Source: Flavobacteriaceae bacterium GF1 (GTDB taxonomy: Bacteria; Bacteroidota; Bacteroidia; Flavobacteriales; Flavobacteriaceae). Taken from it: 64,000 bases of DNA. The stretch covers positions 62,001-126,000 of the forward strand of contig WNKP01000004.1 in assembly GCA_009797885.1 (NCBI GenBank), given 5' to 3'. Each line of letters opens with the position of its first letter. Positions within the stretch are counted from its first letter, which is position 1. Made by a program: the position numbers and the translations under genes. Below are positions 1 to 64,000 of the stretch, one piece after another. The notes under the pieces are model-generated. The model searched no databases. It was given only the letters and a program-made list of their open reading frames with translations, and was not told the DNA's origin.

Positions 1-773
1 GGCCCTGGGCCTTGGGTTTAACGGCCGGTGCGCAACTGGGGGTAGCCATGGTTGTTACTGCAGCGGCGGTTGTAGGTTCATCATTCCTTGAGAATTTTGA
101 AGTCCTTGGTAATCTGAGTATCGTAGCCGGAGCAATGTTGGGCTGTTTTCTGGTATTGGTCCTAATAGCTGGAATCGCACGATATGTGAGCACCATTACC
201 TTATTGATATTTGGATTGATGTTGGGCTATTTGGCGCAAGGACTCATCAGTGCCATCCTACATTTTACGAATGAATCACAAGGCAAAATCTTCTCCGGTT
301 GGAATGATGGTAGTTTTGCCGGGGTGTATTGGGAACATTTCCCCATACTTATCCCAATGGCAATCATTGGACTGATCAGCGGTTGGTTAATGGCAAAACC
401 GTTGAACGCTTTTTTGTTGGGGGAGAATTATGCGCGCGCACTGGGTATGTCCATAAAACGTACACGAATTATCACCTTGGGCAGTGCCGTGCTATTGGCC
501 GCCCCGGTAACTGCCTACTGTGGGCCAGTTCTTTTTTTGGGATTGATCATTCCCCATTTGGCACGTGGAATATTTGGCACCTCTGACCACAGGATTCTGA
601 TACCGGCCGTGATGGTCTTGGGCTGTCTGGTTGCCATGGCCGCGGATCTATTTGTCCATCTCCCCTGGGAACGTCATTTTCTTCATCTCAATGCCGTAAA
701 TGCATTGATAGGTGCCCCTGTGGTCATGTGGGTTTTATTGAGAAACCGTAAAATGCGAACCTTTGAATTGTAA
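1..773 (+). CDS. FecCD-family iron-siderophore ABC permease, 5' partial
   Basis: Inner-membrane permease of an iron-chelate ABC importer (FecCD/BtuC family). The reading frame is open from base 3, and the residues before the first possible start (PWALGLTAGA) match the conserved DPxxLGxxxGA motif of the family. The gene therefore begins upstream of the window and roughly the first 80 residues are missing. Several hydrophobic helices are visible. The conserved GPVxFLGLIIPHLAR motif, which contacts the ATPase, lies near residue 170 of the visible part. The ATPase gene follows after 4 bases, so the two are an operon. Substrate (ferric siderophore, haem or cobalamin) cannot be told from this fragment. 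Confidence 0.93.
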   Translation, partial: PWALGLTAGAQLGVAMVVTAAAVVGSSFLENFEVLGNLSIVAGAMLGCFLVLVLIAGIARYVSTITLLIFGLMLGYLAQGLISAILHFTNESQGKIFSGWNDGSFAGVYWEHFPILIPMAIIGLISGWLMAKPLNAFLLGENYARALGMSIKRTRIITLGSAVLLAAPVTAYCGPVLFLGLIIPHLARGIFGTSDHRILIPAVMVLGCLVAMAADLFVHLPWERHFLHLNAVNALIGAPVVMWVLLRNRKMRTFEL

Positions 774-777
774 TACA

Positions 778-1779
778 ATGGATGAAGTTTTGAAATTGGA
801 ACGGTTGTCCATAGGGTATTCCTTAAAATCGGGAAATAAAATGGTAGCTGGCAATATCTCCGAAACCCTAAAAAAAGGGGAATTGGTATGTCTCCTTGGT
901 CCCAATGGTGCTGGAAAATCCACCTTGATTCGTACCATTTCAGGTTCTCAAAAACCCTTGGATGGTCAGGTTTTTTTAGATGGGAAGGACATTTTTCAAA
1001 TATCCTCACGAAAGTTGGCCCAAAAACTAAGTTTGGTACTTACAGAACGGGTTCATGGGGGTATGCTCAGTAGTTATGAAGTAGTTGGTTTAGGTAGGTA
1101 TCCTTACACACGATGGTCTGGCAAATTGGAGGCCAGGGATCACGAGGTAATCCAATGGGCCATTGCAAAGGTAGGCGCCGAAGAACTTACAGAACGTATG
1201 TTGTCAGAGCTCAGCGATGGGGAGCGGCAAAAAATAATGGTGGCCAAAGCGCTGGCACAAGAGCCTGAAATTATGATTCTTGATGAAATCACCGCATTTT
1301 TGGATTTACCTAGGCGCATCGAAATCATGCAATTGATGCGGCAATTGGCCAAAAGGGAGAACAAATGCATCTTGATGTCTACCCATGACATGGAACTGGC
1401 CTTGAAATATTCGGATAAACTATGGTTAATGCCAAAGAACGGCGAACTATCCATAGGTGCACCGGAAGACTTAGTGTTGAAGGGTACGTTTGCCAAGACC
1501 TTTGAAAGTGAAGGTATCCATTTTGATATGCAAAAGGGCGCTTTTCAAAGCCAAGAACCGTATTACCATAAAGTAGCGTTGAGCGGTTCTGGGCATGAGC
1601 TACTTTGGACAAAAAAAGCCTTGGAGCGTGCTCGAATCGAAATCGTTCAAGACGCCGAAATAGCTGTTTCCGTACTAAATGGGGATAACGGGATGTTCTG
1701 GGAAATCAATGTAAAGGGTAAAAAGAAAGGTACCCACTCCATCTACGAAATGTTACAAATGATAAATGAGGATGATTAG
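778..1779 (+). CDS. FecE-like siderophore ABC transporter ATPase with C-terminal extension
   Basis: Cytoplasmic ATPase partner of the preceding FecCD permease. Walker A GPNGAGKS is at residues 41-48, the signature LSDGE at 145-149, Walker B IMILDE at 165-170 and the switch histidine in STHD near 204. An in-frame TTG lies upstream at 763 but would overlap the permease. ATG at 778 gives a normal N-terminus and is chosen. The protein is 333 residues, about 75 longer than ordinary FecE. The tail after about residue 255 has no motif I recognise. Similar tails occur in other Bacteroidota FecE-like proteins as far as I recall. The 3' end overlaps the next gene by 14 bases. Confidence 0.93.
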   Translation: MDEVLKLERLSIGYSLKSGNKMVAGNISETLKKGELVCLLGPNGAGKSTLIRTISGSQKPLDGQVFLDGKDIFQISSRKLAQKLSLVLTERVHGGMLSSYEVVGLGRYPYTRWSGKLEARDHEVIQWAIAKVGAEELTERMLSELSDGERQKIMVAKALAQEPEIMILDEITAFLDLPRRIEIMQLMRQLAKRENKCILMSTHDMELALKYSDKLWLMPKNGELSIGAPEDLVLKGTFAKTFESEGIHFDMQKGAFQSQEPYYHKVALSGSGHELLWTKKALERARIEIVQDAEIAVSVLNGDNGMFWEINVKGKKKGTHSIYEMLQMINEDD

Positions 1780-4006
1780 AAAAAAGCATATTCGATTGAC
1801 CCTAAGTGGGATGGTGCTTTTTGCGCTTTGGGTTCAAAATGTCGCAGCCCAACAGGATGAAACCGACAATTTTCCCCCTCCGGAAACACCCGTTACCATT
1901 AGGGCTTTCAAAACCAAAGGCGTGATTACCGTGGACGGACGATTGGATGAATCCGACTGGGATGCAACGGAACCCGTTACCAATTTCTTTCGCGTGGAAC
2001 CGGTTCAAGGTGGTCCCATTAAAAATACGACGGAAGTGCGTATTCTGTATGATGATAAAAACCTTTATTTTGGGGTGTTTGCACGGGATTCCCTAGGCAA
2101 AAAAGGCATCCGAATGCAGGATTTAAGTAGGGATTTCAATGGCCTTGAAAATGATGTATTCGGAATTCAGATCGATGCCCAAAACACCAAACAATACGCC
2201 GTTTCCTTTCAAACAACCCCATATGGGAACCAACAAGACGTTCAGAATTTTAATGACAACAACCGGGATGAGGATTGGAACGCGTTATGGCGTGTACGTA
2301 CCCAAAGAACGGATAAGGGGTATTATGCAGAATTTGCCATTCCCTTCAAATCAATTCGATATGACAAACCGATAGCAGGTGTTCCTGTGGAATGGGGAAT
2401 TACGTTCTTTCGATTGGCCCGCAAAGACTTTGAAAAAACGGTTTTTCCGGCCATACCCCAATCGTTTTCGGAAAACCGGATGATCTATGCTGCCAAACTT
2501 ACCGGTCTGGAGGTGCCACCACCTTCCGCCAATATTCGAATAGAACCTTACGCGCTGTACCAGTATGATGAGAACAAGGAAGGGGATGTGCTAACGGATC
2601 GTTTAAACGAACCAAAAGTGGGCGGTGACGTGAAATGGGCCATTAACCCCAATGCGGTTCTCGATTTGACCATCAATACTGATTTTGCCCAGGCCGATGT
2701 GGATAGGGCGGTGAATAACTTGGAACGATTTAACATCTTCTTTCCCGAACGTAGACAGTTCTTTTTGGAAAATTCCGGTATTTGGGCCGGTGGAGGTAAT
2801 TCCCGGGTAAGGCCTTTCTTTAGCCGTACCATTGGTCTTTCAAATGCGTTCAACGCAGCTCCGGCGCCCCTGGATGCCGGAGTACGCTATACCGATCGCA
2901 ATGAAAATCGCACCATTGCGGCCTTGGCGGTTCGGCAACGGGAAACCGATGATAGCCCTGGAAGCACGTTCGGGGTGGCCCGTTATACCCAAAACTATGG
3001 TAAGGAAAACAATATTGGGGCCATGGTTACCTATCGATTGGATGATTCTTTCGGGGATTTGGGGCTGGAAAATCAAAACAATACCACGATTTCCATAGAT
3101 GGATTGATTCGCCCTAAACCGGACATCACATTGACCTATCTATTATCAACATCATTGGACAGTGAAACCGGAGATACCGGTTTTGCAGGAAGATTGGTGG
3201 CAACATCAACGACCAATAAGTATTACTTGGGGTATATCTCCGATATTGTCAGTGCCGATTACACGCCAGGTATGGGGTTTGTGTTCCAAAAAGATGTGGT
3301 GCTCCACAGTCCCGGAGGCTATGCCATTGTAAGACCCAAATGGCTTCCTTTTGTACGGCGCTGGGATCCAGGGGTTTTCTTTAACTACTTTCATGACTTT
3401 GAGGACTTTGGAAATTTTCAGCAGTCCAATCTCTATATTTTTCCCATATACACCTGGTTTAAGGACAATAGTTTTCTTGAGGCCTCCTTCACTCCTACCT
3501 GGCAAAACATCAATTTTGATTTTGCTCCCCTGGGCCTGGAAATTGAAGAGGGGGATTACAGTTACACGCGGTATTTGGTCAGATATAATTCCGACCGTTC
3601 CAAAAAGTTATCGGGTTCCATTCGGTTTGATTTCGGAAATTTTTATAACGGCACGCGAAATACGGTAATTGCGGGTTTACGTTATGCGCCCCTGCCCCAC
3701 GTTTCCCTCACCGCAGATTATGAACATAACAACATTAACGGCGTTGGGATGCTATCAGAAGATCTCAATACGGATTTATATACGGGAAGTTTGCGATTGG
3801 CCTTAAATCCAAGGGTACAGTTATCCACTTTCTACCAATACAACAGCTTTGATGAACAAGGCCGCTGGAACATTCGGTTCAGTTGGGAATATATGCCCTT
3901 ATCGTTTATTTATATCGTTTTTAATGATACCCAAACGGATATGTTCGACCCCGTACAACGAAGTACCCAGACCATAAGTAAGGTTACGTTTTTAAAGCAG
4001 TTTTAG
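1766..4006 (+). CDS. DUF5916 outer-membrane protein with CBM9-like N-terminal domain
   Basis: Exported 746-residue protein. A signal peptide ends near the VAAQQ motif around residue 29. A carbohydrate-binding family 9-like domain spans roughly residues 40-245, with the typical start VDGRLDESDWDATEPV. The rest matches the DUF5916 layout, rich in alternating beta-strand and aromatic residues, and ends in Phe like an outer-membrane barrel. Starts at 1766 and 1772 are both possible. It overlaps the ABC ATPase gene, so co-transcription with the iron importer is likely, but a role in iron uptake is only inference. The stop codon TAG (4004-4006) straddles the boundary of the small mobile element that follows. 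Confidence 0.88.
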   Translation: MRMIRKKHIRLTLSGMVLFALWVQNVAAQQDETDNFPPPETPVTIRAFKTKGVITVDGRLDESDWDATEPVTNFFRVEPVQGGPIKNTTEVRILYDDKNLYFGVFARDSLGKKGIRMQDLSRDFNGLENDVFGIQIDAQNTKQYAVSFQTTPYGNQQDVQNFNDNNRDEDWNALWRVRTQRTDKGYYAEFAIPFKSIRYDKPIAGVPVEWGITFFRLARKDFEKTVFPAIPQSFSENRMIYAAKLTGLEVPPPSANIRIEPYALYQYDENKEGDVLTDRLNEPKVGGDVKWAINPNAVLDLTINTDFAQADVDRAVNNLERFNIFFPERRQFFLENSGIWAGGGNSRVRPFFSRTIGLSNAFNAAPAPLDAGVRYTDRNENRTIAALAVRQRETDDSPGSTFGVARYTQNYGKENNIGAMVTYRLDDSFGDLGLENQNNTTISIDGLIRPKPDITLTYLLSTSLDSETGDTGFAGRLVATSTTNKYYLGYISDIVSADYTPGMGFVFQKDVVLHSPGGYAIVRPKWLPFVRRWDPGVFFNYFHDFEDFGNFQQSNLYIFPIYTWFKDNSFLEASFTPTWQNINFDFAPLGLEIEEGDYSYTRYLVRYNSDRSKKLSGSIRFDFGNFYNGTRNTVIAGLRYAPLPHVSLTADYEHNNINGVGMLSEDLNTDLYTGSLRLALNPRVQLSTFYQYNSFDEQGRWNIRFSWEYMPLSFIYIVFNDTQTDMFDPVQRSTQTISKVTFLKQF

Positions 4007-4113
4007 AGCCTGTTTGGGAGTTTGTGATTGGAATTGTTATAGGCCATTTTTGCCTCGTGCCGTGCAAAAAGGGACATTAGAAAACAATTGACAAATTCCC
4101 AAACAGGCTCTTA
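4003..4113. mobile_element. 105-bp MITE-like element with 14-bp perfect terminal repeats and TTA duplication
   Basis: Terminal inverted repeats GAGCCTGTTTGGGA (4006-4019) and its exact complement (4097-4110) bound a 105-bp segment without a reading frame. With one mismatch the arms extend to about 20 bp. Both ends are flanked by TTA (4003-4005 and 4111-4113), as expected for a 3-bp target-site duplication. GAGCC termini with TNA duplications recall IS1031-type members of the IS5 family, from memory. No transposase is encoded, so it would be mobilised in trans. Alternatively it is just a long hairpin acting as terminator for the upstream gene. Confidence 0.7.
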
Positions 4114-4242
4114 GTTGAAAGTAAAAAAAGCCACGGAATCACGCAGAAGAACTTTTTTAAAAATATTTCTTTGGCCAAATTAGGGGTGGCAACCCTTAGA
4201 ATTCCATCTGATATTGTATAGGATTTAAATACAAACGCTTCG

Positions 4243-5631
4243 TCAATTCTCCAGAATATTGGTCATAGCGTATATCTCATCAATTAAGGGAGTGGTGCTA
4301 TTCTGATTGCCCGCACCAATGGTTACAGAAGTTATAACGGCCTCCCCTATAATATGTCTTCCTTTTAGTTTTCCGTCATCTGCTTGGTGTATTCCCTCTA
4401 TGGGGTACCGGTCCAAAAAATCGGCCAATTGTTCATTGGAATAGGACGTTTTTAATCCCCAAATGGCGTGGAGGATCAAAGGTTCACCATTGGGAGCGTC
4501 GCCAACATATAACATATTGTGTCCCTTTTTTCTTAAAATGGTCAAAAAAGGTATTCCCTCTTCTTTAATCAACTTTATTTTTTCATCGGCCTTGTCCGGA
4601 AAGTCATATCGATGTCCTACCGCTATTTGGTCTTTGGAATCCCTTGGCAGCCATATTTTATAAGTGCCCAACAGATCACGGATCATGGAAGAGCAATCGC
4701 GGTTCCCTAAATAGCCTCCCCAGCCATAAGGTCTTCCCACCAATTTGGAAACCAATTGTTTAAGATTGGTTTCATTGAACTTGAAATTGCCCAAAGCGAG
4801 CATACTTCTATCCACTTTTGCTTTTAAAATTCGTGCATTTTGATTTTCATCTGCATTGCCATAGTAAACCAAAACCGTATCGGGATTGTTGGAAGTTTCT
4901 TCAAAGGGCAGTACCATGCCCATTTTGGCATTTATGGCATAATTGGAAACCGGGTTCTTTAAATTCACTTGATCGGACAAGGGCATGCTGTAAGCTACTG
5001 AAGACCACTGTTCCATAAAATCCTCATCGACAATGGCCACATCATGCACGGCCACCCAACCCTTGTAATACCCACTAATAACATAGCACCATTGGTTATC
5101 TTTTGAGGTATGCACCATTAATATGGGGGTATTGGCCCACAGTGTGGTTTCTTGAAAATAATCGAACGGATACCCCTCCCCTGCCTTCGAGTACTTGTCA
5201 AAACCTGGACGGTTTGTTGGGATTCTTCGCAAATCGGTATGTGCTATTACAATTCCTTTTTGAAGAAAATTGGGGAAACCCTCGGTATCTACATTGGTTA
5301 CCACTTCTTCCCGTTGCCAATCGGTATGGGGCTTCTTGTTCTCACCGTACCACTCGTCATCATTTAGGTATTTTTCCAAATAGGTCAGGTCCTTTCCTGG
5401 AAAAGTGGCCAAAGAATCCAGTAATTCCTCAGGAGTCCTTGACCAAGGCACAAAATGATTTTCGATAAAACGTTTTGGTAACGACCCTGGAATTTCAACT
5501 GCTTCATTTGGGTACGTCAAATCATTGGGGGTAAAGGTTTTAACTTCAAAAGCCAATTCCGCTTTCTCCCCATTGTCGCACCCGACCAATACGGAACAAC
5601 CCAATACTATAAAAACTAAAATAATACGCAT
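4243..5631 (-). CDS. NlpC/P60-family lipoprotein with SH3-like domains
   Basis: Predicted cell-wall cysteine peptidase that cleaves peptidoglycan stem peptides. I start it at the Met at 5631, 23 codons into the open frame, because this gives a clean lipoprotein signal with lipobox VLVGC. From that Met, catalytic Cys is about residue 313 (RDCSS), with His in KGHN (about 371) and LHAIWG (about 388). The middle (about 110-260) resembles the bacterial SH3b modules that accompany NlpC/P60 domains, including the strand WVAVHD. At 462 residues it matches the SH3b-NlpC/P60 architecture. It stands alone, downstream of the minus-strand BNR gene with a 65-bp gap. Confidence 0.88.
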   Translation of the reverse strand: MRIILVFIVLGCSVLVGCDNGEKAELAFEVKTFTPNDLTYPNEAVEIPGSLPKRFIENHFVPWSRTPEELLDSLATFPGKDLTYLEKYLNDDEWYGENKKPHTDWQREEVVTNVDTEGFPNFLQKGIVIAHTDLRRIPTNRPGFDKYSKAGEGYPFDYFQETTLWANTPILMVHTSKDNQWCYVISGYYKGWVAVHDVAIVDEDFMEQWSSVAYSMPLSDQVNLKNPVSNYAINAKMGMVLPFEETSNNPDTVLVYYGNADENQNARILKAKVDRSMLALGNFKFNETNLKQLVSKLVGRPYGWGGYLGNRDCSSMIRDLLGTYKIWLPRDSKDQIAVGHRYDFPDKADEKIKLIKEEGIPFLTILRKKGHNMLYVGDAPNGEPLILHAIWGLKTSYSNEQLADFLDRYPIEGIHQADDGKLKGRHIIGEAVITSVTIGAGNQNSTTPLIDEIYAMTNILEN

Positions 5632-5696
5632 TACCGCTAATTTACAATATGCTATTGCCGTATGGCCAAACTCATAAGAACTTACTTTGTTCGTTT

Positions 5697-8600
5697 TCAT
5701 TTCCTTCCAACCGAAATCTGTGGGATGTTTTCTGTCTTTGCATTGATTCCTTTGATATCCGTAGTAATGATCTTATTCAATTTCCCCGATGCTACACTGA
5801 CCTCCTCCTTCAACTGTGCCAACCTTGAAACCTGGGGTTGGGTAGGTTTGGCCGTTGCACCATATACTGCCCGCATCAATGAACGGATCTCTTCCCGAAG
5901 TCTTGGTCGTTGTCGATAGGTCATGGATGGGGGCGGCCTTTTCAAAACATCGTCCTGTATAGTTGAAATATGCTTCAAGGCACTCTCAATATCATCAAAC
6001 AATGACCGGTCCATGTCCTGACCTTCACGTTGTTCCAGTTTTTTCTTCAACTCCAGTAACTGGGCACTATAGGTATTGGTGTTATTGATCATCGTATTCG
6101 TTTGTGACAATAGTGCTCGAAGTTCAAGCAATAGTTTGGTTTTTGCTTCGTAAGCTTCTTGTTCCAAACTCATTCTTGGGTCCGACCGAACCTCAATAGG
6201 GGTTTCCAACACCTCGCCATTTACTTTTAAGCGGGCCGTGTAGGTTCCTGGTGATACATATGGGTACATGGGTCCCGAAAAGAAGCCACCACCACTGGCA
6301 CCTTTCATCTTTGTTGCCGCCTCATGTCCCAAATCCCAAACCATTCGATTTACCCCTGCAGTCACGGTGGAATCTTTCAAGGTCCTAATAACATCTCCGG
6401 TGGCATCAACAATTTCCAAAGTGGCGGTTGTCTTTTCGCTATTGGCAAGATAAAAGTTGATATTGGCTCCGTAATCCGGATTTTTTGCTTTGTAATGACG
6501 ATCCCCCAGATTTTCGATTCGCCAAAACATATGCCATAGGGTAGCCCTTCGAACGGGAAAAAGATGGGAGGATTTCCCTTGGGTATCGGCCATCTCCTGA
6601 ATGGGTCGGATATCGTCCAATATCCATGCTCCCCTTCCATGGGTACCCACAATTAAATCGCGATCCCTGGGCTGGATGCGAAGATCCCTCACGGATACAT
6701 TCGGCAGGTTATTATTGATTTTGGCCCATGACCGACCTTTGTCCCAACTCGCATAGATGCCATGCTCCATACCGGCATACAATAGGTTTGGATTAATGGG
6801 GTCCTGTCGAACAACTTTTACATAATCATCCTGGGGGAGACCTTCGGTTATCTTGGTCCATGTTCGGCCATGATCGGTGGTCATAAAGGCATACGGTCGG
6901 AAGTCATCCATTCTATGGTGGTCCACGGTAACAAACGCCGTGCCCCCGTCATGTTCCGAGGCATGGATTTTGGAAACCCAGGCATACTTTGGAAGTCCTT
7001 TGATCCGATCGTTGAGTTTTGTCCAGGTTTCTCCCCCATCCCGGGTCAATTGCACATTGCCGTCATCGGTCCCGACCCATATGACGCCCTTTTCCACAGG
7101 GGATTCATCGATGTAAAGGATGGTACAGTGGAATTCGGCCGCCGTATTATCCTGGTATATTTCCCCGCCCGAAGTCCTTTGTTTGGATTTATCATTGGTG
7201 GTAAGATCTTCACTGATCTGCTCCCAGGAATGACCACGGTCCGTTGATTTGAAAACAACATTTCCTCCTGTGTAAACCGTATTGGGATCATGTGGGGAAA
7301 TGACGATCGGGGCATCCCAGTTGAAGCGATATTTGTGATCTTCAATGGCATCCCCGGCAGATCCAATGATTTTTGGATAGGGATGGATGTTACGCACGTT
7401 GCCAAAACGGGAATCTACATGGAAAATCACCCCTCCCTGAAGATTGGCGTACACTTCATGCTCACTTCCGGGGATGGGAACGGCATAATAGCCGTCACCG
7501 TAGGCAAGTCCCTTCCAATGCCGTTTTAGTATTCCTGCTGAATACAATGAATTGCTTGGGCCCACCCAGGTACCATTGTCCTGCAATCCCCCATACACAT
7601 TATAGGGGTCTTTATTATCGATGAAAATCTGGTAGAACTGTGACAATTCCACATTATTGATAATCTCCCAACTGTCCCCTCCGTCATAGGATACCTGATA
7701 GCCTCCATCGCTACCATTCAAAATACGGTTGGAGTTGGTAGGGTCAATCCAAAGTGCTTGATGGTCCCCGTGTACCGTGGTAGCAATTCGTTCCCAGGTT
7801 TTACCGCCGTCCTTGGACCGGCTAAGCCTACCAGAGATCGAGAAAAGAATATTGGGATTATTGGGATCGACCCGCACATCACTGTAATAGAAGGGACGAA
7901 AGTTGATATTGGGATCATCATTGACCATGACCCAATGATCCCCGCGATCTTCAGAACGGAATGCGGTGCCCCCTCCCTGGAATTCCGTCATCAGATAGAT
8001 GATGTTGGGTTGGCTTTTTGCTATGTGTATACCAGGTCTCGCCATAGGTTTATCCGGAAGGCCCTCCATAATTTTTTTCCAGGTCTCGCCACCATCCATG
8101 GTACGGTATATAGCGGTTTCCTTTCCCCCATCATCAAAACGCCATGGTCTTCTCCGAAACGTCCACATACCGGCATACATAATGCGTGGATTGCTTAATT
8201 CCATGGCGATATCGGCACAACCCGTATCTTCGTCGATATATAGTATTTTTTTCCAATTTTTGCCGCCATCCGTGGTTTTAAAGACCCCTCGCTCAGAATT
8301 GGGCCCCCATTCCTTGCCCAAAGCACAAACACAGGCCACATCTGGATCATTGGGATCCACAACAATCCTTTTTATCCTTTCCGTCTCCTTAAGGCCAAGA
8401 TGCGTCCAACTTTTTCCCGCATCTACCGAGCGATACACGCCCCAGCCATAACCGACACTGTTCCGGGGGTCGCCTTCCCCTGTACCCACCCAAAGTACAT
8501 TATGATCGGAGGGAGCTATGGTCAACGCACCAATGGAGTACGCCCTTTGTCCCTCAAATATGGGAGTAAAATGCACCCCACCATTGGTGGTCTTAAAGAT

Positions 8601-8804
8601 GCCCCCATCCGCACCCGATACATAGAAAGTGCTGGGATCTCCTGGGATACCATCGATATCCGTTACCCGGCCTCCCATATTGGCGGGGCCAATGGCCCTC
8701 CATTCATAGGATTTTAAAGCATCGACATAGTTCTTGTTTTGGGAGAATCCAGGATTGACACATAGAAGACTCCACAATAGTGTGAATAAGATGGAATGTT
8801 TCAT
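5697..8804 (-). CDS. Giant secreted BNR/VPS10-type beta-propeller protein
   Basis: A 1035-residue exported protein; signal peptide ends near GFSQ. It is full of BNR (Asp-box) motifs such as TTNGG, SVDAGKSW, TTDGGKNW and TMDGGETW, so residues about 30-720 should fold as one or two beta-propellers of the sortilin/VPS10 type. The C-terminal 300 residues include an FlgD/Ig-like segment and a helical region. These proteins are often called sialidase or glycosyl hydrolase, but I see no catalytic sialidase signature and do not assign an activity. A clear paralogue lies at 11434-14583 (shared blocks HGDHxxLWIDP, VIWVGxDDG and THGRxxWxxDD). Confidence 0.88.
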   Translation of the reverse strand: MKHSILFTLLWSLLCVNPGFSQNKNYVDALKSYEWRAIGPANMGGRVTDIDGIPGDPSTFYVSGADGGIFKTTNGGVHFTPIFEGQRAYSIGALTIAPSDHNVLWVGTGEGDPRNSVGYGWGVYRSVDAGKSWTHLGLKETERIKRIVVDPNDPDVACVCALGKEWGPNSERGVFKTTDGGKNWKKILYIDEDTGCADIAMELSNPRIMYAGMWTFRRRPWRFDDGGKETAIYRTMDGGETWKKIMEGLPDKPMARPGIHIAKSQPNIIYLMTEFQGGGTAFRSEDRGDHWVMVNDDPNINFRPFYYSDVRVDPNNPNILFSISGRLSRSKDGGKTWERIATTVHGDHQALWIDPTNSNRILNGSDGGYQVSYDGGDSWEIINNVELSQFYQIFIDNKDPYNVYGGLQDNGTWVGPSNSLYSAGILKRHWKGLAYGDGYYAVPIPGSEHEVYANLQGGVIFHVDSRFGNVRNIHPYPKIIGSAGDAIEDHKYRFNWDAPIVISPHDPNTVYTGGNVVFKSTDRGHSWEQISEDLTTNDKSKQRTSGGEIYQDNTAAEFHCTILYIDESPVEKGVIWVGTDDGNVQLTRDGGETWTKLNDRIKGLPKYAWVSKIHASEHDGGTAFVTVDHHRMDDFRPYAFMTTDHGRTWTKITEGLPQDDYVKVVRQDPINPNLLYAGMEHGIYASWDKGRSWAKINNNLPNVSVRDLRIQPRDRDLIVGTHGRGAWILDDIRPIQEMADTQGKSSHLFPVRRATLWHMFWRIENLGDRHYKAKNPDYGANINFYLANSEKTTATLEIVDATGDVIRTLKDSTVTAGVNRMVWDLGHEAATKMKGASGGGFFSGPMYPYVSPGTYTARLKVNGEVLETPIEVRSDPRMSLEQEAYEAKTKLLLELRALLSQTNTMINNTNTYSAQLLELKKKLEQREGQDMDRSLFDDIESALKHISTIQDDVLKRPPPSMTYRQRPRLREEIRSLMRAVYGATAKPTQPQVSRLAQLKEEVSVASGKLNKIITTDIKGINAKTENIPQISVGRK

Positions 8805-8820
8805 AATAGGGAAGAATTAG

Positions 8821-8949
8821 CTAGTGGTAAATTCCCAACAAAATAGCCAAAATCAAAGAAATAAAAAAGGGACCCATGAAGTAATGGAAATATCCCGGCA
8901 AGTCTGGAAATTCAAATACATGCCAAAACTGAGATTTTCCTCCGAACAT
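8821..8949 (-). CDS. Possible 42-residue membrane protein
   Basis: A short frame between the TlpA-like gene and the BNR gene on the same strand. It begins MFGGKSQFWHVFEF and ends with a hydrophobic stretch (GPFFISLILAILLGIY) that would span the membrane once. It starts 47 bases after the upstream stop and ends 16 bases before the next start. Codon use looks like its neighbours and an in-frame TGA precedes the ATG directly. I do not recognise a family. A chance frame cannot be excluded. Confidence 0.45.
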   Translation of the reverse strand: MFGGKSQFWHVFEFPDLPGYFHYFMGPFFISLILAILLGIYH

Positions 8950-8996
8950 TCAATCAACAAAATAGTAAAAACATGGTGTCAAAAGGGAGATTATCC

Positions 8997-10082
8997 TTAT
9001 CGGAAATTTTCCAGGATTTGTTCCAATGCTTCGGCCTTTACGTTTTTGGCAATAATCTTACCCGCCCTATCGAGCAATACATTTTGCGGTAGGGAAGACA
9101 CGCTATACAAATCATTGATTTTGTTACCATTATCAAAAACATGTTGAAAATCCTCAATACCATCCTTTGCTATGGCTTTTTCCCATTGGACTTTATCCAC
9201 ATCTTGGGTGATACTCAATACATGGAACCCCAGGTTACGGTATTTTTTCAATACCGCAGCAATTTTTGGATGCTCCACCCTGCACGGCCTGCACCAATGT
9301 GCCCAAAAGTCGATAAGTACCACCTTTCCTTTGAATTGGCTTAAGATAACTTCATGGCCCGTCCTATCAATAACCTTAAAATCGGGTGGTATTTCACCTA
9401 TTTCCGTGCTCCTGGCCTGATTCACCATTTTTCCCAGGGCCCGCGTGGGAACAGTACCGGGCGATTCTTTTTTGAAGGCTTTTAGCCGTTCTTCCACGAA
9501 CACCCGCTCTTTGTTGAAATCGGTGTATTGTAAAGCATAAAAACCTGCTGAATCCGTTCCCATGTTTACAATCAGCTCTCGAAACTCACCCAGAAAATTC
9601 TGAAGGGCCACTGCCCCTTGCTGTTGCAACGCATCAATTCTTTCCTTATCACCCACTTTCATTGCATCATCCATCTGCACTTTTAATTCGCCAAAATGCT
9701 TGGCTTGTAATTCCCCGTTGCGCCTCACAAATTCCTGCATTTTTACAGAATTGGGAGATCCCTCAATAGCTACCGTGTTTTTCACGCGGGAAACAGTGAC
9801 ATTTCCCGCTCTTGGTATGGACAAGTGCACCATCTCTTTTTCATCAAAATTGAGTTCGAATAGATTGTCGCCCAAAAAGGGAATTTGAAAGCTGAAAAGC
9901 CCATCCTCATTCAAGGTTTTTGTTTCCAGGGATGCATACCCAAGAATTTCCGGGCTATACCGTTTAAGCGTTATCTCATTAAAAGTACCGAATCCATGAC
10001 CACTTATCTGTACCAGTTTTTGCGCCAGCATTCCAGACCAACAAAGAAGACCGACTACAATCAAATACACCAATTTTTTCAA
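8997..10082 (-). CDS. TlpA-family thiol-disulfide protein with DUF4369-like N-terminus
   Basis: Exported thioredoxin-fold protein of 361 residues. The signal peptide ends near MLAQ. Residues about 22-115 resemble the DUF4369 domain common in Bacteroidota TlpA/ResA-like proteins, then comes a helical linker. The redoxin domain (about 230-361) has active site WCRPC, with Cys264 and Cys267, and a cis-Pro loop in SLPQNVLLD. It probably reduces or oxidises periplasmic disulfides; the partner is unknown. The same-strand AraC-type regulator gene lies upstream and the BNR protein gene downstream. Confidence 0.92.
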   Translation of the reverse strand: MKKLVYLIVVGLLCWSGMLAQKLVQISGHGFGTFNEITLKRYSPEILGYASLETKTLNEDGLFSFQIPFLGDNLFELNFDEKEMVHLSIPRAGNVTVSRVKNTVAIEGSPNSVKMQEFVRRNGELQAKHFGELKVQMDDAMKVGDKERIDALQQQGAVALQNFLGEFRELIVNMGTDSAGFYALQYTDFNKERVFVEERLKAFKKESPGTVPTRALGKMVNQARSTEIGEIPPDFKVIDRTGHEVILSQFKGKVVLIDFWAHWCRPCRVEHPKIAAVLKKYRNLGFHVLSITQDVDKVQWEKAIAKDGIEDFQHVFDNGNKINDLYSVSSLPQNVLLDRAGKIIAKNVKAEALEQILENFR

Positions 10083-10214
10083 AACACGGGAATTAAAGGT
10101 TTTACAACCTCAAAACACGGTATTTATATCGATCAAGTCGTTCGTATGCATGAATCCGAACGCTTTTTAGCTTCGAAAATCCGTTTGAATTCCAGTAGGG
10201 AGAAAACCGAACGG

Positions 10215-11279
10215 CTATTGAGCCTGTCTTTTTTTGAACTCCGAAGGCGTACATCCGGTTTGCCGTTTAAAAAGTGTATTGAAAGACGACTTGGAGTTAA
10301 ATCCCACAGCATACATGACTTCAAGAATGGTTTCGTTCTTGTCCACCACATTTTTCAAGCGTTCCTTTGCCATTTCAATCCTATAGGCATTTATAAAACT
10401 GACAAAGTTCTGTTGCTCATAATTGTTGATGAGTGAAGATAATTTTCGGGGTGCCATTGCCAGGGTGTCAGCCAATTCAGTAAGTGTAAGTTCCGGATTG
10501 CAAAAGATTTGGCTGTTTTGTACAAACTGCTTTACCCTTTCCAATTCCGAACGTTCCGCTTCGGTCGGGACGGGGTGGGGAGCACTCGTCCTTTCCTTTA
10601 TCAGTAGCGCTTCAGAGTCCGTAATCCCCAAAAAAATCTGTGGTTGTCGCAGCCCTTTATAAAACATCCAATTCACCAAAAACAGAATACTTAGGTGTAT
10701 TATGGAAAAACCGTACCAAAGGTGCATTGACCATAAAAACTGGTCTGCAATGTCCAGAAGCAAAATCGTAATAAAAAATAGAATCGTCCACTGCAACCAT
10801 TTTAAATCGGTTTTGGCGGAAGTCGATTGGGTTTCCCGAACAATCTTTCGATAGCTAACCAATTCTTTTATTGCCATGGCAACGTAAATCACTAGACTGA
10901 CATATAGAAAAACCCCAAAAGTCTGACAGGGATGATATCCAAGAACTACAAAAAAGACCAATACCGCAGCTGGAATGAGATGCAATACATGTTTGAAGCG
11001 AAACCGAAAAGAGCGAAATACCAGCGACCCCGTATAAAGATATAATGCTGGCCCATAAATAAAGCCATAGACGCAATACCCAGCGACCACAAAATCGGAT
11101 TCAATCTGTAAATTCCCAAAAGTAATGGCCACAAACTGTAAACCCAATACCAGCATAAAAAAGGCCAAGTAGTAATTGCTTATTCGCTTGGGGCCCCTGT
11201 CCGATATGAGCACAAAAGCAAACAGTATGCTCTGAAAAAGAATCATTAAGGGGACACTATTGCCAATGGAAATAGTCAT
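10215..11279 (-). CDS. AraC-family regulator with seven-helix membrane sensor
   Basis: A 354-residue protein with about seven hydrophobic helices in residues 5-225 and a C-terminal AraC DNA-binding domain (about 255-354). The DNA-binding part shows LTELADTLAMAPRKLSSLI for the first helix-turn-helix and the family's second-motif signature GFNSKSSFNTLFKRQTGCTP. This architecture is common in Flavobacteriia and suggests sensing of an extracellular or membrane signal. It lies upstream of the TlpA-like gene and is divergent from the large BNR gene at 11434, so either could be its target. No ligand can be inferred. Confidence 0.92.
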   Translation of the reverse strand: MTISIGNSVPLMILFQSILFAFVLISDRGPKRISNYYLAFFMLVLGLQFVAITFGNLQIESDFVVAGYCVYGFIYGPALYLYTGSLVFRSFRFRFKHVLHLIPAAVLVFFVVLGYHPCQTFGVFLYVSLVIYVAMAIKELVSYRKIVRETQSTSAKTDLKWLQWTILFFITILLLDIADQFLWSMHLWYGFSIIHLSILFLVNWMFYKGLRQPQIFLGITDSEALLIKERTSAPHPVPTEAERSELERVKQFVQNSQIFCNPELTLTELADTLAMAPRKLSSLINNYEQQNFVSFINAYRIEMAKERLKNVVDKNETILEVMYAVGFNSKSSFNTLFKRQTGCTPSEFKKRQAQ

Positions 11280-11433
11280 GTTGCTAAATTAAATGTGAAC
11301 CGGGCATGTATAAAAGAGCGGCATTTCTTTGGAAAATGGGTTTATTGAACTGGATACTAAAGATATACCCTATTAAGATATACAACTAAGGGTTTATAAT
11401 GGTTATTTTTAGGATTCCTTAAAACTACACTCT

Positions 11434-14400
11434 ATGAAACCATTTTTACCGTACCTCTTTCTCGTACTATTCCTATTCCCTACAGATGATGCTACCGCCC
11501 AACGCAAAAAAAACAGAAACACAAACACCAAAGGCTATGCTGAGTCTTTGTACAATGCCGTCCAATGGCGTTTGGTCGGGCCATTTAGGGGAGGACGTGC
11601 CGGAACTGTTTCGGGAGTTTTGAACGATCCAAACCTTTATTATATGGGAACCGCTGGTGGCGGTGTCTGGAAAACCACTGATGCGGGCAATACCTGGAGC
11701 TGTATTTCCGACGGTTATTATGGAGGTTCCATTGGTGCCTTGGCGGTGTCGGAATCGGATCCCAATGTAATCTATGTTGGTGAAGGGGAACAAACCCTAA
11801 GGGGAAATGTTTCTTCCGGAAATGGTATTTGGAAAAGCCTGGATGCCGGCGAAACCTGGAAATTTATAGGGCTGGAAGGTTCGGAACATATTTCAAGAAT
11901 CCGGATACACCCTACCAATCCCGATCTTGTATACGTTGCCGCAATCGGTAATCTTTGGAAACCCAATAAGACCCGTGGTGTCTATCGCTCCAAGGATGGC
12001 GGGCAAAGTTGGGAAAAGATACTTTATGAAAGTGATAAGGCCGGAGCCGGGGATTTGATACTGGACCCGAACAATCCAAGAATACTATATGCCGCAACTT
12101 GGCAGATGAAACGAAACGGATATCGAATGGACAGCGGAGGACCCGACAGTAAACTCTACAAAAGTACTGATGGTGGCGATACCTGGACCGATATTTCAAA
12201 ATACAAAGGCTTGCCAAAGGGTCCATGGGGTATTGTGGGTATAGCGGTTTCCCCTTTGGATTCCAATAGGGTCTGGGCAATTATCGAAGCAGAAAATGGC
12301 GGCGTCTTTAGGTCAGATGATGCTGGTAAGAGCTGGAAAAAAATAAATGAAAACAGAGCTTTACGCCAAAGGGCATGGTACTACAGTCGCATCTATGCCG
12401 ATACACAGAACAAGGACAAGGTGTATGTAATGAATGTGAGTTACGGGGTGTCCACCGATGGTGGAAAGACCTTTACCTTAAAGAATGCCCCGCATGGGGA
12501 TCATCACGATCTATGGATCGATCCCAATAACAATAGCAGGATGGTCATTGCCGACGATGGAGGGGCACAGGTTTCGAACGATGGCGGAGAGAATTGGACC
12601 ACCTATTACAATCAACCTACAGCACAGTTTTATCGAGTTACCACGGACAATTCGTTTCCCTACAGGATATACGGGGCACAGCAGGACAACAGTACGGTGC
12701 GTATCGCCCATCGCACTTCCGGTTCGAGTATAACGGAAAGCGATTGGGAGCCTACGGCGGGTGGCGAAAGTGCCCACCTGGCCCCTGACCCAAAGAACAA
12801 TGCTATTGTCTATGGGGGAACGTATAAAGGATATATGATGCGACAAGATCATTCGGTGGATCAAACCCGTTCCATCAATATCTGGCCGGACAACCCTGCA
12901 GGTTCCGGGGCCGAGGTCATGAAATATCGTTTCAACTGGAATTTCCCGGTAAAGTTCAGTATCCATGACCGGAATACATTGTATGCGGGATCCAATTTCT
13001 TACATGTCACTACCAATGAGGGACAATCATGGAAAAGGGTTTCCCCCGATCTTACCCGTGGTTTGCCGGAAACCATAAAATCTTCCGGTGGACCAATTAC
13101 CCAGGACAATACCGGGGCCGAGTTTTATTCCAACCTCTTTGCCATCAATGAGTCCCCTTTGGAGAAAGGTGTTATTTGGGTCGGTAGTGACGACGGCTTG
13201 ATTCACATTTCAAAGGACAACGGCGAAAATTGGGAAAACATCACCCCTCCCGCTGGTATGAGTCCAAAACTCAATATGATCAATTGTATTGACCCAAGTC
13301 CGTTCAAGAAGGGTACTGCCTATGTGGCGGCTACTTCGTACAAATTTGGGGATTATACCCCTTACCTTTATAAGACTTCCGATTATGGCAAAACCTGGAA
13401 GATAATCACCCAGGGAATCAAAAGCAACCATTATACCAGGGCCATACGTGCGGATAAGGTTCGAGAGGGATTGCTCTACGCCGGAACGGAGTGGGGCATG
13501 TACGTTTCATTTGATGACGGCAACAGTTGGTCGCCTTTCCAATTGAACCTTCCTATTACCTCCATTCGGGATCTTCACGTGCGGGACAATGATTTGATTG
13601 CCGCTACCCACGGGCGTAGTTTTTGGATGATCGATGATCTGACTCCACTTCACCAACTTTCAGATGAAATCGCCAATTCGCAGTTCCATCTGTACAAGCC
13701 CGATGAGGCCTATCGCATGCAGCAATCGGGTGGTTGGCGCAAACCGAATACCAAGTTGGTCGGCAAAAACCATCCCAATGGAGCCATCATTAATTATTAC
13801 ATAAAGAACATCCAGGAAACCGATACGGTAACCATCGAGATTTCGGAAATGGATGGCACTTTGATCCAACGCTTTTCAAATGTGGCCAAGAAGGATAAAT
13901 TGAACCCGGAAGCGGATAAACTTTTGGAAGTTAAATCGGGAGGAAACAGATTGATTTGGAATATGCGGTACCCAGGTTACAAAACCTTTAAGGGCATGGT
14001 GTTTTATTCATCACCAAATTCCGGGCCCAAAGCGGTGCCTGGCGACTACAGGATAAGATTGGGGTATAATGGACAAACTTCGGAACAGGTCCTTACCATT
14101 GTCAAAGACCCCCGAATGCCCAATACCCCTGGCGATTATCAAAAACAATTCGATTTCTTGATCGAAGTTCGGGACCAGGTCAGCCGGGCCAATACCGCAA
14201 TTGTTGATATTAGGACCGTAAAGAAGGACCTGGACTACCTAAAGGGAAAAGAAGACATGAAAAAGGGTTTAAAAAATACGATTGCGGACTTTGAAGCGAA
14301 ATTGGACGTTATCGAAAACAATATCCATATGACCAAGAACCAGAGTCGACAAGACCCCTTGAATTATGGGATTCGAATTAATAACCGTCTGGCATTTTTA

Positions 14401-14583
14401 ATGACGGACTCCCAACGCGGGGATTATCCGCCAACAGATCAGGCAATGGAATTCTTTGTGGAGGTTACCAAGGAATTGGATCGTGAGATTTCCGCTTTAA
14501 ATGGATTGATGGATGAGTACATTTCAAAAATCAACAAACAGATAGCGGAAAACAAAATGGAAATGATCTCTTTGAAGAAGTAA
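11434..14583 (+). CDS. Giant secreted BNR/VPS10-type beta-propeller protein, paralogue of the gene at 5697-8804
   Basis: 1049-residue exported protein, signal peptide ending near ATAQ. The propeller region begins WRLVGPFRGGRAG and holds many Asp-box motifs (TTDAGNTW, SLDAGETW, SKDGGQSW, STDGGDTW). The order of conserved blocks matches its paralogue, including HGDHHDLWIDP, QQDNSTVR, VIWVGSDDG and THGRSFWMIDD. The last 150 residues are helical and charged. The phosphatase-like gene follows after 6 bases. Function unknown; a role in binding or processing extracellular polymer is a guess, and no enzyme activity is visible. Confidence 0.88.
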   Translation: MKPFLPYLFLVLFLFPTDDATAQRKKNRNTNTKGYAESLYNAVQWRLVGPFRGGRAGTVSGVLNDPNLYYMGTAGGGVWKTTDAGNTWSCISDGYYGGSIGALAVSESDPNVIYVGEGEQTLRGNVSSGNGIWKSLDAGETWKFIGLEGSEHISRIRIHPTNPDLVYVAAIGNLWKPNKTRGVYRSKDGGQSWEKILYESDKAGAGDLILDPNNPRILYAATWQMKRNGYRMDSGGPDSKLYKSTDGGDTWTDISKYKGLPKGPWGIVGIAVSPLDSNRVWAIIEAENGGVFRSDDAGKSWKKINENRALRQRAWYYSRIYADTQNKDKVYVMNVSYGVSTDGGKTFTLKNAPHGDHHDLWIDPNNNSRMVIADDGGAQVSNDGGENWTTYYNQPTAQFYRVTTDNSFPYRIYGAQQDNSTVRIAHRTSGSSITESDWEPTAGGESAHLAPDPKNNAIVYGGTYKGYMMRQDHSVDQTRSINIWPDNPAGSGAEVMKYRFNWNFPVKFSIHDRNTLYAGSNFLHVTTNEGQSWKRVSPDLTRGLPETIKSSGGPITQDNTGAEFYSNLFAINESPLEKGVIWVGSDDGLIHISKDNGENWENITPPAGMSPKLNMINCIDPSPFKKGTAYVAATSYKFGDYTPYLYKTSDYGKTWKIITQGIKSNHYTRAIRADKVREGLLYAGTEWGMYVSFDDGNSWSPFQLNLPITSIRDLHVRDNDLIAATHGRSFWMIDDLTPLHQLSDEIANSQFHLYKPDEAYRMQQSGGWRKPNTKLVGKNHPNGAIINYYIKNIQETDTVTIEISEMDGTLIQRFSNVAKKDKLNPEADKLLEVKSGGNRLIWNMRYPGYKTFKGMVFYSSPNSGPKAVPGDYRIRLGYNGQTSEQVLTIVKDPRMPNTPGDYQKQFDFLIEVRDQVSRANTAIVDIRTVKKDLDYLKGKEDMKKGLKNTIADFEAKLDVIENNIHMTKNQSRQDPLNYGIRINNRLAFLMTDSQRGDYPPTDQAMEFFVEVTKELDREISALNGLMDEYISKINKQIAENKMEMISLKK

Positions 14584-14589
14584 AAAAGT

Positions 14590-15144
14590 ATGGAAAAGTA
14601 TCTTTACTTAGGTTGCTTGCTTTTGTTTTCCCTAGGATATCCATTTTATGGGATATCCCAAAATGTTGAACTTGAAAAAGTCCCATCCAATCGATTTAAG
14701 CGATTGTACCGACTAAATGATTCCGTTTACAGATCGGAACAACCCAGTCGAAAAGGTTTCAGGGAGCTGGAAGCGGCAGGAATAAAGACTTCAATAACGT
14801 TTCGGCGAAATAAGGATGATGTAAAAAAAGCCAGGGGAACAGCACTGGAATTGATTCATATCCCTTTGAAAACTTCCGAACTTAATGAAGGTGATCTGAT
14901 AAAAGCCCTACAAGCCATACAAGATGCCCAAAAACCGGTTTTGGTACATTGTTGGCATGGCTCCGATAGAACAGGGGCCATAATGGCAGCGTATCGTGTG
15001 GTTTTTGAAAATTGGTCTAAAGAAGATGCCATTGCTGAATTACTTAGACCTGAACTTGGCTATCACAAGAACTGGTACCCCAATGTCATTGATTTGATAT
15101 CAAACCTGGATACGAATAAAATAAAGAAGGAATTAGGGTTATGA
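14590..15144 (+). CDS. Exported dual-specificity/tyrosine phosphatase-like protein
   Basis: A 184-residue protein with an N-terminal signal peptide (to about residue 24) and the cysteine-phosphatase loop HCWHGSDRT at 120-128: His120, Cys121, Arg127. A plausible general-acid region and the N-terminal VYRSEQPS motif are typical of the bacterial DSP-like family (compare plant and fungal Siw14-like enzymes). Being exported, it may act on phosphorylated metabolites such as inositol phosphates rather than proteins; that is inference. It follows the BNR gene by 6 bases and probably shares its transcript. Confidence 0.87.
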   Translation: MEKYLYLGCLLLFSLGYPFYGISQNVELEKVPSNRFKRLYRLNDSVYRSEQPSRKGFRELEAAGIKTSITFRRNKDDVKKARGTALELIHIPLKTSELNEGDLIKALQAIQDAQKPVLVHCWHGSDRTGAIMAAYRVVFENWSKEDAIAELLRPELGYHKNWYPNVIDLISNLDTNKIKKELGL

Positions 15145-15264
15145 CACAACTCCAATTTCAATTTTGATCAACGTAATGCTATCGGCAGACTCATTCCCCA
15201 GTAGTATGTAGGACCACGATAAGCTATATCCGAATTTTGTACTTTAGAAAACTAATAAAACATT

Positions 15265-16962
15265 ATGAAAAATTTTTTCCGTTGCATTTTCTTCCTCTTT
15301 TTAATCATCCAATTTTCAACGGCCCAAGACCGAATCACGGGTGAACCCTTTGCGACCCGCTCCGAAGTATTGGGTCAAAACGGAATGGTGGCCACCAGCC
15401 ATCCCCTGGCAACCCAAATTGGGCTTGATATCCTCAAAAGTGGTGGTAATGCCATCGATGCCGCGATTGCCGCAAATGCTGCCTTAGGACTTATGGAACC
15501 AACGGGATGTGGTATTGGAGGCGATCTTTTTGCCATTGTTTGGGACGGAAAGACCAAAAAACTGTATGGCCTCAATGCGAGTGGACGTTCTCCCCAAAAG
15601 TTGACCTTGGAATACTTTGAAAAAGAAGGGATGGAGAAAATCCCGTCCCACGGGCCATTGCCCGTTAGTGTGCCCGGTGCTGTGGATGGATGGTTTGAAC
15701 TTCACCAAAAATTTGGGTCCAGGCCTATGACCGAAATCCTGGCCCCGGCCATTGATTATGCCGAAAAGGGCTTTCCCTTGACCGAACTCATTGCCTGGTA
15801 CATGCAGCGTACCGTACCCTTTTTTGAATCCAAGGGTTTTCCCAATATTGAGGATACCTACAAATCACAAAATGGAGGAAAACTCCCCAATGAGGGGGAA
15901 GTTTATAAAAACCCATATTTGGCCAATACCTATCGGAAAATTGCAAAGGGTGGACGCGACGCTTTTTACAAGGGCGATATTGCCAAAACCATTGGTAAGT
16001 TTATCAAGGAACAAGGGGGCTTTCTTTCGGCCAAGGACCTGGCTGCTCATAAATCGGAATGGGTAGAACCGGTATCCATCAATTATAGGGGTTATGATGT
16101 TTGGGAACTTCCTCCCAATGGCCAGGGTATTGCTGCGCTCCAAATGTTGCAACTATTGGAGGGCTACGACTTTTCGGCTATTGAATTTGGAAGTACGGAA
16201 CACCTTCACCTCTTTACCGAGGCCAAGAAATTGGCTTTTGAGGATCGCGCAAAATATTATGCCGATATGGATTTTTATGATGTCCCCGTTGCGCAATTGC
16301 TTTCGGACGATTATGCCGAAAACAGAAGAAAAGAAATCGGCGCCCGTGCCGGGAAATACGCCGCAGGGGAAATCTCCGCAGGAGAGACGATCTACATGAC
16401 GGTAGCGGACAAGGAGGGTACCATGATATCCTTGATACAGAGCAATTATAGAGGTATGGGCTCCGGTATGGCACCACCAAAATTGGGCTTTATGCTTCAA
16501 GATCGTGGTGAACTGTTCAGTTTAAAACGGGGACAGGCCAATACCTATGAGCCTGCTAAGCGACCTTTTCACACCATTATTCCCGCCTTTATCACAAAAG
16601 ATGGCAAACCCTATGTCAGTTTTGGGGTCATGGGCGGTGACTTTCAACCCATGGGCCATACGCAAATTGTAATGAACCTCATCGATTTTGGCATGAACCT
16701 CCAAGAAGCGGGTGATGCGCCACGTTGGGACCATACGGGAGGGGCCAGCCCCATGGGAAGGACTACGGAAAATACGGGATTAATACGAACCGAATCGGGT
16801 ATCCCCTACACTACTATTCGTGGTCTAATGGATAAGGGCCATAAAATTGGCACCGCCCGAGGCATCTACGGTGGCTACCAGGCCATTTTGTGGGATGATG
16901 AAAACAAGGTCTATCATGGCGCTTCCGAAAGTCGTAAGGACGGGCAAGCGGCCGGGTATTAG
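15265..16962 (+). CDS. ggt: Gamma-glutamyltransferase
   Basis: Periplasmic N-terminal nucleophile hydrolase that cleaves gamma-glutamyl bonds such as that in glutathione. Signal peptide ends near FSTAQ. The N-terminal GGNAIDAAIAA motif and the PTGCGIGGD motif are typical. The processing and catalytic Thr is Thr375 in GETIYM, as in the YwrD-like subgroup that reads G(D/E)T(V/I)Y instead of the TTH of E. coli. The length of 565 residues is normal. It is followed by a bidirectional terminator. Confidence 0.93.
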   Translation: MKNFFRCIFFLFLIIQFSTAQDRITGEPFATRSEVLGQNGMVATSHPLATQIGLDILKSGGNAIDAAIAANAALGLMEPTGCGIGGDLFAIVWDGKTKKLYGLNASGRSPQKLTLEYFEKEGMEKIPSHGPLPVSVPGAVDGWFELHQKFGSRPMTEILAPAIDYAEKGFPLTELIAWYMQRTVPFFESKGFPNIEDTYKSQNGGKLPNEGEVYKNPYLANTYRKIAKGGRDAFYKGDIAKTIGKFIKEQGGFLSAKDLAAHKSEWVEPVSINYRGYDVWELPPNGQGIAALQMLQLLEGYDFSAIEFGSTEHLHLFTEAKKLAFEDRAKYYADMDFYDVPVAQLLSDDYAENRRKEIGARAGKYAAGEISAGETIYMTVADKEGTMISLIQSNYRGMGSGMAPPKLGFMLQDRGELFSLKRGQANTYEPAKRPFHTIIPAFITKDGKPYVSFGVMGGDFQPMGHTQIVMNLIDFGMNLQEAGDAPRWDHTGGASPMGRTTENTGLIRTESGIPYTTIRGLMDKGHKIGTARGIYGGYQAILWDDENKVYHGASESRKDGQAAGY

Positions 16963-16985
16963 AAAATAATTCCACTATAGTTTGA

Positions 16986-17011
16986 AAAGTGACCGCAATA
17001 GCGGTCACTTT
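16986..17011. terminator. Bidirectional hairpin terminator
   Basis: An 11-bp perfect stem (16986-16996 with 17001-17011) around the loop AATA, AT-rich at the base with A-rich left and T-rich right edges. It sits between the convergent ggt and FG-GAP genes and should end transcription in both directions. Confidence 0.8.
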
Positions 17012-17021
17012 GTTATGTAAT

Positions 17022-18233
17022 TTATTGCTTAAGTCCGAAGAGCAGAAAGTCCTGCGAGCCCCGATTGCTTAGAAAAAGGTCTTTGATACCATCGCCGTTC
17101 AAATCCTCAAAATCGATATCGAAACCTCTTCCACCCATACCTTCGGGAATAAATGTATCGATGGCTTCAGCGAACTTCCCTGTCCCGTCATTGAGATAAA
17201 CACTAAAGGGCGTAAGACCGCCAAACTTTGGGCCATTGGTATTTCCCGTCATAATATCCATATCCCCATCGCGGTCGATATCCAAAAAAGCGATTCCAAA
17301 ACAACGATTGTCATCCTTGGGCAAATGGGTGCTGGTGATATCGGAAAAGAAACCATTTCCATCATTTAAAAGCAATCTGTTCTGACGGTCAGCATCCGCT
17401 ACAAAGGCCTGAACATTACCGTATAAAATGTCCAGGTCACCATCCCCATCGATATCGGCCACGTCCACTTCCCTAGTTTCCTCTGGGGCGGTTCGGTATG
17501 GTAATCTGGCTGAAGATTCATCCTTAAAAAACCCATTTCCATCATTGATCAGTATGCGATTGGCATCTTCGTTGCCAACCAATACGTCCTCATCCCCATC
17601 ATTATCAATATCCCCCAAGGTCAGGTCTTGTGTCACATCCATAAATTGGCCAAACCGTGCAATGGTCCCATCTTCGAAATACCCTTTACCATTGTTGATC
17701 AATAGGTTGTTTTGACCATTGTTTCCAATCATGACATCCGGCGCACCATCATTATTGACATCCACGACAACCACCGAATTGGAAGTGCCCGAAACAGGAA
17801 TCCTGCTCCCCCCATCCTTAAAAGTGCCATCTCCATTGTTCAGATACAATTCGTTGGTTTTGTCATCTTCGCTAACGACTATGATATCAAGGTCGCCATC
17901 CAGATCAAAGTCGGCAATCCCAATATCCTCGCTATCATGATCAACCTGGGGTATCCGAGAGCTGCTTTCATTGGTGAATTTTCCTTTTCCATCGTTAATC
18001 AACAGAATATTGGGTTTATGCTCGTTCGCAATTAAAATGTCCAGGTCTCCATCCTGGTCCAAATCGGCAATTCCAGCATCCATGGATAGTTGCTGCAGGT
18101 CTTTATAGGGCAAACAGATTGTGGTGACATCTTTATAGAAGGCAGTGGTACGACTACTGTCACTTCCCGTTTTTTGACCGTTACCGAAGTAAAAAATGCC
18201 AACGGTCAGGCAAAGTATGGCTATCTTTTTCAT
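17022..18233 (-). CDS. Secreted FG-GAP/VCBS-repeat protein
   Basis: A 403-residue exported protein (signal peptide to about residue 20) made almost wholly of repeats of about 45-60 residues with the calcium-binding pattern DxDxDGDxD (for example DLDQDGDLD, DFDLDGDLD, DIDNDGDED and DIDGDGDLD). This predicts an integrin-alpha-like beta-propeller. No other domain or sorting tag is seen; the C-terminus ends FLLFGLKQ. Function unknown. It is convergent with ggt. Confidence 0.87.
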   Translation of the reverse strand: MKKIAILCLTVGIFYFGNGQKTGSDSSRTTAFYKDVTTICLPYKDLQQLSMDAGIADLDQDGDLDILIANEHKPNILLINDGKGKFTNESSSRIPQVDHDSEDIGIADFDLDGDLDIIVVSEDDKTNELYLNNGDGTFKDGGSRIPVSGTSNSVVVVDVNNDGAPDVMIGNNGQNNLLINNGKGYFEDGTIARFGQFMDVTQDLTLGDIDNDGDEDVLVGNEDANRILINDGNGFFKDESSARLPYRTAPEETREVDVADIDGDGDLDILYGNVQAFVADADRQNRLLLNDGNGFFSDITSTHLPKDDNRCFGIAFLDIDRDGDMDIMTGNTNGPKFGGLTPFSVYLNDGTGKFAEAIDTFIPEGMGGRGFDIDFEDLNGDGIKDLFLSNRGSQDFLLFGLKQ

Positions 18234-18379
18234 TTTTTCATCCTAAATATGCCATGCTAATTTAAAGTATTTAAAGACGGGTCTAAGCACAATAAAAAGT
18301 AATGAAAGAAAAAGGATAGGTCTTACAACGTGATGGAGCTGCCTTGGAATCTTCCCCAACCGATGGGACATCTGCAAAG

Positions 18380-18402
18380 TAAATGCAACTATGTTGCATT
18401 TA
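18380..18402. promoter_or_regulatory. Zur-like palindromic operator, copy 1
   Basis: Perfect 10-bp arms TAAATGCAAC and GTTGCATTTA around the spacer TAT. The site matches the palindrome at 31138-31160 in 18 of 23 positions. Its outer AAATG and CATTT, 11 bases apart, coincide with those of the 23-bp gamma-proteobacterial Zur consensus as I remember it. The right arm holds the TTG of a predicted -33 element. A CobW/COG0523 remnant, a classic Zur target, begins 92 bases downstream. Recognition by the Fur-family protein at 27862 is inferred. Confidence 0.65.
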
Positions 18403-18422
18403 TCAACGCTTTCTTATATTTT
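18394..18422 (+). promoter_or_regulatory. Predicted promoter overlapping operator copy 1
   Basis: TTG at 18394-18396 inside the operator, an 18-bp spacer, and TATATTTT at 18415-18422 (7 of 8 to the Bacteroidota TAnnTTTG). The same geometry occurs at the second operator. It would drive the CobW remnant and the following DinB and carbonic anhydrase-like genes. Confidence 0.45.
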
Positions 18423-18493
18423 TACTATTCAACTATTGGATTGCTTTTGTTACACAAGTCCTTTGCCGTAAATATTTCGTACTCGACTGAAAA

Positions 18494-18649
18494 ATGATAA
18501 AAAACAACAAATTGCCGGTAATCATTCTTAGCGGATTGCTAGGGGCGAGAAAAACCACGCTCCTTAACCATGTCCCTGACAACAAAGAGGGTATGATGAT
18601 CAATGGCCCGTGGAACGTGTATATGTTCTGGAATAAACGAAGGTATTAG
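18494..18649 (+). pseudogene. Truncated remnant of a CobW/COG0523 zinc-chaperone GTPase
   Basis: The 51-codon frame starts like COG0523 metallochaperones: KLPVIILSG followed by LLGARKTTLLNH, where intact proteins read G(F/L)[11 protein letters not shown]. The Walker A glycine before Lys is replaced by Arg, and similarity ends after about 35 residues (DNKEGMMI). The remaining 300 or more residues of the family (CxCC motif, NKxD, C-terminal domain) are absent and the frame ends in TAG. It is therefore a relic, not a working GTPase. It still sits 92 bp behind a Zur-like palindrome, and the DinB gene starts 13 bp after its stop. Confidence 0.72.
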
Positions 18650-18662
18650 TGTTTAAATCCAT

Positions 18663-19259
18663 ATGAAAAGAACGCGATTTGTAAAGAACCTTTTGGGATT
18701 TGGCCTACTTTCAACATTGGGCTGTAAAATTGATAACGGAGAAACAAAGACCACGGGAAATCATGCGAAAACTAGTTCAGGAGCAGTTAATACCTCGTCT
18801 GCGGATAACCTCCGGAAAGAATTAATGGAAGCCTGGCTTAAGTCAGAAAAAATGACTTTGGCCAATGTCGAACAAATGCCTCCTGAAGTCTTCAAATTCA
18901 AATATACCGAAGAAGCCATGACGTTTTCCGAACAATGGCGACACTGTGTTATCTATACCTGTGGACAATTGGCCGGTCGAGCTGGAATAGAAAACCCTTA
19001 TGAGAATAGTAAACTTCCTGTCCAGATGCCAAAAAATGATGTCATCAAGGAGTTGAAAAACATGTACTCCCATGTTCGAGAATCGATTGTGGAATTATCG
19101 GATAAAAGGCTACTTTCAGATTGCGAATTTGCAGGTGAAACCATTCCAGTCTGGCGGTTGTTTTATGCCATGGAAAATCATATTATTCACCATCGTGGAC
19201 AGTGCGTGGTATACTTGCGCCTAAATGGAATAATTCCAAAAGGGTATTATGGATGGTAG
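18663..19259 (+). CDS. DinB-family lipoprotein
   Basis: 198-residue protein with a lipoprotein-type signal (STLGC, Cys about residue 21) and a DinB-like four-helix bundle from about residue 45. The metal-site histidines expected for DinB are present: one in SEQWRH near 98 and two in MENHIIHHRGQ near 175. DinB-like proteins are metal-binding and often act as thiol-dependent transferases; this one's reaction is unknown. It starts 13 bp after the CobW remnant and 44 bp before the LCIB-like gene, so it probably belongs to the transcript from the Zur-like operator. Confidence 0.82.
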   Translation: MKRTRFVKNLLGFGLLSTLGCKIDNGETKTTGNHAKTSSGAVNTSSADNLRKELMEAWLKSEKMTLANVEQMPPEVFKFKYTEEAMTFSEQWRHCVIYTCGQLAGRAGIENPYENSKLPVQMPKNDVIKELKNMYSHVRESIVELSDKRLLSDCEFAGETIPVWRLFYAMENHIIHHRGQCVVYLRLNGIIPKGYYGW

Positions 19260-19303
19260 TAAAAAAACAGTCGATAAAATAATAAACCTTTAAATTTTCA
19301 TCA

Positions 19304-20017
19304 ATGCTACAAAGAAAATTTGCTGAAGTAGTAAAGACCTACTTCCCTGATGCCATGGATGCCAAGGATACCTCAATCCATTACCTTGGAAAAATGCAAC
19401 TGGAGCACCATATCGATATTTCCCGGGTATTGATGGCAACTTCGGTGTGTTCGGATGATATCAATGTACCTTCCACGACCTTCTTCAATGTATTGTTCGG
19501 TCCATTTATTATGGGTGGACTGGGCGGACTGCCTTTTGCTGGGCAAACCGGCATGACCGCTTTTGCCCATCATATTCCAGATGATGGTAGCGCATTTGTC
19601 TTTTACGGTCCCCACATAGGGATTACCCTGGATGGGGATTTGGGAAAAATGTACCGTCCGCGCCAAGAACAGACCGGAAACTCCTGTGGCGCCCTTATGC
19701 TGGCATTAAGCCGATTCCAGGATAGCGCCTATAAACCGGTAATAAATGATGATGATTATCAACAGATGAAACTTGAGGAAAGCCTGCTTCCCTACCGACA
19801 AAAAATATTGGATAGTGAAAATCAAGAAAAGGCCATAACCGAAGCAACCTATGAGATTATTGATAGAAAGGTCCATGCGCATTTAAAGTCGTGTAAAAAT
19901 GAATTCCATGTGGATAAGGTAACGCTTTTGGGAGGCATCATCATTAATACGGATTATGGATTGGACGACTATTTTGATGCCAGACATTTTAAAGTAATTG
20001 ATGTCAAAAGCCTTTGA
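19304..20017 (+). CDS. LCIB/LCIC-like (theta-class) carbonic anhydrase homologue
   Basis: 237-residue soluble protein that I recognise as related to the algal low-CO2-inducible proteins LCIB/LCIC: CSDDIN (Cys49), the glycine-rich GGLGGLPFAGQTG, AHHIPDDG (His89/90), YGPHIGI and NSCGAL (Cys128). In structurally known LCIB homologues two Cys and one His bind zinc in a beta-carbonic-anhydrase-like site, and Cys49, His89 or 90 and Cys128 fit this. Expected activity is reversible CO2 hydration in the cytoplasm, though some LCIB proteins are inactive. The 3' end overlaps the next gene by 17 bases, which suggests that the two products work together. Confidence 0.82.
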   Translation: MLQRKFAEVVKTYFPDAMDAKDTSIHYLGKMQLEHHIDISRVLMATSVCSDDINVPSTTFFNVLFGPFIMGGLGGLPFAGQTGMTAFAHHIPDDGSAFVFYGPHIGITLDGDLGKMYRPRQEQTGNSCGALMLALSRFQDSAYKPVINDDDYQQMKLEESLLPYRQKILDSENQEKAITEATYEIIDRKVHAHLKSCKNEFHVDKVTLLGGIIINTDYGLDDYFDARHFKVIDVKSL

Positions 20018-20525
20018 CCTCAAACCAATGCCAGGACATCTATACTTTATATGCCCTACGGACTATCTTGAACCTATCATCAACGCTAGGTTCAAGCACA
20101 AAAACTACTATTATTCATCGCTTGGCAACTCTGTGGTGTTTGACAAGGATACCATCAATCAAATAGAAATATTGATTACAAAGTATACCATTAGAGAAAT
20201 TTCTTTTGTATTGTCCATTAACAATGTGATGATATTGGATGCATTGGGAGGTCAAAGTTTTTCCAGGACAAAGGGGTTGAATCGCTTTTATAATGAAGTT
20301 ATAAGGCAAAAGGAACGTTCAAACGTATCTTGGCAGGAGCCTAATAACAAATTCGCAATTCTTTCGTATTACTTGAACAAGAAAATAAGGGAATTGCAAC
20401 TTGAATTAAATACGCTAATTTTTAACCAGATCAGGATAAACGGCAAAATTTATGATTCTCAGGGAAATGTATTTAAAGAAATATGTCCAGACCTGATCTG
20501 TAAAGAATACTTTAGCTTAAATTAG
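20001..20525 (+). CDS. Unknown protein, possibly a metal-less beta-carbonic-anhydrase-like partner
   Basis: 174 residues, no signal peptide. ATG at 20001 is chosen over the TTG just before it; ATG at 20028 is an alternative. I know no named family. By eye the layout resembles beta-carbonic anhydrases: SLGNSV where they have RNxxN, then helix KDTINQIEILITKY and strand IREISFVLS where they have the strand ending in GHxxCG, and near the end INGKIYDSQGNV where they have hGwxYDxxTG. The zinc ligands of that family (CxDxR, HxxC) are missing. The 17-bp overlap with the LCIB-like gene supports a joint function. The fold assignment is a guess to be tested by structure prediction. Confidence 0.7.
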   Translation: MSKAFDLKPMPGHLYFICPTDYLEPIINARFKHKNYYYSSLGNSVVFDKDTINQIEILITKYTIREISFVLSINNVMILDALGGQSFSRTKGLNRFYNEVIRQKERSNVSWQEPNNKFAILSYYLNKKIRELQLELNTLIFNQIRINGKIYDSQGNVFKEICPDLICKEYFSLN

Positions 20526-20595
20526 CCAGAATCAATGAAATTCCAAAGGAATTAATTCCTGGACCCAACTGTTTATGGGTATCCCGTAGCGATAA

Positions 20596-21993
20596 ATGAG
20601 TAAATCCAAAAATCTGTCCCTTTTTAAACGTATCCCACATGCCATTACCATGCTCTTTGGCATAATTATATTGGTGACCCTATTGACCTACCTACTTCCG
20701 GCAGGGATGTATGAACGGGTTTTAATTGATGGTCGAAGTACGGTAGTTCCCGGCTCATACAAAACCATTCCCGTTACGCCCGTTGGTTTTTTGGACATGT
20801 TCAAGGCCATACCATTGGGTTTTAAGGCTGCCGTGGAAATCATATTTATTGTACTGGCAGGTGGCATTATGTTCGGGTTTATGGAAAAATCAAAGGCGGT
20901 AGAGAATGCGGTGGGAACACTTGTAAAAAACTTGGGCTTAAAAAACAAACACCTCATCATTGTCATCATGACCTTTATTTATGGTCTGCTTGGTGTTGCC
21001 GTGGGCTATGAAAACAATATTGCCATGGTACCCATTGCTGCGGTATTAAGTCTTGCCTTGGGAGGCGATTTAATTTTGGCCGCTGGAATTTCGGTGGGTG
21101 CCATGACCATCGGTTTTGGGTTGTCTCCAATAAACCCATATACCGTTGGAACCGGACATAAAATTGCCGAACTGTCCATGTTTTCCGGCGCCCTCCTCCG
21201 TAGTGTCCTCTGCTTTACGGGATTGGGCATTATGGCCTATTACAACGTGAGGTACTTCAAAACAATTACCCTGAACCCACAAAAAAGTTTGGGCATAGGC
21301 CTTAATGTAAGCGAATTGACGCTGTCCAGACCACTTCAGGAGTATAGAATGAGTGGAAACAATTGGTTGGTCATTTCGATATTTATGGCCGGACTCATGG
21401 CCATTTTATATGGCGTTTTTAACTTTCATTGGTACATCAATGAACTGTCCGCGGTATTTTTGATTATTGCCCTTCTTTGTGGCTTGGTTTCAAGAATGGG
21501 CGCCACCACAATGAGCGAAACCGTTTTAAAGTCAGTGGCAATCGCCGCACCTGGTGCTTTCATGGTGGGCTTTGCAACAACCATAAAGGTTCTTATGGAA
21601 ATGGGAAATATCGGTGACACTATTTCATATCGGCTTTCCATGGTTTTGGAGGGATTGCCTTTATATGCCTCGGCAATTTGCATGTCCATTTCCCAAACGG
21701 TAATCAATTTTTTTATCCCTTCCGGAAGCGGTCAGGCATTGGCCACCTTGCCCGTAATGCTACCACTGGGAGAATCCTTGGGACTCACCAGGCAAACTAC
21801 CATTTTGGCGTTTCAGATTGGTGATGGGTTGTCCAACCTTGTGAATCCAACTTTGGGAGGGCTCATCGCCATGCTCAGTATGTGTCGGGTGCCCATTGAC
21901 AGATGGATTCGTTTTATATTTCCCGTATTGATCATCATCCTTCTCTTGGCATTTTTGGCCTTGATTATAGCCGTAGCAACAAATTACAATTAA
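20596..21993 (+). CDS. YfcC/DcuC-family transporter
   Basis: 465-residue inner-membrane protein with 11-13 hydrophobic helices. The start LTYLLPAGMYER and the motifs GGIMFGFMEKSKAVENAV, YENNIAMVPI and SPINPYTVG are those of the YfcC family, which includes putative arginine/ornithine or C4-dicarboxylate carriers. The tail ends ALIIAVATNYN. The next gene, an ArgE-like deacetylase, starts 5 bases after its stop, so the transported substrate is plausibly an amino acid, N-acyl amino acid or small peptide that the enzyme then hydrolyses. The real substrate is not known. Confidence 0.88.
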   Translation: MSKSKNLSLFKRIPHAITMLFGIIILVTLLTYLLPAGMYERVLIDGRSTVVPGSYKTIPVTPVGFLDMFKAIPLGFKAAVEIIFIVLAGGIMFGFMEKSKAVENAVGTLVKNLGLKNKHLIIVIMTFIYGLLGVAVGYENNIAMVPIAAVLSLALGGDLILAAGISVGAMTIGFGLSPINPYTVGTGHKIAELSMFSGALLRSVLCFTGLGIMAYYNVRYFKTITLNPQKSLGIGLNVSELTLSRPLQEYRMSGNNWLVISIFMAGLMAILYGVFNFHWYINELSAVFLIIALLCGLVSRMGATTMSETVLKSVAIAAPGAFMVGFATTIKVLMEMGNIGDTISYRLSMVLEGLPLYASAICMSISQTVINFFIPSGSGQALATLPVMLPLGESLGLTRQTTILAFQIGDGLSNLVNPTLGGLIAMLSMCRVPIDRWIRFIFPVLIIILLLAFLALIIAVATNYN

Positions 21994-21998
21994 AGTAT

Positions 21999-23165
21999 AT
22001 GACAGTAGAGCACATCCTTGCAAAATTGGTTTCCTTCCCGGTACTCGGGGGCGAAAGCAATTTAAGTATCATCCATTGGATAAGGGACTACATTACCTCC
22101 CATGGCGTTGAAGTGAATTTATTGCCCAATTCAGAAGGGAACAAAGCCTCATTGCATTGTAGGATAGGACCGGATACCGATGGTGGGGTCATTCTTTCCG
22201 GCCATACGGATGTAGTACCCGTAGAGGGGCAGGAATGGACCACGGATCCTTTTGTACTGACGGAAAAGGGGGACGGAAAATGGTACGGCAGAGGTTCTTG
22301 CGATATGAAAGGCTTTATTGCCTGTTGTTTGGCAGCATTGCCCCACATGGTAAAAGCCAACCTGAAAAAACCCATTTATTTTGCTTTTTCCTATGACGAG
22401 GAAGTAGGTTGTTTGGCAGGGCCCGAACTGGCCCAAGCTATGAAAACCCACTATAGGGAAACGCCAAAATATGCAATCATTGGCGAACCTTCCCTGATGG
22501 AACCCATTGTTGGGCAGAAGGGTATTTATATTCTTGAAACCTATGTCAACGGCTCCGCCGGACACAGCAGCCGTATAAAACAAGAGGTCAGTGCCATCCA
22601 CGAATCCATGCGCTTGATTCTTTGGCTCGAAAACAAGATGGACCAATTAATCGCGAATCAACGATTGGATGACCGTTTTCATCCGCCGCACTCTTCCATT
22701 CACATTGGTTTGGTCAATGGGGGCATTGCGCCCAATGTAATAGCTGATAAGGCCCATTTTTATTGGGATTTACGCACCATTCCCATGGATGATATGGGGT
22801 CCATTGTCGCAGAATTTGAGGCCCATTGCCGCAAACGGGAGGAAGAATTACGGAAGCTGTTTCCCGATTTTTCAATAAAGACCGTTGAGAACCACCCTCC
22901 TGTACCCCATTTGGATACCAAGGCCGACGATGCTATTGTCGATTTGGTCAAAAGACTTTCGGGGAACGCAACACTAAATACAGTGTCCTATGCCGCAGAA
23001 GCAGGACAATTTGCAGATGAAGGTTTTCAATCCGCCATTTGTGGACCGGGGTCCATAGCCCAAGCCCATAGGGCCGATGAATACATCAGCCATGAACAAT
23101 TGGAAAAAGGTATGGAAATGATGAACAAGTTGATCCAAGAGTTGTCCTCAGCTAGTTTTGCCTAA
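21999..23165 (+). CDS. M20 metallopeptidase, acetylornithine deacetylase-like
   Basis: 388-residue cytoplasmic enzyme of the ArgE/DapE group. Metal and catalytic residues are visible: His69 and Asp71 in SGHTDVVP, Asp102 in GSCDMKGF, Glu134 and Glu135 in YDEEVG, Glu163 in GEPS, and His near the end in AQAHRADEYI. GEPS fits ArgE rather than DapE. The frame is open upstream, but ATG at 21999, just after the transporter stop, is the natural start. The coupling to YfcC suggests that the deacylated substrate is imported rather than an intermediate of arginine synthesis; no other arg gene is nearby. Confidence 0.86.
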   Translation: MTVEHILAKLVSFPVLGGESNLSIIHWIRDYITSHGVEVNLLPNSEGNKASLHCRIGPDTDGGVILSGHTDVVPVEGQEWTTDPFVLTEKGDGKWYGRGSCDMKGFIACCLAALPHMVKANLKKPIYFAFSYDEEVGCLAGPELAQAMKTHYRETPKYAIIGEPSLMEPIVGQKGIYILETYVNGSAGHSSRIKQEVSAIHESMRLILWLENKMDQLIANQRLDDRFHPPHSSIHIGLVNGGIAPNVIADKAHFYWDLRTIPMDDMGSIVAEFEAHCRKREEELRKLFPDFSIKTVENHPPVPHLDTKADDAIVDLVKRLSGNATLNTVSYAAEAGQFADEGFQSAICGPGSIAQAHRADEYISHEQLEKGMEMMNKLIQELSSASFA

Positions 23166-23260
23166 GTCGATTGAAGATTGGAAAGATTTATACCAAAAGT
23201 ATCCCCTGCCCCATCTATTGTTGTACATTTAACTCTTATCAATAACATTAACCGGAATCC

Positions 23261-24538
23261 ATGCTTAAATTACATCAAAGTTATCCCGTTTTTTTCCTCC
23301 TGATTTTGTTCATTGGTGGATGTAAAGAAAAATCAGCTCCTACTGATTCAAAAACCGAAGAAGACAAACTGGTTCAAAAGGCACTTGAGATTCATGAGCG
23401 TGTGCTCACCCTGGATACCCATGCAGATACGCCCTTGCGAATGATTGAACCGGGTTTTGACATGGCTGAACGTCATGATCCCAGGGAAACCGGCTCAAAA
23501 GTGGATTATCCCCGAATGATTGAAGGTGGATTGGACGCCATCTTCTTTGCGGCCTTTGTAGCTCAAGATATTCGTGATGATGATGGCAACACCCGAGCTA
23601 AGGCTCTCTGCCTCCAAATGATAGATTCAATCGTGGCCTCTACCCAAAAGAATTCGGATATTGTTGGACTGGCCGTTGACCCGGATGATGCGTATGCTTT
23701 GGAAAAGGAAGGAAAACGGGCCATTTACATTGGTATTGAGAACGGTTATCCCATTGGCAAAGATCTTTCCAATGTTGAACTCTACTTTGAAAAAGGGGTA
23801 CGCTATATCACCCTGGTACATTCTTCCAACAACGATTTGGCCGATTCCGCTACCGATCCAAACGGAACCGAACACGGTGGTATCAGTGACTTTGGTGCCA
23901 AGGTCGTTGGTGAGATGAATCGCCTTGGTATTATGGTGGATGTTTCCCATGGCAATGATAGCGTATTCTATGATGCCGTAAAACTGTCAAAAGCACCAAT
24001 CATTGCAAGTCATTCCAATGCCAGGGCCGTAACCAATCACCAACGTAATATGACCGATGAAATGTTGAAGATGATGACGGAAAATGGTGGTGTTGTCCAA
24101 CTTACCATGCTCGCTGACTATCTAAGGGAAGCTCCCCCCAACGCCAAGCGCGACTCTGCAGTGGCCGCACTGCGGGCAAACATGAAGCCCATTGGGGAAA
24201 TGACGAGGGAAGAACGAACGGCTTTACGGAAGTCCTTTCAGGAGTTGAATGAAAAATTCCCCAACCCTCCCGCAACCGTTACCCATGTTGTAGATCACAT
24301 CGATCATATTGTAAAAGTAGCAGGGATAGACCATGTTGGAATTGGCTGTGATTTTGATGGAGGTGGTGGAATCGAAGGGGTTTTTGATGCCAGTGAGGTG
24401 ATGAACATCACTATAGAACTCGTAAAGCGTGGGTATACCGAGGAACAGATCCGAAAAATCTGGGGCGGTAACCTCATCCGTGTTTTTAAGGAAGTCCAGG
24501 CCAAAGCGAAGGAGATACAATCCATCGAAGCCTCTTAA
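23261..24538 (+). CDS. M19-family membrane dipeptidase lipoprotein
   Basis: Zinc dipeptidase of the renal-dipeptidase family, 425 residues. It has a lipoprotein signal with lipobox FIGGC (Cys21), so it is attached to a membrane facing the periplasm. Metal ligands are the HxD pair His54/Asp56 (DTHADT), Glu in IGIENGYP, His in VDVSHGND and His in IASHSNAR. GIGCDFDGG is the usual C-terminal motif. It probably cleaves dipeptides, or D-amino-acid dipeptides from cell wall, feeding the transporter and M20 enzyme encoded upstream. Confidence 0.92.
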   Translation: MLKLHQSYPVFFLLILFIGGCKEKSAPTDSKTEEDKLVQKALEIHERVLTLDTHADTPLRMIEPGFDMAERHDPRETGSKVDYPRMIEGGLDAIFFAAFVAQDIRDDDGNTRAKALCLQMIDSIVASTQKNSDIVGLAVDPDDAYALEKEGKRAIYIGIENGYPIGKDLSNVELYFEKGVRYITLVHSSNNDLADSATDPNGTEHGGISDFGAKVVGEMNRLGIMVDVSHGNDSVFYDAVKLSKAPIIASHSNARAVTNHQRNMTDEMLKMMTENGGVVQLTMLADYLREAPPNAKRDSAVAALRANMKPIGEMTREERTALRKSFQELNEKFPNPPATVTHVVDHIDHIVKVAGIDHVGIGCDFDGGGGIEGVFDASEVMNITIELVKRGYTEEQIRKIWGGNLIRVFKEVQAKAKEIQSIEAS

Positions 24539-24556
24539 TTCACAAGCATTTAAGCT

Positions 24557-25066
24557 GTGTTAAGATCAGTATTTGTTTTAATTACTTTGGCCGCGTCCAT
24601 GCAAGTGGCCGCCCATCCTCTAAGGCTTTCGTTGTGCGAGATTGAGTATACATCAAGCAAACAATTGCTGACCATTAACCTAAAGCTGTTCTTAACCGAT
24701 GTCAATGAGGCCTTGGTCTTTGATCCCTATAGCAAGGAGCTCGCCTTTTGCCAGCCCAATGAATCCGTTAAGGCCAATCAACTATTGCTGGACTATCTCA
24801 ATCAGTTTTTCTATGTAAAAGCCAATAAAAAGGCTGTAGAATTGCAAATAAAGCGTAAGAAACTGAGCGGCGAAGGTGAGAATACCGCCTTATGGGTCTA
24901 CTTCGAATATCAACAACCAGCGCCCTTGACCTCCCTGGAAATCAAAAATGCCGTTTTCACCGACCTGTTCTTTGATCAAAACAACATTGTCTATGTCCAT
25001 GTCAACGGAAAATCCAATAGTTTGATGCTCAATAAAAAAACAGCTGTTCACCAACTGAAATTCTAA
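24557..25066 (+). CDS. DUF6702-family exported protein
   Basis: 169-residue secreted protein. It starts with GTG at 24557, gives a signal peptide ending VAAHP, and begins the mature part HPLRLSLCEIEY, as in the DUF6702 family of Bacteroidota. Mostly beta-strand, no catalytic motif seen. The HupE-like gene begins 1 base after its stop, so they are translated together. The fixed pairing suggests that it is a periplasmic helper of the HupE-like membrane protein, perhaps in metal handling; the function is unknown. Confidence 0.78.
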   Translation: MLRSVFVLITLAASMQVAAHPLRLSLCEIEYTSSKQLLTINLKLFLTDVNEALVFDPYSKELAFCQPNESVKANQLLLDYLNQFFYVKANKKAVELQIKRKKLSGEGENTALWVYFEYQQPAPLTSLEIKNAVFTDLFFDQNNIVYVHVNGKSNSLMLNKKTAVHQLKF

Positions 25067-25067
25067 G

Positions 25068-25652
25068 ATGCATCCATTCGAGTTTTATCTTAAACTTGGT
25101 TTTGACCATATTGCCGATATGGCCGCTTATGACCATATTCTTTTCTTGGTAGTGCTTTGTGCAGTTTATCGAATCGAACAATGGAAGAAGATTTTAATTT
25201 TGGTGACAGCCTTTACCATTGGCCACAGTATCACTTTGGTCCTAGTGTCCCTGGACATTTTCTCAATTCCTTCAAATTTGATAAAATTCCTTATCCCGGC
25301 TACCATATTTATTACGGCCCTTCACAATGTCATTGGTCCAAATACCACCGAAAAATCTTCAAGAATGAATCAAAACTACGGCATGGCCTTGTTCTTTGGA
25401 TTGATTCATGGCATGGACTTTTCCAATTACTTCAAGGCCCTGATCATGGACCCTTCCGATATTGTCATACCCCTCTTGGGCTTTAATATTGGCATAGAGC
25501 TTGGTCAATTGTTGGTTGTGTTTTTTATCGTTGGTGGTGCCTTTCTTTTCCTCAATGTCATGAAGGTCAAGCACCGCGAATGGAATGTGTTCATTTCGGG
25601 CGCGGCCGCGGGAATGTCCCTGATTTCCATGTTGGAGAATACGTTCTGGTAA
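25068..25652 (+). CDS. HupE/UreJ-family membrane protein
   Basis: 194-residue integral membrane protein with five or six helices. Family features are the histidine-containing segments FDHIADMAAYDHILF, TIGHSI, ALHN and LIHGMDFS. HupE/UreJ proteins are thought to be nickel or cobalt permeases beside hydrogenase and urease genes. Here there is no such enzyme nearby, so the metal, if any, is open. Coupled to the DUF6702 gene at its 5' end. Confidence 0.83.
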   Translation: MHPFEFYLKLGFDHIADMAAYDHILFLVVLCAVYRIEQWKKILILVTAFTIGHSITLVLVSLDIFSIPSNLIKFLIPATIFITALHNVIGPNTTEKSSRMNQNYGMALFFGLIHGMDFSNYFKALIMDPSDIVIPLLGFNIGIELGQLLVVFFIVGGAFLFLNVMKVKHREWNVFISGAAAGMSLISMLENTFW

Positions 25653-25971
25653 ACGGTCTTTACACCCAAAAATCTATGGATACCAGCTATATGTCCCTAT
25701 TGCAGTGCTTTTGGCAACACTAATACGTGTTCTGGAAAATGCGCATACAAGGTGAAGAAATAACCTTAGTATTAACATGGGTTCGATATAAGAAAATTAC
25801 GTCGTTTTGAGTGTTTTTGCGATAGCAAAAATGAATCGAAAAACCTGCCTTCCTTGCCGGCAGGCAAGTAATTTTCTAGCAAAATCCTTATTTCGATACA
25901 GTTTTTCTTCATTTCATTACGAAAAACCACTCAATTTGACGGATTTTGGTTGATAAAAAATGATATCGAAG
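25653..25971. repeat. Gene-free region with nested inverted repeats (REP-like)
   Basis: No convincing gene. An imperfect long palindrome pairs about 25801-25822 (containing TTGAGTG) with 25920-25940 (containing CACTCAA). Inside are two small hairpins: TTTTTGC/GCAAAAA at 25814-25820 and 25825-25831, and CTTGCC/GGCAAG at 25853-25858 and 25863-25868. This nested structure looks like the extragenic palindromes common in Flavobacteriia and may also terminate the convergent HupE and metallophosphatase transcripts. Confidence 0.55.
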
Positions 25972-27837
25972 TCACCTTAGTGTTATTTCATCAATAAGGT
26001 TCAAGGTGTCGGGATTGATTACCCTCATTTTTACGGTGGGTCCATTCACATAAAATAGGCACACCGCGTTCTCCACACTAAAAGCTTTGGTATGTTCGCT
26101 CCAAGGCAGTACCTCCTGGGCATAATAGGGCGCTCCGGCGGCGCCGTTATTAATTTGATAAATGGGCCTGGACACATTCAGTTTTTTATGGGGATAATCC
26201 TCAGGATAGATGGTGACTTCCTTTGTCAACTTCAAGCGATTGTAATTATGCTCGTCCCCGGTCAAGACGGCCAATACCTTTTTGCTTTTATTGATGAGAA
26301 TGTCCAAATACTGATCCCGCCGTTCCAAAATACCGTTTTCAAGGGCTTTGCCAGCTACGAAAGGGCGTTTTTCATTATTGCCGCTATACCACATATCATC
26401 CCGACTGTGACCTCCGTTAGGGAAAACTGGGGTGTGCTGGGTCACAAAAATATGGTCAATGGTCGGATCTTTCTCCAAAGAAGTTATGGTCCCTTCCAAC
26501 CATTCCAATTGATTGTCCATAATATAGCCATGCAAACCACCGGATGTGGCCGTATTTCTTGAAAGGCTCGGTGCATACCAATAGTCACTGTTCAGTACTA
26601 CAACGGCAACGTTATCATAGCGATAATGAAATACATTTTCAGAATATGACGGAAAATCAACGGTTTGGGAAGATGGGTCATACGTACTCCCATCCTCACT
26701 TTTTAGGGTGGACACGGGATTTACAAAGGCCTGGGCAAACGCCATTTCGGCCGATTCGGTATCAAATGGGAACTTGTCCACAAACCCCCTACTCCTTCCG
26801 GTACTATCCCTAAAAATATGTCCCAGGGCTTCGTGGTTCCCCATCCCCACTTGAAAGGGCATATAATGCCAAAAAGGTTCTACGGCCTTTTTCCAGTTGG
26901 TGTATTGTAATTGGGTCTCGGCGTTTGTTTCCAAGTAGCCATTGATCAGGTCCCCACTGAACTGCATAAATGAAGCATCATTGGCATAGGCCACCGCTGC
27001 AATTTTTTTCATGATATAGGCGTTGGCCCCATAGATTTTTCGTTCTCCCCCTCCCGAGGCATGTCTACTATCACTGGTATACGCAAAAACAAAGGGCTGC
27101 TTACTCCCTGGTCTTGGGGCCGTTTTTAAATGATATTGCTGGGTAAAACCATCATACGTGACCGAATACGTATACTTTGTATCCGGTGCCAGATCGGAAA
27201 CCGATATTTCATGATGTGTCCCTAACGGACTTTCAATTGTTTTTCCATTGATTTGTAAGCTGGCCATCACCGGTAGGGTGGTATTGAACCAAAGGGTCGC
27301 ACTGCTGTCCGTGAGCATATTCACAAAAGGCCCTTCATATATTGAGGAAGCAACGGTGAACGGGCCTTTCCCTTTTAGGGATACCTCACCGTCGTAGACC
27401 ACCATACCGGTTTCATCCGTTAGCCGATAGCCTATGGAGAGCATCTGGTTCTTTTGCCAATCCACAAAATCATACGGATACCTAAAGTCCCTTTCAATAT
27501 TGATGTCCGCCTTCCCCGATTCCAAAGTCTTTACAAACCGAAAGACGGGTAGTGGATGGGGTGCCTTTCCGTAGGGGATCAACCCATAGGTAATGGTCCC
27601 ATTAAAATCCCCAAAATCCAGGGTTACTCCTTCCGTGGTCCCATTGGGATTACCAAAGCATTGCTGAAGTGTGTAGTTCGGTACCGCCTCTTTTGCATAA
27701 TATCGCTGGCCGTTTTCTTGAAGATAGAGCCCGCTTTCATCACTGAAAATATTACTGTAGCTTTTTGGAACTTGCAATTCCTGGGCGGTTAACATAAGGT
27801 GCATCAGCACCAGCAGGGGCAAAACGAGTTTTTTCAT
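25972..27837 (-). CDS. Secreted metallophosphoesterase (purple acid phosphatase-like)
   Basis: 621-residue exported protein with signal peptide ending LTAQ. A beta-rich N-terminal half (to about residue 235) includes a fibronectin-like segment with DLAPDTKYTYSV, as in purple acid phosphatases. The metallophosphatase domain follows, with SDSR, FSGDLIN, GMGNHE, VTQHTPVFP and GDEHNYNR giving the usual Asp/Asn/His metal ligands. It should hydrolyse phosphate esters outside the cytoplasm. It ends in a short C-terminus without a type IX secretion tag. Its 5' end lies 24 bp from the stop of the Fur-family gene, so it may be partly co-transcribed with that operon. Confidence 0.88.
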   Translation of the reverse strand: MKKLVLPLLVLMHLMLTAQELQVPKSYSNIFSDESGLYLQENGQRYYAKEAVPNYTLQQCFGNPNGTTEGVTLDFGDFNGTITYGLIPYGKAPHPLPVFRFVKTLESGKADINIERDFRYPYDFVDWQKNQMLSIGYRLTDETGMVVYDGEVSLKGKGPFTVASSIYEGPFVNMLTDSSATLWFNTTLPVMASLQINGKTIESPLGTHHEISVSDLAPDTKYTYSVTYDGFTQQYHLKTAPRPGSKQPFVFAYTSDSRHASGGGERKIYGANAYIMKKIAAVAYANDASFMQFSGDLINGYLETNAETQLQYTNWKKAVEPFWHYMPFQVGMGNHEALGHIFRDSTGRSRGFVDKFPFDTESAEMAFAQAFVNPVSTLKSEDGSTYDPSSQTVDFPSYSENVFHYRYDNVAVVVLNSDYWYAPSLSRNTATSGGLHGYIMDNQLEWLEGTITSLEKDPTIDHIFVTQHTPVFPNGGHSRDDMWYSGNNEKRPFVAGKALENGILERRDQYLDILINKSKKVLAVLTGDEHNYNRLKLTKEVTIYPEDYPHKKLNVSRPIYQINNGAAGAPYYAQEVLPWSEHTKAFSVENAVCLFYVNGPTVKMRVINPDTLNLIDEITLR

Positions 27838-27861
27838 GGGCTATTTTGGTCTTATGGGTTG

Positions 27862-28266
27862 CTAACAATCGGAACAGATTCCTCTGATAATGGTCTGTAT
27901 GGTCTTGGTTTTAAATCCTTTGGGAACATTGATGTCTACTGTTGTCGCTTTTTCCATACAATAGACCGTTTCGCATTGTTCGCAAACAAAATGGGCATGA
28001 TCGCGACCATGGTCGTGGACCTTGCCAAATGCATATTTGGCAACACCACTTTGATCATAAATACGATGAATGATGTCTGCTTCTTCAAAAGCGGCGAGGT
28101 TTCGGTAGAGCGTGGACCTGTCCACCCCTTCTCCCAACATCTGTTTGATATCTGGATAGGATAGTGCATGTTTGGTGTTTAGGAAACAATCCAAAAGTGC
28201 CATCCGCAGTTTTGTCCTTTTTAGTCCTTGTTGCTGCAGAAGGTCATCACCGATCACATATTCCAT
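27862..28266 (-). CDS. Fur-family transcriptional regulator, Zur candidate
   Basis: 134-residue repressor of the Fur superfamily. The winged-helix part has VDRSTLYRNLAAFEEADIIHRI (typical of recognition helix and wing), and the dimerisation part has the His cluster HDHGRDHAHFVCEQC and a final CSDC. CEQC with CSDC forms the structural four-Cys zinc site. It is the last gene of the operon that starts at 31106, whose promoter carries a Zur-like palindrome, so it probably represses its own operon. Family members sense iron, zinc, manganese or peroxide. The His-rich transporter and the COG0523 relic argue for zinc, which is inference. Confidence 0.88.
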   Translation of the reverse strand: MEYVIGDDLLQQQGLKRTKLRMALLDCFLNTKHALSYPDIKQMLGEGVDRSTLYRNLAAFEEADIIHRIYDQSGVAKYAFGKVHDHGRDHAHFVCEQCETVYCMEKATTVDINVPKGFKTKTIQTIIRGICSDC

Positions 28267-28279
28267 TTTGGGTTGCTAT

Positions 28280-28714
28280 TTAGATTCCAAAAGCTTCGGC
28301 TTGTTCAATCAGGTAGTAACAGCGGGTTGGGTCATCCCGATTTAGACGTAGGATTCCCGTTACCGTAATTAAATCATCCATGGAAAACGAGGTTTTTTGG
28401 GCAAATGCAATTTCAGAGATGGTCTCTGGCCCACCATTACCACAGAAAAAACAGCTTGCCATTGGGTTTTTGGAAAGCATATAGACCGATTGATTCCCAT
28501 CCAGCACCAAAAGAAACCCAATCAACGAAACTTCTTTTCCTTCCAAATCCGTGAGTTTGGTTGAAAAGTCCGCTTCCAAAAAACCGGGATATGCTTTTTT
28601 GGTGTCACTTTTTCTCCAAGTGATGCCCCGTTCCAAATCTGACCAGTCCAAAGCGGTTTGGGCCGTCAGTTCCATGGAAAAAACCAGGAGGGACAATAGC
28701 ACTATGGTCTTCAT
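28280..28714 (-). CDS. Exported CFFCG-motif protein, second copy
   Basis: 144-residue secreted protein, signal peptide ending LTAQ. It shares with its upstream neighbour the core NPMASCFFCGxxGPE and the final strand pattern VTGxLxLN. The layout is small, beta-rich and OB-fold-like, and by eye resembles DUF3299-type proteins. The CxxC could bind a metal or undergo redox. The gene lies 1 base after the first copy and 13 bases before the Fur-family gene. Function unknown; a periplasmic metal-binding accessory of the ABC system is likely from context. Confidence 0.8.
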   Translation of the reverse strand: MKTIVLLSLLVFSMELTAQTALDWSDLERGITWRKSDTKKAYPGFLEADFSTKLTDLEGKEVSLIGFLLVLDGNQSVYMLSKNPMASCFFCGNGGPETISEIAFAQKTSFSMDDLITVTGILRLNRDDPTRCYYLIEQAEAFGI

Positions 28715-28715
28715 A

Positions 28716-29159
28716 TCAATTCACCAATTTTCCCGATGCCTCTTTTAAAATATAGTTACAATGATCTACATTATCGCCATTCAATTCCAGGACACCCGTA
28801 ACCTGAACAATCTGGTCCGTCCTAAAGGGCGGCCTTTCCTTAAAAAGGACCTCAACGATACTCTCTGGCCCCGCAGCACCGCAAAAAAAGCAGGAAGCCA
28901 TTGGATTGGCCGAAACTAAAAATACTTCACCTGTTCCGGAAATGTCCAAAAAATACCCGGTAATCTTGACTTTCTTTCCCTGGTAGGTTTTAATCCTTTC
29001 CCCAAATTTAGGCATCAAAAAGTGAACATCGTACTTTTCATTGTACACCGGTTCAAAATTCACATCAGCGAAATCCTGCCAGGTTACTTCCAGCTGCGCA
29101 GAAACGTTTTGAACCATAAGGACAACGGGAAAAAGGAACAAAAAAAATGGTTTATACAT
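28716..29159 (-). CDS. Exported CFFCG-motif protein, first copy
   Basis: 147-residue secreted protein, signal peptide ending NVSAQ. Its core NPMASCFFCGAAGPE is nearly identical to that of the next gene, while the flanks differ, so this is an old tandem duplication. A conserved Cys also lies near the end (DHCNY), aligned with CYY in the second copy. Its start overlaps the permease stop by 8 bases. DUF3299-like by eye. I infer a periplasmic partner of the His-rich permease, perhaps presenting a metal ion; no activity is known. Confidence 0.8.
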   Translation of the reverse strand: MYKPFFLFLFPVVLMVQNVSAQLEVTWQDFADVNFEPVYNEKYDVHFLMPKFGERIKTYQGKKVKITGYFLDISGTGEVFLVSANPMASCFFCGAAGPESIVEVLFKERPPFRTDQIVQVTGVLELNGDNVDHCNYILKEASGKLVN

Positions 29160-30483
29160 CGGCCAACGTTTTTGAAATGTTCAATTTAAAAATCGATGTG
29201 GACGCCAACAAAACAGCAATTATGGCAATGACCAAAGTTACCCCAAAAAGTAACAACTCTGGAAGGTCGGGTCCATTCAATTGCAAAACATATCCATATC
29301 CCGATTCAATATATCCCGACGCCAGGACCAGGGCCAAACGCCCGAATACCCATCCAAGCCAAAATCCTATCAAGGCCAAAAGGAGCCCTTCAAACAATAC
29401 CAGGAAGAGCAATTTTCGCGTTCCCAGGCCATAGGTACGCAACAATGCCAGTTCCTGTCTTCGCTCCCGTATGGTCTTTAATAGACTGATGAAAATACTA
29501 AAACCAGAAACGAATAGAATGGCAAAAGCGATACCGTTTATGGTCTTTACGCCGGAACCCAGAAAACCCATAAGCCGTTGTATCTCAAAACCGGGAAGGG
29601 CGGCCTGCATATTGGTGTTTTCATTGATAAAGCGCGGTAACTGTACCAAGCCCAATGGACTTTTGAATTTTACCAAAAGAGAGGTAATCTCGAGTTCATC
29701 ATCATGGTCTTCAAGGTCCTGTCCGGTGCTGTTAGCTTCATCATGAACCTCTTCTCCACCTTCATGTTCCTTATGATCATGTCCTTCTTGGTCATGGTCA
29801 TGTTCCTCATGGTCATGTTCCCCTTCTTCATGCTTTTCATCTTCTTCATGTTCTTCTCCCCCATGATTTGCGTGCGCATCCCAGACACTTTGCAAATCAC
29901 ATATCAGTAACTGATCGACCACAGTTCCGGAGGGTTCCAAAATGCCAACAATGGTATAGGGATTATCGTCATGGGATTCCCCGCCAGCAGCGGCCAAACC
30001 ATGGGAACTGGTAATCTTATCCCCTATTTGGAGTCCCAATTTTTTGGCAACGGTATTTCCTGCCACTATTTCAAAAGGTCTTTCAAATGGACCTCCTGCG
30101 CTCAAGACAACACCATAGTTATCCAAATAACTGGGTTCGGTACCCAAAATGCGATACCCTTTATAGTTATCCCCATAGGAAACGGATATGGCCGACCCTA
30201 CAAATGGATGATTCTTAATGGACTCAGCTTCCCCCAGTTTAATGTTACCAGTAGGTACATCAATATGCAAAACGGAGGAAAGCACCAACTGCAACGGACT
30301 CCCCTTGGCCCCAACGACCATGTCCACAGGGGCAATGTTCTTGTCCATTTGTCCATTCAGTTGTTTGCCGAGTTGCAGGACAAAAGTGACCAAGGAAACA
30401 CTAAGGACCAAAAGTACCAGGCTCAAAACCATGTTCAAGGGTTTTGAGACCATGTTCCGATAGGCTAAATACAAAAGGTTCAT
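29152..30483 (-). CDS. MacB/LolC-type ABC permease with histidine-rich periplasmic loop
   Basis: 443-residue FtsX-family permease, begun at the Met at 30483 (the frame is open upstream, but this start gives ATGA overlap with the ATPase gene). One helix at about 17-37, a long periplasmic domain, then three C-terminal helices from about 315. Residues 204-260 hold 13 His among many Glu/Asp (blocks such as GEHDHEEHDHD), a likely zinc-binding loop. MacB/Lol-type exporters act mechanically on periplasmic substrates instead of importing ions, so the system may deliver a zinc-binding or lipid-anchored partner. Operon with ATPase, two CFFCG proteins and a Fur-family regulator. Confidence 0.88.
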   Translation of the reverse strand: MNLLYLAYRNMVSKPLNMVLSLVLLVLSVSLVTFVLQLGKQLNGQMDKNIAPVDMVVGAKGSPLQLVLSSVLHIDVPTGNIKLGEAESIKNHPFVGSAISVSYGDNYKGYRILGTEPSYLDNYGVVLSAGGPFERPFEIVAGNTVAKKLGLQIGDKITSSHGLAAAGGESHDDNPYTIVGILEPSGTVVDQLLICDLQSVWDAHANHGGEEHEEDEKHEEGEHDHEEHDHDQEGHDHKEHEGGEEVHDEANSTGQDLEDHDDELEITSLLVKFKSPLGLVQLPRFINENTNMQAALPGFEIQRLMGFLGSGVKTINGIAFAILFVSGFSIFISLLKTIRERRQELALLRTYGLGTRKLLFLVLFEGLLLALIGFWLGWVFGRLALVLASGYIESGYGYVLQLNGPDLPELLLFGVTLVIAIIAVLLASTSIFKLNISKTLADV

Positions 30484-31106
30484 AGCACAATTTGATTTGA
30501 AAAATGTTGGGTAACGCGTTGGTCGTGGGTTATAATGACCAAACTGCTCCCACATAATTCAGCCTCATCCTTTAACAGCTTTATAACCTGATCGCAGTTA
30601 AAATCGTCCAAATTGGATGTGGGTTCATCTGCAAAGACTACCTGAGGTCGATGAATCAACCCCAACGCTATGGACAGCCGTTGTTGCTGTCCTTGACTCA
30701 ATTGCGTTACTTTTTTCTTGAGGTACGGGGTCAAACCCAATCGTTCCGCAATGGCCAACCTTCGCTCCTTATCCATGGTCTTTTTGGGAAAGTTCTGTCG
30801 TAACCTAAGGTTTTCATCAACGTTCAAGGATTTTATGAAATGGTATTGCTGAAAAATGAGTCCAACATACGCGCCACGAAATAAATCCAGACCCTTTCGG
30901 TCCAAAGCAGTAATTTCAGTTTCATTAATGACAATGGAACCACTGGAGGCCGGTAATATTCCCGAAAGCAAATGGAGTAAAGTGGTCTTTCCAACGCCGG
31001 AAGGCCCCAACACCAATAGGTGTTCCTGGCTATTCAAAATAATATCGGGAAACTCAAAGGCCTGTCCCCCCGGGTACTTAAACTGAAGTCCTTCCGTTTT
31101 GACCAT
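30480..31106 (-). CDS. ABC transporter ATPase of the LolD/MacB type
   Basis: ATPase for the His-rich permease. I choose the Met at 31106 (product MVKTEGLQFKYPGG) over one 9 bases upstream because family members start this way and because the predicted promoter leaves no room for the upstream start. Walker A GPSGVGKTT is at about 34-42, the signature LSQGQQQR near 135 and Walker B VVFADEPTSNLD near 157. The length of 208 residues suits LolD-type ATPases. First gene of the five-gene operon running down to the Fur-family regulator. Confidence 0.88.
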   Translation of the reverse strand: MVKTEGLQFKYPGGQAFEFPDIILNSQEHLLVLGPSGVGKTTLLHLLSGILPASSGSIVINETEITALDRKGLDLFRGAYVGLIFQQYHFIKSLNVDENLRLRQNFPKKTMDKERRLAIAERLGLTPYLKKKVTQLSQGQQQRLSIALGLIHRPQVVFADEPTSNLDDFNCDQVIKLLKDEAELCGSSLVIITHDQRVTQHFSNQIVL

Positions 31107-31119
31107 TTCCGTCATCCTA

Positions 31120-31127
31120 CAAACTTA
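31120..31127 (-). promoter_or_regulatory. Predicted -7 element of the His-rich ABC operon
   Basis: Reads TAAGTTTG on the minus strand, a perfect TAnnTTTG. The -33 region, about 19 bases further up, falls inside the operator at 31138-31160. The transcript would begin about 31113, leaving a very short leader before the Met at 31106. Confidence 0.5.
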
Positions 31128-31137
31128 AGAAGAATTT

Positions 31138-31160
31138 TAAATGCGACTGAGTTGCGTTTG
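31138..31160. promoter_or_regulatory. Zur-like palindromic operator, copy 2
   Basis: Arms TAAATGCGAC and GTTGCGTTTG around TGA, with 18 of 23 positions identical to copy 1. It lies between the His-rich ABC/Fur operon and the divergent merC gene and covers the -33 region of both predicted promoters, so one bound repressor could silence both sides. The likely repressor is the product of the operon's last gene. Confidence 0.68.
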
Positions 31161-31179
31161 TGATTTTAAGTTATTTTTG
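31152..31179 (+). promoter_or_regulatory. Predicted promoter of the MerC gene
   Basis: TTG at 31152-31154 within the operator, a 17-bp spacer and TATTTTTG at 31172-31179, a full match to TAnnTTTG. The resulting leader of about 85 bases contains nearly all of the 13-bp tandem repeat. Confidence 0.5.
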
Positions 31180-31258
31180 CATTTCATTTTTGCATTTCAT
31201 TTTTGCATTTCATTTTTGCATTTCATTTTTGCATTTCATTTTTGCATTTCATTTTTGC
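31173..31258. repeat. 13-bp tandem repeat (about 6.6 copies) in the merC leader
   Basis: The unit ATTTTTGCATTTC repeats without error: ATTTTTGC recurs at 31173, 31186, 31199, 31212, 31225, 31238 and 31251. Each full unit contains TTGCATTT, the right half of the operator just upstream. It may be a copy-number-variable leader, or an array of half operators. Confidence 0.9.
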
Positions 31259-31273
31259 AAGTCATAAAACCAT

Positions 31274-31693
31274 ATGAATACCCTTCAATTGACATCAAAA
31301 TCCGATATCGTTGGCGCCCTGGCCAGTGCCCTGTGTTTGGTACATTGTGTGGCCACTCCCTTTTTGTTTGTGGCCCAAGCAGGAATAGCAGGGGCTGGAG
31401 AATCGCATCCGCAATGGTGGGGCATACTTGATTTGGTCTTTTTGATCATTTCCTTTTTTGCCATTTGGTGGTCTGCCAAAACCACTTCCAAAAAATGGAT
31501 GCGCAATCTACTTTGGGGTAGTTGGGGACTTTTGGCGATTATTGTTTTAAATGAGAAAATCCACCTATTTCCCTTAGCCGAACAGGCCATCTATTTTCCA
31601 TCCATTGCCCTTGTCTTCTTTCATCTGTACAATAGGAAGTACTGTAACTGTGGATACGAACAGTGCTCTACCGAAGAAAAGCTGAATGCCTAA
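31274..31693 (+). CDS. MerC-domain membrane protein
   Basis: 139-residue membrane protein with four helices. It has the first-helix motif ALCLVHCVATP, with the Cys pair typical of MerC, and a Cys-rich end, KYCNCGYEQCS. MerC was described as a mercury carrier, but homologues in Bacteroidota without mercury genes are thought to handle other thiophilic metals. Its divergence from a His-rich ABC/Fur operon across a shared Zur-like palindrome makes zinc the best guess. No mercury resistance gene is near. Confidence 0.83.
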   Translation: MNTLQLTSKSDIVGALASALCLVHCVATPFLFVAQAGIAGAGESHPQWWGILDLVFLIISFFAIWWSAKTTSKKWMRNLLWGSWGLLAIIVLNEKIHLFPLAEQAIYFPSIALVFFHLYNRKYCNCGYEQCSTEEKLNA

Positions 31694-31831
31694 ACCTTAA
31701 TTGCCCATGATTGAGGACAACGACAGTTTTACCTCCGCTGTGGAATACTACGGAAAGTTTATGAATAGAAATTCACGTAGCTAATTCTACGGACTTTGTA
31801 AGAACAGCTTTAAGAGCCTTTAATCTTTAAG

Positions 31832-32878
31832 CTACTCCTCCAAAAATCGACTAATACACATAACGGTATTACCCTTGCTAATGGGTGGTGTCGCCAGGTT
31901 GTATAATACGATTCCGGAAACAGGTGCTTTGTATTGGGCAAGTTCCCTACCGAATTCATCCGTAGTACGACCAACAATATCGCCTTTGCTTACGGAATCA
32001 CCCGCTTTGACAGCACTGTAGAAAATACCAGCCTCTTTTGACCTTATATAAACCTGATTGTTTAACCTAACGGGGTTGTTATTGGGCCCTTTACCCTCAC
32101 CATACATTTTCATTTCGGCCAACATATTGTAAACGCCCTTCTTTATCAATGCTACCGCTTCTTTTTGCACATTCCCCAATTTTCCGCATTCAATACTCAA
32201 AGCCGTCTTGCCGTCCTGAACGGCTTGTTTGAAGGTATATTTTGCCGGTTCCCGGTCCGAAAGGGTGTAGGGATATGAAACGATATAATCAAATCCGCTT
32301 GCTTCAGAAAGCGCTTTGGCCCGTTGGGTCTGTTTCGGTCGCTTCTTATTGTTGTAATAGCAGATAAAGGGCAAAAGGTCTTCTGGAGCGTCACCACCAT
32401 GGATGTCCAAAAACACATCGCTTACCGGAATGATGTCTTCGGTGATGATATGGGCCAAACGTTGTGTAATCGTTCCGTTGGGGTCGCCGGGAAAGGCGTT
32501 GTTCAAATTGACCTTATCTTGTGGATTGATAAATGGCGTTCTTGAGTAAAAAGAACCTCTGTTCGCGATAGGAATAAAGATTAGTGTACCCAACAATGAG
32601 TCCATTTTTATCTCTTGCATGATTTGCTGCGTGGCAACTATGGGTGGGTACTCAAATCCATGAACACCCGCAACTATGGTAAAAGTTGGCCCTTCTCGCA
32701 TACCTTTTACGACGGAAACGGGCAAATAACCCCTATTGCCCAAACTGTCTTCCACTTGCATACGGAGGTTTTTCCTTGAAGGGCGTGTGTCATCCCCAAG
32801 TATTTGTTGCAGTGTTTGCTGGGAAATACCCATTTGGGCCGAAAGTAATAGGATAAGTACAGTACTGATTCTTGACAT
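31832..32878 (-). CDS. Exported M14/AstE-type zinc carboxypeptidase-like hydrolase
   Basis: Succinylglutamate desuccinylase/aspartoacylase family protein. I start it at the Met at 32878, which gives a signal peptide ending GISQ. Zinc ligands fit GVHGFEYP (His and Glu of HxxE) and DIHGGD (second His). The catalytic Glu is probably SIECGK. A C-terminal beta domain of about 90 residues follows, as in AstE-like proteins. An exported AstE-like enzyme would cleave an amide in the periplasm; the substrate is unknown. It follows the phosphatase D gene on the same strand, 115 bp downstream. Confidence 0.87.
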   Translation of the reverse strand: MSRISTVLILLLSAQMGISQQTLQQILGDDTRPSRKNLRMQVEDSLGNRGYLPVSVVKGMREGPTFTIVAGVHGFEYPPIVATQQIMQEIKMDSLLGTLIFIPIANRGSFYSRTPFINPQDKVNLNNAFPGDPNGTITQRLAHIITEDIIPVSDVFLDIHGGDAPEDLLPFICYYNNKKRPKQTQRAKALSEASGFDYIVSYPYTLSDREPAKYTFKQAVQDGKTALSIECGKLGNVQKEAVALIKKGVYNMLAEMKMYGEGKGPNNNPVRLNNQVYIRSKEAGIFYSAVKAGDSVSKGDIVGRTTDEFGRELAQYKAPVSGIVLYNLATPPISKGNTVMCISRFLEE

Positions 32879-32993
32879 GGTTTCCAGTTTAAAACATAAA
32901 AACATCGTTTTGAAGATACCTCTTTTGGGAACGTTGTATTCCCCGCCCCTCCCAAGGTATAAAAAAGAAACGGGGCGGATACCCGATCAATCC

Positions 32994-34337
32994 CTACTTG
33001 ACTTTGCCATATTTCAAGTCCTTGGCATGGATATCTTTCGTCCAAACCTCTTTTCCGTCCTTATCAAAAATGGTCATGTTTAGGACACGTTCCGTCCGTG
33101 GTCCGGAAACCTTTAAGATGCCGAAGTTATGTTCCCCAAATAAGGTTTCTTCCAGGCGATATTGGTTCAATTCCTCTTTATTGGGATAAGCGCCCGCAGT
33201 CAACGAAGAACAGGTGAGATCGTATAATGGATATACACTATCGCTTTCCTTCATACGACTGAGTCCCGTATGGTGTCGATCGCCATCCAAAAAGATAACG
33301 CCTTCAATTTTTGCTTCACGGATTTTTTGGAGTAAATACCCACGTTCCTCTGGGAAGGTGGCATAGTTCTCATGCATGGCTTCCGTACTTATCACCTGTC
33401 CGCCAACAACAACAAATTTAAAAGTCGCCCTACTTGACGCCAAGGCATTGATGAGCCAATCTATTTGAGTTTTCCCCAACATTTCCCGTTCCGTGGCAAA
33501 ATTGGAGTTTGAGGTCCTAAAATAGCGATTGTCCAACAGGAAGAAATCCAAATCCGCCCATTGAAAGGTACCTGTAATACCTCCTTGTTCGATTACATCA
33601 TAATTGGGATTGCCCCAAAAAAGCCTGAATATCTCAGAAGCCGTTGTCTTTAACCAAAAACTTCCATCGGAATCGTTGGGACCATAGTCGTGATCGTCCC
33701 AAATGGCATAATGGTGGGTAGAGGCCAGCAACGGTTGCAGCTCAGGTAATGAACGTGTATGTGTATAACGATGTAAAAAACCGGTTCTTGAGTTCCAATC
33801 AGCCTCCCTTAGGTAGGTATTATCCCCCATCCAAAGCATAAAATCCGGTTTTTTTTGATGGATGGCATCAAAAATTTCAAAATCACTGCCATACGGTTTA
33901 CCAGGACGGTCAAAACGTTCTTCATTGACATAATTACAACTGCCCAAGGCAAAACGTACTTCCGGGGGATCGGTTCGCCACTGCCAAAGCTTTTGTGTCT
34001 GAAATTCCAATGGATAGTTGCGATCGATCTTAATTCCATCGATATATAGCTCATAGGTATAGGTTTTCCCAGGAAGCACTTGATCGGCAATAAGTTTGGC
34101 AACAAAACCTGTGTTGGATCGTGTATGCTGTTTTTTGGTTTTGAAGCGTTCTTTGGGATTTTCCTTGTCGAAATACTCAAAATGTACTTCCGCATCGGTT
34201 TTTGTTTGGGCCCAAAGAAGTACCTCTCGCATGGTTGAATACCCAACCATTGGTCCGGATTGAAGTGGGTCTTGGGCCAAAAGGTCAGCTATGTTCAGCA
34301 TCCCTATAATTGCTATAAAAAAAAGTCTGTTTTTCAT
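32994..34337 (-). CDS. PhoD-like alkaline phosphatase
   Basis: Exported metallophosphatase of the alkaline phosphatase D family, 447 residues from the Met at 34337, which opens a signal peptide ending LLAQ. Family motifs are ALGSCN, WMGDNTY, WDDHDYGPNDSD, FVVVGGQ and LDGDRHHTGL. They supply the Asp, Asn and His ligands for the metal centre. It probably releases phosphate from phosphodiesters or monoesters outside the cell. There is no phosphate-uptake gene next to it. A 10-residue longer start at 34367 is possible but less likely. Confidence 0.9.
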   Translation of the reverse strand: MKNRLFFIAIIGMLNIADLLAQDPLQSGPMVGYSTMREVLLWAQTKTDAEVHFEYFDKENPKERFKTKKQHTRSNTGFVAKLIADQVLPGKTYTYELYIDGIKIDRNYPLEFQTQKLWQWRTDPPEVRFALGSCNYVNEERFDRPGKPYGSDFEIFDAIHQKKPDFMLWMGDNTYLREADWNSRTGFLHRYTHTRSLPELQPLLASTHHYAIWDDHDYGPNDSDGSFWLKTTASEIFRLFWGNPNYDVIEQGGITGTFQWADLDFFLLDNRYFRTSNSNFATEREMLGKTQIDWLINALASSRATFKFVVVGGQVISTEAMHENYATFPEERGYLLQKIREAKIEGVIFLDGDRHHTGLSRMKESDSVYPLYDLTCSSLTAGAYPNKEELNQYRLEETLFGEHNFGILKVSGPRTERVLNMTIFDKDGKEVWTKDIHAKDLKYGKVK

Positions 34338-34367
34338 GGAATTAAATATCACTAAACGTTGGTTCAT

Positions 34368-34616
34368 TTTACGATTGCAAAAGTAAAAAGCATTACTTCA
34401 GAAATTGTTATTCCAGTGTAAAGAAAGTATGGTTTGGCATCGTTTTAAATCATTGGCGCGTTCCAGAAATTCAATCCAACTATGAAGTTTCCCTTAAGAC
34501 GAATCATCTTTAGTACAACCCTGCCAATATCTTGACGTGGGGACGGTGGCATTTGTAGAAGCTTGGCACCATTTGGACGGGCGAAAAAGCCACTTTTTAG
34601 GATTGGTTAAAAGGCC
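34368..34616. other. Gene-free stretch, nothing recognised
   Basis: I see only frames of fewer than 40 codons on both strands and no clear palindrome. It separates the PhoD-like gene from the DUF4112 gene, both on the minus strand. Confidence 0.5.
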
Positions 34617-34910
34617 CTAGACGATGTTTTTTTTGTTTTTTCCGGACAAAAAATAGGTGTAGATCCACATGATGGTAAAGGTGGGGATAACGTCGAGCCC
34701 AGGCACGATCTCCTCTATAAAAGTGACTACCCCTGCTGCTTTTCCCACATTCCCCTTGTACATTCGGGTCATTAACCACCCTGCCAATGGGGCCCAGATC
34801 ACATCCAATATATCGCCCAACCCGGGTATGAGCAATGAGGACATCCCGATACCATCAAAAAGTAATCCTAGAACTAAATTACGGGTACGCTTATCCGATG
34901 TGTTAGACAT
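34617..34910 (-). CDS. DUF4112-family small membrane protein
   Basis: 97-residue protein with two or three hydrophobic segments and the DUF4112 pattern of an amphipathic opening, then LLIPGLGDILDVIWAPLAGWLMTRMY. The C-terminus is basic (SGKNKKN). No function is known for the family. It lies 39 bp after folE on the same strand and is probably the last gene of the msrA-folE transcript. Confidence 0.83.
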   Translation of the reverse strand: MSNTSDKRTRNLVLGLLFDGIGMSSLLIPGLGDILDVIWAPLAGWLMTRMYKGNVGKAAGVVTFIEEIVPGLDVIPTFTIMWIYTYFLSGKNKKNIV

Positions 34911-34949
34911 GTCCGAAAAATAAGCAAAAAAAAGGAACAGCGGTGCCGC

Positions 34950-35549
34950 TTAAGACAAATCGGAACTGATCAGTTTTAAAAACTCGTTCCGTGTTTCAAT
35001 CTTTTCAAACTGTCCCCTAAATCCGGAAGTTGTGGTAACCGAGTTCTGTTTTTGCACTCCCCGCATCATCATGCACATATGGGATGCTTCAATAACCACG
35101 GCGACCCCCTTTGGTTTTAAGGTGTTGTTGATACATTCCAGAATATCATGGGTCAATCGTTCCTGAACCTGCAACCTTCTTGCAAACACATCCACAATCC
35201 TTGGAATTTTGCTCAATCCCACAATATGTCCATTGGGGATATAGGCAATATGCGCCTTCCCAAAAAAGGGAAGCATATGGTGTTCACAGAGCGAATACAG
35301 TTCAATATCCTTTATGATGACCATATCGTCATATTCCTCCTTGAACATGGCACTTCTTAAGATTTCCTCCGCATCCTGCTTGTATCCCTGGGTTAGGAAA
35401 AGCATGGCCTTAGCAGCACGTTCGGGGGTTTTTAAAAGTCCTTCCCGGGACACGTCCTCCCCTATCTCATCAATTATCTTTAAATAGCGGTCTTTGACCT
35501 CATTGGTCAATTCAATGTTATACTCCTCCAGGTTTTTATAGGGTGCCAT
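34950..35549 (-). CDS. folE: GTP cyclohydrolase I
   Basis: Cytoplasmic enzyme converting GTP to dihydroneopterin triphosphate, the first step of tetrahydrofolate synthesis. 199 residues. Zinc ligands are Cys and His in [10 protein letters not shown] and the later Cys in [11 protein letters not shown]. The RLQVQERLT motif and the [11 protein letters not shown] block are diagnostic. This is the zinc-dependent FolE-I type. Its ATG follows the msrA stop after 1 base, so they are co-transcribed. Confidence 0.97.
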
Positions 35550-35550
35550 G

Positions 35551-36114
35551 TTAATTCTTGACAGTGTTTAGTTTGTCCGCAAAGTGTTTTTGCAGTTTTT
35601 TGATTTTTGGATTGATGATGAATTGGCAATAGGGTTGAAGACCATGTTCATTATAATAATTGTGATGCTCCTCTTCGGCAACATAAAACGGTTTCTCTTC
35701 GGAAATAGCGGTAACGATTGGGTCCGAAAAGACTTTTTCCCCTTCTAAAAATTGAATATAGTGTTCCGCCAAACGTTTTTGCCCTTCCGTGGTATAGAAA
35801 ATTTCACTTCTGTACTGGGTACCCACATCATTTCCCTGACGATTAAGTGTTGTAGGGTCATGCGTGGCAAAAAAAACTTCCAATAATTCCTGAAAGGAAA
35901 TTTCCTTAGGGTCAAAAGTGATTTTGATGGCCTCCGCATGTCCTGTTCTTCCTGTACAGATTTCGCGATACGCAGGATTTTTGATGGTTCCCCCCGTATA
36001 ACCCGATACTACCGACCTTACGCCTTTAAGTCTTTGAAATACAGCCTCCGTACACCAAAAACAGCCGTTGGCCAGAATGGCTGTTTCCAGGTTTTCGTTA
36101 TTTTGTTTATACAT
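35551..36114 (-). CDS. msrA: Peptide methionine sulfoxide reductase A
   Basis: Repairs methionine-S-sulfoxide in proteins. 187 residues without a signal peptide, so cytoplasmic. Catalytic motif [10 protein letters not shown] with nucleophile Cys18, followed by [20 protein letters not shown] and the YRSEIFY motif. The usual resolving Cys near the C-terminus is not obvious, so recycling may use Cys21 or an external thiol. First gene of the minus-strand msrA-folE-DUF4112 unit, divergent from a LolD-like gene. Confidence 0.96.
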
Positions 36115-36218
36115 TAATAGTAAAAGTTGAACAATTTATTGAAATATGCAATATTGACCGTACATTTAACTTTTGCTTAATAGTCGCAAAAATAGCAATA
36201 ACCTTATGGTATCTTTTG

Positions 36219-36249
36219 TTGTTCGCTACATAGGGATTCCTTACTTTCA
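36219..36249 (+). promoter_or_regulatory. Possible promoter of the LolD-CPBP-TIGR02757 operon
   Basis: TTG at 36219-36221, a 20-bp spacer and TACTTTCA at 36242-36249 (6 of 8 to TAnnTTTG). The position, just before the ATG at 36255, would give an almost leaderless message, so the call is weak. Confidence 0.3.
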
Positions 36250-36254
36250 CACCG

Positions 36255-36929
36255 ATGAATTCCGGCATGATATACGCAAAAAACATTCATAAATCCTACG
36301 GAAATTTAGAGGTCTTAAAAGGTGTGGACCTAACAATCGAAAAAAGTGAAATTGTTTCCATTGTCGGAGCTTCGGGAGCTGGTAAGACCACCCTACTTCA
36401 GATTTTGGGCACTTTGGACATGGCCTCCAATCCAGGAGATAGCTCGATCCAAATCAATGGTATTGACGTGAATAATCTCAATGCCAAGGATTTGGCCAAA
36501 TTTAGAAACGAACATATCGGTTTTATCTTTCAATTCCATCAACTCCTTCCCGAATTCACGGCACTGGAAAATGTCTGTATCCCCGCCTTCATCAAAAAAA
36601 CGAACAGGCAGGAATCCGAGAAAAAAGCAAAGGAATTATTGGGATTTTTGGGATTGGAAAAACGGCATGACCATAAACCCAGTGCATTATCCGGTGGCGA
36701 ACAGCAACGTGTGGCCGTAGCGCGTTCTTTGATTAATGGGCCTTCCGTAGTTTTGGCGGATGAACCCAGTGGAAATTTGGACTCCGAAAGTGCCGACAAT
36801 TTGCACCACCTTTTCTTTAAGCTTAGGGAAGAATTTGGACAAACCTTTGTTATTGTGACCCACAACCAGGACTTGGCCAATATGGCAGACAGAAAACTGA
36901 CAATGGTAGATGGAAAAATGGTTGTATGA
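36255..36929 (+). CDS. LolD-like ABC transporter ATPase
   Basis: 224-residue ATPase of the MacB/LolD type. Walker [10 protein letters not shown] is at 38-46, the Q-loop is in [17 protein letters not shown], the signature is LSGGEQQR, Walker B is [12 protein letters not shown] and the switch is VTHNQ. The sequence around [16 protein letters not shown] is close to LolD, which energises lipoprotein release from the inner membrane. No LolC/E permease is adjacent, as is usual for Bacteroidota. Its end overlaps the CPBP gene by 4 bases. Confidence 0.92.
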
Positions 36930-37486
36930 ACCTATTGAAAAAGGTTTGGGTATTTTTTCTTAGGCCCAAATATCAAACGTATACCTATCCCCGCACTTTA
37001 CAAAGACGGGTCTTTTTAAACCTTTTGGGGTGGAATATTGCCATTGCCATTGGGGTAGGGTTCGTAATAGAAATAACAAGGGAAGCCCTGGATGTAGATG
37101 TCGGTACACATGGAATGAACCGATTATTTGGGGAATATCATCCCTTGGGGATTTTGGCCATGGCAGTAGTGTTGGCACCTGTTTTGGAAGAGTCCCTTTT
37201 TAGGGGGCCCTTGATCTTATTTAAAAAATCGACCTATTTTGCCTTGGCCCTTTATACCTCTATTTTTCTATTTGGACTGATCCATCTTTTTAATTTTGAG
37301 GGGTACCAAAATGCACTGTGGTTCGCCCCGCTCTTATTTTTACCCCAACTGATTACCGGTGTTTTTTTGAGTTATATAAGAGTGAGGATGGGTTTGGGCC
37401 ACGCAATGCTTTTTCACGCCCTGTTCAATTTAATTTTGCTTGGACCCTTTGTATTGGTTGAACTCCTAAATCCATCTGCAAATTGA
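36926..37486 (+). CDS. CPBP-family intramembrane metalloprotease
   Basis: 186-residue membrane protein with about five helices. The Abi/CPBP motifs are EESLFRG (the EExxxR motif, about residue 91), FGLIHLFNF (second motif, His) and HALFNL (third motif, His and Asn). These residues line the active site of Rce1-like proteases. Substrate unknown. It overlaps the genes on both sides by 4 bases (ATGA and TTGA), so the three are one translational unit. Confidence 0.92.
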
Positions 37487-38247
37487 AAAAGTCCGAGCTT
37501 AAAACCTTTTTAGATGCCAAGGCAGCACAGTACGAACATCCAAAGTTTCTGGAATCGGACCCCATTCAAATCCCGCATCGATACACCAAAAAGGAAGATG
37601 TTGAAATCAGTGCATTTTTGACCGCCACCATTGCGTGGGGCAACCGTATGAGCATTATTAAAAGTGCCACACGGATGATGGAACTTATGGACAATTCCCC
37701 TTACGATTTTATCCGCAACCATGAAGCATCGGATTTGGAGCGTTTGGATGACTTTGTCCATAGGACTTTTAACGGAATGGATTTACGTTTTTTCACCACC
37801 ACACTTAAATCCATATATGAAAATCACGGCGGGCTGGAACCTATTTTTTCCAAACATCAGGAACCACATACACTGCAACCGGCAATAGCTAGATTTAAGG
37901 AGTTGTTTTTTGAATTGCCGCACTCCAAACGTACTCAAAAACATGTATCCAATCCCAATTCGGGTTCCGCTGCCAAACGAATAAATATGTTTTTGCGCTG
38001 GATGGTACGGCCCGCTGCCAAAGGGGTGGATTTTGGTCTATGGAAATCCCTATCCCCAAACCAGTTATCCTGCCCCCTGGACGTGCACTCCGGAAACGTG
38101 GCGAGAAAACTAAAGCTATTAAAACGGAAACAAAACGATGCAAAAGCGGTTATGGAGTTAGACCATAGCCTTCGCCAATTGAGTCCCATCGATCCCGTTA
38201 AATACGATTTCGCCCTTTTTGGATTGGGGGTTTTCGAAAAGTTTTAA
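37483..38247 (+). CDS. TIGR02757 (DUF2400) family protein
   Basis: 254-residue soluble protein of the widespread but uncharacterised TIGR02757 family. Recognisable blocks are FLTATIAWGNR, YDFIRNH, the RWMVRP segment (NMFLRWMVRP) and PLDVHSGNVARKLKLL. The last two recall the helix-hairpin-helix DNA glycosylase fold, so a nucleic-acid role is possible. The start is taken as TTG at 37483, inside the stop of the previous gene, because no ATG gives the conserved N-terminus. Its stop shares the bases TTAA with the stop of the convergent peroxidase gene. Confidence 0.87.
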   Translation: MKKSELKTFLDAKAAQYEHPKFLESDPIQIPHRYTKKEDVEISAFLTATIAWGNRMSIIKSATRMMELMDNSPYDFIRNHEASDLERLDDFVHRTFNGMDLRFFTTTLKSIYENHGGLEPIFSKHQEPHTLQPAIARFKELFFELPHSKRTQKHVSNPNSGSAAKRINMFLRWMVRPAAKGVDFGLWKSLSPNQLSCPLDVHSGNVARKLKLLKRKQNDAKAVMELDHSLRQLSPIDPVKYDFALFGLGVFEKF

Positions 38248-40073
38248 TCCATAGTTTCAAATTCCTTATCCGTCAAGGTGCGCATAAAGGCAATAATGGC
38301 TTTGGTCTCCCCATCCGTTAGGTCCAAAGAATCGGGAGGCAAGGTTTGGTAGGGCACGTCCAATCCCATTCCTTGTCCACCTCCCACATTGTAAAATTGC
38401 ATTACCTCTTCCAAAGTCTTGTAGACTCCATTATGCATATAAGGACCGGTAAGGGCAATGTTCCTGACCGTTGATGTTTTAAAAAACGATTTCTTCTCTT
38501 CCACCTTATAGGGAAAGTACTGTCCCAAATCTTCATCCAGGACGGGATGGGTAAAGCTGGCATTCCTGGGGAGCCCCAGATTTTCAAACTCGGTCTCCTG
38601 GTATTTTGGTGGGACCGTTCCATTAAAGGCAGGTGGAAAATGACAAGTGGCGCAAGCGGCCTTGCCCATAAATAGATTAAACCCCAGGACTTCCTCTTGT
38701 GTTAAACTTTCTTCCTTTCCCTGCATATTTCGGTCAAACTTGGAATCGAAAGGGGCCAAACTCCGAATATATGTGGCAATGGCATTTCGCACATTTTGAT
38801 TCGTGACACCATCGCGATACAACGAATCGAATGCCGATTGGTACATTGCATTCGCTTTTACCCGCTCCTCCATCTTGTTCAAATCCATATGGAATTCATT
38901 TTCGTTATTGGCGACACTTACGATCTGCGCCTCCAGATCATCCCCGCTTCCATCATAGAAAAACGTTTTTTGATACACGGCATAGGAAAGCGTTGGCGTA
39001 TTGCGTTGTAGGGGCTTTCCATTATTTCCCAATGCTTTTGACTGGCCATCTGTAAAGGCCTTTTCCTTAAGGTGGCAGGTGGCACAACTCATCAATCCTT
39101 CATTGGACAATGCGTTATCATTGAATAATGCCCTTCCCAAGGCTACCCGCTCTTCACTGATGGGTGGGGAATTGGGCAAAGCAAACATTTTAATATTAAA
39201 AAAGTCCTTGTCAAAAAGATTGTCGGCCTTGGGGTTCAATGGCCGTGAGGTGTTTAAATCGACCTGCCAATCCATAGCGGTGGCATTGATCAATTGAAGT
39301 TGCCCATGGGTATGTTCTTTAATAAAATTGTAGCGGTCAAAAGTTTCAAAATCCCCTTGCTCCAGGGTAGTCATTGCCGCATCCAATTCCGTCATCCATT
39401 CCTGGTATAAACCGGTATCCCGAAAAGCTTCCCTATAGATTTCAAGGATTTCTTTTAGGGTCCTGTAATTATCGATGGCTTCCGTGAGGGAATTGGATAG
39501 CATTGGGGAATCAAAACCAGTGATGCCCTTTGTGGCTACATTGACAATGGCATCCCTGATCATCTTTAAATGGTGCCTATCCAATTGTCTATAGATATTA
39601 TGGTGCTTTCTGATGTAAGGAATACGGGACTGAAGGTATACCAGTACGTTATGTAACTCCTGGTTTGAAATGGAATCCCCTCCAAACAGCATTTCTTCCA
39701 AAACCTGGTAGCTCTTGGGCTTCCGTATTTTTATATCGGTATAATCATCAATCTCCACCTTCAACAAATTGGGCGCGTTCATGGAGAGGTAATTTTCATG
39801 GTCATACGCTATAAGCATCGGTTCCACACGCTTGTACCATTTTCTACTTTTTAGGAATGCATCCTGATTTTCCGTTAGGCTATGTAAGGTGTCCATTTGT
39901 TGGATATGGAAGGAAGCACTGTCCAAGGTCTTAAAATAGTATTGCCTTACGGCTTCGTTGAACCTGGAAGGTTCCTTGGTACTGGTAACTTTTTCGAAGG
40001 TTTTTTCCTGACAGGATAGCAGTAAAAGAAGGAGGACCAAATAATAGGACAACGGTTTCATTTTCATTTTCAT
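38244..40073 (-). CDS. Di-haem cytochrome-c peroxidase-like lipoprotein with extra N-terminal domain
   Basis: 609 residues with a lipoprotein signal (LLLSCQEK); the start could be any of three closely spaced Met codons, 40073 being taken. Two haem-binding motifs, CATCH at about 330-334 and again at about 474-478, belong to a MauG/CcpA-type peroxidase domain covering the last 310 residues. GVYKTLEEVMQFYNVGGG is typical of it. The first 280 residues are helical and longer than in plain CcpA; this portion is seen in other Bacteroidota peroxidases. It probably accepts electrons from periplasmic cytochrome c to reduce peroxide. It follows the collagen-like lipoprotein gene by 78 bp. Confidence 0.9.
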   Translation of the reverse strand: MKMKMKPLSYYLVLLLLLLSCQEKTFEKVTSTKEPSRFNEAVRQYYFKTLDSASFHIQQMDTLHSLTENQDAFLKSRKWYKRVEPMLIAYDHENYLSMNAPNLLKVEIDDYTDIKIRKPKSYQVLEEMLFGGDSISNQELHNVLVYLQSRIPYIRKHHNIYRQLDRHHLKMIRDAIVNVATKGITGFDSPMLSNSLTEAIDNYRTLKEILEIYREAFRDTGLYQEWMTELDAAMTTLEQGDFETFDRYNFIKEHTHGQLQLINATAMDWQVDLNTSRPLNPKADNLFDKDFFNIKMFALPNSPPISEERVALGRALFNDNALSNEGLMSCATCHLKEKAFTDGQSKALGNNGKPLQRNTPTLSYAVYQKTFFYDGSGDDLEAQIVSVANNENEFHMDLNKMEERVKANAMYQSAFDSLYRDGVTNQNVRNAIATYIRSLAPFDSKFDRNMQGKEESLTQEEVLGFNLFMGKAACATCHFPPAFNGTVPPKYQETEFENLGLPRNASFTHPVLDEDLGQYFPYKVEEKKSFFKTSTVRNIALTGPYMHNGVYKTLEEVMQFYNVGGGQGMGLDVPYQTLPPDSLDLTDGETKAIIAFMRTLTDKEFETMD

Positions 40074-40151
40074 GCAAAACATTGGTTAACGAGTGAAGGG
40101 CTCCCAACCTTAGGTTGGGAACCCTTTGAAAAAACTTTTATATAATGGCAA

Positions 40152-41753
40152 TTATCTAGGAAGTCCAGTCAATTTAAAAAGGAAGGAACCTTCCAATCTA
40201 CTTAGACTTTCATCAATTGCCGTGGGATCTACAAACTTTAGACCATCTGCCCTAACCGCTGTTTCGGGGGTGGTATTGAAATCCCACCCGTGAACTTGGG
40301 CACCTCCAAGAAAAGTAGACTCGGTGGCACCGATAATATCCGTAACATCAATCAAACCTGTGATTTCCCAGTATCTTGTTTCCGTACCAAAGCCCAATTG
40401 TGAAGCGGCAATTTGATTACATTCCAAAACCTCTTCCAAAGTCCCGGTGTTGATATTGTACTGCCATAGTTTGGCATATCCCTGAATATCTGTATTCAAA
40501 TCCTGATAACCATTGGGGTCTTCCTGAATGTACACATAGTTTTCGGTAACCAAAATATTATCCGGGGAATGCATTCCATCACCGATACCTCCTTCACGAT
40601 CACCGTCCACCACAACCGTTAGTTTGGCATCACCGGTTGGATCATCGGGATTTAACTCCAATTTATAGACCCGTCCAAAGGTAGTTCCCCTGTTGGCCAA
40701 ATCCGGGTTATCGGACCGGTATCTTCCAGTGGCGTTGAAATAAACATTTCTATTGTTCTCGGCGGAACCTCTTTGCCAATCAATATCCTCAATTCTTTGA
40801 AAACCTATAGCTACTGAATCAATGGCTTCTTGATTCAACTCATCAATGGTACGTTCCGTTACCGCTACCCATTCCACATCATAAGTGGTATCTTCCACCA
40901 TTCCCATTTCAAATTTTAGGCCACCACCTCCAATAGCCGTTTCCGTGGTATCCTTCCCCCTTAAAACATAAAGATCGCCACCATGTAGATCACCCAAACT
41001 ACCAACATACATGGCAAAGTGGGCTTCTGGATAGGAGTTATTGCTGTCATCATCGCCCATAAAAACAACTGTTCTTCCTGGATATGCATCCTTGCCCACC
41101 ACAACGGCATTTTCAGTGGACCATTCCCCCAATGCAGGTAGTCTTTCTGCTTCTACCCTATCTTCGGTATTCCGAAATGGATTGATACGATAAACCCCTT
41201 TGGCATTACCGCCCCACTCTCCGCCAGAAAGGTATAATGGACCAAAACCATGCTCTTCCGGAGTAATTGAAGAACCTGAACATTGCGCGGTAAAAGCCGT
41301 TGCCGTAGCATTTACAATATAATCACCTTCCAATGGCTGAAGGTCTTTGTTCATTCGGATACGGGCAATGGAATAATCGGATTCCAGATTGTTTATAAAG
41401 GCATACGTTCCATCTTCATTGGGATACAGTGCCGCTCCATCCATAAAGGAACCGTAAACAAAAGTGGAATCTGATGGTAAAATGTCCGCAGAGGACAATA
41501 TCATCTGCAAATCGGCACTACTGGCAAAACTGCCTTTAAGTTCAAATACCTCATCGGGCACCACGGAACTTTCAAGAGGTACCAACTCGGAAATGGTGAA
41601 ATCCTCACCATCCTGGCCGTCCTGACCGTCGGTTCCATCTACACCGTCCACACCGTCACGGCCGTCCGTACCATCTTCACCATCGCAACTGGAAAAAGTG
41701 ACCATTAGGGATGCCAGTGTAAACAATAAGAATGCATTTTTTTTCAATTTCAT
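40152..41753 (-). CDS. Lipoprotein with collagen-like Gly-x-Asp repeats, possibly PhoX-related
   Basis: 533-residue lipoprotein (TFSSC, Cys about 23). Right after the lipid anchor come about nine triplets of the form G-x-D (GTDGRDGVDGVDGTDGQDG), a collagen-like spacer. The rest is beta-rich and looks like a propeller. The elements MHSPDNILVTE and EDPNGYQ, with YVLRGKDT, resemble DUF839/PhoX-type phosphatases, but I cannot see the full set of metal ligands. Surface display is likely. The peroxidase gene follows on the same strand, and the two may form a unit. Confidence 0.72.
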   Translation of the reverse strand: MKLKKNAFLLFTLASLMVTFSSCDGEDGTDGRDGVDGVDGTDGQDGQDGEDFTISELVPLESSVVPDEVFELKGSFASSADLQMILSSADILPSDSTFVYGSFMDGAALYPNEDGTYAFINNLESDYSIARIRMNKDLQPLEGDYIVNATATAFTAQCSGSSITPEEHGFGPLYLSGGEWGGNAKGVYRINPFRNTEDRVEAERLPALGEWSTENAVVVGKDAYPGRTVVFMGDDDSNNSYPEAHFAMYVGSLGDLHGGDLYVLRGKDTTETAIGGGGLKFEMGMVEDTTYDVEWVAVTERTIDELNQEAIDSVAIGFQRIEDIDWQRGSAENNRNVYFNATGRYRSDNPDLANRGTTFGRVYKLELNPDDPTGDAKLTVVVDGDREGGIGDGMHSPDNILVTENYVYIQEDPNGYQDLNTDIQGYAKLWQYNINTGTLEEVLECNQIAASQLGFGTETRYWEITGLIDVTDIIGATESTFLGGAQVHGWDFNTTPETAVRADGLKFVDPTAIDESLSRLEGSFLFKLTGLPR

Positions 41754-42355
41754 GATTTAAAGCTTTTTAGGTTTTCGTATGCCCCAAAAATACTTTTAGC
41801 GAGCAGCTGGAAAGGTTAAGTAGTCATGGTGATACTGTCAAGAGTTGATGAAATAAAAGTTAAGCTTTTAATAGAATGTTAATACTTAGAATGGGTCTTG
41901 ATAAGGGCAAAACACAAGAAAAGACTAATTGCCTGTCCCTAAGAAATATAGGGCATTTTTACCTCAAAAACAATGTAAAGCTTACCGTCACCGCACTGAG
42001 GCTTTTGTAAATTAAATCTTACTCATCCCGAAGGCCATGACGCCGTCTTTTTTAGATCAGGGATTTTGGAAAACTCTTAATAGCTATCCTAAACGTGCAT
42101 GAAACGTAAACCCAAGATTGTGAAAAAAGCTAGGTTGGTCAGACTTGAAAATGGGAGCCTGGAAACAAAAAACTGGGCCCAAATGGTTGCTTGGTCCATT
42201 GAGCTCCACTTATCACGTTTAATGTCCATTTATTACTATTCAATTTTTTGGGTATAGGGATTTACACAATTTATACTCCGAAAGTATGCAAGGGATCCTT
42301 GTATTTCATATAGTGCTACTGGATTGACCATAAAAACAAGTACCTATTTTAAAAG
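41754..42355. other. 600-bp region without a confident gene
   Basis: It lies between the divergent collagen-like lipoprotein and GT-C-like genes. The only frame of note runs on the plus strand at 42099-42257 (52 codons; MKRKPKIVKKARLV, very basic at the start, hydrophobic at the end), without a recognisable family. I give it little weight. No long palindrome or tRNA was seen. Confidence 0.4.
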
Positions 42356-43492
42356 ATGAGCAAGGCCCCAGGTATTATTCTTGTCAGCATTTATATTTTC
42401 ATTAATGCGCTTTTTACCTATAAATATGGCCAAAAACTGGGCTTTGCCTTACCGTTGGTCCCTCCTTTGATGTATACAAGCCTCATTGGATGTACGATTT
42501 TTTTTCTACGAAAAATGGCCATTCCACCTCTGAAAAAATCAACACCGATCATTTTATACTGGATAATCGTTGGAGTGTTTTCCGTGATATTCACCCTTGT
42601 TGTCCTATACACAGATGGGGAAAGTCTCAATGTGGATCGGTGGTCCGCTTTGGAGTTGACGGTCCAAGGAATAACTGAAGGTAAATACCCCTATTCCCGA
42701 AAAGACCATTTAGGCCAGATGAGCTCCAATTTTCCGGCCTTGGGGTTTCTGGGCTTGCCATTCTATTTGCTAGGTGATGTAGGGTATTTGCAAGTGTTTG
42801 TCTTTATCGTATTTTCCCTTTTCCTGTTCAAAACGTGTAGCGCAGGAAAAACATCCTTTTGTATACTGTTCCTTTACCTTTCCTCTCCTGCTTTGATTTG
42901 GGAAATCCTTGCAAAAAGTGATTTGGTCAGTAATCTTTTTCTTGTTTTTCTTTTTGTAGAGTACTGGAAGAAAAAATACCCTACGGATATGTTTAAAAAA
43001 CCTATGGTATCGGGAGCGTTGATCTCATTTTTCGTATTGACAAGGGCAGTCGTTGTTATTCCATTGGTCATTTTATTCTTGCGGGATTTTTGGCAAAGTA
43101 AAATGGGTATTAAAATTAAAATAGTACTGTCAATAGCGCTAACAGGCCTCATCATCTGTCTACCCACACTTTTATCCGTTCCCGATTGGGGTACATTGAG
43201 AAATCTTAATCCAATTTCCCTTCAAACAAACAAAGTGCCTTTCATCGCTTACCTGTTAGTATTGACTACTTTTTATGTTCCCTGGATCACAAAAAAGCAT
43301 AATGATCTTATCTTCTATAGTGCTTTGATCGTTTTTATGATACCCTTTATTGGAATGATTTCTACAATTGGACAAGTTGGTTGGCATAGGACCGTTTTCA
43401 ATCACCAATTTGACATTTCTTACCTTAGTATGTGTATACCATCTATCCTTATTTGGATAAAAAACAATTTAGATTTTGAGCGTGGGGTCTAA
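42356..43492 (+). CDS. Integral membrane protein, GT-C glycosyltransferase-like
   Basis: 378-residue protein with about ten hydrophobic helices. Between the third and fourth helices lies a loop with a DGESLNVDRWSALE motif, a layout seen in polyprenol-dependent GT-C glycosyltransferases where acidic residues bind the metal or the lipid-linked sugar. Later features are YPYSRKDH and NHQFDISYLS. No family could be named with certainty. It stands alone, with a gap of 600 bp before it and the ankyrin gene 100 bp after it. Confidence 0.78.
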   Translation: MSKAPGIILVSIYIFINALFTYKYGQKLGFALPLVPPLMYTSLIGCTIFFLRKMAIPPLKKSTPIILYWIIVGVFSVIFTLVVLYTDGESLNVDRWSALELTVQGITEGKYPYSRKDHLGQMSSNFPALGFLGLPFYLLGDVGYLQVFVFIVFSLFLFKTCSAGKTSFCILFLYLSSPALIWEILAKSDLVSNLFLVFLFVEYWKKKYPTDMFKKPMVSGALISFFVLTRAVVVIPLVILFLRDFWQSKMGIKIKIVLSIALTGLIICLPTLLSVPDWGTLRNLNPISLQTNKVPFIAYLLVLTTFYVPWITKKHNDLIFYSALIVFMIPFIGMISTIGQVGWHRTVFNHQFDISYLSMCIPSILIWIKNNLDFERGV

Positions 43493-43592
43493 AACCCGAA
43501 AACACAACATTTTGTATAAGTAATAACAGCTAAGGCTTTGATTATTAATACATATTTGCCCATAGTACGGAATTATCTGAACCCAATACGAT

Positions 43593-44324
43593 ATGGAAGT
43601 TAAAAAAATCATCGAGTTCATTAGCAGGGGACGTACAGATTATATTTTTCAACTTTTCAAAGAGGACAATTGGAAAGAATTGCTCCATAACGGTCCAGTA
43701 AAACCGGTGCAATGGCTTGTCTATTATAATGATACTACCGCGCTGAAAGCAGTTTTGGAATATGGTGGAACGCTAGAAAGTATTGACCTAAACGAAGAAT
43801 TGGGAAATGCTGCATTTTTTGGCCATTGGAAAGTTTGTGACTTTTTGATAAACCATGGAGCTGATGTCAATGCCATTATTGACAAGACCAATGAAACACC
43901 GTTGCATAATGCCCTAACCAAGGCCGGTAGACCCTATTACTATTATGTGGTTAAGTTATTGGTAGAAAAGGGGGCGAACGTTAATGCCAAAACCCTTCCC
44001 GGAGTGGAAACGGGTGCTTTCATGCGTGACGTAAGAACTAAGGGAGAAACACCCTTACATCGGGCAGCGGCCTATGCCGATGAACGAACGATCAGCTTTC
44101 TTATTGAAAATGGTGCGGATAAAACGGAAAAAGATGCAAATGGGGATTCCCCCATGAGTTGGGCCAGCGAACATCTACGCCCCGGCACCATACTCTCTTT
44201 GTTAAGTTTCGGTGAACATACCATTGGCGATGCCCATAAAGTAAAAAATACAAGTGACCATGGACAAGGGTGGGGAAACAGCATGGACTGGAATTTACTG
44301 GGGGACTATTTGCCCGAAAACTGA
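43593..44324 (+). CDS. Ankyrin-repeat protein
   Basis: 243-residue cytoplasmic protein with about four ankyrin repeats from residue 45: LGNAAFFGHWKVCDFLINHGADVNA, NETPLHNAL followed by VVKLLVEKGANVNA, then GETPLHRAAAY with ISFLIENGADKTEKD, and GDSPMSWA. The last 40 residues are His- and Gly-containing and not repeat-like. It should bind another protein; no partner is encoded nearby. The 200 bp behind it hold a 31-codon frame (44347-44442) that I do not call. Confidence 0.88.
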   Translation: MEVKKIIEFISRGRTDYIFQLFKEDNWKELLHNGPVKPVQWLVYYNDTTALKAVLEYGGTLESIDLNEELGNAAFFGHWKVCDFLINHGADVNAIIDKTNETPLHNALTKAGRPYYYYVVKLLVEKGANVNAKTLPGVETGAFMRDVRTKGETPLHRAAAYADERTISFLIENGADKTEKDANGDSPMSWASEHLRPGTILSLLSFGEHTIGDAHKVKNTSDHGQGWGNSMDWNLLGDYLPEN

Positions 44325-44531
44325 CGAAGCGGGACAAACGCTAAAAATGGATGTCCGAACCGAACCTGTGGCCATACACTTGCGGGGTCTGACTCCAAAT
44401 CAATTTAGAATTGTACACATGCCAAAAGTAACTGGACGTTAGGGAACCAAATTATGGGTGTCAATGGTAAAACCATATGCTGCATTACACAGTTTAAATA
44501 GCACTAGGCCGTGATTTTCAACCGTCTTTTT

Positions 44532-45668
44532 TCAACCTCCAAAGCCAAAGCCGGGCTCAAAACCCAAAGATTGCTTCTTACCGCCCTCCTGTATCGACTT
44601 GTAAATGGCCTCCACAATCATCATATCCCGTTTTCCCATTTCCCCGGGGGCTAAATTTGGGGCATCGTAAAGAATATGTTTCGCAAAATCATCCATTTGT
44701 AGTTTTTGTTGACTTTCCTGTTTAAAGTCCAATTCCCCTCGTGAGGTCCTTCCGGCCAATGGAATATAGGTACTTGCTGGGTCCAATTCAAACCACCCGT
44801 TCTCACACGTGGCGTAAAGTCGGTTGGCTATCACGTTATGGGAGGTCATGATATTGGCCACTGCACCACTGGGAAACTCAAATTGGGCCGTTATGGTTTC
44901 ATCGGTATCCTTAAAATATTCTGGACGGGTGCTGTACTCCTGTGCCTGGACTGAAATGGGATTTTGCCCAGTACCATAGATAGCGCTCTGTATGGCATAA
45001 ACGCCCATATTGACGAGGGCACCACCACCGGACAATTTTCTATCCAAACGCCATTGATTGGGGTTGGAGGTAGAACGATAGGCCGCATCTGCAGATACAT
45101 AAAGGACTTCCCCAAACGTTTTCTCCCTTACAAAACGCTTCACTTCTTGCGTATAGGGTTCGGAGTGCAAGCGGTAGCCCATTCCCAGTTTTACCCCAGC
45201 GTCTTTGCACGCTTTGATGATTTCATCACATTCCCTTACGTCCATGGCCATGGGTTTCTCGCAAATTACATGTTTGCCTGCTTTTGCCGCCCGGATGGAA
45301 AATTCCGCATGCATGGAATTGGGAAGTACAACATAGACCACATCAATTTCCCTATTTTCCTTGATCGTATCAAAATTTTCATAGTTGAAAATATTGCCCT
45401 CAGGAATATTATACCTGTTGGCCCATGTTTTTGCCTTGGCTGGGGTACCGGTCACTATCCCTGCCAAATAACAATGTTCGGTATCCATCAAAGCCGGTGC
45501 CAACTGATAGGTGCTGTAACCTCCAAGACCGACCAAGGCTACACCCAGTTTCTTCTTTTGATTGGAACCTGACATGGCACAGGCCAAAGGCACATTTGCC
45601 ATCAATGTGGTTGCTCCAACTCCTTTTGATAGGGTCTTTGCAAATTTTCTTCGACTTAACTCTTTCAT
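44532..45668 (-). CDS. Gfo/Idh/MocA-family oxidoreductase, Tat-exported
   Basis: 378-residue NAD(P)-dependent sugar or polyol oxidoreductase. The N-terminus has a Tat signal (SRRKFAKTL) and the hydrophobic stretch ends near ACAMS, so it is exported folded. The Rossmann motif is GVALVGLGGYS, and the conserved EKP of the family is in ICEKPMAMD (about residue 137). Exported Gfo/Idh proteins in Bacteroidota often act on glycans or keep the bound cofactor for oxidoreduction in the periplasm. Divergent from the S10 peptidase gene by 111 bp. Confidence 0.92.
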   Translation of the reverse strand: MKELSRRKFAKTLSKGVGATTLMANVPLACAMSGSNQKKKLGVALVGLGGYSTYQLAPALMDTEHCYLAGIVTGTPAKAKTWANRYNIPEGNIFNYENFDTIKENREIDVVYVVLPNSMHAEFSIRAAKAGKHVICEKPMAMDVRECDEIIKACKDAGVKLGMGYRLHSEPYTQEVKRFVREKTFGEVLYVSADAAYRSTSNPNQWRLDRKLSGGGALVNMGVYAIQSAIYGTGQNPISVQAQEYSTRPEYFKDTDETITAQFEFPSGAVANIMTSHNVIANRLYATCENGWFELDPASTYIPLAGRTSRGELDFKQESQQKLQMDDFAKHILYDAPNLAPGEMGKRDMMIVEAIYKSIQEGGKKQSLGFEPGFGFGG

Positions 45669-45779
45669 TGTTCCATTCGTTTCGTTTTCAAGTTAAAGAA
45701 TAGTTTCCCTTCCAACACAAACTTTAGCGTATTCTTATCCAAAATCCCTATTTTTAACAGAGACGAATCCAAAACGAAA

Positions 45780-47267
45780 ATGAAAAAAAAGCTACTCTAT
45801 TTTTGTATCCTTTCCATAACTGGTCTCGTTGTTGCACAAGAACGGAAATTACCCATAGATACCACCGTTACCACGCAACACAGTGTTACGGTAAATGGAA
45901 CTTCCTTTTCCTACACGGCTACCACGGGCACACAGCCTGTTTGGGATAAAATGGGAAAACCAATTGCCGCATTACATTATACGTACTACACCAGAAACAA
46001 TGTGAAAAACAGGGAGGAACGCCCGCTATTGTTTTCGTTCAATGGAGGCCCTGGTTCAGGTTCCGTTTGGATGCACCTGGCCTATACCGGTCCCCGGATT
46101 TTAAAAATCGATGATGAAGGATACCCCGTTCAACCGTATGGGGCAAAGGAAAATCCATATTCCGTTTTGGACGTAACGGATATTGTATTCATAAACCCTG
46201 CAAATACGGGTTATTCCAGGACTATTCCCGAAATGGGTGAAGAAGTGGATAGGGATATGTTTTTTGGCATCAATGCCGATGTAAAATATTTGGCGGAGTG
46301 GATGAACACCTTTGTCACCCGAAATAACCGTTGGCGTTCCCCTAAATACATCATAGGCGAGAGCTATGGTGGAACCCGTGTTATGGGACTCTCCCTGGCC
46401 CTCCAAAACCAGCAATGGATGTATTTGAATGGGGTTATTATGGTTTCACCGGCCGATTATAAGGTAATCCGGGTTGGAGGTCCCGTTTCCAGTGCGTTGA
46501 ATCTTCCGTATTACACAGCTGCAGCATGGCACCATAAGGCATTGCCTACCGAACTACAAAGCAAGGACCTCCTGGAAATCCTTTCGGAATCCGAGGAATA
46601 TACCATAAACACTTTGATTCCCGCAATTGCCAAGGGAGGATTCATTTCCGATTCTGAACGAAATGCAGTTGCCAAAAAAATGGCATTTTATTCGGGATTG
46701 AAGGAGAAGGATATTTTGGATCATAATCTCGATGTACCCACCGCTTTCTTTTGGAAAAACCTAATGAAAGAGCGTGGGGGATATACCGTTGGAAGATTGG
46801 ACAGCCGATATAGGGGCATCGACAAAAAATTGATTGGGATGCGCCCGGATTACAACTCCGAAATCACCTCGTGGCTACACAGTTTTACCCCTGCCATCAA
46901 TTACTATCTCCAAGAGGAGTTAAAGTTTAAAACGGATATTAAATACAATATGTTTGGTCCGGTAAGGCCATGGAACAACGAAAACGATAATACGAGGGAC
47001 AACCTTAGACAGGCCATGGCACAGAATCCATATTTGAACGTGCTGGTACAGTCTGGTTATTACGATGGTGCCACCACCTATTTCAATGCCAAATACACCA
47101 TGTGGCAGGTAGATCCCAGTGGGCGGATGAAGGACCGGTTCGAATTTAAAGGATATCGTTCCGGCCATATGATGTACCTAAGGCGTGAGGATCTGCAAAA
47201 AGCCAACGAGGATTTAAGGGCCTTTATTCTACGAACCATGACCAAAGGTGAATCTGCAAAATATTAA
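45780..47267 (+). CDS. S10-family serine carboxypeptidase
   Basis: 495-residue exported peptidase, signal peptide ending VVAQ. The alpha/beta-hydrolase motifs are FNGGPGSGSVW (oxyanion hole), GESYGGTR with nucleophile Ser195, a putative acid in SGYYDGATTY, and His in YRSGHMMYL. This set and the order match serine carboxypeptidase S10. It should trim C-terminal residues from peptides in the periplasm. It is followed after 4 bases by a small secreted protein and then the CAT-like gene. Confidence 0.92.
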   Translation: MKKKLLYFCILSITGLVVAQERKLPIDTTVTTQHSVTVNGTSFSYTATTGTQPVWDKMGKPIAALHYTYYTRNNVKNREERPLLFSFNGGPGSGSVWMHLAYTGPRILKIDDEGYPVQPYGAKENPYSVLDVTDIVFINPANTGYSRTIPEMGEEVDRDMFFGINADVKYLAEWMNTFVTRNNRWRSPKYIIGESYGGTRVMGLSLALQNQQWMYLNGVIMVSPADYKVIRVGGPVSSALNLPYYTAAAWHHKALPTELQSKDLLEILSESEEYTINTLIPAIAKGGFISDSERNAVAKKMAFYSGLKEKDILDHNLDVPTAFFWKNLMKERGGYTVGRLDSRYRGIDKKLIGMRPDYNSEITSWLHSFTPAINYYLQEELKFKTDIKYNMFGPVRPWNNENDNTRDNLRQAMAQNPYLNVLVQSGYYDGATTYFNAKYTMWQVDPSGRMKDRFEFKGYRSGHMMYLRREDLQKANEDLRAFILRTMTKGESAKY

Positions 47268-47271
47268 AACC

Positions 47272-47850
47272 ATGAAAAAAATAGCGTTAACGATCAGTCT
47301 GCTTTGTGCAATTGCAACTGCAAACAGTCAAGAAGTTCCACCAAAAGAATGGCAAATAAAAACGGCTTTGATGGCCGTGCCAAAGGATTATCAGGACGGG
47401 GCCATGGTGTACGGGTACGATTCCAATGGAAACTTTACAACCCTAAGGGAAGGTTCCAATGACTATATAGCCCTGGCGGATGATCCCAAAAAGGACAAGT
47501 TCTCCACTGCGGCCTATCATAAGGATTTGGACCCTTTTATGGCCAGGGGACGGGAGTTAAAAGCCCAGGGCAAGGAATTCCAGGAGATTTTTGACATTCG
47601 CGAGAATGAAGTGAAATCAGGTAAGCTCAAGATGCCCGACAAGGCTACACTTTGCGTATTTACAGCTGAGGTGAACCCTGAAACCAAGGAAATTGAGAAC
47701 CCCTACCTTCGCTATGTGTTCTACATTCCTTTTGCTACTGGGGAATCTACAGGTTTACCTACTACCCCTACCCCACCTGGACATGCATGGATCATGGACC
47801 CGGGCACCCATAGGGCACATATTATGATTTCGCCTCCAAAAAAACAATGA
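47272..47850 (+). CDS. Secreted protein of unknown function
   Basis: 192 residues from ATG at 47272 (8 codons into the open frame), which gives a signal peptide ending TANSQ. I do not know the family. The mature protein has the features NGNFTTLREGSNDYIALADDP and, near the end, the Pro-rich turn TPTPPGHAWIMDPGTHRAHIMI. It lies 4 bases after the S10 peptidase gene and overlaps the CAT-like gene by 4 bases, so the three genes share a transcript. Confidence 0.75.
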   Translation: MKKIALTISLLCAIATANSQEVPPKEWQIKTALMAVPKDYQDGAMVYGYDSNGNFTTLREGSNDYIALADDPKKDKFSTAAYHKDLDPFMARGRELKAQGKEFQEIFDIRENEVKSGKLKMPDKATLCVFTAEVNPETKEIENPYLRYVFYIPFATGESTGLPTTPTPPGHAWIMDPGTHRAHIMISPPKKQ

Positions 47851-48479
47851 AGAAAATAGTTTTTGAAAATCCCCATAGGAAAAAACATTTTGAGTTTTTT
47901 CATGGGATGAACCACCCCCATTTCAATCTTACCGCCAATGTGGATATTACCACATTCCTAAGGTGGGTCAAAGCCAAAAACCTGCCCTTGACCCTTACCT
48001 TGGTACACGAACTTTCCAAAACGGCCAATGGAATCAAGGAGTTTCGTTGGAGGATACGAAAAGATGAAGTGGTGGAACACGAGCTTGTCCATCCCTCTTT
48101 TACCGTTCCAACGGATGGGACGGATGTATTCAGTTTTTGTACGGTAAGGTATCAGCAAGAACTGAATGCTTTTATCCAAGAAGCGAATCAAGTGCAACAA
48201 CGCATGAGGACAAGCCCTTCCGTTGAGGATGAACCCGACAGGGACGACTATCTTTTCATGTCCGCCATTCCGTGGGTCAGTTTTACCGGTTTACAACATG
48301 CCATGAGCTATCATCCCCATGATAGTGTTCCCCGAATCTCCTGGGGCAAGTTCTTTGAACAAAATGGCAGGACGTTGATGCCCCTATCCATACAGGCACA
48401 CCATGCGTTGGTGGATGGAAGATATATGGGCGCTTATTTTAATAATTTTCAAAAATACCTTGATTCCCTTAAAATCTAA
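47847..48479 (+). CDS. Chloramphenicol acetyltransferase-like protein
   Basis: 210-residue trimer-forming acyltransferase of the CAT family. The catalytic motif HHALVDGRY (HHxxxDG) is present near residue 190. FMSAIPWVSFTGL is the usual buried strand, and the start FENPHRKKHFEFF is typical. Environmental members often use other acyl acceptors, so resistance to chloramphenicol should not be assumed. ATGA overlap with the previous gene. A damaged-looking small frame follows. Confidence 0.88.
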   Translation: MKKIVFENPHRKKHFEFFHGMNHPHFNLTANVDITTFLRWVKAKNLPLTLTLVHELSKTANGIKEFRWRIRKDEVVEHELVHPSFTVPTDGTDVFSFCTVRYQQELNAFIQEANQVQQRMRTSPSVEDEPDRDDYLFMSAIPWVSFTGLQHAMSYHPHDSVPRISWGKFFEQNGRTLMPLSIQAHHALVDGRYMGAYFNNFQKYLDSLKI

Positions 48480-48489
48480 GTAAACAATT

Positions 48490-48746
48490 ATGGATTTGGA
48501 TTTCATGGCAGGGGAGCTGAAAAGTATAATCGTTCCATCTTAAAAAAGCGAAAACTTAAATCAAAAGATGAGGTATTTGGCCTCGAGGGAAATACCAAAT
48601 TAGAGTTTAAAAAATCTACCGCGGAAGATATCCTCAGGGCAAGGAACCAAATACGGTTGTATAACCAAAAACTCAAAAGAATCGGCCGAACTTCATTTGG
48701 GATTACGATTGTTCTCCTTGAATTGCTCTCGTTATTGATTCGTTAA
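48490..48746 (+). pseudogene. Small basic membrane-anchored protein whose start region is frameshifted
   Basis: A long open phase from 48480 to 48746 encodes GFGFHGRGAEKYNRSILKKRKL, a middle part with EFKKSTAEDILRARN, and a hydrophobic end TSFGITIVLLELLSLLI. That phase has no ATG or GTG. An ATG at 48490 is one base out of phase: inserting one G after it would give ATG GGA TTT GGA and restore an 85-residue protein starting MGFGFHGRG. As it stands, ATG leads to a stop after 17 codons. Either a recent one-base deletion, an unusual start codon, or a sequencing error. The family is unknown to me. Confidence 0.5.
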
Positions 48747-48775
48747 TATTCCATACATTTAGGAAAACCTTAATC

Positions 48776-49471
48776 ATGCTTAAAATTCGGATATTGATGT
48801 TATTGACTCCCCTTTTTTTTGGGCTTTTTCAGAAGAATACTGTCCTAGCACAGGACTGGGCCAATCTTGGCAAATATCAAGATGAAAATTCGGCGTTGGA
48901 ACGCTATGACTCCCAAGATAATCGCGTGGTTTTTATGGGGAACAGTATAACGGAAGGCTGGTCCCAGGCAAATCCGAAATTCTTTGAAGGAAAGCCCTAT
49001 GTAAACCGTGGTATTAGTGGACAGACCACCCCACAAATGCTGCTTAGGTTTCGGCAGGACGTCATTGACCTCAACCCAAAAATGGTTATCATTTTGGCCG
49101 GCACCAATGATATTGCGGAAAATACAGGGCCAATTACCTTGGAACAAATACGGGACAATATGCTTTCCATGGTAGAACTGGCCAAGGCAAACAACATTAT
49201 TCCGATCGTTTGTTCGGTGCTGCCGGCTTACGACTATCCTTGGCGCCCTGGCAAAGCTCCAAATATTAAAATTCCCAAGCTGAACGAAATGCTCAGACAA
49301 ATGAGTACGCAACTCAAGGTTCCGTATCTGGATTACTTTTCGGCAATGGTCGATGATCGTAATGGCCTACCTGAGGCCTATACCACGGATGAAGTCCATC
49401 TTACCAAAGAAGGATATGCAGTAATGGAAAAACTGGTGGAAAAGGCCATTGGCAAGGTGCTTCAGGAATAA
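48776..49471 (+). CDS. SGNH/GDSL-family hydrolase
   Basis: 231-residue exported esterase, signal peptide ending VLAQ. Block I is GNSITEGW with the nucleophilic Ser, the oxyanion Gly is in RGISGQTT, block III is AGTNDIAENT, and the last block is DEVHLTKEGY with the catalytic Asp and His. This is the type of enzyme that removes acetyl or acyl groups from carbohydrates or lipids. It stands alone, 29 bp after the damaged small frame. Confidence 0.93.
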   Translation: MLKIRILMLLTPLFFGLFQKNTVLAQDWANLGKYQDENSALERYDSQDNRVVFMGNSITEGWSQANPKFFEGKPYVNRGISGQTTPQMLLRFRQDVIDLNPKMVIILAGTNDIAENTGPITLEQIRDNMLSMVELAKANNIIPIVCSVLPAYDYPWRPGKAPNIKIPKLNEMLRQMSTQLKVPYLDYFSAMVDDRNGLPEAYTTDEVHLTKEGYAVMEKLVEKAIGKVLQE

Positions 49472-49547
49472 CAAAAAGTCCTCAAGGCCCGTGGACCAAA
49501 AAGCGACCATTGATTACTTTTATATTCCTTTACAGTAGTAGTTCGTT

Positions 49548-50543
49548 TTGGTAAGTATCATCATTCCCTTTAAAAATACCGCCCCCTTTTTACCGGAATG
49601 CCTCGATTCCATTCTAGGTCAATCTTACGTTAAGTGGGAAGTTCTGGCGGTAAATGATGGTTCTTTGGACCATAGTAATGAATTGGTTTCCCAATATGCA
49701 ATCAAGGATAAGAGGATTCAATTGTTGCAAAACAAGGGCTCAGGAATCATACCCGCATTGCAAACAGCATATTCCCATGCCCGTGGGGAATTCATTACGC
49801 GAATGGACTCCGATGATATTATGAAACCCAATAGACTGGAAGTAATGGCAAAATCACTACGGGAATATGGTCCAGGACATTTGGCCGTTGGACAGGTCCA
49901 GTATTTTTCCCAAAGCGGCATCAGCGATGGTTACCATCGTTATGAACGGTGGTTGAACCAATTGACCACCACGGGAAGCAACTATTCGGAAATCTATAAG
50001 GAATGTGTTGTCCCCTCCCCTTGTTGGATGGCCCATCGAAATGACTTTGAAGCAAGTGAGGGCTTTTTGCCCAATAGATATCCCGAAGATTACGACCTTA
50101 CCTTTCGATTTTATGAAAAAGGGCTTAAAGTTATCCCCTGTACCCAGGTACTCCATCTTTGGCGGGATTATGACACCCGCACTTCCAGAACCCATGAACA
50201 CTACGCACAAAACTATTTCTTGGATATAAAAATCCATTACTTTTTAAAATTGGAACATGATCCCACCAGACCATTGGTGATTTGGGGCGCAGGTTTTAAA
50301 GGAAAAACCATTGCAAAAAGATTATTGGAAAACAATATCCAATTCACTTGGCTCTGTGATAATCCCAATAAAATTGATAAAAAGATATACGGGAAGGAAT
50401 TAAAGCATTTTGATGTATTAAAAACCTTGAATAGACCCCAAAGTATTATTACCGTTGCCAATGGGCAAGCCCAAATCGAAATAAGGAAATACCTAAAGGA
50501 CCTGGGACAAGAATCCATGAAGGATTTCTTTTTCTTCTGTTAG
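49548..50543 (+). CDS. GT2 glycosyltransferase with C-terminal nucleotide-binding-like domain
   Basis: 331-residue protein. The family-2 glycosyltransferase part (1-230) has SIIIPFKN, VNDGSLD and the metal-binding RMDSDD. From about residue 240 a second domain begins RPLVIWGAGFKGKTIAKRLLE, a glycine-rich Rossmann-type start like that of the C-terminal domains of some methyltransferases and PglD-like proteins. The start is TTG at 49548: an in-frame TAG lies three codons upstream, and MVSIIIPF is the usual N-terminus. Acceptor and sugar are unknown; there is no polysaccharide cluster around it. Confidence 0.87.
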   Translation: MVSIIIPFKNTAPFLPECLDSILGQSYVKWEVLAVNDGSLDHSNELVSQYAIKDKRIQLLQNKGSGIIPALQTAYSHARGEFITRMDSDDIMKPNRLEVMAKSLREYGPGHLAVGQVQYFSQSGISDGYHRYERWLNQLTTTGSNYSEIYKECVVPSPCWMAHRNDFEASEGFLPNRYPEDYDLTFRFYEKGLKVIPCTQVLHLWRDYDTRTSRTHEHYAQNYFLDIKIHYFLKLEHDPTRPLVIWGAGFKGKTIAKRLLENNIQFTWLCDNPNKIDKKIYGKELKHFDVLKTLNRPQSIITVANGQAQIEIRKYLKDLGQESMKDFFFFC

Positions 50544-50623
50544 GGGTAAGATTGGCTTTCCATTAACATTGCTTTGCCAGTTCAGATAGGGCAAAACCTT
50601 ATATTTGAACTTTAAAACTTGGA

Positions 50624-52546
50624 ATGCAGTTCAAACATCCAGAAATTCTTTGGGCCTTACTTCTACTGCTCATCCCCATCCTGATTCATCTTTTACAGCT
50701 CCGCCGCTTTAAGAAGACTCCCTTCACCAATGTTGCCATGCTACAAAGGGTGGTTTCGGAATCCAGAAAAAGTCAAAATCTTAAAAAGTGGCTTTTATTG
50801 TTTACACGCCTTTTTTTGCTTGCCTCTTTAATTATCGCCTTCGCCCAACCCTTTTCCTCAAAGTTGGATGCACTGACCAAAAGGGAAACCTTGATTTATT
50901 TGGACAATTCCTTTAGTATGCAGGTCAAGAAGGACGGTATGGCCTTGTTGGGAAAATCCATCCAGGACCTGATACAGATTATTCCCGAAACCACTAATTT
51001 CACACTTTTCACCAACGAACAAACCTTTCAAAATGTTACCATAAAGCAAATACAAAATAATTTGCTTTCCTTGGAGACTTCCGCCAAGCAGTTGCGGTTG
51101 GACCAAATTGTTCTAAAAGCAAAATCCCTTTTTACCGAGGACGATAAAACTATTAAGGAATTGTTGATCATATCCGATCTACAGGAAAGAATGGCCACTA
51201 CAAACGATGTCCTGGATATTGAAAACCTCCATATTGTCCAAACACTTCCTGTTAAAAGAAACAACATTTATATCGATTCACTTTTTTTGGGGCAAGTAGA
51301 TGGAAATCAAGTATCCCTAAACCTACAGGTTGTTGGATTGGAAAATAATGAAACCATCCCCATTTCCCTTTATGACGACAACCGTTTAATAGCCAAAACC
51401 GCTGTAAAAGGAGGAGGTTCCGAACGGACGATCAGCGTTCTTTCCCTTGAAAACGGCAAGTCCATTAAAGGCAGGGCGGTAATTGAGGATCAAGTGCTTA
51501 CCTACGATAACCAGTTTCATTTTACCATCAATGAACGCAGCAAACCCAAAATTTTGGCCATTTCTGAAGAGGATGCCTCTTTTTTGGAAAGAGTCTTTCC
51601 GAAGAGCGATTTCGATTTTTTGAAATTCGACCTGAACAACCTAAATTACAGTTTGTTGGAGTCTCAAAACACCATTATCCTAAACGGATTGCAGACCATT
51701 CCCAACAGTTTGGCGACAGTGCTTCTGGATTTTTCCAAAAATGGAGGTTCCATTGTCCTAATTCCTTCTGCCAAAGCTTTGGATATCAATTCTTACAATC
51801 TTTTTCTAAGGCAGATAACCCCTATTACATTGGAGAATTCCCTAGGTGGTACGGAAAAAATAACGAAAATAGCCTTTCAACATCCACTATTTGAAAACGT
51901 ATTCGAAAAAAGGGTAACCAATTTTGACTACCCTGAAGTGAAATCCTTTTACAGGACACTTTCCAATGGTTCGGTGGCCCTTTCCTTACAAGATGGTTCC
52001 CCTTTCCTGATCACAGCGCAAAACTGCTATGTATTTACCGCTTCATTGCGCGCGGAAAACTCCAATTTCATTAATTCACCCTTGGTGGTACCCACTTTTT
52101 TTAATATTGGGGAACAAAGCCTAAAAAACCCTACCCTTTACCAAACCATAGGACAAAAACAAAGTGTGGATGTAAACCATAGGCTGGAACAGGACAATAT
52201 CTTAAAATTGGGAAAGGGGGAAATTGAATTTATCCCATTGCAGCAGTCATTTTCCAATAAAGTTCGGTTGACTTTTGAAGAAAATCCTTCAAAAGATGGA
52301 ACCTACGTAGTTTTAAGGGACAATGATACCCTCCAAAACCTGAGCTTCAATTTCCCAAGGAATGAAAGCAAACTCAATTACCTTGCTGCCACGGGTTTCG
52401 GCACTGCAACGGTCCATTCCAGTATTTCTGAGCTTTTTAGGACGTTGCAAGAAGATACTTCCATTACGGACTATTGGAAATGGTTTGTTATTTTTGCCTT
52501 GCTCTTTGCGGTGTTGGAACTATTGATTCAAAAACTGTTTCCATGA
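50624..52546 (+). CDS. BatA-domain membrane protein with von Willebrand A-like part
   Basis: 640-residue inner-membrane protein. The N-terminus (FKHPEILWALLLLLIPILIHL, helix 1, then RRFKKTPFTN and a second helix near 60-80) is the BatA/aerotolerance-N domain. A VWA-like segment follows, with the MIDAS-like start LDNSFSM. The C-terminus has a last helix (about 615-632). Bat proteins have a role in oxidative-stress tolerance in Bacteroides, but this lone longer type is uncharacterised. The stop overlaps the start of the dihydroorotase-like gene (ATGA). Confidence 0.87.
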   Translation: MQFKHPEILWALLLLLIPILIHLLQLRRFKKTPFTNVAMLQRVVSESRKSQNLKKWLLLFTRLFLLASLIIAFAQPFSSKLDALTKRETLIYLDNSFSMQVKKDGMALLGKSIQDLIQIIPETTNFTLFTNEQTFQNVTIKQIQNNLLSLETSAKQLRLDQIVLKAKSLFTEDDKTIKELLIISDLQERMATTNDVLDIENLHIVQTLPVKRNNIYIDSLFLGQVDGNQVSLNLQVVGLENNETIPISLYDDNRLIAKTAVKGGGSERTISVLSLENGKSIKGRAVIEDQVLTYDNQFHFTINERSKPKILAISEEDASFLERVFPKSDFDFLKFDLNNLNYSLLESQNTIILNGLQTIPNSLATVLLDFSKNGGSIVLIPSAKALDINSYNLFLRQITPITLENSLGGTEKITKIAFQHPLFENVFEKRVTNFDYPEVKSFYRTLSNGSVALSLQDGSPFLITAQNCYVFTASLRAENSNFINSPLVVPTFFNIGEQSLKNPTLYQTIGQKQSVDVNHRLEQDNILKLGKGEIEFIPLQQSFSNKVRLTFEENPSKDGTYVVLRDNDTLQNLSFNFPRNESKLNYLAATGFGTATVHSSISELFRTLQEDTSITDYWKWFVIFALLFAVLELLIQKLFP

Positions 52547-53799
52547 ATGTACTTTTAAAATCTGCCACAATAGTAGCTCCGGGCCACAAAAACCTCCATC
52601 TTAAAAAAAGGGATATCCATATTAGAAATGGAAAAATTGAATCGATCAATGCAAAGATTTCCGTTGATGGGAACCTAAGGGTTATCGAACGGAAAAACCT
52701 TCATGTGTCGCTGGGATGGTTCGATTCTGGTGTGGCTTTCGGAGAACCTGGATTTGAGGAGCGGGAAACCCTTTCCAATGGCCTTGATGTTGCCTCAAAA
52801 AGCGGGTTCACCGAAATTCTACTGAATACCAATACCAATCCAAGACCCGATACAAGCTCGGACATTGTGTTTTTGAAGGAACGAAGTGCAAAAAAAAGTA
52901 CCGTTCTTTATCCCCTGGGAAACGTAACTGCCAATGGTGAAGGTAAGGCTCTGGCCGAACTGTACGACATGCACCAAGCCGGCGCAGTGGCCTTTTATGA
53001 TTTTAAGTCCCCTATTGCAAATGCCAATCTCATGAAAATTGCCCTGCAATATGCCCAGAATTTTCAAGGTCTGGTCTTCTCCTATCCCCTGGATAAGATG
53101 ATAAAAGGCAAGGGGGTTGCCAATGAGGGAACCGTTTCCACAAGATTGGGACTAAAAGGGATTCCCGCGCTTGCCGAAGAACTTCAAATTGCAAGAGACC
53201 TATACATTCTGGAATATACTGGGGGGAAATCGCATATTCCTACCATTTCCACGGAAGGTTCGGTGCAATTGATCGCGGAGGCAAAGAAAAAAGGCTTGGA
53301 CGTTAGCTGTAGTGTGGCACTTCACAACTTGGCACTCACGGATTCCTTGCTGGAGGATTTTGATTCGAACTATAAGGTAATGCCCCCCCTGCGCACATCA
53401 AGAGATACTAAGGCATTGCAGAAGGCGCTTTTAAAGGGTACCATAGACTTTGTCACGACGGACCATACCCCTTTGGATATTGAGGAAAAACGGGTGGAAT
53501 TTGACAATGCAGCCTACGGAACCATAGGACTGGAAAGTGCATTTGGGGCACTGAATTCCATTTTTGGAATGGAAAAAGCAGTGGAAATACTCACCAGGGG
53601 CAGGGAACGTTTTGGATTGGAAACCCCGCAAATGGAAAAGGGGTCGCTGGCCAACCTAAGCTTGTTCAATCCGGATGGGGATATTGTTTTTGGGAACGAA
53701 CATATCCATTCAACCTCAAAAAATAGCGCCTTTCTTGGACAGCAGCTTAAAGGCCATGTCTATGGGGTGGTCAATAACGGGAAAATAAACCTGGCGTAA
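52543..53799 (+). CDS. Dihydroorotase-like protein lacking metal ligands (PyrC' type)
   Basis: 418-residue amidohydrolase-fold protein of the dihydroorotase multifunctional type, begun at ATG 52543, which overlaps the previous stop. Where active enzymes read DxHxHxREPG, this one has DSGVAFGEPG (61-70), so both zinc histidines are Gly63 and Ala65 and the substrate Arg is Gly67. The later HxxHxST is GKSHIPTIST, with the second His lost; only the Asp in TTDHTP remains. This pattern matches non-catalytic PyrC' subunits that hold aspartate transcarbamoylase in Pseudomonas. No pyrB is present in the window. Confidence 0.88.
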   Translation: MNVLLKSATIVAPGHKNLHLKKRDIHIRNGKIESINAKISVDGNLRVIERKNLHVSLGWFDSGVAFGEPGFEERETLSNGLDVASKSGFTEILLNTNTNPRPDTSSDIVFLKERSAKKSTVLYPLGNVTANGEGKALAELYDMHQAGAVAFYDFKSPIANANLMKIALQYAQNFQGLVFSYPLDKMIKGKGVANEGTVSTRLGLKGIPALAEELQIARDLYILEYTGGKSHIPTISTEGSVQLIAEAKKKGLDVSCSVALHNLALTDSLLEDFDSNYKVMPPLRTSRDTKALQKALLKGTIDFVTTDHTPLDIEEKRVEFDNAAYGTIGLESAFGALNSIFGMEKAVEILTRGRERFGLETPQMEKGSLANLSLFNPDGDIVFGNEHIHSTSKNSAFLGQQLKGHVYGVVNNGKINLA

Positions 53800-53801
53800 A
53801 C

Positions 53802-54128
53802 ATGGATAAAACTGCTAAGAAGGGAAAAACTGTGGCCATAATAGCGTATTTGACAATTGTGGGATGCTTGATTGCCATTACGATGAATTTAGAGCCAAAA
53901 AATCCATTTTCAAGATTCCATATTCGGCAAGCATTTGGCATCCATGTACTTTATCACGTTTTGGCCATTGCCTTGAGTTATCTAGGGATGGCCTGGGCGG
54001 CCATAGTACTGTTTTTGGTTTACCTGCTCATCTGGGGATTCGGTTTTATCCATGCCATGAACGGAAAGAAAAAACCCTTGCCCATTTTGGGTGATCCATT
54101 TCAAAAATGGTTTACATTCATCCAATGA
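53802..54128 (+). CDS. DUF4870-like small membrane protein
   Basis: 108 residues with three hydrophobic segments (about 12-30, 48-65 and 66-86) and the family pattern NPFSRFHIRQAFGIHVL. It is often annotated as an import component without evidence. The last part, IHAMNGKKKPLPILGDPFQKW, is typical of the family. It starts 2 bases after the dihydroorotase-like gene, so the BatA, PyrC' and DUF4870-like genes form one unit. Confidence 0.8.
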   Translation: MDKTAKKGKTVAIIAYLTIVGCLIAITMNLEPKNPFSRFHIRQAFGIHVLYHVLAIALSYLGMAWAAIVLFLVYLLIWGFGFIHAMNGKKKPLPILGDPFQKWFTFIQ

Positions 54129-54193
54129 GTAAAATCTGATTACCGGTATTCCATTTTTTAGCGGAAATTCCACTTATATTTACCATCAAAAAA

Positions 54194-54856
54194 ATGAACC
54201 CTGCCCCACTATCCCTGGAACATTTGATACGCCCCAACGGTATTCCCTCGGAACATATTCCTGTACTGTTCATGTTACATGGTTATGGTAGCAATGAGGA
54301 AGACTTATTTTCTTTTGCCCAGGAACTGCCCAAAGAGTTCTTCATCATTTCCTTAAGGGCACCCTATCACCTGGAACCTTTTGGTTATGCCTGGTATGCC
54401 ATAAATTTTGATGCCGGTTCCGGCAAATGGAGTGATGATGCACAAGCCATCAACTCCAGGGAAAAAATAATGACTTTTATGGCTGAGGCATGTGAAGCCT
54501 ATGGCTTGGATCAAAAAAACGTAACCCTATTGGGATTCAGTCAAGGTACTATCCTAAGTTATGCCGTAGCACTCTCCTATCCGGAAAAGGTAAAAAATGT
54601 GATCGCCTTAAGCGGTTACATCAATGAAGGGATCCTTACCGATGACCATGGGGAGAAGGACCATTCCAATTTAGATATCTATTGTTCGCACGGACAGGTA
54701 GACCAAGTCATTCCCTTGGAGTGGGCCCAACGCGCACCGGAAGTTTTGAAAAGCCTTGGAATTTCCCATAAATACGAAGAATTTCCCGTTGGCCATGGGG
54801 TTGCCCCCCAGAATTTTTATTCGTTCCGGGACTGGCTGACCACAAAAATCCAATAA
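54194..54856 (+). CDS. Phospholipase/carboxylesterase-type alpha/beta hydrolase
   Basis: 220-residue cytoplasmic hydrolase of the carboxylesterase/thioesterase 2 family. Motifs are LHGYGSNEEDL (oxyanion), GFSQGT with the nucleophilic Ser, HGQVDQVIP with the Asp, and GHGVAPQN with the His. It should hydrolyse short acyl esters or thioesters. Its stop is directly next to the stop of the convergent gene at 54857 with no spacer. Confidence 0.92.
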   Translation: MNPAPLSLEHLIRPNGIPSEHIPVLFMLHGYGSNEEDLFSFAQELPKEFFIISLRAPYHLEPFGYAWYAINFDAGSGKWSDDAQAINSREKIMTFMAEACEAYGLDQKNVTLLGFSQGTILSYAVALSYPEKVKNVIALSGYINEGILTDDHGEKDHSNLDIYCSHGQVDQVIPLEWAQRAPEVLKSLGISHKYEEFPVGHGVAPQNFYSFRDWLTTKIQ

Positions 54857-55354
54857 CTAATTGTTGCTCCGGGTATAGAGCAAGTGGTCCACTACAGTGA
54901 AATCAACGCTTAAGTTGTCCTTTAGTTCATATTTAATGACCAAATCCCCCCAGTACTTGCCATCCGAAAAATCCGCCAATAACCATTTATGGTTCAGTAC
55001 CTTTATTTTATTGATCTTAAAATCACTTTCCATTCCGGCATAGGGGACCAAAGGGTTATCGCCTTTTGCTTCATTGGTTTCCAATAATTTGTCTTCGATA
55101 TATCGCGTCGGATTCTCCAGATTGAGGTGGTCATAATAGGCCAATGCGTCATCATTGTTTTCCAGGGAAAAATATTGCATGTCCATTAATCGGAATTGCA
55201 GCTTTTCCGTTGAATCCTTCAAAGTGGCAATTTCATCTTCCAAAGCTTCAATTTTTTCAGTACTGGTTTTGGCCGTTTTGTTTCCTTTCATCAATAAAAA
55301 AAGGGCAATCAATGCCGCAAACACAAACAGGTATAAAAAGATATTCTTTCGCAT
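54857..55354 (-). CDS. Membrane-anchored coiled-coil protein, unknown function
   Basis: 165 residues with an N-terminal helix (about 5-22), then a coiled coil rich in Glu and Lys (about 33-60) and a globular C-terminal domain of about 90 residues with DGKYWGDLVIKYEL. I know no family. It resembles single-pass lipid- or cytoskeleton-associated anchors in shape only. Its start shares one base with the stop of the MBL gene, so the two are translated together. Confidence 0.75.
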   Translation of the reverse strand: MRKNIFLYLFVFAALIALFLLMKGNKTAKTSTEKIEALEDEIATLKDSTEKLQFRLMDMQYFSLENNDDALAYYDHLNLENPTRYIEDKLLETNEAKGDNPLVPYAGMESDFKINKIKVLNHKWLLADFSDGKYWGDLVIKYELKDNLSVDFTVVDHLLYTRSNN

Positions 55355-56130
55355 TAAATTGAAATTTTTAAGTTGTCGTAGGCCAGATGTACATTATCGG
55401 GCAACTGCGCTTCCACTTCGTCATGAAAGCCCAGCAAATGGCTGATATGGGTAAAATAGGTTCGCTCGGCGCCAATGGTTTTGGCAAACTCCAAAGCCTC
55501 CTCCAAATTGAAATGGGAATAGTGCGGTTCGATCCGTAGCGCATTGACCACCATAACCTTAAGGTTCTGAAGTTTTTGGAGTTCAGGCTCCTCCATACGT
55601 TTCACATCGGTCAGATAGGCAAAATCCCGGATTCGGAAACCTAAAACCGGCAGTCTGTTGTGAAACGCCTCAATAGGGGTCACCGTTACCTCATCCAATT
55701 GAAACGGACTATCCTTATCGATCAATCGCACCTGAACGGCAGGGGCACCGGGATACCGATCTTCATCCGCAAAAATATAATCAAACCTCCGTTTTAAGGA
55801 CTGTACCACACGTTCATGGGCATAGATGGGGATGTCCCCCTGCCTAAAGAAAAATGGACGGATATCGTCAATACCGGCCGTATGATCGGAATGTTCATGG
55901 GTAAAAAGGATGCCATCCAAGCGCTCAATGGGATTGGACAACATTTGTTGCCTAAAATCAGGTCCGCAATCAATGACGTAATTATAGGCCTTCCAGGAAA
56001 CCAGAACCGAAACCCGTAGTCTTTTATCCTTAGGATTGGAGCTCAAACAAACAGGATGATTACTGCCAATAATGGGAATTCCCTGGGAAGTTCCCGTACC
56101 CAAAAAAGTAACGGTCAAACGCTGTTCCAT
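55354..56130 (-). CDS. MBL-fold metal-dependent hydrolase
   Basis: 258-residue cytoplasmic enzyme of the metallo-beta-lactamase fold, close to the PhnP/RNase Z-like group. Metal motif THEHSDHTAGID, early TFLGTGTSQG, later Asp in YLTDVKRM and His in THISHLLGFHDE. PhnP hydrolyses cyclic phosphate esters. Whether this relative does so is not known. It is the first gene of a two-gene unit with the coiled-coil protein. Confidence 0.9.
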   Translation of the reverse strand: MEQRLTVTFLGTGTSQGIPIIGSNHPVCLSSNPKDKRLRVSVLVSWKAYNYVIDCGPDFRQQMLSNPIERLDGILFTHEHSDHTAGIDDIRPFFFRQGDIPIYAHERVVQSLKRRFDYIFADEDRYPGAPAVQVRLIDKDSPFQLDEVTVTPIEAFHNRLPVLGFRIRDFAYLTDVKRMEEPELQKLQNLKVMVVNALRIEPHYSHFNLEEALEFAKTIGAERTYFTHISHLLGFHDEVEAQLPDNVHLAYDNLKISI

Positions 56131-56206
56131 TTAAGTCAAAATTATAACATTATTATAGAATAGATTTCATCATCTTCTTAACTTTGTTATTGTTAAAAAC
56201 TCTGAT

Positions 56207-57673
56207 ATGCCCACCAAAACCAGTACAAACAATGGCTTTGAAAACATTCCTTCCATAAAAGCCAAGACCCTGAGAATAAATTTGAACCCAGACATTTATG
56301 GAACTTTTGCCGAAATAGGAGCTGGGCAGGAAACTGCAAGGCATTTTTTTAGGGCTGGAGGGGCTTCGGGAACCATCGCCAAGGCCATGAGTGCATATGA
56401 CAAGGCCTTTAGTGATTCCATATATGGTATTGAAGATGATGGTAGGTACGTTACCCAATCGCGATTAGGGAAAATGTTGAAGCATGAAATGCGCTTGGTG
56501 GAAGAACGTATTGATCGCAGGGAAAACCCCAATTACCGCTTTTTCTCCTATGCCAATACGGTGGCAACAATTGATTTTTCCAAGCGGTACAAAGGACATG
56601 GATGGGTTGGGTTACGCTTTCAATTGGAACCCAACCAAAAGGAACCCAATGAAATCATCCTACACGTTCGTTTTAAACAAAATGAGGCAAGACTGCAACA
56701 GGAAACCTTGGGCATTATGGGGGTCAACCTCATTTATGGAGCTTATTTCAAACATGATAAGCCCAAAAAGTTACTGAAATACCTCTACGATCATATAGAC
56801 AAGGACACCCTTGAAATTGACATGATCAATTTTCACGGACCCAGTTTTAAGGATGTGGACAATCGGTTAATGAGTCTACAACTTATTAAGAATGACATGA
56901 CGGACGCCGTTATGTTCGGGCCCGATGGGCATAATTTATTGCCGGCAGCCGTACTTTACAAAAAGAATATCCTTGCCCTCCGGGGAAGTTTTAGGCCGGT
57001 GACCAAAGTGAACATGGATATGTTCCAAAAGTCCCATGACATTTTCATCCGTGAACAAACGGTGGATTATGACAATACCATTGTCATTTTTGAGATTACC
57101 TTGTCCAATCTAAAGGCCTCCGGGGAAATTGACGAACAGGATTTTATGGACAGGGCGGAGTTATTGAGTTCCTTGGGACATATGGTCATGATTTCCAAGT
57201 TTCAGGAATACTATAAACTGGTCGAATACTTTAATAATTACACCAAGGCGAAAATTGGACTTACCATGGGCGTCAACAACTTGGTCGATGTATTTGACGA
57301 GAAGTACTACCGTCACCTAAGTGGGGGAATTCTTGAAGCCTTTGGAAAGTTGTTCTTTAAGGATTTGAAGGTCTACCTATATCCCATGAAGGATTCCAAA
57401 ACGGGCCAGATAATGACCAGCAATAATGTAAAGGTCCATCCCAGGATGAAGGAATTGTACAAATTCTTTAAGTACAATGGGAAGGTCATGGATATTATTG
57501 ATTATGATCCGGACATTATGAACATCTTTTCCAGGGATGTCCTAAGGCGAATCACCAACGGTGAAGGGGGCTGGGAGGAAATGCTCCCCGAAGGTGTTGC
57601 CGAAATGATCAAAGAGAAAAATCTCTTTGTCCGTAAGGAGGTTCCGCAGGAAGAGGAGGTGGAAGAAGATTAA
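56207..57673 (+). CDS. Conserved protein of unknown function, 488 residues
   Basis: Large soluble protein without signal peptide or helix. I recognise it as a widely conserved bacterial protein that databases sometimes mislabel as TonB-dependent receptor or nicotinamide-mononucleotide-related, and I do not trust either name. Repeated features are GAGQETARHFFRAGGASGT, NPNYRFFSYANTVATID, ILHVRFKQNEARLQQE and an acidic tail EVPQEEEVEED. The same blocks recur in homologues from cyanobacteria as I recall. It stands alone with a terminator behind it. No reaction can be proposed. Confidence 0.85.
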   Translation: MPTKTSTNNGFENIPSIKAKTLRINLNPDIYGTFAEIGAGQETARHFFRAGGASGTIAKAMSAYDKAFSDSIYGIEDDGRYVTQSRLGKMLKHEMRLVEERIDRRENPNYRFFSYANTVATIDFSKRYKGHGWVGLRFQLEPNQKEPNEIILHVRFKQNEARLQQETLGIMGVNLIYGAYFKHDKPKKLLKYLYDHIDKDTLEIDMINFHGPSFKDVDNRLMSLQLIKNDMTDAVMFGPDGHNLLPAAVLYKKNILALRGSFRPVTKVNMDMFQKSHDIFIREQTVDYDNTIVIFEITLSNLKASGEIDEQDFMDRAELLSSLGHMVMISKFQEYYKLVEYFNNYTKAKIGLTMGVNNLVDVFDEKYYRHLSGGILEAFGKLFFKDLKVYLYPMKDSKTGQIMTSNNVKVHPRMKELYKFFKYNGKVMDIIDYDPDIMNIFSRDVLRRITNGEGGWEEMLPEGVAEMIKEKNLFVRKEVPQEEEVEED

Positions 57674-57700
57674 AAAATGCCCTGTTAAACAGGGCATTTT
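57674..57700. terminator. Rho-independent terminator
   Basis: Stem of 11 bp (57674-57684 with 57690-57700, core ATGCCCTG/CAGGGCAT) with loop TTAAA, and further T residues after the right arm. It lies directly behind the stop at 57673 and before the convergent bcp stop, so it works for both. Confidence 0.88.
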
Positions 57701-57701
57701 T

Positions 57702-58157
57702 TTATGCACTCAATATTTGGGCTGCATGGTCTTTGGTTTTCACCTTCTCAATTACCCGATCCACTACCCCATCTTCATTGATCAAAAAGGTCATCCGGTG
57801 TAAGCCGTCGTATTCCTTGCCCATAAACTTTTTCGGGCCCCAGACGCCAAACGTTTCAATAACGGTATGGTCCTCATCGGCCAATAGGGGAAAAGGAAAT
57901 TCGTATTTATTCCTAAAATTGGCCTGTTTCTTTTCAGAATCCTCGCTAACGCCCAATAACTCATAGCCCTGTGCCTGTAAATCGGCATAGTTATCCCTTA
58001 AATTACAAGCTTCGGCGGTACATCCGGGCGTATTGGCCCTGGGATAGAAGAAAACTATGAGTTTCCTGCCCTTGTAATCGGAGAGCGAAATTGTATTTCC
58101 GTCTTGGTCTTTTGATGAAAAATCTGGTACTTTATCCCCTGCTTTGAGTGTATTCAT
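57702..58157 (-). CDS. bcp: Thioredoxin-dependent thiol peroxidase, Bcp/PrxQ type
   Basis: 151-residue cytoplasmic peroxiredoxin that reduces hydroperoxides. The start is the Met at 58157, the 16th codon of the open frame, which gives the standard N-terminus MNTLKAGDKVPDF. The peroxidatic Cys46 and resolving Cys51 lie in TPGCTAEACNL, the five-residue spacing of atypical 2-Cys PrxQ enzymes. FFYPRANTPG and the R in HRMTFLI complete the site. It is divergent from the endonuclease III gene by 47 bp. Confidence 0.95.
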   Translation of the reverse strand: MNTLKAGDKVPDFSSKDQDGNTISLSDYKGRKLIVFFYPRANTPGCTAEACNLRDNYADLQAQGYELLGVSEDSEKKQANFRNKYEFPFPLLADEDHTVIETFGVWGPKKFMGKEYDGLHRMTFLINEDGVVDRVIEKVKTKDHAAQILSA

Positions 58158-58204
58158 TGTTTTCAAATTTTGTTTAATATTACAATATTCAAAGTTAAAC
58201 AATA

Positions 58205-58873
58205 ATGACTAAAAAAGAGAAAATAAACTTTACCATTCATACGCTGGAGGAGCTTTATCCGGAAATCCCGGTCCCTTTGGATCACAAAGATCCCTACACC
58301 CTTTTAATTGCTGTTTTATTATCAGCACAGAGTACGGATGTCCGCGTAAATCAAATCACCCCCAAATTATTCATGAGGGCGGATAATCCATTTGATATGG
58401 TAAAACTAACCGTGGAGGAAATACGGGAAATTATCAAACCCGTGGGGCTATCACCCATGAAATCCAAAGGAATCCATGGACTGTCCAAAATTTTGATTGA
58501 AAAATACAATGGTGAGGTACCCAAGGACATCGCCCTATTGGAGGAATTGCCGGCTGTTGGCCATAAAACGGCCAGCGTAGTGGTTTCCCAGGCCTTTGGC
58601 ATCCCCGCTTTTCCGGTGGACACCCATATTCATCGTTTGATGTACCGTTGGGGGTTCTCCAACGGGAAAAACGTGGTACAAACCGAAAGGGATGCAAAAC
58701 GACTTTTTCCCAAAGAACTTTGGAACCGTTTGCACTTACAGATCATTTGGTACGGTAGGGAATACTCGCCTGCCCGGGGTTGGGATTTGGAAAAGGACAG
58801 TATCACCAGGACCATAGGAAGAAAATCAGTGATCAACGACTATCTTAAAACCAAAAAAACCACCGGTCACTGA
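58205..58873 (+). CDS. nth: Endonuclease III without iron-sulfur cysteines
   Basis: DNA glycosylase/AP lyase of base-excision repair that removes oxidised pyrimidines. 222 residues. The helix-hairpin-helix LPAVGHKTA carries catalytic Lys121, and Asp139 is in VDTHIHR, matching Lys120 and Asp138 of E. coli. Where E. coli has four cysteines of a [4Fe-4S] cluster, this protein reads EYSPARGWDLEKDSI and has no Cys after it, so the cluster is lost. Otherwise it has full length and motifs. Confidence 0.93.
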   Translation: MTKKEKINFTIHTLEELYPEIPVPLDHKDPYTLLIAVLLSAQSTDVRVNQITPKLFMRADNPFDMVKLTVEEIREIIKPVGLSPMKSKGIHGLSKILIEKYNGEVPKDIALLEELPAVGHKTASVVVSQAFGIPAFPVDTHIHRLMYRWGFSNGKNVVQTERDAKRLFPKELWNRLHLQIIWYGREYSPARGWDLEKDSITRTIGRKSVINDYLKTKKTTGH

Positions 58874-58916
58874 GTATTGTCAAAGTGCGGTGGTCTTTAT
58901 TTTGATCAGGAGCGTT

Positions 58917-59060
58917 TTAGTTTAGAAAACGCTCAAATGTTAAGTTATCGTAATCGGCTACCTGGTACGACCTTGAAAACGCCATCAAAAAGGAAATGGT
59001 TTCAGGTCTAGCCTTTGCAATTCTGCAGGTTCTCGGTTCTTCTGAGTAAATTTCTTCCAT
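58917..59060 (-). CDS. 47-residue protein downstream of the ECF sigma gene
   Basis: Short frame MEEIYSEEPRTCRIAK to SYQVADYDNLTFERFLN, ending TAA at 58917. It lies 71 bp after the stop of the ECF sigma factor gene on the same strand, with normal codon use. I believe small proteins like this follow this sigma gene in other Flavobacteriia, but I cannot check. A 9-bp stem (58910-58918 with 58926-58934, GAGCGTTTT/AAAACGCTC) overlaps its end and could be a terminator. Role unknown; a single Cys and charged helices are seen. Confidence 0.62.
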   Translation of the reverse strand: MEEIYSEEPRTCRIAKARPETISFLMAFSRSYQVADYDNLTFERFLN

Positions 59061-59131
59061 ATTCTAGCGTTTAAATTCAATATAGAAACGCCAGTAATTT
59101 GGAAATATTGCTCGGTTCGACCTAATGCAGA

Positions 59132-59713
59132 TTAATTCGTTAAAACGATATTATTTCGTTGAACTACTTTTCTTAAATTAATCAAAGCATAGCGCATGCG
59201 TCCCAAGGCGGTATTAATGCTAACCCCGGTATTCTCCGCAATTTCCTTAAAGCTCATATCCTTATAGATACGCATAATCAAGACTTCGCGCTGATCGTCC
59301 GGTAATTCTTCAATCAAAAGGGACAGATCGCTATCAATTTGGTCTTTGATTATCTGTTTTTCCACATTGAGCTTCTCATCCTTAATAACGGAGAAAATGT
59401 TGAAGTCCTCACTTCCCTCAAACTTTGGCATACGTTTATTTTTCCGGAAATGATCAATGATCAGATTGTGGGCAATACGCATGACCCATGGCAAGAACTT
59501 ACCTTCTTCACTGTAAGAACCACGTTTAAGGGTCTTTATTACTTTTATAAAAGTGTCTTGAAAGATGTCTTCTGCCACATCCCGGTTGAGCACTTTTGAA
59601 TAAATAAAACTTAGGATTTTTTGATTGTGACGGTTAATAAGTACTTCCAAGGCTTTCTCTTCGCCATTTATGTACTTCTTGACCAATACAGAATCTTCTA
59701 TTTGCAGTTCCAT
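59132..59713 (-). CDS. ECF-type RNA polymerase sigma factor
   Basis: 193-residue sigma-70 family factor. Region 2 runs about 25-95 with DVAEDIFQDTFIKV and the -10-binding segment LPWVMRIAHNLIIDHFRKNKR. Region 4 (about 130-185) has LPDDQREVLIMRIYKDMSFKEIAENTGVSINTALGRM, a good helix-turn-helix. No anti-sigma gene is adjacent, which is common for Bacteroidota orphan ECF factors. A strong predicted promoter lies at 59835-59864. The small protein at 58917 follows. Confidence 0.94.
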   Translation of the reverse strand: MELQIEDSVLVKKYINGEEKALEVLINRHNQKILSFIYSKVLNRDVAEDIFQDTFIKVIKTLKRGSYSEEGKFLPWVMRIAHNLIIDHFRKNKRMPKFEGSEDFNIFSVIKDEKLNVEKQIIKDQIDSDLSLLIEELPDDQREVLIMRIYKDMSFKEIAENTGVSINTALGRMRYALINLRKVVQRNNIVLTN

Positions 59714-59834
59714 ACAAATTACTTTTTTGGTTTAAACATCACCAGACCAACGGTTTGGACCGGCTTAGAGTTATTAGTTTAATTGTAAAAAAGTAATTAT
59801 CGCTGTATAGGCCTATCAGTTTTTAATTACATTC

Positions 59835-59864
59835 CAAAGATATGTAATAAAGGAGGTTACCAAA
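59835..59864 (-). promoter_or_regulatory. Predicted housekeeping promoter of the ECF sigma gene
   Basis: On the minus strand, TTTG (59861-59864), an 18-bp spacer and TATCTTTG (59835-59842): a full match to the Bacteroidota TTTG / TAnnTTTG consensus. It lies about 120 bp before the ATG at 59713. Confidence 0.65.
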
Positions 59865-59934
59865 AAAGTATGTTGTGATCTACTGTATTTTAGATGTCAA
59901 CCGTCGCAATATAGACATTAAGACCCCTGAATCG

Positions 59935-59942
59935 TATCTTTG
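59935..59942 (+). promoter_or_regulatory. Predicted -7 element of uvrA
   Basis: TATCTTTG, a full match to TAnnTTTG, 18 bases before the uvrA ATG, implying a short leader. No good TTTG is seen at -33, which leaves it less sure than the ECF promoter. Confidence 0.5.
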
Positions 59943-59960
59943 CCCAAATTTTTTCGACGA

Positions 59961-62741
59961 ATGACATCAATACAAGATGTAGATCCCAAGCAAAACATTA
60001 TCATAAAGGGTGCCAAACTGCACAATCTTAAAAATATAAATGTAGTAATTCCCAGAAATAAGCTGGTAGTGATTACGGGGCTTTCCGGTTCCGGCAAGTC
60101 TTCCCTAGCTTTTGACACCTTATATGCCGAAGGACAGCGCAGGTATGTAGAGAGTCTTTCCTCTTATGCCAGACAGTTCTTGGGCAAATTGGACAAACCC
60201 AAAGTAGATTATATTAAAGGTATAGCTCCCGCGATAGCCATTGAACAGAAGGTGAATTCCACCAATCCACGTTCTACGGTCGGAACCACCACCGAAATCT
60301 ATGACTACTTGAAACTGTTGTTTGCCCGAATTGGAAAAACCATATCCCCAATTTCCGGTGAAGAGGTAAAAAAGCATACGGTGACCGATGTGGTCAACCA
60401 TGTAAAAGCTTTTGAGGAAGGTACCAAACTACTGCTACTGGCCCCCATTACCATTCCAGAGACGAAGGACTCCCTAAAATCTTTGGAATTGTTCTCCAAG
60501 CAGGGGTATGCACGATTAAAGTATAAAGGGAAGGTCATTCGAATAGACCAAGCCCCAAGTGATATTGGAAAACAATTTGATCTTGTGGTCGATCGAATTG
60601 TGGTCAAAAAAGGGGATGAGGACTTCTTAAATCGATTGGGCAATGCCGTTGACAATGCTTTTTTTGAAGGTAAAGGGGTCTGTAGTATTGAGGAATTGAC
60701 TTCGGGCAAACAAATGGAGTTCAGCAACCTGTTTGATTTGGACGGTATGAAGTTCCTGGAGCCCAATGTACATCTTTTTAGTTTCAACAACCCTTACGGA
60801 GCCTGTCCCAAATGTGAAGGCTATGGCGATGTGATCGGTATTGATCCAGACCTTGTAGTTCCCAACACCGCATTGTCCATCTATGAAAATGCCGTTTTTC
60901 CCTGGCGTGGCGAGAGCATGGGCTGGTATCGGGATCAGTTGGTGAACGCTGCTTACAAATTTGACTTCCCCATCCATAAACCTTGGTTTGAACTTTCTGA
61001 AGAGCAAAGACAATTGGTATGGGATGGCAACGAACACTTTATAGGTATCCATAAGTTCTTTGAACAACTGGAGGAGAAAAGCTATAAAATCCAGAATCGG
61101 GTGATGCTTTCCCGCTACCGCGGAAAAACAAAATGTCCGGTCTGTAAAGGAAAGCGTCTACGAAAGGAGGCCAACTATGTTAAGATTCAGGGACATTCCA
61201 TTACCGATCTTATTGAACTGCCCATAAAACAGTTGGTAGGATTCTTTGCGGACCTACAGCTATCCAAACACGATACGGCCATTGCCAAACGCTTACTGAA
61301 AGAAATCACGACCCGATTGGACTTTTTGGATAAAGTAGGCCTTAGTTACCTAACGCTCAATCGTAAATCCAATACCTTATCGGGTGGGGAAAGCCAACGT
61401 ATCAACTTGGCCACAAGTTTGGGCAGTAGTTTGGTAGGTTCCATGTACATTCTGGATGAACCCAGTATTGGGCTACATCCCAAGGATACCGAAAACCTGA
61501 TAGCAGTTTTAAAATCGCTCCGCGATTTAGGGAATACCGTTATTGTGGTGGAACATGACGAGGATATCATGAAGGCTGCCGATGAAATCATTGATATTGG
61601 TCCGGAAGCGGGAACCTTGGGGGGTAAGGTCGTAGCCACAGGAACTTTTGAGGAAATCCTAAGCAAAGACACCCTAACAGGCAACTATCTCAGTGGAACT
61701 ATGACGATAGCGGTACCGCGGGAGCGAAGAAATTCCAAAAATTACATTCAAATTAAGGGAGCCCGTGAAAACAACCTTAAAAATATTGATGTTACCTTTC
61801 CATTGAATGTTTTGACCGTAGTAACCGGGGTTTCCGGTAGCGGAAAAAGTACCCTGGTCAAAAAACTGTTGTATCCGGCCATCTTAAAGGAAGTGGGGGG
61901 ATATGGCGAAAAGGCTGGTCAATTCACAACCTTGAAAGGAAAATATTCCCAATTAAAACACGTGGAGTTCGTGGATCAAAACCCAATTGGGCGTTCCTCC
62001 CGTTCCAACCCAGTAACCTATATCAAGGCCTATGACGATATCCGTGCGCTGTTTGCCGCACAGAAATTAAGCAAACTACGGGGTTATCAAGCCAAACATT
62101 TTTCCTTTAACGTGGATGGTGGTCGCTGTGAAAAGTGTAAGGGTGAAGGGAAAATCATTGTAGAAATGCAGTTTATGGCCGATGTACATTTGGTATGTGA
62201 TGTCTGTGAGGGCAAGCGTTTTAAAAAGGATGTACTCGAAGTACGGTTTGAGGGAAAAAATATCAATGACATTCTCAATTTAACGATAGACGATGCCATT
62301 GTCCATTTCTCCGAACATGGGCAGCACAAAATTGTACAGAAGCTGCAGCCCCTTCAGGATGTAGGTCTTGGTTATGTGACCCTGGGGCAAAGCTCCTCTA
62401 CCCTATCCGGTGGGGAAGCACAACGAATTAAGTTGGCCTCCTTTTTGGTAAAGGGAAATACCAAGGAAAAGGCCCTATTCATTTTTGATGAACCCACGAC
62501 AGGCCTACATTTTCACGATATTAAAAAGCTATTAAAGTCTTTTGATGAATTGATTTCCAAGGGCCATTCCATCGTAGTGATCGAGCATAATATTGAACTG
62601 ATCAAATGCGCGGATTATATTATTGATTTAGGTCCGGAAGGGGGTGAAAATGGCGGAAACCTGTTGGCCGAGGGCACTCCGGAAGAAGTGGCGCAAAGCA
62701 AGGAATCGTTTACGGCAAGGTATTTAGGGGAAAAGATATGA
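59961..62741 (+). CDS. uvrA: Excinuclease ABC subunit A
   Basis: DNA-damage recognition ATPase of nucleotide-excision repair, 926 residues. The ATG at 59961 is chosen over an upstream TTG. The two ABC modules have Walker [10 protein letters not shown] near residue 30 and GVSGSGKST near 630. Signatures LSGGESQR and LSGGEAQR and Walker [14 protein letters not shown] are standard. Zinc modules are CPKCEGYGD in the first half with CPVCKGKR, and CEKCKGEGK with CDVCEGKR in the second. DPIGRS-type motif [13 protein letters not shown] is present. Complete and typical. Confidence 0.97.
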
Positions 62742-62752
62742 CCTTCATTGTG

Positions 62753-63290
62753 CTATTGGGAAATCCATGAATTGTTACGAGTTACCCTCTTCCATGAAAA
62801 ATTAGATTTCCCTCCTTCGGTTCGAAATGACAGAACAATAACGGTTGTCATTTCGAGCGAGCGTAGCGACGAGAAATCCCAATAAACAAGGTAGATTCTT
62901 CCCCTCACCCCGTTCAGGATTCAGAATGACGATCAGTGTGTGATTGGTAAATCCATAAATTGATACGAGTATCCCGCTATCTAAAAAATGGATTTCTCAC
63001 CTTCGGTTCGAAATGACAGAACAACAACGGTTGTCATTTCGAGCGAGCGTAGCGCCAGGAAATCCCAATAAACAAAATAAGATTCTTCCCCTTGCTCCGT
63101 TCAGGGCTCAGAATGACAACTAACGCCTAAATGTCATTTCGAGTGAGCAAAGCGACGAGAAATCCCGATAAACAAAATAAGATTCTTCCTCCTCGCTCCC
63201 TTCAGGGTTCAGAATGACAATCAATCTACAATTGTCATTTCGAAATGAATCCGCAAATGCGGATGATTGAGAAATCCCATAAAATAGTAA
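62753..63290. repeat. Cluster of palindromic intergenic repeats behind uvrA
   Basis: At least four units of about 86 bp, each opening TGTCATTTCGAG and closing TCAGAATGACA, so their ends are near-complementary. They lie at 62846-62930, 63032-63118, 63132-63219 and, cut short, 63233-63279. The first two are embedded in a longer module with a period of about 186 bp containing CCTTCGGTTCGAAATGACAG. The last carries an inner hairpin, ATCCGC/GCGGAT. No gene is seen. These resemble extragenic palindromic repeats of Flavobacteriia. Confidence 0.85.
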
Positions 63291-63311
63291 CTTTAAGCAA
63301 ATCACAATGCT

Positions 63312-63746
63312 GTGAAAACCACCGAACCCCCCGTTATTGTCAAAGAATCCTTTCACGCTCCCGCAGAAAAGGTATGGAATGCCCTGACCCAAGTGGATGA
63401 AATGCGACAATGGTTTTTTCCCAATATTCCGGAATATAAAGCCAAGGTCGGCTTTGAAACCCGGTTTATAGTAAATACCGGGGAACGGAGCTTTCCCCAT
63501 ATATGGAAGGTTCTGGAGATTACCCCTCAACAAAAAATGGTGCAACACTGGCATTATGGGGGTTATGCCGGTCGGTGTACCGTAGCATTTGAACTGGAAG
63601 GAATGGAGGAACGGACCCAACTCACGGTCACGGCAACGGTTTTAGAGGATTTCCCAGATGACATCCCAGAGTTCAAGAGGGAAAGTTGCTTGGCAGGTTG
63701 GCAATACTTTATTCAAGAAGGCTTGAAGCAGTATTTGGATGGCTAA
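63312..63746 (+). CDS. SRPBCC/AHSA1-family protein
   Basis: 144-residue START-like (Bet v1-type) protein, with GTG taken as start at 63312. The opening VKESFHAPAEKVWNALTQVDEMRQWFFPN, the strand VLEITPQQKMVQHWHYGGYAG and the final CLAGWQYFIQEGLKQYL are typical of AHSA1/ActivatorHsp90-like SRPBCC domains. Such proteins bind hydrophobic ligands or client proteins; nothing specific can be said here. It lies alone inside the field of palindromic repeats. Confidence 0.88.
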   Translation: MKTTEPPVIVKESFHAPAEKVWNALTQVDEMRQWFFPNIPEYKAKVGFETRFIVNTGERSFPHIWKVLEITPQQKMVQHWHYGGYAGRCTVAFELEGMEERTQLTVTATVLEDFPDDIPEFKRESCLAGWQYFIQEGLKQYLDG

Positions 63747-63820
63747 ATCTACCTCTTAGTACCCATTTACGGACACATTACAATCGTTATATGCGGTAAG
63801 ACCCCCTACTTGGGCTTCGT

Positions 63821-64000
63821 TCCAAATGTCATTCCCTCAGCGTATACCGACGAGGCATCCCAATAAACAGAATAGGATGCTTCCCCTTCACTTCGTTCAG
63901 GCCTCAGAATGACAATCAATGTGCTATTGGGAAATCCAGAATTTGATACAAGTATCCTGTTATCTAAAAAAATAGATTTCTCACCTTCGGTTCGAAATGA
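63821..64000. repeat. Further copy of the palindromic repeat, running out of the window
   Basis: A fifth, more diverged unit at 63827-63914 (TGTCATTCC to AGAATGACA), followed from about 63922 by the same long module as behind uvrA (ATTGGGAAATCCA ... CACCTTCGGTTCGAAATGA), cut off at the window end. The segment between the SRPBCC stop and 63820 shows nothing. Confidence 0.8.

Follow-up and report, generated by a model that had tools for sequence, protein, structure and literature searches.

The zrgABCDE genes of Vibrio cholerae and V. parahaemolyticus are, in the available portions of the reports describing them, controlled by Zur and play a role in zinc starvation; the V. cholerae system is termed one of zinc import, with zrgA required in a znuA mutant and the histidine loop of ZrgA dispensable, and knock-out of zrgE alone is described as having no effect on growth (PMC9820375, PMC9817125). 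The Pfam name of ZrgA (PF10986) is zinc uptake protein. The PA4063–PA4066 genes of Pseudomonas aeruginosa are zinc- and Zur-responsive and matter in zinc-starved cells according to the accessible sections of that work, in which genetic and biosensor data on PA4065 favor pyochelin-cobalt export, deletion of PA4065 gave no relevant zinc difference by ICP-MS, and no evident zinc-binding ability is reported for PA4066 (PMC11481552, PMC8561739). As far as these portions go, the published readings of Zrg systems conflict, with zinc import set against pyochelin-cobalt export.

The window, the whole 64,000-nucleotide stretch of DNA analyzed here, comes from a marine member of the Bacteroidota and harbors a tight minus-strand operon comparable to these systems. 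A first-pass annotation had known of no functional description of such a five-gene set. This is not borne out, since the portions of the literature available contain zinc-starvation phenotypes for both zrgABCDE and PA4063–PA4066 (PMC9820375, PMC9817125, PMC11481552). The features of the locus are as follows.

31274..31693, plus strand: MerC-family membrane protein, divergent, with a box in common with the operon (Pfam MerC 1.8e-19)
31140..31158, no strand: palindrome of 19 bp, AATGCGACTGAGTTGCGTT, a candidate Zur box; distances to the ATPase and MerC starts 25 and 116 bp
30480..31115, minus strand: ABC ATPase (FtsE/LolD/MacB type), ZrgC-like (Pfam ABC_tran 7e-27)
29152..30483, minus strand: FtsX/MacB-type permease, ZrgB-like (Pfam FtsX 4.7e-12, MacB_PCD 9e-11)
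29872..30003, minus strand: permease segment with H161, H171, D190 and H204, which may form a metal site given their invariance in relatives
29704..29874, minus strand: His-rich loop of the permease, residues 204–260, 13 His, predicted to be disordered
28716..29159, minus strand: CFFCG protein 1, DUF3299-related, signal peptide (by eye) and OB-fold domain
28280..28714, minus strand: CFFCG protein 2, paralogue of CFFCG protein 1 (32–34% identity)
27862..28266, minus strand: candidate Zur, a regulator of the Fur family containing two CxxC pairs (Pfam FUR 8e-14)
25972..27837, minus strand: probable exported metallophosphatase, possible sixth operon gene, 24 bp past the Fur gene

The five core genes, all on the minus strand, are tightly spaced or overlapping as first annotated, with a 4-bp overlap, an 8-bp overlap, a 1-bp gap and a 13-bp gap in order, and both small exported proteins indeed carry the CFFCG motif. 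The ATPase frame has its first ATG at 31115, and the ATG at 31106 is in frame three codons further on; the permease comprises 443 residues when counted from the MNLLYL start, and its mechanical open reading frame starts sooner, at 30555. The metallophosphatase-like gene has the orientation of the Fur gene and begins 24 bp beyond it, so the transcription unit may contain six genes. A neighborhood comparison with 80 of 115 relatives, which were fetched with six peptide patterns, bears out the gene order expected to be conserved across the Bacteroidota: the ATPase gene lies immediately 5′ of the permease gene in 79 of 81 loci. A divergent MerC gene adjoins the operon in 25 of the 81, and the Fur-family regulator aligned with Fur proteins located near MerC.

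A hidden Markov model built from 48 Bacteroidota permeases scored 230–237 bits on four zrg-type permeases, 192 bits on a permease from Deinococcus and 141 bits on one from Paracoccus, versus at most 29.4 bits on MacB-type permeases of the window's own genome (25 control rows, 24 distinct proteins; of 30 permeases, five that matched on the opposite strand were dropped, and one protein appears twice among the remaining 25). In a tree of 12 of the 48 Bacteroidota permeases, six from outside the phylum and nine controls, a clade with the Zrg permeases received support of 100/99, with a long-branch warning among the controls. Judged from these sequence comparisons, the operon is not an orphan but a Bacteroidota branch of the Zrg-type systems. 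Like ZrgABCDE as described in the available text, it pairs a MacB-like permease with a separate ATPase and a periplasmic DUF3299 protein (zrgE in Vibrio). It differs in that Vibrio has ZrgA (PF10986) and ZrgD, whereas the sampled Bacteroidota show no ZrgA over the cut-off and carry a His-rich stretch inside the permease; here the DUF3299-like protein has a CxxC, and phosphatase, MerC and COG0523 genes are neighbors. PA4063–PA4066, again from the portions available, shares the ATPase, the MacB-type permease, an OB-fold protein, a His-rich metal-binding protein and a Zur box (a candidate one here), but there the His-rich protein is separate and the proposed substrate is pyochelin-cobalt. The same operon plan occurs in Phaeobacter (Fur-ZrgA-ATPase-permease-DUF3299) and in strain SC52, which has two tandem DUF3299 genes.

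In the predicted structure of the permease (pLDDT 86.4), a single large periplasmic domain accompanies four long helices. Foldseek matched the model to LolE, MacB and a heme exporter, chain E of the LolCDE-Lpp complex ranking first, and the earlier statement that MacB/Lol-type transporters move periplasmic substrates agrees with this fold, which elsewhere acts on such substrates. MacB, LolCDE and HrtBA (type VII ABC, mechanotransmission) resemble the permease in fold and likely mechanics; they differ in their substrates, and H161, H171 and H204 are missing from all 24 distinct MacB-type controls. Three assignments were rejected: a LolCDE equivalog (47 bits on NCBIfam LolCE TIGR02212, cut-off 362), a ZnuABC or cluster A-I importer (the fold is that of FtsX, with four long helices, and no operon gene encodes a binding protein) and a plain MacAB-TolC pump (separate ATPase gene, no adaptor among the immediate neighbors, which are MerC and the phosphatase-like gene).

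Singly, the CFFCG proteins matched no Pfam family. By hhalign, the CFFCG profile aligned to DUF3299 (ZrgE/PA4066) with a probability of 96.9, or 94.9 without signal peptides, and shuffled and reversed controls reached at most 0.3. Among 42 CFFCG members, six matched PF11736 weakly (best 0.0015) and eight had similarly weak matches to DUF1980_C (best 0.0039). In the window's own genome PF11736 had no match, a result not relied on alone as the control was likewise without a match. The model of CFFCG protein 1 (pLDDT 90.7) led Foldseek to OB folds, and PA4066 (4HSP) was absent among the best 50 matches listed. As neither CFFCG protein 1 (phmmer) nor its profile found a credible relative among PDB sequences, their relationship to DUF3299 is drawn from the profile comparison and the fold, and the proteins appear to be relatives of DUF3299 only. 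CcmABCDE offers a parallel, in that its ABC complex works with a cofactor chaperone of OB fold in the periplasm, and CcmE (8ce8_E) was a weak Foldseek match; the cofactor there is heme instead of zinc, and the likeness seen is one of fold. In 13 of 58 loci found through CFFCG proteins, the flank examined contained no permease, and some CFFCG genes may therefore stand on their own. Six CFFCG frames had no usable Met.

The 13 histidines first counted in residues 204–260 of the permease were confirmed, and a chance origin of the stretch was rejected, since none of 10,000 shuffles of the protein's own composition gave 13 per 57-residue window. Residues 210–256 have a pLDDT below 50. Most orthologues share such a loop: its histidine count ranges from 1 to 46, at least five being present in 71 of the 80 relatives and at most two in four. 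Since the loop contains two of the six peptide patterns used to retrieve these loci, the tally was redone on 20 permeases found through the CFFCG protein in a sample of the phylum (the window included, some species repeating the 80 loci; 17 counts parsed by script, three by eye). Here 12 had at least five histidines, six had three or four, and two had one or two. H161, H171, D190 and H204, by comparison, are invariant in 80/80 relatives and in 6/6 permeases from outside the Bacteroidota, an invariance that is new. The 24 distinct own-genome MacB-type permeases have no histidine at 161, 171 or 204, many being gapped in columns 161 and 204, and only one has D190. With a count that varies from 1 to 46 histidines, the loop is a poorer candidate metal site than these four unvarying residues, which lie at its base or ahead of it.

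ZrgA (PF10986) gave no match in the window's own genome and exceeded the cut-off in none of 395 Bacteroidota genomes; as a positive control, it was found in all three plasmid records that carry it. That a separate ZrgA is absent over the cut-off from the Bacteroidota sampled, and that most of their permeases contain a variable His-rich loop, is a new observation. ZrgA and the permease loop seem to be exchangeable. An alphaproteobacterial relative without ZrgA on its record (L135) has 16 histidines in the permease loop, and a plasmid relative (L130) has only two in that stretch. Deinococcus is an exception, with one histidine and no ZrgA on the record, and so are the four Bacteroidota loci with at most two histidines.

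The palindrome supports a link to zinc. A box with at least 15 of 19 matches lies upstream of the ATPase gene in 31 of 79 loci, versus 0.15 expected from single-base shuffles; 48 of the 79 have no good box directly upstream of the ATPase, and 26 of 81 have none scoring at least 18 in the flank examined. Counts by the box matrix in these loci are partly circular, as boxes of the loci themselves were used to build it. In the window's own genome, five sites within two mismatches lie near cobW (COG0523), MerC, DUF1826, Fur and TonB receptor genes. Only sites with at most two mismatches were used; at up to three, the pattern had 12 and 10 matches and the read-backwards control 6 and 6. The neighbor at C54 is a DUF1826 gene, not a cupin, and a small His-rich, lipoprotein-like gene (by eye) also lies near a box. 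The zinc link proposed in the first-pass annotation is upheld by this box common to COG0523, MerC, Fur and TonB-receptor genes, and zinc control of the operon, as read from the palindrome and its neighbor genes, is supported, not proven. Another Fur-family protein could be the reader of the box. Literature searches on Flavobacteri with Zur and zinc limitation found nothing, those on FtsX-like permeases with Zur found nothing on point, and those on MerC with Zur and zinc in Bacteroidetes gave nothing on point among the matches listed. A candidate Zur box for the Flavobacteriia is now available.

The gene beyond the Fur gene encodes a protein with Metallophos and purple-acid-phosphatase matches, all under the Pfam cut-offs, and a GNHE motif. 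A gene of this type occupies the slot in seven relatives. Of 81 loci, 28 have a phosphatase-like gene of some kind in the next slot; the other 53 have no recognized phosphatase there, three of them having no gene at all. Two of the three neighbor phosphatase types have the metallophosphoesterase fold in common. The enrichment (Fisher p 6e-33) overstates the link, related genomes not being independent. PhoX genes occur 11 times within the loci and never in the next slot on the same strand. DUF4625 genes are also found close to the operon in relatives.

Building on the computed gene set, permease family, box, conserved residues and phosphatase neighbors, we infer zinc as the metal, Zur control, the direction of movement, the role of the CFFCG proteins and the clients. 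The operon would be the Bacteroidota Zrg zinc-starvation system, performing ATP-driven zinc handling at the periplasmic face by a mechanism that we propose; we give this reading a probability of roughly 0.55. The first-pass suggestion that the system may load, release or sense zinc at that face agrees with these observations. At low zinc, a Zur-type Fur protein would leave the palindromic box, turning on the operon and the divergent MerC gene. The ATPase would power the LolE/MacB-type permease, whose periplasmic domain bears the four invariant residues, and the flexible His-rich loop of most members would collect Zn2+, standing in for the separate ZrgA of Proteobacteria. ATP-driven motion of the periplasmic domain could then hand on or free zinc, which would pass, probably via the exported OB-fold CFFCG proteins, to periplasmic users. 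The best candidates for these users are the exported phosphatases encoded next to the operon, which may be clients of the system.

The conflict between the published readings also bears on this operon. It is possible, if doubtful, that the system exports a metal-chelating small molecule or a metal-chelator complex, the loop and the CFFCG proteins tuning metal release. The PA4065 data, from which pyochelin-cobalt is proposed for PA4064-PA4065 in the portions of that work available, agree with such an exporter, as do the LolE, MacB and heme exporter matches of the permease and an HlyD/MacA-like gene for a biotin/lipoyl-binding protein, roughly 230 bp upstream in L135; yet no adaptor or TolC gene is present among the immediate neighbors in the window, and the phosphatase neighbors and the ZrgA/His-loop pattern would be left unexplained. 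A direct importer, in which the permease would pass Zn2+ to the cytoplasm and its loop would serve as an integral substrate-binding part, fits the naming of the V. cholerae system, the need for zrgA in the znuA mutant and the Pfam name of ZrgA. However, the PA4065 deletion was without a relevant zinc difference in the text available, and we know of no solute path into the cytoplasm in mechanotransmission transporters of the four-helix MacB/LolE-type fold; direct import is improbable. Release of a zinc-related lipoprotein from the inner membrane by a LolCDE-like machine is more improbable still. The first-ranked Foldseek match, the small His-rich lipoprotein-like gene and the DUF4625 genes point toward it, but the signal peptides of both CFFCG proteins are ordinary and of the non-lipoprotein type (by eye), the permease profile matches Lol proteins well only across the C-terminal FtsX part, and the LolCE score is far under its cut-off.

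A broader extension of the periplasmic zinc-handling reading, which we regard as rather unlikely, is that the Zrg superfamily neither imports nor works as a drug-type exporter and instead acts as a periplasmic metallation machine powered by ATP. During zinc starvation it would load exported zinc enzymes, phosphatases (PhoA, 5′-nucleotidase, purple-acid-type) most of all; the His loop or ZrgA would collect the zinc, and the CFFCG/DUF3299 OB proteins would be the partners that hand it over. Searches for zrgA with alkaline phosphatase and for a metallochaperone role found no literature.

The members compared have in common the ATPase, the permease with its four invariant His/Asp residues and an exported protein of small size. 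Both the Bacteroidota and the Deinococcus/Paracoccus branches suggest exported phosphatases as partners; comparing branches turns the job of the Zrg transporter into a question directly testable in laboratory strains that are not pathogens. The phosphatase-like next gene and the PhoA gene beside the transporter in Paracoccus and Deinococcus are new observations. These latter clusters (PhoA-CPFC protein-ATPase-permease) are located on Paracoccus pantotrophus pPAN2 and Deinococcus radiodurans pMP1. They share the permease clade, the alkaline phosphatase and a CFFCG-related CxxC protein (hhalign 98.1 for Paracoccus, by eye for Deinococcus), but their gene order is reversed, no DUF3299 is annotated and no ZrgA was found on the records. 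In the Deinococcus cluster, PhoA lies about 420 bp from the next gene.

The five-gene set proposed in the first-pass annotation is present in full in the window: ATPase, permease, two small exported proteins (CFFCG 1 and CFFCG 2) and a Fur-family gene, on the minus strand. The ATPase and permease genes overlap by 4 bp and the permease and CFFCG 1 genes by 8 bp, and the remaining gaps are 1 and 13 bp.

30480-31115, minus strand, ATPase
29152-30483, minus strand, permease
28716-29159, minus strand, CFFCG 1
28280-28714, minus strand, CFFCG 2
27862-28266, minus strand, Fur-family gene

A MerC-family gene (Pfam) is divergent to the operon. A probable exported metallophosphatase gene lies 24 bp past the Fur gene; its Pfam matches all fall under the cut-off and its product contains a GNHE motif. 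The reported histidine-rich stretch of the permease also stands, with 13 His in residues 204-260, a number matched by none of 10,000 shuffles and far beyond chance.

A scan of GTDB genomes returned 115 permease relatives, of which 80, mostly from Flavobacteriaceae genera by record title, were analyzed together with the window (81 loci). The closest permease among the matches listed (86%) is that of a Croceivirga MAG (L048). Gene order, for which a neighborhood check had been suggested, is kept: the ATPase lies immediately upstream of the permease in 79 of the 81 loci, and in all of them but L086 (80 of 81) the permease is followed by a CFFCG-family frame. By simple gene calls, 59 loci carry one CFFCG gene, 18 carry two and four have none called, and the Fur gene falls within the operon in 19. 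The gene preceding the ATPase is COG0523 in 26 of the 81 loci and a divergent MerC in 25, gene clusters being named from a Pfam scan of one or two members each. A GTP cyclohydrolase I gene follows MerC in 28 of 38 cases; the window differs in having none there. The CFFCG profile finds matches in 62 of 395 sampled Bacteroidota genomes.

The permease family extends beyond the Bacteroidota. A tblastn search against plasmids matched 111 records, five of which were examined in detail. Three of the five have the setting of the zrg systems (zrgABCDE in Vibrio, PA4063-PA4066 in Pseudomonas aeruginosa), which include a separate His-rich protein, ZrgA (DUF2796, PF10986; Pfam name "ZrgA family zinc uptake protein"), and the DUF3299 protein ZrgE.

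Phaeobacter inhibens plasmid: Fur-DUF2796-ATPase-permease-DUF3299
Pseudomonas aeruginosa plasmid: zrg-type operon
Strain SC52: zrg-type operon with two DUF3299 genes in tandem

The Deinococcus and Paracoccus permeases, from the other two records, have a different setting. A DUF3299 search added Alisedimentitalea, with the order ATPase-permease-DUF3299 and no ZrgA; ahead of its ATPase is a gene annotated as biotin/lipoyl-binding (HlyD/MacA-like; L135, 1-802), which would fit a tripartite exporter in this organism.

Against a profile built from 48 Bacteroidota permeases, four zrg-type permeases reach 230-237 bits, Deinococcus 192 and Paracoccus 141, versus at most 29.4 bits for 24 distinct MacB-type permeases of the window's own genome. 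Tree building with 27 rows (12 Bacteroidota, six outside, nine controls) places the family in one clade (100/99 support), with a program warning about long branches among the controls. H161, H171, D190 and H204, the last being the first residue of the loop, are invariant in 80/80 relatives and 6/6 permeases from outside the Bacteroidota, as is D105. None of the 24 MacB-type permeases has His at 161, 171 or 204 (gapped there in 22, 5 and 17, respectively), and one has D190. In the permease model (pLDDT 86.4), a single large domain sits between helices 1 and 2 of four long helices, and residues 210-256 are disordered; among solved structures the fold comes closest to LolE and MacB, and a heme exporter is also matched.

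The CFFCG family matches DUF3299 at 96.9% in profile comparison (94.9% with signal peptides removed), versus at most 0.3% for eight shuffled controls and one reversed. Individual members match Pfam weakly, DUF3299 in 6/42 and, about equally weakly, DUF1980_C in 8/42. The CFFCG 1 model (pLDDT 90.7) is an OB fold by Foldseek, the fold that PA4066 reportedly resembles (PMC8561739). A CPFC protein of Paracoccus reaches 98.1% in comparison with the CFFCG profile, and a Deinococcus one is similar by eye.

From sequence comparison, the His-rich part of the system seems to change place, being either a separate ZrgA or a loop in the permease. The loop is found well beyond the window, with at least five His in 71/80 loci (range 1-46), and the three permeases with an adjoining ZrgA gene have 1-2 His in this stretch. 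No ZrgA scored above cut-off in 395 Bacteroidota genomes (four weak partial matches fell under it); the identical search recovers ZrgA in all three plasmid records carrying the gene. It found none in the Alisedimentitalea record, whose permease has a loop of 16 His, and no ZrgA was found on the record of the Paracoccus permease, which has 14. The exchange is not strict, because the Deinococcus record yielded neither loop nor ZrgA and 4/80 Bacteroidota loci have at most two His; its non-Bacteroidota side comprises six loci and plasmid records rather than whole genomes.

Upstream of the ATPase lies a 19-bp palindrome, AATGCAACTnAGTTGCATT (31140-31158); in 31/79 loci the corresponding place has a match to at least 15 of its 19 bases, versus about 0.15 in shuffled sequence. 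In 1.02 Mb of locus sequence, a matrix derived in part from the sites it counts finds 66 strong boxes, spread over 55 of the 81 loci, versus 0.2 in shuffles. For 57 of these boxes, the operon or one of a set of listed genes begins no more than 500 bp downstream; the set comprises MerC, Fur, FolE, COG0523 and a few others, among which are PhoX, HMA, DUF6702 and one small cluster without a name. The window's genome has five sites with at most two mismatches.

Site 1: the window operon
Site 2: window 18382-18400, AATGCAACTATGTTGCATT, strong, before the COG0523-like frame 18494-18649
Sites 3 and 4: contig C54, with a Fur gene on one side and a MerC-DUF1826-cobW(COG0523) group on the other
Site 5: contig C22, roughly 550 bp ahead of a TonB-dependent receptor gene (L124, 5199-7595) and some 190 bp away from a small gene (L124, 3984-4442) that by eye is His-rich and lipoprotein-like

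Zur commonly controls COG0523 and TonB receptor genes, and since both lie near these sites the palindrome is a candidate Zur box, in support of the zinc link first proposed for the operon. Frame 18494-18649, COG0523-like by eye, is short and degenerate, apparently the relic of a zinc-chaperone gene whose control site is intact. A third Fur paralogue of the CxxC type is located some 3 kb from the C22 box. In the window, the stretch separating the operon's box from the MerC start contains 6.7 perfect tandem copies of a 13-bp unit, ATTTTTGCATTTC (31173-31259), which looks like half a box; L048 has about one copy at the corresponding place.

The next same-strand gene after the operon is PhoA-type in 13 of the 81 loci, metallophosphatase-like in eight (including the window) and a split 5′-nucleotidase in seven. 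Among 1,082 called genes, this slot holds all 13 PhoA, 8/9 metallophosphatase-like and 7/7 nucleotidase genes. These are three families but two folds, because the nucleotidase and metallophosphatase are both related to PF00149. No recognized phosphatase occupies the slot in 53/81 loci. Paracoccus and Deinococcus have the order PhoA-CPFC protein-ATPase-permease, with about 70 and 420 bp, respectively, from PhoA to the next gene. PhoA thus adjoins this transporter in three phyla, although the gene order differs, which suggests that the two are functionally tied.

The operon is real and is a new form of a type of system that is known but little understood; the earlier statement that no functional description was known was mistaken, as zrg-type systems are described in three articles (PMC9820375, PMC9817125, PMC11481552). 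The proposed role at the periplasmic face is plausibly right. The fold suits hand-over there better than import. Zinc would be the metal handled, its hand-over would be ATP-driven, and the clients may be phosphatases, whose presence such a role would explain. Export of a chelator is a serious rival to hand-over, and published data cut both ways. zrgA is needed in zinc-starved Vibrio cholerae without znuA, the ZrgA loop being dispensable (PMC9820375), and V. parahaemolyticus zrg genes increase 76- to 206-fold without zinc (PMC9817125). Deletion of PA4065 in a zinc-uptake mutant leads to accumulation of pyochelin and cobalt, whereas Zn does not change to a relevant extent, and zinc binding by PA4066 is not evident (PMC11481552). 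In open-licence full text, no publication dealing with the Bacteroidota branch or with a link to phosphatases was found among the matches listed.

DUF6702 and HupE/UreJ_2 genes (24557-25652) stand in convergent orientation to the operon. Members of the HupE cluster are present in 19 loci, and a box is followed by an HMA-like gene, DUF6702 and HupE in L059 and L066 (relatives' genes named by cluster or eye). Some relatives (L105, 1645-5375; L080, 8282-12100) have a TonB receptor gene and a pair of DUF4625 genes next to the operon, the first DUF4625 gene of L080 being His-rich. On contig C11 of genome G000, the 50 kb at 573-623 kb hold a long row of well over 10 genes for MacB-type permeases, each of about 800 aa.
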